From assembly GCA_021791295.1 (NCBI GenBank), contig JAJYWW010000112.1:1-19584 (forward strand): a stretch of DNA of 19,584 bases, written 5' to 3'. Within the stretch, counting starts at the first letter, position 1. Each line of letters begins with the position of its first letter. Below the pieces are notes generated by a model. It was not told the DNA's origin, searched no databases, and was given only the letters and a program-made list of their open reading frames with translations. The DNA comes from a bacterium. Lineage in GTDB: Bacteria; SZUA-79; Acidulodesulfobacterales; Acidulodesulfobacteraceae. Made by a program: the position numbers and the translations under genes. This document shows positions 1 to 19,584 of the stretch, one piece after another.

Positions 1-153
1 AAACTGTCCATTGTTACGGAAAATAGCGGGATTGGGAATAGATGGCGAACTATTAACCGGCGGGGCGCTGGGTACGGGGGCGGAATAGGCCAGGTAATCC
101 AGCCCCGCCGACTGGCTTCCTATACCGTCAGTAAAAAACGTGCGTTGACATTT
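1..153 (-). other. Possible 5' end of a gene leaving the left edge
   Basis: An open frame on the minus strand runs from about position 133 off the left edge and reads as a Pro/Ser/Asn-rich segment (for example SAPVPSAPPVNSSPSIPNP). It has no start codon of its own. An ATG in a neighbouring frame at 153 reaches a stop after seven codons, but losing one T from the T6 run near 132-137 would join that ATG to the open frame. No Shine-Dalgarno sequence precedes the ATG, and the plus strand is also open here, so coding is uncertain. I do not recognise the product. Confidence 0.2.
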
Positions 154-168
154 ATTTTTCGTGGTGGT

Positions 169-189
169 AAGTTAAATATAATTTAACTT
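169..189. promoter_or_regulatory. 9-bp perfect inverted repeat upstream of the 209 gene
   Basis: Arms AAGTTAAAT and ATTTAACTT are separated by ATA. The dyad lies 20 bp before the first gene and contains TATAAT at 177-182. A TTGACA at 145-150 lies upstream, but the spacing to that TATAAT (26 bp) is too long for a normal sigma-70 promoter; a weak TAAGTT at 168-173 would give 17 bp. An operator overlapping the promoter is the simplest reading. Confidence 0.4.
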
Positions 190-208
190 TAAATAAGGAG
201 GATTTAGC

Positions 209-505
209 ATGCTTAAAAAATCATTTTTAGTTGCCGCAGCAACTTTATTTTTATCTTTTTTAATTATCCCTGGAGCGTTTGCTTCTACACCTCAATGTGT
301 TTATAATGGCAAATTAAACACAAGCTGCGCTAAAAAAATGAACCTTGCACAACTTGAGAATCTTAAAGAACAACTCGAAAATTATCCTAAAACAGCACAA
401 AACGATAGTAATTTAACAGAGGTTAAGGAAATTATTGCAAAAAAAGTCGCTAAAGATAAAGGTTTATATAATATCAAAGGATTATATAATACTGATAGGA
501 AATAA
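209..505 (+). CDS. Small secreted/periplasmic protein
   Basis: A 98-residue protein with a clear Sec signal peptide: Lys-Lys near the N-terminus, a hydrophobic core at about residues 6-21, and an AFA cleavage site near residue 25. The mature part has two cysteines (about residues 30 and 40) that could form a disulfide, then a Lys/Glu-rich helical region. Near the C-terminus the short repeat KGLYN occurs twice in a row. The start is well supported by AGGAGG at 196-201, seven bases before the ATG. The next gene starts two bases after this stop, so the two are probably co-transcribed. I do not recognise the family. Its place beside integrases suggests cargo of the element, and an inhibitor or immunity role is possible but unsupported. 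Confidence 0.75.
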   Translation: MLKKSFLVAAATLFLSFLIIPGAFASTPQCVYNGKLNTSCAKKMNLAQLENLKEQLENYPKTAQNDSNLTEVKEIIAKKVAKDKGLYNIKGLYNTDRK

Positions 506-507
506 AT

Positions 508-1122
508 ATGACAATAGCTCAAATAATTTTAGGCTTTTTAAAAACACTGCTTTCCTGGCCAGCCGTATTATTCTGGATTTCTTTGATTATACTAATTAAA
601 TATGTGAGAACTATAGAAATATTTATAGAAGAAATTACTAAAAAAATTACTAAGTTAAAATATGGAAAATTTGAGGCGGAATTATTGCAACAAAAAGTTA
701 GCGAAAAGGATGGCTCTCCGAAAGAGGAAGACCTTGTGATGAAAGAACGAATTGAAAATTTATTAAAAGAAAAAGATGAATCAAGGGGTCAAATTGAAAA
801 ATCAAAAGAAATAATAAAATATTTAGAGGGAAGAGTTAAGGGTTTTGAATTTGCTTACCTTTCGTTATGGCTAAACCCTAATTCAAAACGTGCTCTACAA
901 TGGTTTAGCCCAGGACATACAAAAAAAGAGTTTATTGAACAGTTTAAAATACTGCCGATAAAGATTTTTCAATCAGTTGAAGACGCAAAAAATGAAAAGG
1001 AAGTTATTTTTAATGCTTTATCTGCTAATAGACTTATAATTAGCCAATCAGATGGACGTTTTATCCCAACAGAAAAAGGGAAAGAACTTTTAAATTATTT
1101 TATAACATACGGCTTTCTTTAA
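508..1122 (+). CDS. Membrane-anchored coiled-coil protein with winged-helix-like C-terminus
   Basis: A 204-residue protein. One N-terminal hydrophobic segment (about residues 5-33) would anchor it in the inner membrane. A long Lys/Glu-rich stretch (about 36-110) looks like a coiled coil. The last 45 residues have a helix followed by a DGRFIPTEKGKELL pattern, which resembles the wing and final helix of winged-helix domains. This is weak pattern recognition, not a family match. It starts two bases after the secreted-protein gene and has no strong ribosome site of its own, which suggests translational coupling. Function unknown. It is the last plus-strand gene before the oppositely oriented integrases. 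Confidence 0.7.
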   Translation: MTIAQIILGFLKTLLSWPAVLFWISLIILIKYVRTIEIFIEEITKKITKLKYGKFEAELLQQKVSEKDGSPKEEDLVMKERIENLLKEKDESRGQIEKSKEIIKYLEGRVKGFEFAYLSLWLNPNSKRALQWFSPGHTKKEFIEQFKILPIKIFQSVEDAKNEKEVIFNALSANRLIISQSDGRFIPTEKGKELLNYFITYGFL

Positions 1123-1140
1123 AAGTTTATCAAATTTTCT

Positions 1141-2154
1141 CTACCCCCACACCGCGTTCACCGCTTTTTTTAGCGTGTCCGGAACTAAGTGGGCGTATCT
1201 CATAGTCATCTGGGGAGTCCTGTGTCCCAGTAGCTCCCCGGTAATATAAAGAGATGTTCCGGCCATAACCATCTTCGAAGCGAACACATGCCTTAAATCG
1301 TGGATCCTTAAATCTTTTAATCCGGCATTTTTACAGGCCGTCTTAAAAGAACGACTAAAATCAACGATTTTAGTCCCATTTATTTCAAACACATATAAAC
1401 TATCCTGTTTTTTATTTATCCCGGCCAGAATTGCTTTTAATGCGTCCGAAATCGGGATGCGCCGGTCGAACTTCGTTTTGGTTCCTTTTATGGCGATAAT
1501 GCCGTTTTGTAGATCCACATTATCCCATTTTAAATTTAAGGCTTCGCCCTTCCGGCAGCCGGTATAAATAAGGAACGAAATTAAATCCCTGGTAAGTTTA
1601 TTTGAGGCGCCGGAAATGAGCTTTCGGATATCCGAATCGGATAAAGTTTTTAGCCTGGACAGCTCGTTTAATTTTTTAATGCCGGCGCAGGGGTTCTTAT
1701 CTATATAGCTTCTCCGAACAGCAAAGTTTAAAAGGTTCGATAAAACGGCGAGCTCTATATTGGCCGTCCGGAAAGAGACGTCCTGCTCCCTTTTTCCCGA
1801 GTTCGAAGATTGGGCTAATATTTCCTTTTTTCTTTTTACCAGGTATTTTTCTACCAGGACGAAATCTATCCCGTCGACCGGCACGTCGCCGAAAAACTCA
1901 AAAACATGTTTTAACGCATTTATTTTTCGCTCGAGCGTCCCAGCGGCCAGAAGGGAGCTTGAAGAGGACATATACTCACCCCAACACTCTTTTAGTCCCG
2001 GAGACTTCCTTCCTGCCCTGGCCGGTGCCGCCGATTTTATAATTTGCTCGATAACGGCCGCGGTATTTTCATCGGTGGTCCCGCAGGACCCATGGTAGCG
2101 GATTCCGTTAATTTCAAAAGAATAGGCATAGTTCTTCCCTGTTTTAATTAGCAT
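1141..2154 (-). CDS. Tyrosine recombinase / phage-type integrase (copy 1)
   Basis: A 337-residue site-specific recombinase that would cut and rejoin attachment sites through a covalent 3'-phosphotyrosine. It has a short N-terminal arm-binding-like region, a SAM-like core-binding domain at about 55-155 and a catalytic domain at about 165-330. The catalytic set is complete: Arg201 (TGCRKGEAL), a beta-hairpin Lys near 226-228, His285 and Arg288 (HDLRH), His311 (LLGHR) and the nucleophile Tyr320 (MRYAHL). The start has a good ribosome site (AAAGGAGAG upstream on the minus strand). It lies downstream of a close paralogue on the same strand, and the catalytic halves are clearly similar at DNA level. 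Both copies look intact. Confidence 0.93.
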   Translation of the reverse strand: MLIKTGKNYAYSFEINGIRYHGSCGTTDENTAAVIEQIIKSAAPARAGRKSPGLKECWGEYMSSSSSLLAAGTLERKINALKHVFEFFGDVPVDGIDFVLVEKYLVKRKKEILAQSSNSGKREQDVSFRTANIELAVLSNLLNFAVRRSYIDKNPCAGIKKLNELSRLKTLSDSDIRKLISGASNKLTRDLISFLIYTGCRKGEALNLKWDNVDLQNGIIAIKGTKTKFDRRIPISDALKAILAGINKKQDSLYVFEINGTKIVDFSRSFKTACKNAGLKDLRIHDLRHVFASKMVMAGTSLYITGELLGHRTPQMTMRYAHLVPDTLKKAVNAVWG

Positions 2155-2307
2155 AATCTTCTCTCCTTTGTGTTTATAGGATTAAGGAGTAATAAGATAT
2201 TTTAGTTATATATTTTAAAAGCCGGTGGGATTATATCCATTTCGATATTGCTTGTCAATAGTTACGCAATTTTTTTTAAAAAAATAATAGGAAGGTTCCG
2301 GAGGGAA

Positions 2308-2326
2308 TTTTACAAGACCTGTAAAA
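2308..2326. repeat. 7-bp inverted repeat between the two integrase genes
   Basis: TTTTACA and TGTAAAA are separated by five bases in the 225-bp gap between the tandem integrases. It could be a weak terminator for the upstream copy or an operator for the downstream copy. A 14-bp palindrome (ATTAACCGGTTAAT, 2371-2384) overlaps the stop codon of the upstream gene. Confidence 0.3.
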
Positions 2327-2379
2327 TCCGTCCCGCAATGCCAGTAAAATAAAAATAGAATCTTTTAAAAATTAACCGG

Positions 2380-3528
2380 TTAATCAAAGTGCCGTTTTTT
2401 TAAACGGAGGGTAGAATCTTTCTTTTTCTCATACTCATTTATAATTTCCAGCGCTCTTTCATATTCCTTCCACTTTATATCGTCTATATCTCCGCCGAAA
2501 GACTTGTCTATTTCCCTTTTTAATTCTCCAGGCTTTAAGTGTGCATACCTCTGGGTCATAGATGGTGTCCTATGTCCCAATAATATCCCGGTCTTATATA
2601 ACGACGTGCCGTTCATAACGAGCTTCGAAGCGAAGACGTGCCGTAAATCGTGTATATGTAAATCTTTCAGTCCCGCATTTTTACACGCAGTTTTAAAAGA
2701 ACGCTTAAAATTGCCTAATTTAGCCCCGTTTCGTTCAAAGACATATAAACTATCATAAACCCTCTCTATCCCATCCAAAATTGAGCGTAGCGCGTCCGAA
2801 ATCGGGATATACCTATCATACTTTGTTTTAGTTCCCTTAATAGCTATTACACCGTTCTGTAGGTCTATGTCGTCCCATTTTAAATTTAAGGCCTCGCCTT
2901 TCCGGCAGCCGGTAAATACCAGGAATGAAATTAGATCCTTAGTTAATTTATTCGTGGCGCCAGCGATTAGTTTTTGGATATCGGAATCGGATAAAGTTTT
3001 TAGCCGGGACAGCTCATTGAGCTTTTTTATTTCGGAAGCAGGGTTTTTTTCGAGGTAACCGCGGTCTATACAAAAATTAAAAAAGTTGTAAAGGGTCTCT
3101 GTCTCGATATTTATAGTCCTAAACGATATCTCTTGCTCTCTTTTGCCGACGTTTTTCGGACTACTTAATACTTCTAATTTGCGTTGTAACTGATAAGTTT
3201 TAATATGTTCGATATTTATATCTGAGATATCTCTATCTCTAAAAAATAATAAAAAATGTTTGGCGGCGTTATCTCTTACTTCTATTGTTTTTTTTGAGGT
3301 ATTTAGATTTTTAAGATACTCATAAAAAATATCTTCAAACGGTAAGCTTTTTTTAATTAAACTTTTTAGCCCTGCCCTTGCTCTGGCGACATCGGTTTGT
3401 AAAGCATTAGCTATCTTTTCAGCATCCTTTTTATCTTTGGTCCTGCAAGAACCCTGGTAATGTTTGCCTTCTATGCATATATGGTAATACCATATATCGC
3501 TTCCTTTTTTTTGATAAATACTGGCCAT
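2380..3528 (-). CDS. Tyrosine recombinase / phage-type integrase (copy 2)
   Basis: A 382-residue recombinase closest to the attachment site. The frame is open for 29 more codons upstream, but I place the start at the ATG at 3528. There the sequence MASIYQKKGS aligns with the N-terminus of copy 1, a GAGAGAGG sits just upstream, and the extra codons fall in an AT-rich palindrome. Catalytic residues in this numbering are Arg209, the beta-hairpin Lys near 234-236, His293/Arg296 (HDLRH), His319 and Tyr328. It differs from copy 1 by a longer, charged C-terminal tail of about 50 residues (KEYERALEIINEYEKKK and on). Being adjacent to the tRNA fragment, it is the likelier active integrase for this element. 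Confidence 0.93.
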   Translation of the reverse strand: MASIYQKKGSDIWYYHICIEGKHYQGSCRTKDKKDAEKIANALQTDVARARAGLKSLIKKSLPFEDIFYEYLKNLNTSKKTIEVRDNAAKHFLLFFRDRDISDINIEHIKTYQLQRKLEVLSSPKNVGKREQEISFRTINIETETLYNFFNFCIDRGYLEKNPASEIKKLNELSRLKTLSDSDIQKLIAGATNKLTKDLISFLVFTGCRKGEALNLKWDDIDLQNGVIAIKGTKTKYDRYIPISDALRSILDGIERVYDSLYVFERNGAKLGNFKRSFKTACKNAGLKDLHIHDLRHVFASKLVMNGTSLYKTGILLGHRTPSMTQRYAHLKPGELKREIDKSFGGDIDDIKWKEYERALEIINEYEKKKDSTLRLKKRHFD

Positions 3529-3547
3529 ATCCTCTCTCGCTAAAATA

Positions 3548-3608
3548 GTAGCATATAAGTAGCAAATATATTGCATATTATATATATATAATATATAATA
3601 TGCAATAT
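3548..3608. promoter_or_regulatory. 11-bp repeats and AT palindrome upstream of integrase copy 2
   Basis: Three degenerate 11-bp units lie in tandem: GTAGCATATAA (3548-3558), GTAGCAAATAT (3559-3569) and ATTGCATATTA (3570-3580). A 16-bp perfect inverted repeat has arms at 3568-3583 and 3593-3608. The site lies between the integrase start and the tRNA fragment, where integrase arm sites, excisionase sites and the integrase promoter are normally found. The 11-bp period puts repeats on one face of the helix. Confidence 0.45.
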
Positions 3609-3666
3609 TTAGCATTTTAATAAACCGTTATTTTAGCGGGCTTTAATGTGGATAATATAATATATA

Positions 3667-3718
3667 CACCTGCATGGGGTGCAGGGGGTCGCAGGTTCAA
3701 ATCCTGTCGTCCCGACCA
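3667..3718 (+). other. attR: 3' fragment of tRNA-Pro(GGG)
   Basis: This is the 3' part of a tRNA gene. The anticodon stem pairs CCTGC (3669-3673) with GCAGG (3681-3685) around loop ATGGGGT with anticodon GGG. It is followed by a variable region, an intact T arm (GCAGG-TTCAAAT-CCTGT), the 3' acceptor strand CGTCCCG, A73 and encoded CCA (3716-3718). The D arm and 5' acceptor strand are absent: the bases to the left are AT-rich and do not pair. It closely resembles the 3' half of the intact tRNA-Pro(UGG) about 160 bp away but differs at several positions, so it is not a copy of that gene. It is best read as the attachment-site duplicate left by integration. Confidence 0.8.
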
Positions 3719-3874
3719 CTTTTATATTTAGTGGTTTTCCGGTTTTTATTTTCTGTTATGATCCAAGCATTCTTGCTATTGTTTAGAAATCTCTTTCTGG
3801 TGCTTCAATAAACTAATTTTTTATTTAAAAGCAGTTTTATTTAATGGTTGGATTTATTTTATAAGGATTGTAAA
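3719..3874. other. Intergenic spacer between tRNA fragment and tRNA-Pro
   Basis: AT-rich sequence of 156 bp. I see no gene, terminator or convincing repeat in it. Confidence 0.5.
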
Positions 3875-3950
3875 TGGTCGGGATGACACGATTTGAACGT
3901 GCGACCCCCTGCTCCCAAAGCAGGTGCGCTACCAGCTGCGCCACATCCCG
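3875..3950 (-). tRNA. tRNA-Pro (anticodon UGG)
   Basis: A complete 76-nt cloverleaf on the minus strand. The acceptor CGGGATG pairs with CATCCCG (one G-T), the D arm is GCGC-AGCTGGTA-GCGC, and the anticodon arm is CCTGC-TTTGGGA-GCAGG, giving anticodon TGG. The variable region is GGGTC, the T arm is GCACG-TTCAAAT-CGTGT, and A73 and CCA are encoded in the gene. Anticodon UGG reads most or all proline codons and is normally essential, so this gene being intact agrees with block 2 being host chromosome. Confidence 0.95.
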
Positions 3951-4021
3951 AAAATAAAAATATTATATTTATATTAATTTTAACATGTATTAATTTTATA
4001 GGCAATATATTTATAAAATTT

Positions 4022-4915
4022 TTAATTTTTTGAGCTTTTGCTCATTAACCAATATACTATTCCGAGCACTAAAACAAGAAAACCGAGAATTGCAACTTCA
4101 GTGGATTTTTGAGGGGCAAGGGAAAAAATCAATATTTTTCTTAGTAATGCTGCCATTGCAAGGCCTATAAAGGCGCTTAAGGCAAATTTATGCCCCTGAA
4201 GCTTTTTGACCTCTTCTTCCAGCAGCTCCCTGATTGCCCATACAATCAGCATAGCTCCTAAAATATCTATAACCGTAGTTTCAAAGGAGCCGCCCATAAA
4301 AGCAAAATTATAGATTTCAAATACAAATAAGAGAAAAACCATAATAGTTGCAATAATAAGCGATATTACCAACGCAAGATCTAATATATAAGAAAATTTT
4401 GAACTAAATCTAATTATTTTTGTCTCAAATTTTGTAGTCGCAATGTAAAATTTTCCTTCGCTTATATAAGAGCTGATAATAATATCCAGATTAATGTCGA
4501 TAATTTTATTTACAGATACTATGAGTTCGTCTCTTTTGCCAGAACTAGGAAAATTTTTAAGAATAATCCCGTGTATAAAATTCCTTATATAATTCATCGT
4601 GGCGCTTACATAATGGGAGGGTAGCTTTATTTCGGCGTGGACCTCCCCTATCCGTTTTAATTTTCGCAAATATTCATTGTTATATGTTCCGGAAAAAAGT
4701 CCCATAAACCAAAATTTAAGTTTTTCCTGATGCCTATTTCTAATTTCTTCGTTAGGCAGAAATTTGCTGAAGTCTTCAAAATTGGCAATAAAAGAATAAG
4801 TGCCGGAAATAAAATCGTTTGCGTTAGAACCCATTAAACCGCTTAACTGCATTAAATTGGAAGCGTCGTTGTCGGTGAAAGAATATATTAGCTTTATTTT
4901 ATCAAGTGTTTCCAT
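4022..4915 (-). CDS. Protoglobin domain fused to PsiE-like membrane domain
   Basis: A 297-residue protein. Residues 1-155 look like the globin domain of globin-coupled sensors (protoglobin). The segment IGEVHAEIKLPSHYVSATMN contains the expected proximal heme-ligand His93 followed by the family's Pro-x-x-Tyr pattern. Residues about 175-292 have four hydrophobic segments with the PsiE-family (phosphate-starvation-inducible E) pattern ELLEEEVKKLQGHKFALSAF. The likely role is sensing O2, NO or sulfide-linked redox state at the inner membrane and passing the signal into the membrane domain. It diverges from the SQR-like gene with a 135-bp gap, and an AT-rich shared regulatory region is likely. 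The output of PsiE domains is unknown, so the function is inference. The domain calls are pattern-based. Confidence 0.75.
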   Translation of the reverse strand: METLDKIKLIYSFTDNDASNLMQLSGLMGSNANDFISGTYSFIANFEDFSKFLPNEEIRNRHQEKLKFWFMGLFSGTYNNEYLRKLKRIGEVHAEIKLPSHYVSATMNYIRNFIHGIILKNFPSSGKRDELIVSVNKIIDINLDIIISSYISEGKFYIATTKFETKIIRFSSKFSYILDLALVISLIIATIMVFLLFVFEIYNFAFMGGSFETTVIDILGAMLIVWAIRELLEEEVKKLQGHKFALSAFIGLAMAALLRKILIFSLAPQKSTEVAILGFLVLVLGIVYWLMSKSSKN

Positions 4916-4978
4916 ATTTTTATTATACCTTAAAATTATTTTTGCGACAATTTATAAATTATTATTTTATAAATCTCT

Positions 4979-5008
4979 TTGAAATTGTATCTTATAATAT
5001 GCTATAAT
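4979..5008 (+). promoter_or_regulatory. Sigma-70-type promoter of the SQR-like gene
   Basis: TTGAAA at 4979-4984, an 18-bp spacer and TATAAT at 5003-5008, which is preceded by TGC (extended -10). Transcription would start near 5015, about 36 bases before the ATG at 5051, leaving room for the G-rich ribosome site at 5040-5045. Confidence 0.65.
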
Positions 5009-5050
5009 ACGCATATATCAATATTGTAATATAAGGGATGGGGGGATTTA

Positions 5051-6490
5051 ATGGCTACTATAGTAGTTTTAGGAACCGGTTTTGCGGGAAACACAGCCGC
5101 ATTGAATCTGAAAAAAGAGTTAGGCGGTAAGCATGACGTTATCGTAATATCGCCCCGAAAAAATTTTTCTTACGTTCCGTCATTAGTATGGGTAGGCGTA
5201 GGTTCGATGTCGCCGGAAAAGACGTATTTTAATCTGGAGCCGGTTTATAAAAAACTCGGAATTATATTTAAAGAGGGGGCGGCTGAGGAGATACACCCCG
5301 ATAGCGGGGATCAGTATGTCGTCGTGAAATATTTAGGCGGCAAAACTGAACAAATTAAATACGACTATTTGATAAATGCAACCGGTCCGAAACTTAATTA
5401 TGCGGCAACGCCAGGACTTGGACCTGATTCAGGTTATTCCGATTCCATATGTACATTGCCGCATGCAATTAAAACACGCGATAATTATTTTAAAGCCGTC
5501 GAAAAGATGAAGCAGGGCAAAAGGCAAAAATTTGTCGTCGGCACAGGACACGGAACCGCTACATGTCAAGGGGCGGCATTCGAATTTATACATAATTTAG
5601 AATTTGATCTTAACAGACGGGGTGTGCGCCATAATGCCGATATAACATGGATATCGAATGAGCCTGCTCTCGGAGATTTCGGGGTCGGAGGAGTCGTTGT
5701 AAAAAAGAACGGAAATTTGGTTTCCGGCAAGCTTTTTGCCGAATCTACCTTTCTGGAAAAAGGTATAAAATGGGTGGAGAGGGCGCATGTGCGCAAGGTC
5801 GAGGAAGGTTCTTTAGATTACGTTAATATCGAAGGAGAGGAAGGAAAGCTGGATTTTGATTTTGCTATGCTTATTCCGCCGTTTGCCGGTATCCCCATCG
5901 CTTATATCGATAAAGACGGCAACGACATCAAAAGTCAGATGTGCGTGCCGAGCGGGTTTATGAAAGTCGATGCCGATTATGCATCTGCCGTAAAACCTTT
6001 CGAAGAATGGAGAAATTCAGACTGGCCTAAAAAATATAATAATCCTGTTTATAAAAACATATTTGCCGCCGGAATAGCTTTTGCCCCGCCGCACTCTATA
6101 AGCAAGCCTTTTAAAGCGCCGGACGGCACGCTTATAGTTCCCAGCCCGCCAAGAACCGGTATGGCATCGGGAATTATCGGACATACGGTTGCGCTATCTA
6201 TTATAGATATGGTAAAGAAAGGATTAGAAGAACCTACGCAACAGGCATCGATGACGGAATTCGGCGCAATATGTATAACCTCTATGGGTAAATCGATGAC
6301 GCGCGGTTCTGCCGCTTTATTGACTATGGATCCGGTAGTTCCAAACTACGAAAAATACAAATTTGGCAGAAATCTAAATTATACTTTCGGCGATATAGGT
6401 CTTGCGGGACACTGGGTTAAATATATGCTACATTACTTATTTATGTGGAAAATGAAAGGCAAGTTTTTATGGTATTTTATTCCCGATTGA
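5051..6490 (+). CDS. Sulfide:quinone oxidoreductase-like FAD protein
   Basis: A 479-residue pyridine-nucleotide-disulfide-type flavoprotein. It has an N-terminal FAD-binding GTGFAGN (residues 8-14), a second glycine-rich segment at 164-168 and a C-terminal FAD/quinone-side motif RTGMASGIIGH (368-378). Cysteines at 134 (SICTLPHA), 172 (ATCQGAAFEF) and 408 (AICITSMGK) sit where sulfide:quinone oxidoreductases carry their catalytic and persulfide-bridge cysteines. The C-terminal 60 residues are aromatic and basic, as expected for a monotopic membrane anchor. The likely reaction is sulfide oxidation to sulfur or polysulfide with electrons going to the quinone pool. A related flavocytochrome-type or detoxifying SQR is possible. 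It has its own promoter and is followed by a small gene. Confidence 0.85.
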   Translation: MATIVVLGTGFAGNTAALNLKKELGGKHDVIVISPRKNFSYVPSLVWVGVGSMSPEKTYFNLEPVYKKLGIIFKEGAAEEIHPDSGDQYVVVKYLGGKTEQIKYDYLINATGPKLNYAATPGLGPDSGYSDSICTLPHAIKTRDNYFKAVEKMKQGKRQKFVVGTGHGTATCQGAAFEFIHNLEFDLNRRGVRHNADITWISNEPALGDFGVGGVVVKKNGNLVSGKLFAESTFLEKGIKWVERAHVRKVEEGSLDYVNIEGEEGKLDFDFAMLIPPFAGIPIAYIDKDGNDIKSQMCVPSGFMKVDADYASAVKPFEEWRNSDWPKKYNNPVYKNIFAAGIAFAPPHSISKPFKAPDGTLIVPSPPRTGMASGIIGHTVALSIIDMVKKGLEEPTQQASMTEFGAICITSMGKSMTRGSAALLTMDPVVPNYEKYKFGRNLNYTFGDIGLAGHWVKYMLHYLFMWKMKGKFLWYFIPD

Positions 6491-6562
6491 TGATTTAGGA
6501 TATTAAATATAATATTTATTTAAATTAAAACATAATAGAATTACGGGAGGCTTGTATATATT

Positions 6563-6757
6563 ATGGAAGATAAAAGTGTAAAAGACTTAACTGAATACGT
6601 TCCTTATTCTAAAGAGGCGAGGTCATTTATGGCACCTACTAAATATACCGTGTTTATAAGAACGTTTATTCCGTGGCAATTAATCAAGTTTGCCTATTAT
6701 AATTTGAAGATGTTGATGGTTTTATCGAAAGGACACGGCAGGTTTCTGGATAAGTAA
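6563..6757 (+). CDS. Small protein downstream of the SQR-like gene
   Basis: A 64-residue protein with an acidic N-terminus followed by a basic, hydrophobic segment (about residues 27-55, including TFIPWQLIKFAYYNLKMLMVL) that could lie on or in the membrane. GGGAGG at 6545-6550 precedes the ATG by 12 bases, a little long but acceptable. It starts 72 bp after the SQR-like gene, on the same strand, and ends just before a strong terminator, so the two form one operon. I do not recognise the family. An accessory role at the membrane with the SQR is an inference from position. Confidence 0.65.
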   Translation: MEDKSVKDLTEYVPYSKEARSFMAPTKYTVFIRTFIPWQLIKFAYYNLKMLMVLSKGHGRFLDK

Positions 6758-6768
6758 TATATCCGATA

Positions 6769-6814
6769 AAAATAAAAGCGTCTAATATTTATAAATATTA
6801 GACGCTTTTATTTT
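6769..6814. terminator. 46-bp perfect palindrome, bidirectional terminator
   Basis: Two exact 23-base arms meet at 6791/6792. The core stem AAAGCGTCTAATA / TATTAGACGCTTT is flanked by an A-rich stretch on one side and TTTTATTTT on the other. It therefore works as a rho-independent terminator in both directions, for the SQR operon on the plus strand and for sodB on the minus strand. Confidence 0.85.
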
Positions 6815-6843
6815 CTCAACGTGCTATGTTTATTATTAAACAG

Positions 6844-7425
6844 TTAAGAGCCGAAATTCTTAGCAACAAATTCCCAATTTACTAAATTCCAGAAATGTTC
6901 AATATAGCTCGGTCTGGCATTGCGATAATCTATGTAATAGGCATGCTCCCATACATCGCAGGTAAGCAGAGCAGTTTTGCCGGAAGTCATCGGCGTGCCG
7001 GCATTACTCGTTGCCATAAGTTCTATAGAACCGTCATGATTTTTGACTAACCATGCCCAACCGGAACCGAATAAAGTAGCGGCTGTTTGACTAAATTGTT
7101 TTTTAAAATCGTCAAAAGTCCCAAACTTAATTTCAATAGCTTTTGCGAGATTTCCATCAGGTCGTCCTTTGCTATTAGGTGATAGGCAATGCCAATAAAA
7201 AGTGTGGTTCCACGCCTGAGCGGCATTGTTAAAAATCCCCCCTGAGGATTTTTTAATTATGTCTTCTAATCCTAAGTCTTGGAATTCCGTACCTTTTATG
7301 AGGTTGTTTAGATTATTTACGTAGGCATTATGGTGCTTTCCGTAATGATATTCGAGGGTTTCCTTAGAAATATGCGGCTGCAGCGCATCAAGGGCATAAG
7401 GCAATTCCGGCAGTTTATGTTCCAT
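6844..7425 (-). CDS. sodB: Superoxide dismutase, iron type
   Basis: A 193-residue cytoplasmic enzyme that dismutates superoxide to H2O2 and O2. It reads very close to E. coli SodB across its whole length: [13 protein letters not shown] at the start, [25 protein letters not shown] and [18 protein letters not shown]. The metal ligands are present: His27, His74, Asp157 and His161. AAQ at 68-70 and the Gly-Ser-Gly-Trp context favour iron over manganese. It converges on the SQR operon across a shared terminator. The pairing suits an organism oxidising sulfide in the presence of some oxygen. Confidence 0.96.
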
Positions 7426-7601
7426 TTTAATACTCCTTTAATTAAAAGTTAAACAAATTTTATTTACTTATATAAGTATACCACAACTTTTTATAATTTT
7501 ATTAAGAGGAAATATTAAAAATATTTGTTATAGTTTTGTTATAATTGACGAAATTGCATGGAAAGGAAAAACGGCGAGCGCCTTGAAACCTTGATAGAAT
7601 A

Positions 7602-7646
7602 TGGTGAGCCGCGCGGGAGTCGAACCCACGACCACCTGATTAAAAG
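7602..7646 (-). other. att site: 3' fragment of tRNA-Lys(UUU)
   Basis: On the minus strand, bases 7646 to 7602 give the anticodon loop CTTTTAA (anticodon TTT), stem strand TCAGG, variable TGGTC, T arm GTGGG-TTCGACT-CCCGC, acceptor strand GCGGCTC, A73 and CCA. The 5' stem partner (CCTGA would be expected) is replaced by TTTCC, and no D arm or 5' acceptor strand exists. Homology therefore stops exactly at the anticodon loop, a usual crossover point for tyrosine integrases. The orientation puts the inserted element to the right. Confidence 0.8.
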
Positions 7647-7765
7647 GGAAATTCAAGCAAATCAATAAACCGACTTTCCGCCTGCATTTATAGTAATTAT
7701 AAAGTTTTCCTCAATCCCGCCTATCCCGTATAATGCCGTTAAATTATGCCGATTTTTTTATAAAC

Positions 7766-7783
7766 CGTTGCAAAATCGTTGCA
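7766..7783. repeat. Direct repeat CGTTGCA x2 at the element end
   Basis: CGTTGCA occurs at 7766-7772 and 7777-7783, 11 bp apart (one helical turn), about 120 bp inside the element end. This is the expected place and spacing for integrase arm or excisionase sites. Short repeats like this can arise by chance. Confidence 0.3.
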
Positions 7784-7787
7784 GTAG

Positions 7788-8333
7788 TTACCGCCTGAAC
7801 TTTCTCTTAATTTCAGGTTTAATCTCCGGTTTATTTTGCGGATCTTGGGTGAAAGAGTCCGGCTTAGGGGATTCGGAGTTTTTTAAATTCGTGGATGTCG
7901 CCTCCTGTTTGTTTTCTATTTCTTGCTTATTTGTGAACTTCAAAGTCATTTTATTAATTTCGGTTACGAATTCTTCGGCTTTTTTAATAGATGACTTAAC
8001 CCCTTCTTTATTAAATTTAATTAAATCTCTGTAATCTCCTATTTGTCTCTGTTGAAAAGCGTTTTCGAGGATCTTGGTATAATCTTTATCCACCAATCCT
8101 TTATGCACAAATTCCTTATTAAATTCCCCTTTTACGTGGCCGTGGTCTGAATAATCAATGTCCTTTGTAAGCAATAAGGCTTTAATAGAATAAAAACAAG
8201 CATAATAATTTCTATTGACCGCTAAATTCAAGTGGTTAGATTCGTAAGCCATTTTAGCCTCATCAATTGCCTCAATAGATCTCTCGATTCTATATTTTAT
8301 TAAAGCCTGTTTATCCCCTTCTCGTAGAGTCAT
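7788..8333 (-). CDS. HEPN-domain protein (UPF0332-like), partner of the MNT protein
   Basis: A 181-residue protein. Residues about 8-130 carry the UPF0332-type HEPN pattern: LAVNRNYYACFYSIKALLL at 37-55, then an FVHKG segment and QQRQIGDYRDLIKF. Its ATG overlaps the stop of the upstream nucleotidyltransferase gene by four bases, the standard layout of MNT/HEPN pairs. Many such HEPN proteins are RNases with an R-x4-6-H motif. Here the matching place reads RQIGDY, with Tyr instead of His, so RNase activity is doubtful. About 45 C-terminal residues are low-complexity and rich in Lys, Pro, Glu and Asn, unusual for the family. It may act as a toxin or as a regulatory or RNA-binding subunit. Confidence 0.8.
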   Translation of the reverse strand: MTLREGDKQALIKYRIERSIEAIDEAKMAYESNHLNLAVNRNYYACFYSIKALLLTKDIDYSDHGHVKGEFNKEFVHKGLVDKDYTKILENAFQQRQIGDYRDLIKFNKEGVKSSIKKAEEFVTEINKMTLKFTNKQEIENKQEATSTNLKNSESPKPDSFTQDPQNKPEIKPEIKRKFRR

Positions 8334-8773
8334 AATTCGATTCCCTCCCGTTTAATATTTTGATACCAGGGCTCAATTCCGGCAACGCGGGTATTTAAAT
8401 AACTCTTATACTCTATTTGCCAATCAATAAAAATATCGTATTTTAATTCAATGTCAACTACAATGCCTAATATTTTTTCATTAATATCTTTGCTTACCCG
8501 CATAAAATACCGATTTTTGAGTTCTTCAAATGATATATCCTTATCTATTTTGTAATCGTCATTAATTACTATAAGCAGGTCTATATCCGATTCCTCGTTA
8601 TAATCCCCCCTTGCTTTAGAGCCGTAAAGGATTAATTTTGCCCCAGGGTATTTTTCCGTGACCTTTTCCTTTAATTCCGTTAAAGCCGTCCTCTCGTCAT
8701 CCGTAAGATAACTTAAATATCCGGCTTTTTCCGCAAGATTATTATTGACAACGGTATTTATTATCCTTTCCAT
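8330..8773 (-). CDS. MNT-type nucleotidyltransferase (antitoxin-like)
   Basis: A 147-residue minimal nucleotidyltransferase. The family signature is complete at residues 51-69: GSKARGDYNEESDIDLLIV, with Gly-Ser plus Asp63 and Asp65 as metal ligands and Asp107 or Asp113 as the probable third. In characterised MNT/HEPN pairs this protein neutralises the toxin by transferring AMP to it. It is the first gene of the pair and overlaps the HEPN gene by ATGA. No ribosome site precedes the ATG, and an extended -10 (TGTTATAAT, minus strand) lies only 10 bases upstream, so the transcript may be leaderless. Confidence 0.9.
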   Translation of the reverse strand: MERIINTVVNNNLAEKAGYLSYLTDDERTALTELKEKVTEKYPGAKLILYGSKARGDYNEESDIDLLIVINDDYKIDKDISFEELKNRYFMRVSKDINEKILGIVVDIELKYDIFIDWQIEYKSYLNTRVAGIEPWYQNIKREGIEL

Positions 8774-8782
8774 AATAACTAA

Positions 8783-8791
8783 ATTATAACA
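8783..8791 (-). promoter_or_regulatory. Extended -10 promoter of the MNT/HEPN pair
   Basis: On the minus strand TGTTATAAT occupies 8791-8783 and the ATG is at 8773. Initiation about seven bases downstream would fall within a few bases of the start codon. No good -35 is seen at 17 bp, which the TGn extension could compensate. Confidence 0.45.
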
Positions 8792-8897
8792 TAAACTGGT
8801 TAAGTAATAAAATGCCGACTTATATCTATAATTTGCGTTTTAAAGCCGGTTAAAATGATTTTAGGTGGTTTACCATTAACCCAGACCGAACCCCGCC

Positions 8898-9536
8898 TTA
8901 TTTTTTGTCCTGCCGCGTTTTTGATAAAAGTTCTCCTAACCTCAATGGCCTATACCCGATATTGTCCGGAGAGACGTCTATCAGGTTGTCATACCGGTTT
9001 ATTTTTTCGTGTATATGGCCGTGGACGTTTATATCGCATTTATTCCTGTCGAAGAAATTCTTAAGATAAAGTATTTCTCCGGAAAAAGCGTCCTGGGCGG
9101 ATTTCTCTTGAGAGGAACAAGTTTCGCCGTATAAGTCTATAACCGGATAGTGGGAGAACAAAACCTTAATTCCATTAAACGACCCTATGACTGCCGATAT
9201 GATGCCTTTGTCCACGGCCATGCCGGACTGGTCTATAATAACGTCATCCAAAAGCTCTATGCCGTTACTTTCGTAAATTATCGGACAAGCGACATCATGG
9301 TTGCCTTTGATTAAAATAATATGGCCGTTAATTATCCTGGAGTACCTTTTTATTTTCTGCTCCATGCTTAATATATCCTCGTCGGAGGTAAAGTCTCCCA
9401 GGTGCAGGACGGTATCGCTTTCGGATACGGTTTTATTCCAGACATCTACCAGATATTTATCGAAGCCGTTGGCAATGGAGTCATAGTCTCCGAAATGAGT
9501 ATCCGATATAACGAAGGTATCGCCGGTGATTAGCAT
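8898..9536 (-). CDS. Calcineurin-like metallophosphoesterase
   Basis: A 212-residue phosphoesterase with all five metal-site blocks: SDTHFGD (Asp12, His14), LGDF (Asp48), GNHD (Asn79, His80), SHYP (His129) and GHIH (His174, His176). These bind two metal ions that activate water to split phosphoesters or cyclic nucleotides. The short compact form is common in phages and plasmids, where the substrate is usually unknown. It is on the same strand as the genes at 9606-10458, separated by 69 bp. A role in nucleic-acid end processing or signal-nucleotide breakdown is possible; the sequence alone does not decide. Confidence 0.88.
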   Translation of the reverse strand: MLITGDTFVISDTHFGDYDSIANGFDKYLVDVWNKTVSESDTVLHLGDFTSDEDILSMEQKIKRYSRIINGHIILIKGNHDVACPIIYESNGIELLDDVIIDQSGMAVDKGIISAVIGSFNGIKVLFSHYPVIDLYGETCSSQEKSAQDAFSGEILYLKNFFDRNKCDINVHGHIHEKINRYDNLIDVSPDNIGYRPLRLGELLSKTRQDKK

Positions 9537-9605
9537 AATTTTAAGACCTGAGCATATTTTAAAAACATGCTATAATATTTTGTAAGATTAAAACGCCGTC
9601 TATCT

Positions 9606-9908
9606 TCATATGCGCCGGTTTGATAATAATATCAGAGCGCCTGCGACAGTCGTTTTCTCCGGGGGATTAACCGCGGGAGAATGCCAAAAACTAACTTCGT
9701 TTTTATGTGCTTCCTCTAATTCAGATCCGGACGGCGGCTCGGCTCTCTCTTCATGCCGTCCGTACCATTCCTCGAGGTTTAAATCAAAAACAAGGGTTGT
9801 TTTCTTAGATGCTATAACGTCGTCATAGCCGCCTTCGTAGCCAGGTATGACGACCATTAAATCCTCCGGGTATTTTTTAAGCTCTTCGATTAGTTCCTTA
9901 ACGGTCAT
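9606..9908 (-). CDS. Small hypothetical protein of phage/plasmid type
   Basis: A 100-residue protein beginning TVKELIEELKKYPEDLMVVIPGYEGGYDD. This opening resembles small hypothetical proteins often found in phages and plasmids (a Leu-rich helix, then 'pEDLxVvxxgYEGGyDD'). The start overlaps the end of the ORF6N gene by 11 bases, so the two are probably translated together. It ends within 70 bp of the phosphoesterase start. No catalytic motif is apparent and the function is unknown. Confidence 0.7.
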   Translation of the reverse strand: MTVKELIEELKKYPEDLMVVIPGYEGGYDDVIASKKTTLVFDLNLEEWYGRHEERAEPPSGSELEEAHKNEVSFWHSPAVNPPEKTTVAGALILLSNRRI

Positions 9909-10458
9909 ATTTATCGCCCTTTTTCTTTTTCTTTATCGTATGCTTGACTTTTAGAAGCGCAAGATTTAATTCGAGAGTCGTTTCGCTGCTGGTGGTCTCT
10001 AAGGCGCCGTCGAGGATGTCTCCCAGGACGTTAGCGGCCTTCTCCATTATTGTTTTCTGCTCGGCTTTGTCGGCTGTCGGCAGCCTCGACATGCTCCTGG
10101 ACAGGTCCCTTATTTTGGCATACGTTTCTATAATGTCCAGAGTTGTTTTTACCGCCTTAGGGCTTTTGATTATGGTTGTGAGCATATAGAGGCCTTTTTC
10201 GGTAAAAGCCTTTAAGTCGGCGCTCGAATGTTTTAATTTATTAAACCGGTGGAAATTTTCCACCAGTTCATTTTTTTCCGTGGCCGTAAGTTTTATGATA
10301 TAGCTTTCTGGAAATTTGGCCGGATTATTCTTAACCGCCTTATTAACATCTCTTGTTTCAATGCTGTATAGCGCGGCCACGTCGCTATCTATAATTACCT
10401 TCTCTCCCCGGATATCGATTATCTTGTCTTGGACGTTTTCGAGTTTTACTATTTGCAT
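9898..10458 (-). CDS. ORF6N-domain DNA-binding protein
   Basis: A 186-residue protein. Residues about 5-95 match the ORF6N domain common in phages and mobile elements: a segment with KVIIDSDVAALYSIETRDVNKAVKNN, then FPESYIIKLTATEKNEL and an FTEKGLYML motif. The rest is helical and ends in a Lys-rich tail (HTIKKKKKGDK). Related KilA-N/ORF6N/Rha proteins are thought to bind DNA and regulate phage genes. It heads a minus-strand run with the small hypothetical gene, just after the palindromic end of the 79-bp inverted repeat, which may insulate it from transcription coming from upstream. No clear ribosome site. Confidence 0.85.
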   Translation of the reverse strand: MQIVKLENVQDKIIDIRGEKVIIDSDVAALYSIETRDVNKAVKNNPAKFPESYIIKLTATEKNELVENFHRFNKLKHSSADLKAFTEKGLYMLTTIIKSPKAVKTTLDIIETYAKIRDLSRSMSRLPTADKAEQKTIMEKAANVLGDILDGALETTSSETTLELNLALLKVKHTIKKKKKGDKYDR

Positions 10459-10490
10459 AGGATCTATTTTTAAAATAATTTTAGGTAATT

Positions 10491-10569
10491 AAAGTGTCCG
10501 AATTTCGGACACTTCCTCTTTAGCCTTATTTTTACTTGATTTGCGGGATTTTAAAAATCTGTTTAATCC
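10491..10569 (-). repeat. 79-bp inverted repeat, left copy
   Basis: The reverse complement matches 17273-17351 at 76 of 79 bases without gaps, and weaker similarity continues to about 10610. It contains the last codons of a gene like that at 16957-17301 followed by the 23-bp palindrome at 10492-10514. The two copies are in opposite orientation and enclose about 6.7 kb. Confidence 0.9.
10492..10514. terminator. 23-bp palindrome at end of gene remnant
   Basis: Perfect 11-base arms (AAGTGTCCGAA / TTCGGACACTT) flank a single base. On the minus strand it follows the stop of the gene remnant by about 20 bases, as a terminator would, though only a short T-run follows. The identical palindrome occurs after the related intact gene at 17328-17350. 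An operator role for the downstream ORF6N gene is an alternative. Confidence 0.6.
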
Positions 10570-10717
10570 AAATTAATAAATTTTTCCATTTATCCTTAAA
10601 ATCGTTAATGGCAATTTTTATTGTTTTAAATGCCAATCTTAATCCTCGTGGCGAAACTGTTTCGCCACGAGCGGATACAGTAAATACCTTTGTTTCCGAT
10701 ACATCTAAAAAACAGGT
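10532..10717 (-). pseudogene. Remnant of a membrane-protein gene like that at 16957
   Basis: An open stretch of 61 codons on the minus strand with no ATG or GTG, between stops. Its last 25 or so residues, DFKDKWKNLLIWIKQIFKIP, match the C-terminus of the protein at 16957-17301 (DFKDRGKNLLFRIKQIFKIP), and at DNA level this is the 79-bp repeat. The upstream part is unrelated and includes a 27-bp palindrome encoding RGETVSPRG. It is probably a truncated, inverted duplicate of the gene's 3' end and its terminator. Confidence 0.55.
10645..10671. repeat. 27-bp perfect palindrome
   Basis: The arms CTCGTGGCGAAAC and GTTTCGCCACGAG (13 bases each) flank one T. It is GC-rich in an AT-rich setting and lies just upstream of the duplicated segment, 59 bp downstream of the XRE regulator stop. 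It could be the XRE terminator, a small mobile palindromic repeat or an operator. Confidence 0.7.
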
Positions 10718-10729
10718 TTACTTGAATCG

Positions 10730-11494
10730 TTATTTATTTTTTATACTATTTTTATCTTTCTTATTATTTCTAATTATAGTTTGCGGATTATCTGCTGAGT
10801 CAAGAACAAGTTGATCTGATAAAATATCGGATTTTTTTTGAGAGATAGCACAGAACAATAAGTATGCTTTATCCAGAATATATTCTAACTTCTCTCGAGC
10901 TTTGATTATTTCAATATAATCTGATGCAGTAGGAGGATGTTCTTTAAACCAATCAGTAACTACATCAAGAATTTCTATTGGAGAAAGGTCGTCATCAGAC
11001 ATAGTATCTTTGTAATCTTCGTCACCATAAATTTCTATTGATTTAAAACATTCTTTTAAATCTTTATTTAATTTTCTAATAAGCTTTTTATTTCCCTGGG
11101 ACATATATAATTCAGTTAAAGCTCTCAATCTTAACGTATTCTTTTCGTCGGGATTTGCTTCAGCAATTTTTAATAAATAATTCATGCCTTTTGGGTTATA
11201 GCTTTCTAAGTTTATCCCGTAATAAGTAATCTCTTCATCTATACTTTCTGGTTCAGCTACAAAAAAATCAATCGAACTAATTTTAAATAGTTCACATAAT
11301 TTATATATATTATATAAAGGAATTTTAACAGCCCCTTTTTCATACTCAGCAATAGCCTGCCTGCTTATAGATAATAATTGTGCGAGTTTTTCCTGTGAAT
11401 AATTAAATTTTTTCCTTAAATTTTGAATTTTATTGCCCACTATTTGATAAAATTCTAATTCTTCGCTTTCTTTTTTTAATTTTTTCTTAGCCAT
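10730..11494 (-). CDS. XRE-family (Cro/CI-like) transcriptional regulator
   Basis: A 254-residue protein. Residues about 17-75 form a Cro/CI helix-turn-helix: VGNKIQNLRKKFNYSQEKLAQLLSISRQAIAEYEKG, with the typical 'SQEKLAxxLxISRQAIxxYE' pattern. The remaining 180 residues are helical, acidic in part, and unrecognised, perhaps a sensing or dimerisation domain. I choose the ATG at 11494; a TTG at 11509 would add five residues. Neither has a strong ribosome site. It diverges from the excisionase/helicase/initiator operon across 160 bp, so it is the obvious candidate to repress or time replication of the element. Confidence 0.85.
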   Translation of the reverse strand: MAKKKLKKESEELEFYQIVGNKIQNLRKKFNYSQEKLAQLLSISRQAIAEYEKGAVKIPLYNIYKLCELFKISSIDFFVAEPESIDEEITYYGINLESYNPKGMNYLLKIAEANPDEKNTLRLRALTELYMSQGNKKLIRKLNKDLKECFKSIEIYGDEDYKDTMSDDDLSPIEILDVVTDWFKEHPPTASDYIEIIKAREKLEYILDKAYLLFCAISQKKSDILSDQLVLDSADNPQTIIRNNKKDKNSIKNK

Positions 11495-11582
11495 TTTATT
11501 TAAATTCAAACATTAAATTTATGAACAATTATAAATAAAATATCACAATTTGATTTTTTTTTATACTAATAATATTTTTTTG

Positions 11583-11616
11583 TTGACTTTTATGGAATTA
11601 TGTTATATTTTGTAAC
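11583..11616 (+). promoter_or_regulatory. Promoter and possible operator of the replication operon
   Basis: TTGACT at 11583-11588 and TATATT at 11604-11609 (15-bp spacer, short) or TATTTT at 11606-11611 (17 bp). The inverted repeat GTTA-N7-TAAC (11602-11616) covers the -10 region, a natural place for the divergent XRE regulator to bind. Transcription would start 35-40 bases before the 11654 ATG. Confidence 0.4.
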
Positions 11617-11653
11617 TAAATGCAAATAAACATAACAAATAAAAGAGGAAATT

Positions 11654-11863
11654 ATGAATAATAAATATATAGGCATAAAGGAGATGGCAGAAATTTTAAG
11701 TAGTAGTAAAGGAAGGTTGTATTCGGCTGTTAAAAAAAACGAAATACCGCACTTAAAATTTGGGAGGAGGTATTTGTTTTCTGTGGAGGAAGTTGAAAAG
11801 TATTTACAAGAGTCAACCATCCACGCTCTGACGAGCGGGGTTAGAGTTTCGCCAAACCGTTGA
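11654..11863 (+). CDS. Excisionase/MerR-type small HTH protein
   Basis: A 69-residue DNA-binding protein with the HTH_17/excisionase pattern: GIKEMAEILSSSKGRLYSAVKKNEIPHLKFGRRYLFSVEEVEKYL, that is, a helix-turn-helix, the I-P-x-x-K-x-G-R-R wing and a final helix. The start has a good site (AGAGGAAATT-ATG). It is the first gene of the replication operon and lies opposite the XRE gene. Proteins of this type act as excisionases or as plasmid copy or transfer regulators. The same fold recurs at 18824 next to the integrase, so this copy more likely regulates replication than excision. Confidence 0.82.
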   Translation: MNNKYIGIKEMAEILSSSKGRLYSAVKKNEIPHLKFGRRYLFSVEEVEKYLQESTIHALTSGVRVSPNR

Positions 11864-11918
11864 AAAAAATAGTAAACAGGCAAAATCGGGCAAAGTCATT
11901 GAATTAAAGGGTTAGAAT

Positions 11919-13142
11919 TTGGTGTATCACAGTGAGACACTTAAAAAAATGAAAAAAATAAAAGAAAACATAACCATTAAAACAGTCGAACAGGCACTAC
12001 TTTCGAGCATTTTAATTGACAACCGCAACTTGCAAGAAGCTAATAGTATAGGGTTTAACGATTTCTATGATTCCCGGCATCGAGTAATATTCGCTAAAAT
12101 GCAAGAATTATATAATGCTGGCAAGCCTATCGACCCCATAACGCTTGAAATGCCGGATGAATATGATTATTTGTTGGATTTGTTAGATATGCCGGCCGGA
12201 CTCCTCAACGTTGAAGAATATGTGAGACAAATTTTAGAAAATTCCAACAAAAGAAGCCTAATATCTAAAATCGAAAATATTAGCTTAAGACAAGATAACG
12301 CTAACTACAACGACCTTAAACTCGATGTTATTGAATTTGCGAATAACCTTAAGGAAAAAGATACAACAACAAAGTTTAATTTTTTAAAACCTCAAGAAAT
12401 TAAATCCGAAAAAGCTTCTTTCTTGCTTGAAGATTTTATGCCACTTCCTATCGGTGCAGAAACGATAATATCGTCAAAAGGCGGCAGCGGCAAGTCGGCT
12501 CTGGCTTTACAGTTAGCACTCAGGGCGAGCGCAACGGGGATTAAAACGCTGGCGTGGTTATCGGAAGATCCGATAACTCTCACAAAACACCGTCTCGAAA
12601 AAATCTCGAAGATGACGGAAATAAATATTAACGATAACCTTATGTTATGCGGCGATACGCCGTTTAATATTTTAGTGAAAAATAATAAAAACATCAAGGT
12701 TAATCCGGTTTTTTACGATTTTATGGCAGCATGTAAAAACTTTAAAATAGTGATCATAGACCCACTCATCGCGTTTTATGGCGCTGACGAGAATAGTAAT
12801 TATGAGGCGCGATATTTTATGGAGCTATTTTCAAAATGGGCTAAAGAAGAAAACAAAGCAATTATAATTATACACCATCAAACTAAATATATAGACGTTT
12901 CTATTGCGCGGGGAGCGGGGGCGTTTATAGACGCCGTCCGGGCGCATTATAGCGCCGAAAAAGACAAAGACGATAACAGATACGTTAACGTTAGAATAGA
13001 AAAAGATAACTGGGGGATTGGAAGTATTTTTAAGAAAGAAAAACAAATTCAACTATGGGCTGAAAAACTACAAGGGAAAGAAGAATATTATAAAGAAAAT
13101 AAAGAAAAAAATATAAATATTTATGAAAAATACGGATTTTAA
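11919..13142 (+). CDS. Plasmid replicative helicase: DnaB-N-like plus RepA/RecA-like ATPase
   Basis: A 407-residue protein if it starts at the TTG at 11919; an in-frame GTG (11922) and ATG (11949) are alternatives. AAAGGG at 11906-11911 favours the TTG or GTG. Residues about 22-110 resemble the DnaB N-terminal domain (VEQALLSSILIDNRNLQEA). Residues about 165-370 are a RecA-fold ATPase of the plasmid RepA type: Walker A SSKGGSGKSA (Lys192), Walker B KIVIIDPL (Asp281) and a sensor segment IIIIHHQTK. It would unwind DNA at the nearby origin. The next gene overlaps its end by 20 bases. Fusing a DnaB-N-like domain to a RepA-type motor is uncommon; RSF1010 RepA lacks it. Confidence 0.88.
   Translation: MVYHSETLKKMKKIKENITIKTVEQALLSSILIDNRNLQEANSIGFNDFYDSRHRVIFAKMQELYNAGKPIDPITLEMPDEYDYLLDLLDMPAGLLNVEEYVRQILENSNKRSLISKIENISLRQDNANYNDLKLDVIEFANNLKEKDTTTKFNFLKPQEIKSEKASFLLEDFMPLPIGAETIISSKGGSGKSALALQLALRASATGIKTLAWLSEDPITLTKHRLEKISKMTEININDNLMLCGDTPFNILVKNNKNIKVNPVFYDFMAACKNFKIVIIDPLIAFYGADENSNYEARYFMELFSKWAKEENKAIIIIHHQTKYIDVSIARGAGAFIDAVRAHYSAEKDKDDNRYVNVRIEKDNWGIGSIFKKEKQIQLWAEKLQGKEEYYKENKEKNINIYEKYGF
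11922..11940. promoter_or_regulatory. 19-bp near-palindrome at the helicase start (copy A)
   Basis: GTGTATCAC-A-GTGAGACAC has one mismatch between 9-base arms. It begins at the possible GTG start and just downstream of AAAGGG. A perfect version lies at 17768-17786 in the same setting, after AAAGGA and TTG. It could be an operator, or an mRNA hairpin controlling helicase translation. Confidence 0.6.
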
Positions 13143-13971
13143 AATATCCAACACCACCGTCTCAATCGTTAGGAGCGGGATATTCGCTCCCACCCTTAAG
13201 GCCACAAAGACCGATAGGGATATTATTTTCGAAAATAACTGGGGAAAACTAAAAATATTAAAAAAATATAACCAACTAACACAGACGCATATTAATATTT
13301 TAGACAGTATTTTTGCGAATGCTGCGGAAATCAGAAAATTTGAGACTGGGGAAATAGGAATAAAATTCGGAATAAATAAGGTCCTAAAAACTCTCGGTCA
13401 GACGGGAACAAATTATGAATGGCTCCAAAGAAAATTAGACGATCTAATTTCAACTGTGGTCGAAATAGAAACGAAAAATAACGTAACACACGAGGGAATC
13501 CTTCATTACGCCCGCTGGTCGAAAACTCCAAACCCCAACGCCTTAAAGAAAAACACTTCAGGATTAAAATATTATAAAAAAGGGAGTTGCGGGTATTATT
13601 ATTCGATCGTCTTTAATACGGAATTTACGAGGTTTTTTGATATAGAGATTAATTTAAATTATCTAAAAATATTACCTGAAATATTAAATTTAAAATCCGG
13701 CGTTCTTCAGGCATTTGTCCGGTTCTGCATTAGCCATAACGAACTAAATATGCAATTATCTGAAATCTTAGGAAATATAAGGGTATTGGAGGGGGCGACA
13801 GACAGGCGCCGGCGTCAAATCATAAAAGAAGTCAAAGACAATGCCGCTCTGCTTTACGAAAAATTTAAAATTAAAATTGATAAAAATAATATCGTTAAAT
13901 ATAAACACAAAAACGCGACGGGCATTTATTTTTTAGCACCTGGAAAAGATAAAAAAAAGGAAACCATTTAA
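13123..13971 (+). CDS. Plasmid replication initiator (RepC/TrfA-like)
   Basis: A 282-residue protein, close to the length of IncQ RepC. Residues about 45-150 include QLTQTHINILDSIFANA, EIGIKFGINKVLKTLGQTGTNYEWLQRKLDDLISTVVEIE, a winged-helix-type pattern seen in RepC/TrfA-type plasmid initiators. A second similar block follows at about 185-265. The assignment is from pattern and context: it overlaps the helicase gene by 20 bases and its last codons lie inside the first of four iterons, which it should bind to open the origin and load the helicase. No ribosome site is visible, so translation is probably coupled to the helicase gene. Confidence 0.8.
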   Translation: MKNTDFKISNTTVSIVRSGIFAPTLKATKTDRDIIFENNWGKLKILKKYNQLTQTHINILDSIFANAAEIRKFETGEIGIKFGINKVLKTLGQTGTNYEWLQRKLDDLISTVVEIETKNNVTHEGILHYARWSKTPNPNALKKNTSGLKYYKKGSCGYYYSIVFNTEFTRFFDIEINLNYLKILPEILNLKSGVLQAFVRFCISHNELNMQLSEILGNIRVLEGATDRRRRQIIKEVKDNAALLYEKFKIKIDKNNIVKYKHKNATGIYFLAPGKDKKKETI

Positions 13972-14051
13972 TACGGATGCGGAAACCATTTAATACGGTA
14001 AATAAAAAAAAGGAAACCATTTAATACGGATGCGGAAACCATTTAATACGT
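13959..14051 (+). repeat. Origin of replication: four 18-bp iterons
   Basis: GGAAACCATTTAATACGG occurs at 13959-13976, 13981-13998, 14012-14029 and 14034-14051 (the last has T for the final G). Start-to-start spacing is 22, 31 and 22 bp, so they form two pairs joined by ATGC. The whole pair with its A8 leader is a 49-bp direct repeat (13949-13997 and 14002-14050). 22 bp is two helical turns, putting paired sites on one face. The first iteron contains the initiator stop codon. This is a typical iteron origin and implies that copy number is set by initiator binding. Confidence 0.92.
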
Positions 14052-14056
14052 TCTCA

Positions 14057-14080
14057 AGAGTATCTCAAGAGAGATACTCT
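14057..14080. other. 10-bp stem-loop next to the iterons
   Basis: AGAGTATCTC and GAGATACTCT are perfect arms around the loop AAGA. The motif TCAAGAG occurs three times here (14054, 14065, 14082). It is part of the origin region and may be a host-factor or regulatory site. Confidence 0.6.
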
Positions 14081-14087
14081 ATCAAGA

Positions 14088-14127
14088 GAGAAAGAAAAAA
14101 TATTTTTAGGAATATTTTTTCTTTCTC
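14088..14127. other. 17-bp perfect AT-rich stem-loop (origin or terminator)
   Basis: Perfect 17-base arms (14088-14104 and 14111-14127) enclose TTTAGG. The arms are almost pure purine on one side and pyrimidine on the other. It could end the helicase/initiator transcript, form a cruciform or unwinding element, or act as a single-strand initiation site. The AT content suits the last two. Confidence 0.65.
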
Positions 14128-14162
14128 CTAAATAAAAAAATAAAAACATTAGGACGGTTAAA

Positions 14163-14381
14163 ATGATAAAGAAAGAAATTAAAAAAAATCTAATAAATCT
14201 TGAACTTGAAAAACAAATTAAAATGTTAAAAGAGATTTATGATTATCAAGACCAAGACTTGATTAATGTAGCAACAAATAATATCGAGCCGGCTTACGGA
14301 TTATTAAAAAAAGAGCAGGGAGACGAAAGGACGATAAAAGACTTTTTGAGAAAAAAAAGATATATCAGAGTAGTTAAATAA
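14163..14381 (+). CDS. Small charged hypothetical protein
   Basis: A 72-residue, Lys/Glu-rich, probably helical protein (MIKKEIKKNLINLELEKQIK at the start). AGGA at 14151-14154, eight bases upstream, supports the start. It lies between the origin and the TrbJ-like gene, 45 bp before the latter. No family is recognised. Small basic proteins here can control replication or transfer, but nothing in the sequence shows this. Confidence 0.55.
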   Translation: MIKKEIKKNLINLELEKQIKMLKEIYDYQDQDLINVATNNIEPAYGLLKKEQGDERTIKDFLRKKRYIRVVK

Positions 14382-14425
14382 TCCTATTCAGATTCAAATT
14401 TAAAAATTCAGAAAGGAGGGGTATT

Positions 14426-15511
14426 ATGTTTAAAAAAATCATCAGCGTTATTGTAATTATTTCGTTCACGACGTTTTATACGTTAGCCCTCGTAAATAGT
14501 AAAAATGCCTTTGCTTTTGTCGTTCCTTCGATTAGCGGCGTAGTTAACGCTGCTGAAGCTATGGCTGATGCAGGGGATTCCTTGGTTGCTGCCGGTAAAG
14601 TGGTCGGTCTGGCAATTCCACCCGGAGGACCCTTTGGGTTATCGACGAGTATCGGGCAATGGTTACAGGGAAAATCGACGGGTTTACTTAATACAGGCAA
14701 ATTTATGACTTCCATGGCAAAACTTCAAGTGGAACTCTCTAAAGTCCAGTCATCCATTAACGCCGCTACTACCGCCGTTTCCGATGTTTACAACGCCGAA
14801 GGAGACATAACCGCCGCGCAGAACTCTCTGCAGGGTAACGGTATTATTATGACTAACTGCCAGGGCGGGTCAGGCATAATGGGTTCTATCGCTTCCGAAA
14901 ACTGCACGGAAGAAACGATTAACTCCAACATCGAAGGCCTTCAGGGGACTTATTCGACCTTTGGCGGCCAGGCAGGAGTTTCCGGCAACGGCATATCTTC
15001 CGCCCTTGCAGGAAACAGTCCAAACCAGGCGGCACTTTTAAACGGGGTAAACAACTTTTCGAACGTGTCTGAAAACGGCCTCGGCGGGTCGGTCTCTATA
15101 TCGCCTACGAGCAATTTATGTCAGGACGAACTTGCCGCGGGCATGGTTACTAACGCTTCCCAATGCACGGAAAGTTACCAAAGAGCAGTAGACTCCGAAC
15201 TAAACAAAAATATGCTCATAAACGGAACGGAAGGCATAGCGCAGGGCAACGCCGCAATAGTATCCGGTAGCGGTTTTTCGAATGTGATATCCGGCGTTAA
15301 AGGCTCTTACGATTTACAGCAGCTCGAGCTTTTAAAAATACTTGCCGAGGAAAACGCACAGCAGCTTAAATCTACCGGCGCTTTGACGAGGCAAATAGCG
15401 ATAGCTAATCAGGCAAAAGCCGCGAAGAAAATTAACGATGCAAAAACGCCGATTATAGGCAAACCTAACGACCCGATAAAGGAAATGCAGGCTAACGGCT
15501 GGTATTACTGA
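14426..15511 (+). CDS. TrbJ/VirB5-like secreted type IV secretion protein
   Basis: A 361-residue exported protein with a signal peptide (hydrophobic core about 5-23, cleavage after AFA near 30). The mature part is rich in Ala, Gly, Asn and Ser and has four cysteines (TNCQG, ENCTE, NLCQD, SQCTE), which could pair in the periplasm. The C-terminal helix DLQQLELLKILAEENAQQLKS...LTRQIAIANQAKA resembles the C-terminal helix of TrbJ/VirB5 pilus-tip proteins. The strong site AAAGGAGG is six bases before the ATG. It lies 20 bp before a TrbL-like gene, the usual neighbour order. The family call is moderate because the middle is low-complexity. Confidence 0.65.
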   Translation: MFKKIISVIVIISFTTFYTLALVNSKNAFAFVVPSISGVVNAAEAMADAGDSLVAAGKVVGLAIPPGGPFGLSTSIGQWLQGKSTGLLNTGKFMTSMAKLQVELSKVQSSINAATTAVSDVYNAEGDITAAQNSLQGNGIIMTNCQGGSGIMGSIASENCTEETINSNIEGLQGTYSTFGGQAGVSGNGISSALAGNSPNQAALLNGVNNFSNVSENGLGGSVSISPTSNLCQDELAAGMVTNASQCTESYQRAVDSELNKNMLINGTEGIAQGNAAIVSGSGFSNVISGVKGSYDLQQLELLKILAEENAQQLKSTGALTRQIAIANQAKAAKKINDAKTPIIGKPNDPIKEMQANGWYY

Positions 15512-15531
15512 AATTTTATTTATTAAAAAAT

Positions 15532-16659
15532 ATGAAACTTACAACTTTAATTTTATTAACCGCCGGATTTATTTGTTTCGGTATGATTAAAAGTTCTTTC
15601 GCCGGAACAAAAACTTGTCCAAGCGGGTATTCTATGGGTTCTAACGGGTACTGCCATAGCACTACCGATAGCGCAGGCAAATGTCCTCCTGGAGGCCATT
15701 GGTCAGGTGGAAACACTTGTACCGCAGAACCGATCACTACGCCGCCTAAAACATCCTCTACGGCCAAGCCGAACACCGCATCCACTCCGAACGCTAAAAC
15801 CGCTCAAGCAATGACGATGCCGAAGATGTTTGGTATCCCTAAAAGTTTAAAGACGTTTGACGTGGAAACGATTCCGGAAGATATCCTCGATAATTCCAAC
15901 TTAACCGGTTGGGTCCAAAACATTGCGTATATGCTGATAATATTTGGATTTATTTATGATATGTATATGAACCTTTATAGGTTTTCTATCGGGGACGACG
16001 GAAAAAATAAAAGCTACTGGCAATTATTTTTTCGCTTAATTTTTGCATTTACCGCCGTTTACATATGGTCTAAAGGAATATTTTTCGAACAGTATTTAAA
16101 CTTTATACAAAACACGCAAGACTATATCTGGACGACTATGGCTAATAAATCCAACGTTTACAAGATAACCGCGGATGTTAGACATATGATTGGGCAGTTT
16201 GGTTCGGGTCAAAAAGGAAACGGGTTTGAGTGGTATAACCCCGCCACGTGGGGGAACTTAGTTAATATTGCCGGACAGGCTGTTTTAGAGTTCATTTTTG
16301 CGACCATAGTATTTTTGGTTTATATAATTTACATCGTCGTATATTTTTTAATTTACCTATTCCAGGTTCTAATACTTGGCCTGTTATATGCGATATTCCC
16401 CCTTGCGATAGGCTTATGGGTAGGAGAATATGCTGAAAGCGTCAGTCCTTTACAATCGTGGTTTAAATGGTTTATCGAAGTTTCGACTTGGGGAGTATTT
16501 ATAGGTCTCGAAAACGTAATTTTTAACACTATCGTCGGGAATTTTATCGCCGATTCCGTTTTAGGCCTGAGGGGGGGCGGCGTTAAGTTTAGTACTCGCG
16601 TTGGGTCTGATTTTAGCCATGATTCTCCTGCTTCTCGCCGGCCCCTTCCTAATCCATAA
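15532..16659 (+). CDS. TrbL/VirB6-like channel protein, N-terminal part (frameshifted)
   Basis: This frame gives 375 residues, but only the first 347 or so look native. A signal peptide (1-24) is followed by an exported segment with four cysteines (29, 41, 51, 63) and a Thr/Pro-rich linker. Then come membrane segments at about 130-150, 165-180, 250-305 and 325-345, including the TrbL/VirB6-like run YLFQVLILGLLYAIFPLAIGLW. At a G7 run (16571-16577) the frame passes into hydrophilic residues and a stop, while the +1 frame continues with hydrophobic TrbL-like sequence. One G fewer would join them into a protein of roughly 465 residues. It would be the polytopic inner-membrane channel of a type IV secretion system. 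Confidence 0.72.
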   Translation: MKLTTLILLTAGFICFGMIKSSFAGTKTCPSGYSMGSNGYCHSTTDSAGKCPPGGHWSGGNTCTAEPITTPPKTSSTAKPNTASTPNAKTAQAMTMPKMFGIPKSLKTFDVETIPEDILDNSNLTGWVQNIAYMLIIFGFIYDMYMNLYRFSIGDDGKNKSYWQLFFRLIFAFTAVYIWSKGIFFEQYLNFIQNTQDYIWTTMANKSNVYKITADVRHMIGQFGSGQKGNGFEWYNPATWGNLVNIAGQAVLEFIFATIVFLVYIIYIVVYFLIYLFQVLILGLLYAIFPLAIGLWVGEYAESVSPLQSWFKWFIEVSTWGVFIGLENVIFNTIVGNFIADSVLGLRGGGVKFSTRVGSDFSHDSPASRRPLPNP

Positions 16660-16933
16660 AATATTCGGTATGACGTCCGGTCACGGACATATAGGGAATG
16701 CGGCGAGTAAGGCTAAAAGTTTTAAAGATACTTCCGACTCGAAACAAAGTCAAGAAAAAATCAAAGAAGGAGTTAAGGCGATAGCGACAGGCGGCGCTTC
16801 CGTTCCGGCTGATATGGCTAAGGAAGGCGCAAAACAGGCGGTAAAAACTGCGCAAGATACCATAAAGGAGCAAGGCGGCAACGCAGCCGGCGGCATCGCC
16901 CCGGGAGCTTCGACCCGTTTAGACGGAAAATAA
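16601..16933 (+). CDS. C-terminal part of the TrbL-like protein (shifted frame)
   Basis: In this frame the sequence is open from the stop at 16568 and begins GGAALSLVLALGLILAMILLLLAGPF, a strong membrane helix. It goes on to GHGHIGNAASKAK and a hydrophilic Ala/Lys/Gly-rich tail. That order, a last helix and then a soluble tail, is the normal end of TrbL. The TTG at 16601 is only a formal start; no ribosome site supports it. Either the G7 run is a sequencing or assembly error, the gene is broken, or slippage at the run makes the full protein. Confidence 0.65.
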   Translation: MGLILAMILLLLAGPFLIHKIFGMTSGHGHIGNAASKAKSFKDTSDSKQSQEKIKEGVKAIATGGASVPADMAKEGAKQAVKTAQDTIKEQGGNAAGGIAPGASTRLDGK

Positions 16934-16956
16934 TAAAAATGATTTTTGGAGGCGGT

Positions 16957-17301
16957 ATGAAAGAAAGAATTGATTTTTTATCAGTATCGAAAGAAATTGC
17001 GGATAGAGTTGAACACTATTATAACTGGTGTTTTAGGGCGGTTTCCATCTTTGCGATGCTCTCGTTTGTAAGTTTTTTTGGAATGGCGATTTTTTATTAT
17101 ATCGTTCGGTTTTTACCACTTGCGATGGCATTTCTGACTACTCTTGTAATTACTACGGCATTTTTTATGGCGACGACTTTGGTAACTATTATTTTATTTT
17201 TAGCCGGATTAATTTTAGGGGTAAAAAAATATATTCATGATTTTAAGGATAGAGGAAAAAATTTATTGTTCCGGATTAAACAGATTTTTAAAATACCGTA
17301 A
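16957..17301 (+). CDS. Small two- or three-helix membrane protein
   Basis: A 114-residue protein. I start at the ATG at 16957, with TGGAGG at 16947-16952, rather than the in-frame ATG at 16939. After a charged 30-residue N-terminus there are hydrophobic segments at about 28-52 and 55-90 and a basic C-terminal tail (KDRGKNLLFRIKQIFKIP). It follows the TrbL-like gene by 23 bp and may be an accessory of the same membrane complex. Its 3' end and terminator are duplicated in inverted form at 10491-10610. Family not recognised. Confidence 0.7.
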   Translation: MKERIDFLSVSKEIADRVEHYYNWCFRAVSIFAMLSFVSFFGMAIFYYIVRFLPLAMAFLTTLVITTAFFMATTLVTIILFLAGLILGVKKYIHDFKDRGKNLLFRIKQIFKIP

Positions 17302-17351
17302 ATCAAGTAAAAATAAGGCTAAAAAGGAAGTGTCCGAAATTCGGACACTTT
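17273..17351 (+). repeat. 79-bp inverted repeat, right copy
   Basis: It matches the reverse complement of 10491-10569 at 76 of 79 bases. It covers the last nine codons of the 16957 gene, its stop and the 23-bp palindrome. Because the coding context is intact here, this is probably the source copy. Confidence 0.9.
17328..17350 (+). terminator. 23-bp palindromic terminator after the TrbL-region operon
   Basis: Perfect 11-base arms (AAGTGTCCGAA / TTCGGACACTT) around one A, 27 bases after the stop of the membrane-protein gene, ending in TTTT (17349-17352). It is the end of the secretion-gene run. Confidence 0.7.
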
Positions 17352-17423
17352 TCGGCGGACAGGGAAAAAGTGAACGGATTTAGGATAATTAATAACATAA
17401 AAACTAAATTAAGGAGAATAGAT

Positions 17424-17753
17424 ATGTCGGATGAAAAGGAAGAAGCATTAAAGAAAGCTATAACGATTACGATTTCGGAAATTAACGAAGAGGCTAAAAC
17501 GTTGCAATGTAAATTTAACGAGCTTATTAATTACGCCGACAAGAAGGAAGACAATATTGAGGATAATTTAATTAGTTTGTTTAAGAAAGCCGTTGATATT
17601 TCTGAAGCTATATATAAATTCAAAAGAACAACCGAACTAAAAAAAGAATTTGATGAACTGCTTCGGTTTACGGCTGATAATGTTAAAACGATAGATGATG
17701 ATATTAATAATAATATTAAAAAAAGTCTAAATCCGGCAAAATCAATAAATTAA
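17424..17753 (+). CDS. Acidic helical hypothetical protein
   Basis: A 109-residue protein starting at the ATG at 17424, chosen over 17370 because AAGGAGA (17411-17417) lies six bases before it. It is rich in Lys, Glu, Asp and Asn and probably all-helical (SDEKEEALKKAITITISEIN onwards), with no membrane segment. It sits just after the terminator of the secretion genes and just before the second copy of the 19-bp palindrome. No family recognised; a small DNA- or protein-binding regulator is possible. Confidence 0.65.
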   Translation: MSDEKEEALKKAITITISEINEEAKTLQCKFNELINYADKKEDNIEDNLISLFKKAVDISEAIYKFKRTTELKKEFDELLRFTADNVKTIDDDINNNIKKSLNPAKSIN

Positions 17754-17767
17754 AGGATTAGAGCTTG

Positions 17768-17786
17768 GTGTCTCACGGTGAGACAC
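17768..17786. promoter_or_regulatory. 19-bp perfect palindrome (copy B)
   Basis: GTGTCTCAC-G-GTGAGACAC has perfect 9-base arms. It lies after AAAGGA (17753-17758) and TTG (17765), the same arrangement as copy A at the helicase start. Here, however, the reading frame stops after eight codons. About 45 bp upstream of and through the palindrome resemble the copy A region. Confidence 0.7.
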
Positions 17787-17905
17787 ATTAAAAAGAATAC
17801 CAAAAACCGGAAAAGCAAAAACCTGATAAAGAAAGAAACATCGAAATTAAAAAAGACGAAAAGCAAAATATTCAAAGCAAAATTGTAAAAAGATTATAAA
17901 AAAAA

Positions 17906-18052
17906 ATGCAAAAGGCAAAAGCTAAGAAAGAAATTCGCTGCGCTCATTTATATTATAAAAAGCTAACCGCCTTCGGCGAAAAAAGTAGAAAAGGTTTTAG
18001 TATGGTAAAAGCAAAAACTTTAAGAAAGTGGCTTCGCATTTTATTATTGTAA
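17906..18052 (+). CDS. Possible 48-residue basic peptide
   Basis: An ATG frame encodes a very basic peptide (MQKAKAKKEIRCAHLYYKKL at the start, ending RKWLRILLL). An in-frame ATG at 18002, with AAGG upstream, could start a 16-residue version. There is no good ribosome site for the longer form, and the DNA contains hairpin-like GC motifs, so it may be non-coding. Low support. Confidence 0.18.
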   Translation: MQKAKAKKEIRCAHLYYKKLTAFGEKSRKGFSMVKAKTLRKWLRILLL

Positions 18053-18132
18053 ATACTCCGTTTATTGAGCGTATCGTTAATATTATATTGTGCATTTTCA
18101 TATTGAACGTCGAACGGCAACTATGGTAACAC

Positions 18133-18277
18133 ACCTGCGCACCGGCAAAGCCGGAAACGCAGGTTTTAGGCGGGGGTAGTCGCCATATAAAGTATGGCAT
18201 AACGGCGGGAACTTCTACGAATAGAAGGCTTTGCGATATACATCTAAATTAGGGCAAAAATGCCATACCATTATGGC
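18133..18277 (+). other. Cluster of four stem-loops: oriT, centromere or RNA candidate
   Basis: (1) 18133-18164: outer stem ACCTGCG/CGCAGGT enclosing an inner hairpin CCGGC-AAA-GCCGG, followed by TTTT. (2) 18182-18198: GCCATA-N5-TATGGC. (3) 18212-18227: CTTCTA-CGAA-TAGAAG. (4) 18262-18277: GCCATA-N4-TATGGC, the same arms as (2). The repeated arm sequence and the GC content in an AT-rich setting argue against chance. The RHH-like gene starts 32 bases later. Sites for relaxosome or partition proteins are often placed this way beside the gene for the protein that binds them. Confidence 0.55.
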
Positions 18278-18308
18278 GTAAAAAATACAATAAAAAATTG
18301 GGGGCAGT

Positions 18309-18710
18309 ATGAAAAAGAAACAAACTTTAGTTATTGACGAAAAGTTCATCCGTAAATTTGGAATGGAGAACAAATCGCAAATAGTAAACGACGCTCTGGC
18401 GAAATATTTTTTTGACGAAAAGCAGGGTTATAAAAACGATTTGCAGTTTATAAAAGACCTTCACGGAGCGGTCGAAAAATTAAATGAAAAGGTGGATAAC
18501 CTGCTGGTGAAAATTGCTTCAATAGAGACCAGATTGGATTTAAATTTTAATATGTCTTTGTTTGGCGTATATGCAGGTGAAAGTCTTTTGCAGCAAGCCG
18601 GGCAACAACCCCAATCAAAAGAAAAACTGGACGAAGAAAGAAAAAAAATTGAAGAGCTGTCAGAAACAACTAAAAGCAAATATGCAGATTTAAAAAAGAT
18701 AATGGGTTAA
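18309..18710 (+). CDS. Ribbon-helix-helix-like protein with coiled coil
   Basis: A 133-residue protein. Residues 5-36 (QTLVIDEKFIRKFG, then NKSQIVNDALAKYF) follow the strand-helix-helix pattern of RHH DNA-binding proteins. Two coiled-coil-like segments follow (about 48-75 and 103-130), suited to oligomerisation. The start has GGGGG at 18300-18304. It lies directly after the stem-loop cluster and before the excisionase and integrase genes. An auxiliary transfer (MobC-like), partition or regulatory protein would fit. The RHH call is from pattern only. Confidence 0.6.
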   Translation: MKKKQTLVIDEKFIRKFGMENKSQIVNDALAKYFFDEKQGYKNDLQFIKDLHGAVEKLNEKVDNLLVKIASIETRLDLNFNMSLFGVYAGESLLQQAGQQPQSKEKLDEERKKIEELSETTKSKYADLKKIMG

Positions 18711-18748
18711 TCAGAGTGGTTTATACCTAAATTTAAAATCAGAGGTCT

Positions 18749-18762
18749 TAAAATCGATTTTA
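18749..18762. promoter_or_regulatory. 14-bp perfect palindrome upstream of the excisionase gene
   Basis: TAAAATCGATTTTA lies between the RHH-like gene and the excisionase gene, with a T6 run at 18768-18773 after GAGCG. It may be an operator for the excisionase/integrase pair or a weak terminator of the RHH-like gene. Confidence 0.4.
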
Positions 18763-18823
18763 GAGCGTTTTTTAGCGGTTAAAAATAATAAGAAAGGAAA
18801 ATTTCTTAAATTCAGAGAAAAAA

Positions 18824-19039
18824 ATGAAATTGGTCGGCGTGGAAAAAATAGCGGAGATACTCGATATAAATGAAAATACGATATACGACTGGACTGCTAC
18901 CCGTAAAATCCCGCATTACAAAGTCGGACGACTCGTTAAATTCGACATCGATGCCGTTATGGACTGGCTTGCAACTTGCGAGGTTAAACCATATAATAAA
19001 GGAACAGGCGGAAGGTCCCATAAAGGAGGTGGCAAATAA
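18824..19039 (+). CDS. Excisionase-type HTH protein
   Basis: A 71-residue protein of the excisionase/HTH_17 type: VEKIAEILDINENTIYDWTATRKIPHYKVGRLVKFDIDAVMDWL, with the helix-turn-helix, the I-P-x-x-K-V-G-R wing and the closing Asp-x-x-x-W-L helix. Its tail is Gly/Lys-rich (GTGGRSHKGGGK). Its stop overlaps the integrase start (ATAATG), so the two are translationally coupled. It would bend DNA at the attachment site and favour excision. Directional control of an integrase is its best-supported role because of this coupling. Confidence 0.87.
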   Translation: MKLVGVEKIAEILDINENTIYDWTATRKIPHYKVGRLVKFDIDAVMDWLATCEVKPYNKGTGGRSHKGGGK

Positions 19040-19584
19040 TGGGACTTTTCAAAAGAAAAGGCAGCCCTTATTATTTTATGAAATTCCAGGCTAACGGTAT
19101 CCGGATTTACGAGTCCACAAAGACGGCCAATAAGAAACTTGCCGAAGAAATATATTTAAACCGCCGGTCGGAAATTATTTACGGCATAGAACCGGAAATA
19201 AAAAAAGAACCGGTAAGGGATATTAGTTTTAACGAGCTTGCGGATAAGTATTTGGAATTTATTTCCGGCAGGCTTAAATCGGCATACGATACAGGGTTAT
19301 TTGTTAAAACGCTCGCCATGAGGTTTAAAAATAAGCCGTTATCGGATTTTACAATGCAGGATTTGGAACTTTTTCAATCGGACTGGATTAAGGACGGGTT
19401 TTCGATAGCTTATGCCAACAGGCTTACGGCAACATTAAAAAGAATGTTTGCAAAAGCGCTTGATTGGGATTTAATAACCGAAGACGTCTTAAAGCGGGTC
19501 CGGAAAGCGAAACAGCTTAAAGGCGAAAAAACAAGATTAAGGTATTTATCGGAAGAAGAAGCCGAAAGGCTAATATTTAATTGC
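19039..19584 (+). CDS. Tyrosine recombinase / integrase, N-terminal part (runs off the edge)
   Basis: The first 182 codons of an integrase, cut by the window edge. AAAGGAGG at 19022-19029, nine bases before the ATG, supports the start. The N-terminus (GLFKRKGSPYYFMKFQANGIRIYESTKT) is the arm-binding type with a short beta-sheet. Residues about 60-155 form the SAM-like core-binding domain (ISFNELADKYLEFISGRLKS to LTATLKRMFAKALDWDLI). The last residues RLRYLSEEEAERLI open the catalytic domain; the catalytic residues lie beyond the window. With the overlapping excisionase gene it is the likely enzyme for integration at tRNA-Lys. Confidence 0.9.
   Translation, partial: MGLFKRKGSPYYFMKFQANGIRIYESTKTANKKLAEEIYLNRRSEIIYGIEPEIKKEPVRDISFNELADKYLEFISGRLKSAYDTGLFVKTLAMRFKNKPLSDFTMQDLELFQSDWIKDGFSIAYANRLTATLKRMFAKALDWDLITEDVLKRVRKAKQLKGEKTRLRYLSEEEAERLIFNC

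Follow-up and report, generated by a model that had tools for sequence, protein, structure and literature searches.

The stretch of DNA analysed here, 19,584 nucleotides from an uncultured bacterium and referred to as the window, holds a mobile element that is integrated at a tRNA-Lys gene and carries a complete iteron replicon, by which the element is most probably copied after excision. Once excised, the element would replicate from this replicon as follows. The initiator would bind four iterons and open the adjoining AT-rich CAAGAG repeats, where the element's own RepA-type helicase would be loaded in place of the host DnaB. With no primase gene in sight, priming would depend on the host DnaG, docked by the DnaB N-terminal domain (DnaB-N) of this helicase, and a hairpin past the repeats, when single-stranded, could provide a fixed priming site for the second strand. 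This reading draws on the anatomy and homology of the genes, the predicted fold of the initiator, the iterons, the attachment site with xis and int, a domain swap among relatives, and the recurrence of the repeats and the hairpin.

A preliminary description of this DNA had placed a plasmid-type replication module inside an integrated element, and the features of site-specific integration bear this out: a left attachment fragment, xis and a partial int are present, the right attachment site being outside the window. The left site (7602–7647, reverse strand), with the element to its right, consists of the 3' half of a tRNA gene, which we read as tRNA-Lys by its anticodon loop, the 5' half being missing. 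It is identical at 34 of 46 positions to the tRNA-Lys 3' half at a related element (L003) in 'Candidatus Acididesulfobacter diazotrophicus', which is bounded by a perfect 46-bp direct repeat (1798–1843 and the tRNA-Lys 3' half at 13497–13542); Rfam gave just a T-arm-like match of the tRNA/tmRNA clan at 7602–7647. At the other end, an excisionase gene (18824–19039, forward strand; TIGR01764, 1.7e-10), whose product shares 87% identity with L001 Xis, is followed by the start of a tyrosine integrase gene (19039–19584, forward strand), an open ORF that runs off the window and is 63% identical to the L001 integrase over 185 columns. Judged from these sequences, the element spans from about 7602 to past 19584. 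Since int directly precedes a tRNA gene in L001–L003, the size of the element can be estimated at 12–13 kb by analogy with these relatives.

The integrases at 1141–3615, which the preliminary description had implicitly linked to the element, are unlikely to belong to it. They are 26–31% identical to the integrases of the related elements, versus 38–63% for the integrase at 19039, and they also adjoin another tRNA fragment (our reading; the Rfam matches are weak). These two tandem tyrosine integrases beside what we read as a tRNA-Pro(GGG) 3' fragment (~3671–3718) probably mark, at 1141–3718, where another integrated element, distinct from this one and lying to the left, ends.

As cargo, the element carries a HEPN and MNT nucleotidyltransferase gene pair (7788–8773, reverse strand; Pfam HEPN 6.9e-16, NTP_transf_2 1e-12), of the toxin-antitoxin or defence type, and an MNT gene is also found in the L003 element. 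An ORF6N-domain protein of the phage antirepressor type is encoded at 9898–10458. Upstream of the replication genes lies a small HTH_17 or excisionase-like regulator gene (11654–11863, forward strand; Pfam HTH_17 2.3e-11), whose product is 32% identical to the L001 Xis over 59 residues. Secreted and multi-membrane proteins are encoded at 14426–17301 on the forward strand; these had no family matches and would be called VirB5/VirB6-like by size and order only, with a similar layout in L003 and L001. The L003 element has the same kinds of genes, namely MNT/HEPN, a regulator, membrane genes that might likewise be called VirB-like, a relaxase-like protein, helicase, initiator, iterons, xis and int. 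The relaxase homolog of L001 gave weak matches, both under the cut-off (Pfam 0.0053, NCBIfam 0.00048), and the L001 relaxase-like protein had no match in the window, past whose end at 19584 the element continues. Outside the element, a chromosomal protoglobin gene (4022–4915) shares 75% identity with a gene that adjoins the L003 element, which makes it probable that the two hosts belong to one order.

The helicase gene (11949–13142, forward strand) encodes 397 residues, with DnaB-N at about residues 13–97 and a RepA-type motor at about 164–356. The database copy starts at the ATG at 11949; a TTG at 11919 is possible too. Pfam detects DnaB-N (PF00772, 1.6e-16) and AAA_25 (1.5e-13), and a profile built from 30 homologs (A2) matches the N-terminal domain of Helicobacter pylori DnaB (3gxv) over positions 4–114 at 8.8e-18 and RSF1010 RepA (1g8y) over positions 164–356 at 1.1e-15. 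The DnaB C-terminal motor (PF03796) is absent, with the AAA_25/RepA motor in its place. The pairing of a DnaB-N-like domain with a RepA-type motor, for which the preliminary description had suggested a profile comparison of the N-terminal part, is thus borne out, as is its remark that no primase gene is visible: no primase domain was found with Pfam, NCBIfam or PHROGs among the scanned element genes in the window, that is, up to 19584.

The initiator gene (13123–13971, forward strand; 282 residues) overlaps the helicase stop with its start by 20 bases. Its product had no match to a named initiator family in Pfam or NCBIfam, including PF01051 (Rep_3), and weak matches only in PHROGs; among the scanned relatives, L009 passes PF01051 and L021 falls just under the cut-off. 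Searching the PDB by sequence, with an A3 profile included, found none; matches at E 1e-4 were set aside, being to designed repeat proteins. Foldseek against the PDB returned nothing at E <= 0.001, its top rows being unrelated. In structural alignments, the predicted model matches a twin winged-helix fold like that of RctB, RepE and pi, at 8–14% identity to these proteins. An overlapping initiator gene had been anticipated as RepC/TrfA-like; the initiator and the overlap stand. No sequence match linked it to RepC, and neither RepC nor TrfA is named in the VIA-align structural rows shown, which speaks against neither.

By homology, the initiator belongs to a plasmid-type replicon family, because homologous initiators, mostly followed by iterons, sit on circular plasmids of Campylobacterota and on Leptospirillum plasmid p49879.1. 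The plasmid records examined label these homologs 'hypothetical protein'. No match was obtained in 50,697 phage records at E <= 0.01, nor was a window-type initiator found on the viral contigs. On two plasmids from different Campylobacterota families, Nitrosophilus labii pHRV44 (L092) and Campylobacter iguaniorum pCIG1485E (L093), the same helicase-initiator block stands amid a very similar F-type conjugation gene order (TraU, EAL, TrbC). Campylobacter vulpis pVULP (L100, 3092–4885) encodes a 597-residue protein, annotated 'AAA family ATPase', that weakly resembles the initiator in its C-terminal part (E 0.2); it is possibly a helicase and an initiator fused in one protein, and three further plasmids encode a protein like it.

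The initiator stop codon is spanned by the first of four 18-bp iterons (GGAAACCATTTAATACGG; 13959–14051, forward strand), with copies at 13959, 13981, 14012 and 14034, of which three are identical and the last has one mismatch. Four copies stand against 0.06 expected, and four were reached in none of 200 shuffles. The spacing of 22, 31 and 22 bases corresponds to about two and three helical turns, so that directly repeated sites at helical spacing, putatively bound by the initiator, adjoin its gene. The four paired iterons given in the preliminary description therefore hold by position and against shuffles, and its view of the replicon as complete-looking agrees with the sequence of helicase, initiator and iterons and with the predicted fold. 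Five of the 49 scored initiator loci missed a repeat count of 4 (L008, scored on a short stretch; L059, with 3 copies; L050; L097; L098). Of these, L050, L097 and L098 have an initiator homolog but no iterons by repeat count, and the helicases of L050 and L097 are motor-only. No DnaA box within one mismatch was found between 11.4 and 17.5 kb; the whole window has 11 such sites versus 4.4 expected.

Past the iterons lie three CAAGAG repeats on the forward strand (14055–14088; copies at 14055, 14066 and 14083), candidate unwinding (DUE) repeats of which the first two fall inside a palindrome at 14057–14080. Within the order to which L003 belongs, such repeats occur downstream of 7 of 16 initiators, those of the window, L144, L139, L135, L137, L136 and L133, with L144 and L139 being near copies of each other. 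L140, L142 and L121 lack them, as do the five loci with other initiator types (L001–L005), and the match at L138 lies solely inside the gene end. A search for the triplet in 30 genomes of the order gave 7 matches in 7 genomes, against 0 for the reversed control, and five of the seven stand just 3' of an initiator. The other two, on G008:C226 (L146) and G022:C88 (L150), stand apart from any detected initiator and may reflect chance or other origins.

A long perfect hairpin with arms of 17–18 bp follows at 14088–14127, a candidate single-strand (priming) initiation site or else a terminator; the DNA from 14050 to 14140 folds at -23.4 kcal/mol (z -6.7). Hairpins scoring at least 13 were found after 11 of the 16 initiators; for comparison, 2 of 100 ORF ends elsewhere in these sequences have one, the two being a single convergent hairpin counted twice. 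The best-scoring hairpin is placed elsewhere than that of the window in L133, L138 and L121, and in L005 and L142 it differs from the one chosen by eye. In a wider set, 46 of 64 loci exceed all 8 shuffles; in Campylobacterota, the best hairpin is mostly at the gene end, ahead of the iterons, and the layout of the window was not seen there. Within the order, the hairpin sequences vary with pairing kept, also next to other initiator types.

It is possible, at well short of even probability, that the hairpin does no more than terminate transcription of the rep operon, with the CAAGAG repeats acting as an accessory binding site. The hairpin does stand at the operon end and its own 3' arm is T-rich, as in L144, L139 and L001–L004; for the oriV of SGI1, too, a stem-loop depicted downstream of rep is labelled a putative terminator (PMC7433901). 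However, no T-tract follows the stem, with 2 T in the next 10 bases, and a scan for terminators did not list it; a contrasting case is the G+C-containing convergent hairpin at ~6769–6814, which ends in CGCTTTTATTTT. Moreover, the T-rich arm is lacking in some copies (L135, L136), and hairpins of changed sequence recur beside different initiator types of the order.

Helicase and initiator do not travel as a fixed pair. The closest genome relatives of the helicase (L001–L005, 51–53% identical) have other initiators behind them, of one type in L001, L003 and L004 and of another in L002 and L005. L001, L003 and L005 have their own iterons at 21-bp spacing; L004 has two copies at 21 bp, not above shuffles, and L002 a looser set. 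In L005 (2905–3747), the 21-bp iterons lie inside the coding end of the initiator gene, whose product carries them as a heptapeptide repeat, ARMNTPT. Profile comparison of the L001 and L002 initiator types with that of the window gave E values of 0.0019–0.044 and probabilities of 1–14%, hence no safe homology. A model of the L002-type initiator (pLDDT 87) aligned with RctB (14.2), RepE (13.3) and pi (13.0) in VIA-align, so the L002 and window types are predicted to have the same fold with no sequence link. With equal length of the longest contig as a proxy for lying on one contig, 5 of 17 L002-type homologs are paired with a family helicase versus 1 of 8 of the window type, that one being the window pair itself.

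Conversely, window-type initiators that are 52–56% identical (L133, L135) stand behind other helicases. The gene before the initiator encodes DnaB-N with a DnaB_C-like motor in L135 and L142, and by profile in L140; a primase-like part with AAA_25 in L131/L136; and a primase-like part with a weakly DnaB_C-like motor in L122/L144 and L123/L139. No Pfam match was obtained for this gene in L133 (L134 has the same sequence), an AAA_25 protein near L138 has an N-terminal part without assignment, L143 has a weak Toprim_3 match, and L137 and L141 have no helicase on the stretch examined. Two loci fit less well: L121 encodes DnaB-N with AAA_25, yet its next gene is outside the window-type profile, and L124 encodes a primase-helicase, with no window-type initiator detected. 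Across the 30 genomes, the helicase family is present in 5 (E <= 1e-40) and the initiator in 11.

The DnaB-N/motor fusion is widespread rather than rare. Among 49 initiator loci, 42 have DnaB-N with a motor, 1 has a long N-terminal part (L059), 4 have a motor only (L050, L051, L097 and L048, which is cut by the contig end) and for 2 (L095, L096) the stretch examined shows no helicase. When every helicase locus is counted, DnaB-N occurs in 51 of 66 from genomes and 20 of 24 from viral contigs. A window-type initiator is missing from 26 of the 66 genome loci and from all 24 viral contigs with the helicase family (L067–L090), which must use another initiator. Helicase matches were also found in 24 phage records, with a query coverage no higher than 29% among the best 20 of the 24. 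No alignment with the primase-helicases was found among the viral contigs.

The clearest pointer to the role of DnaB-N comes from three metagenomic database proteins, P0016, P0018 and P0025, which keep the motor and have a CHC2 zinc finger (PF01807) at the N-terminus instead. For P0016, the matches were CHC2 at 3.8e-10, Toprim_2 at 0.0082 (under the cut-off) and DnaG at 4.2e-12 (under its full-length cut-off). The motors of these proteins share 87–89% identity with the motor of P0010, a DnaB-N protein, and 74–77% with that of the window. A tree built from 37 motors places them within DnaB-N proteins, closest to P0010 and next to the window protein (support 100/98 and 98/93); the tree was rooted at the midpoint and has some long branches elsewhere, including the primase-fused L131. 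Over their first 385 residues, the three proteins resemble L122 most (81%, with the alignment reaching residue 449), a protein with a different kind of motor that gives a weak DnaB_C match. Because the motors are near-identical to that of a DnaB-N protein while the N-terminal part resembles L122, a domain exchange at a sharp boundary can be deduced from the sequences. P0016 matches 9 of the 30 genomes, through the motor only in G001–G004, and its primase half is present in five (G006, G015, G017, G024, G025).

This natural swap of a CHC2/TOPRIM-like primase for DnaB-N supports, at the level of sequence, the earlier suggestion that DnaB-N recruits the host primase. It may mean that the two parts are functionally equivalent, as judged from three metagenomic proteins viewed on their own, apart from neighbouring genes. 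At slightly less than even confidence, we propose that DnaB-N is a portable DnaG-docking module swapped for a CHC2-TOPRIM primase, that the motor, the initiator with its iterons, and the repeat-hairpin block recombine as cassettes, and that the hairpin primes the second strand with several initiator families. If so, borrowing the host primase or bringing one's own would come down to one exchangeable N-terminal domain on the helicase.

We consider it unlikely that the replicon is real but uses DnaB-N for oligomerisation or helicase loading, through the collar or an initiator contact, with primers supplied by RNA polymerase or some other host pathway. In DnaB itself, the N-terminal domain also builds the hexamer collar, and DnaB-N appears not to be indispensable to the motor, because motor-only helicases adjoin initiators of the same kind (L050, L051, L097), both of which would fit such a role. 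However, the part that replaces it in the sister proteins is primase-like (CHC2 zinc finger, weak matches to TOPRIM and DnaG), which suggests that the slot concerns priming, and several different motors within the order bear either DnaB-N or a primase-like part. Finally, a decaying remnant past excising or replicating, its replication genes kept by chance, would fit the missing match to the relatives' relaxase and the lack of any sign of a free form (an exact iteron-pair scan of the viral contigs gave 0), but is quite improbable given the uninterrupted frames of helicase, initiator, xis and the part of int in the window, the identity of three of the four iterons and the intact origin layout.

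A mobile element with its own iteron replicon thus remains our preferred reading. Replicating integrative elements are known; how such an element would prime its own non-DnaB helicase without a primase gene is not obvious. Nature offers a control here, in that nearly the same motor bears either a DnaB docking domain or a primase-like part, and therefore whether DnaB-N suffices to pass the host primase on to a different motor is directly testable. The initiator family could also be of use in typing plasmids from Campylobacterota and acid-mine bacteria.

In open-licence PMC text, which mostly leaves out subscription papers, we found no paper on a plasmid helicase with DnaB-N and a RepA motor or on the window initiator family, and none on the p49879.1 replicon. 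This Leptospirillum ferrooxidans plasmid has a homologous initiator (55 bits, 23.5% identity) and iterons from the stop codon at 22/31/21 spacing, then repeats and a hairpin, which scores 9, no better than the best shuffle; it differs in being a plasmid and in having no helicase homolog on the 9.6-kb stretch examined. Rep_3 initiators (RepE, pi, RctB) share the twin winged-helix fold predicted here; unlike them, the window initiator has no PF01051 match and low structural-alignment identity. Like IncQ (RSF1010), the element encodes a RepA-type motor and an initiator and has iterons. The IncQ replicon carries the RepB' primase, and beside its oriV lie hairpin single-strand initiation (ssi) sites, of which the hairpin of the window origin is reminiscent. 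In contrast to IncQ, RepB' was not found among the element genes scanned up to 19584, DnaB-N is fused to the motor, and the initiator was not identified as RepC. Primase-helicase fusions of mobile elements are known, and those described in PMC5862659 join archaeo-eukaryotic-type primases to RepA or DnaB motors.

By analogy, the nearest known kind is that of the SGI1-like replicating integrative mobilizable elements. According to the excerpted text of PMC7433901, SGI1 replicates after excision; downstream of its rep come four 17-bp iterons, then a putative DnaA box and an AT-rich region in which an 8-bp repeat occurs three times. The window element is like these islands in its int/xis site-specific integration and in its initiator gene directly followed by four iterons, an AT-rich region and three repeats, and initiators have been exchanged between variants of the SGI1 family as well. 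The SGI1 rep has a RepA_C domain, and the same excerpts mention no element-encoded helicase; unlike SGI1, the window element has no DnaA box nearby and encodes a DnaB-N/RepA-type helicase together with its initiator.
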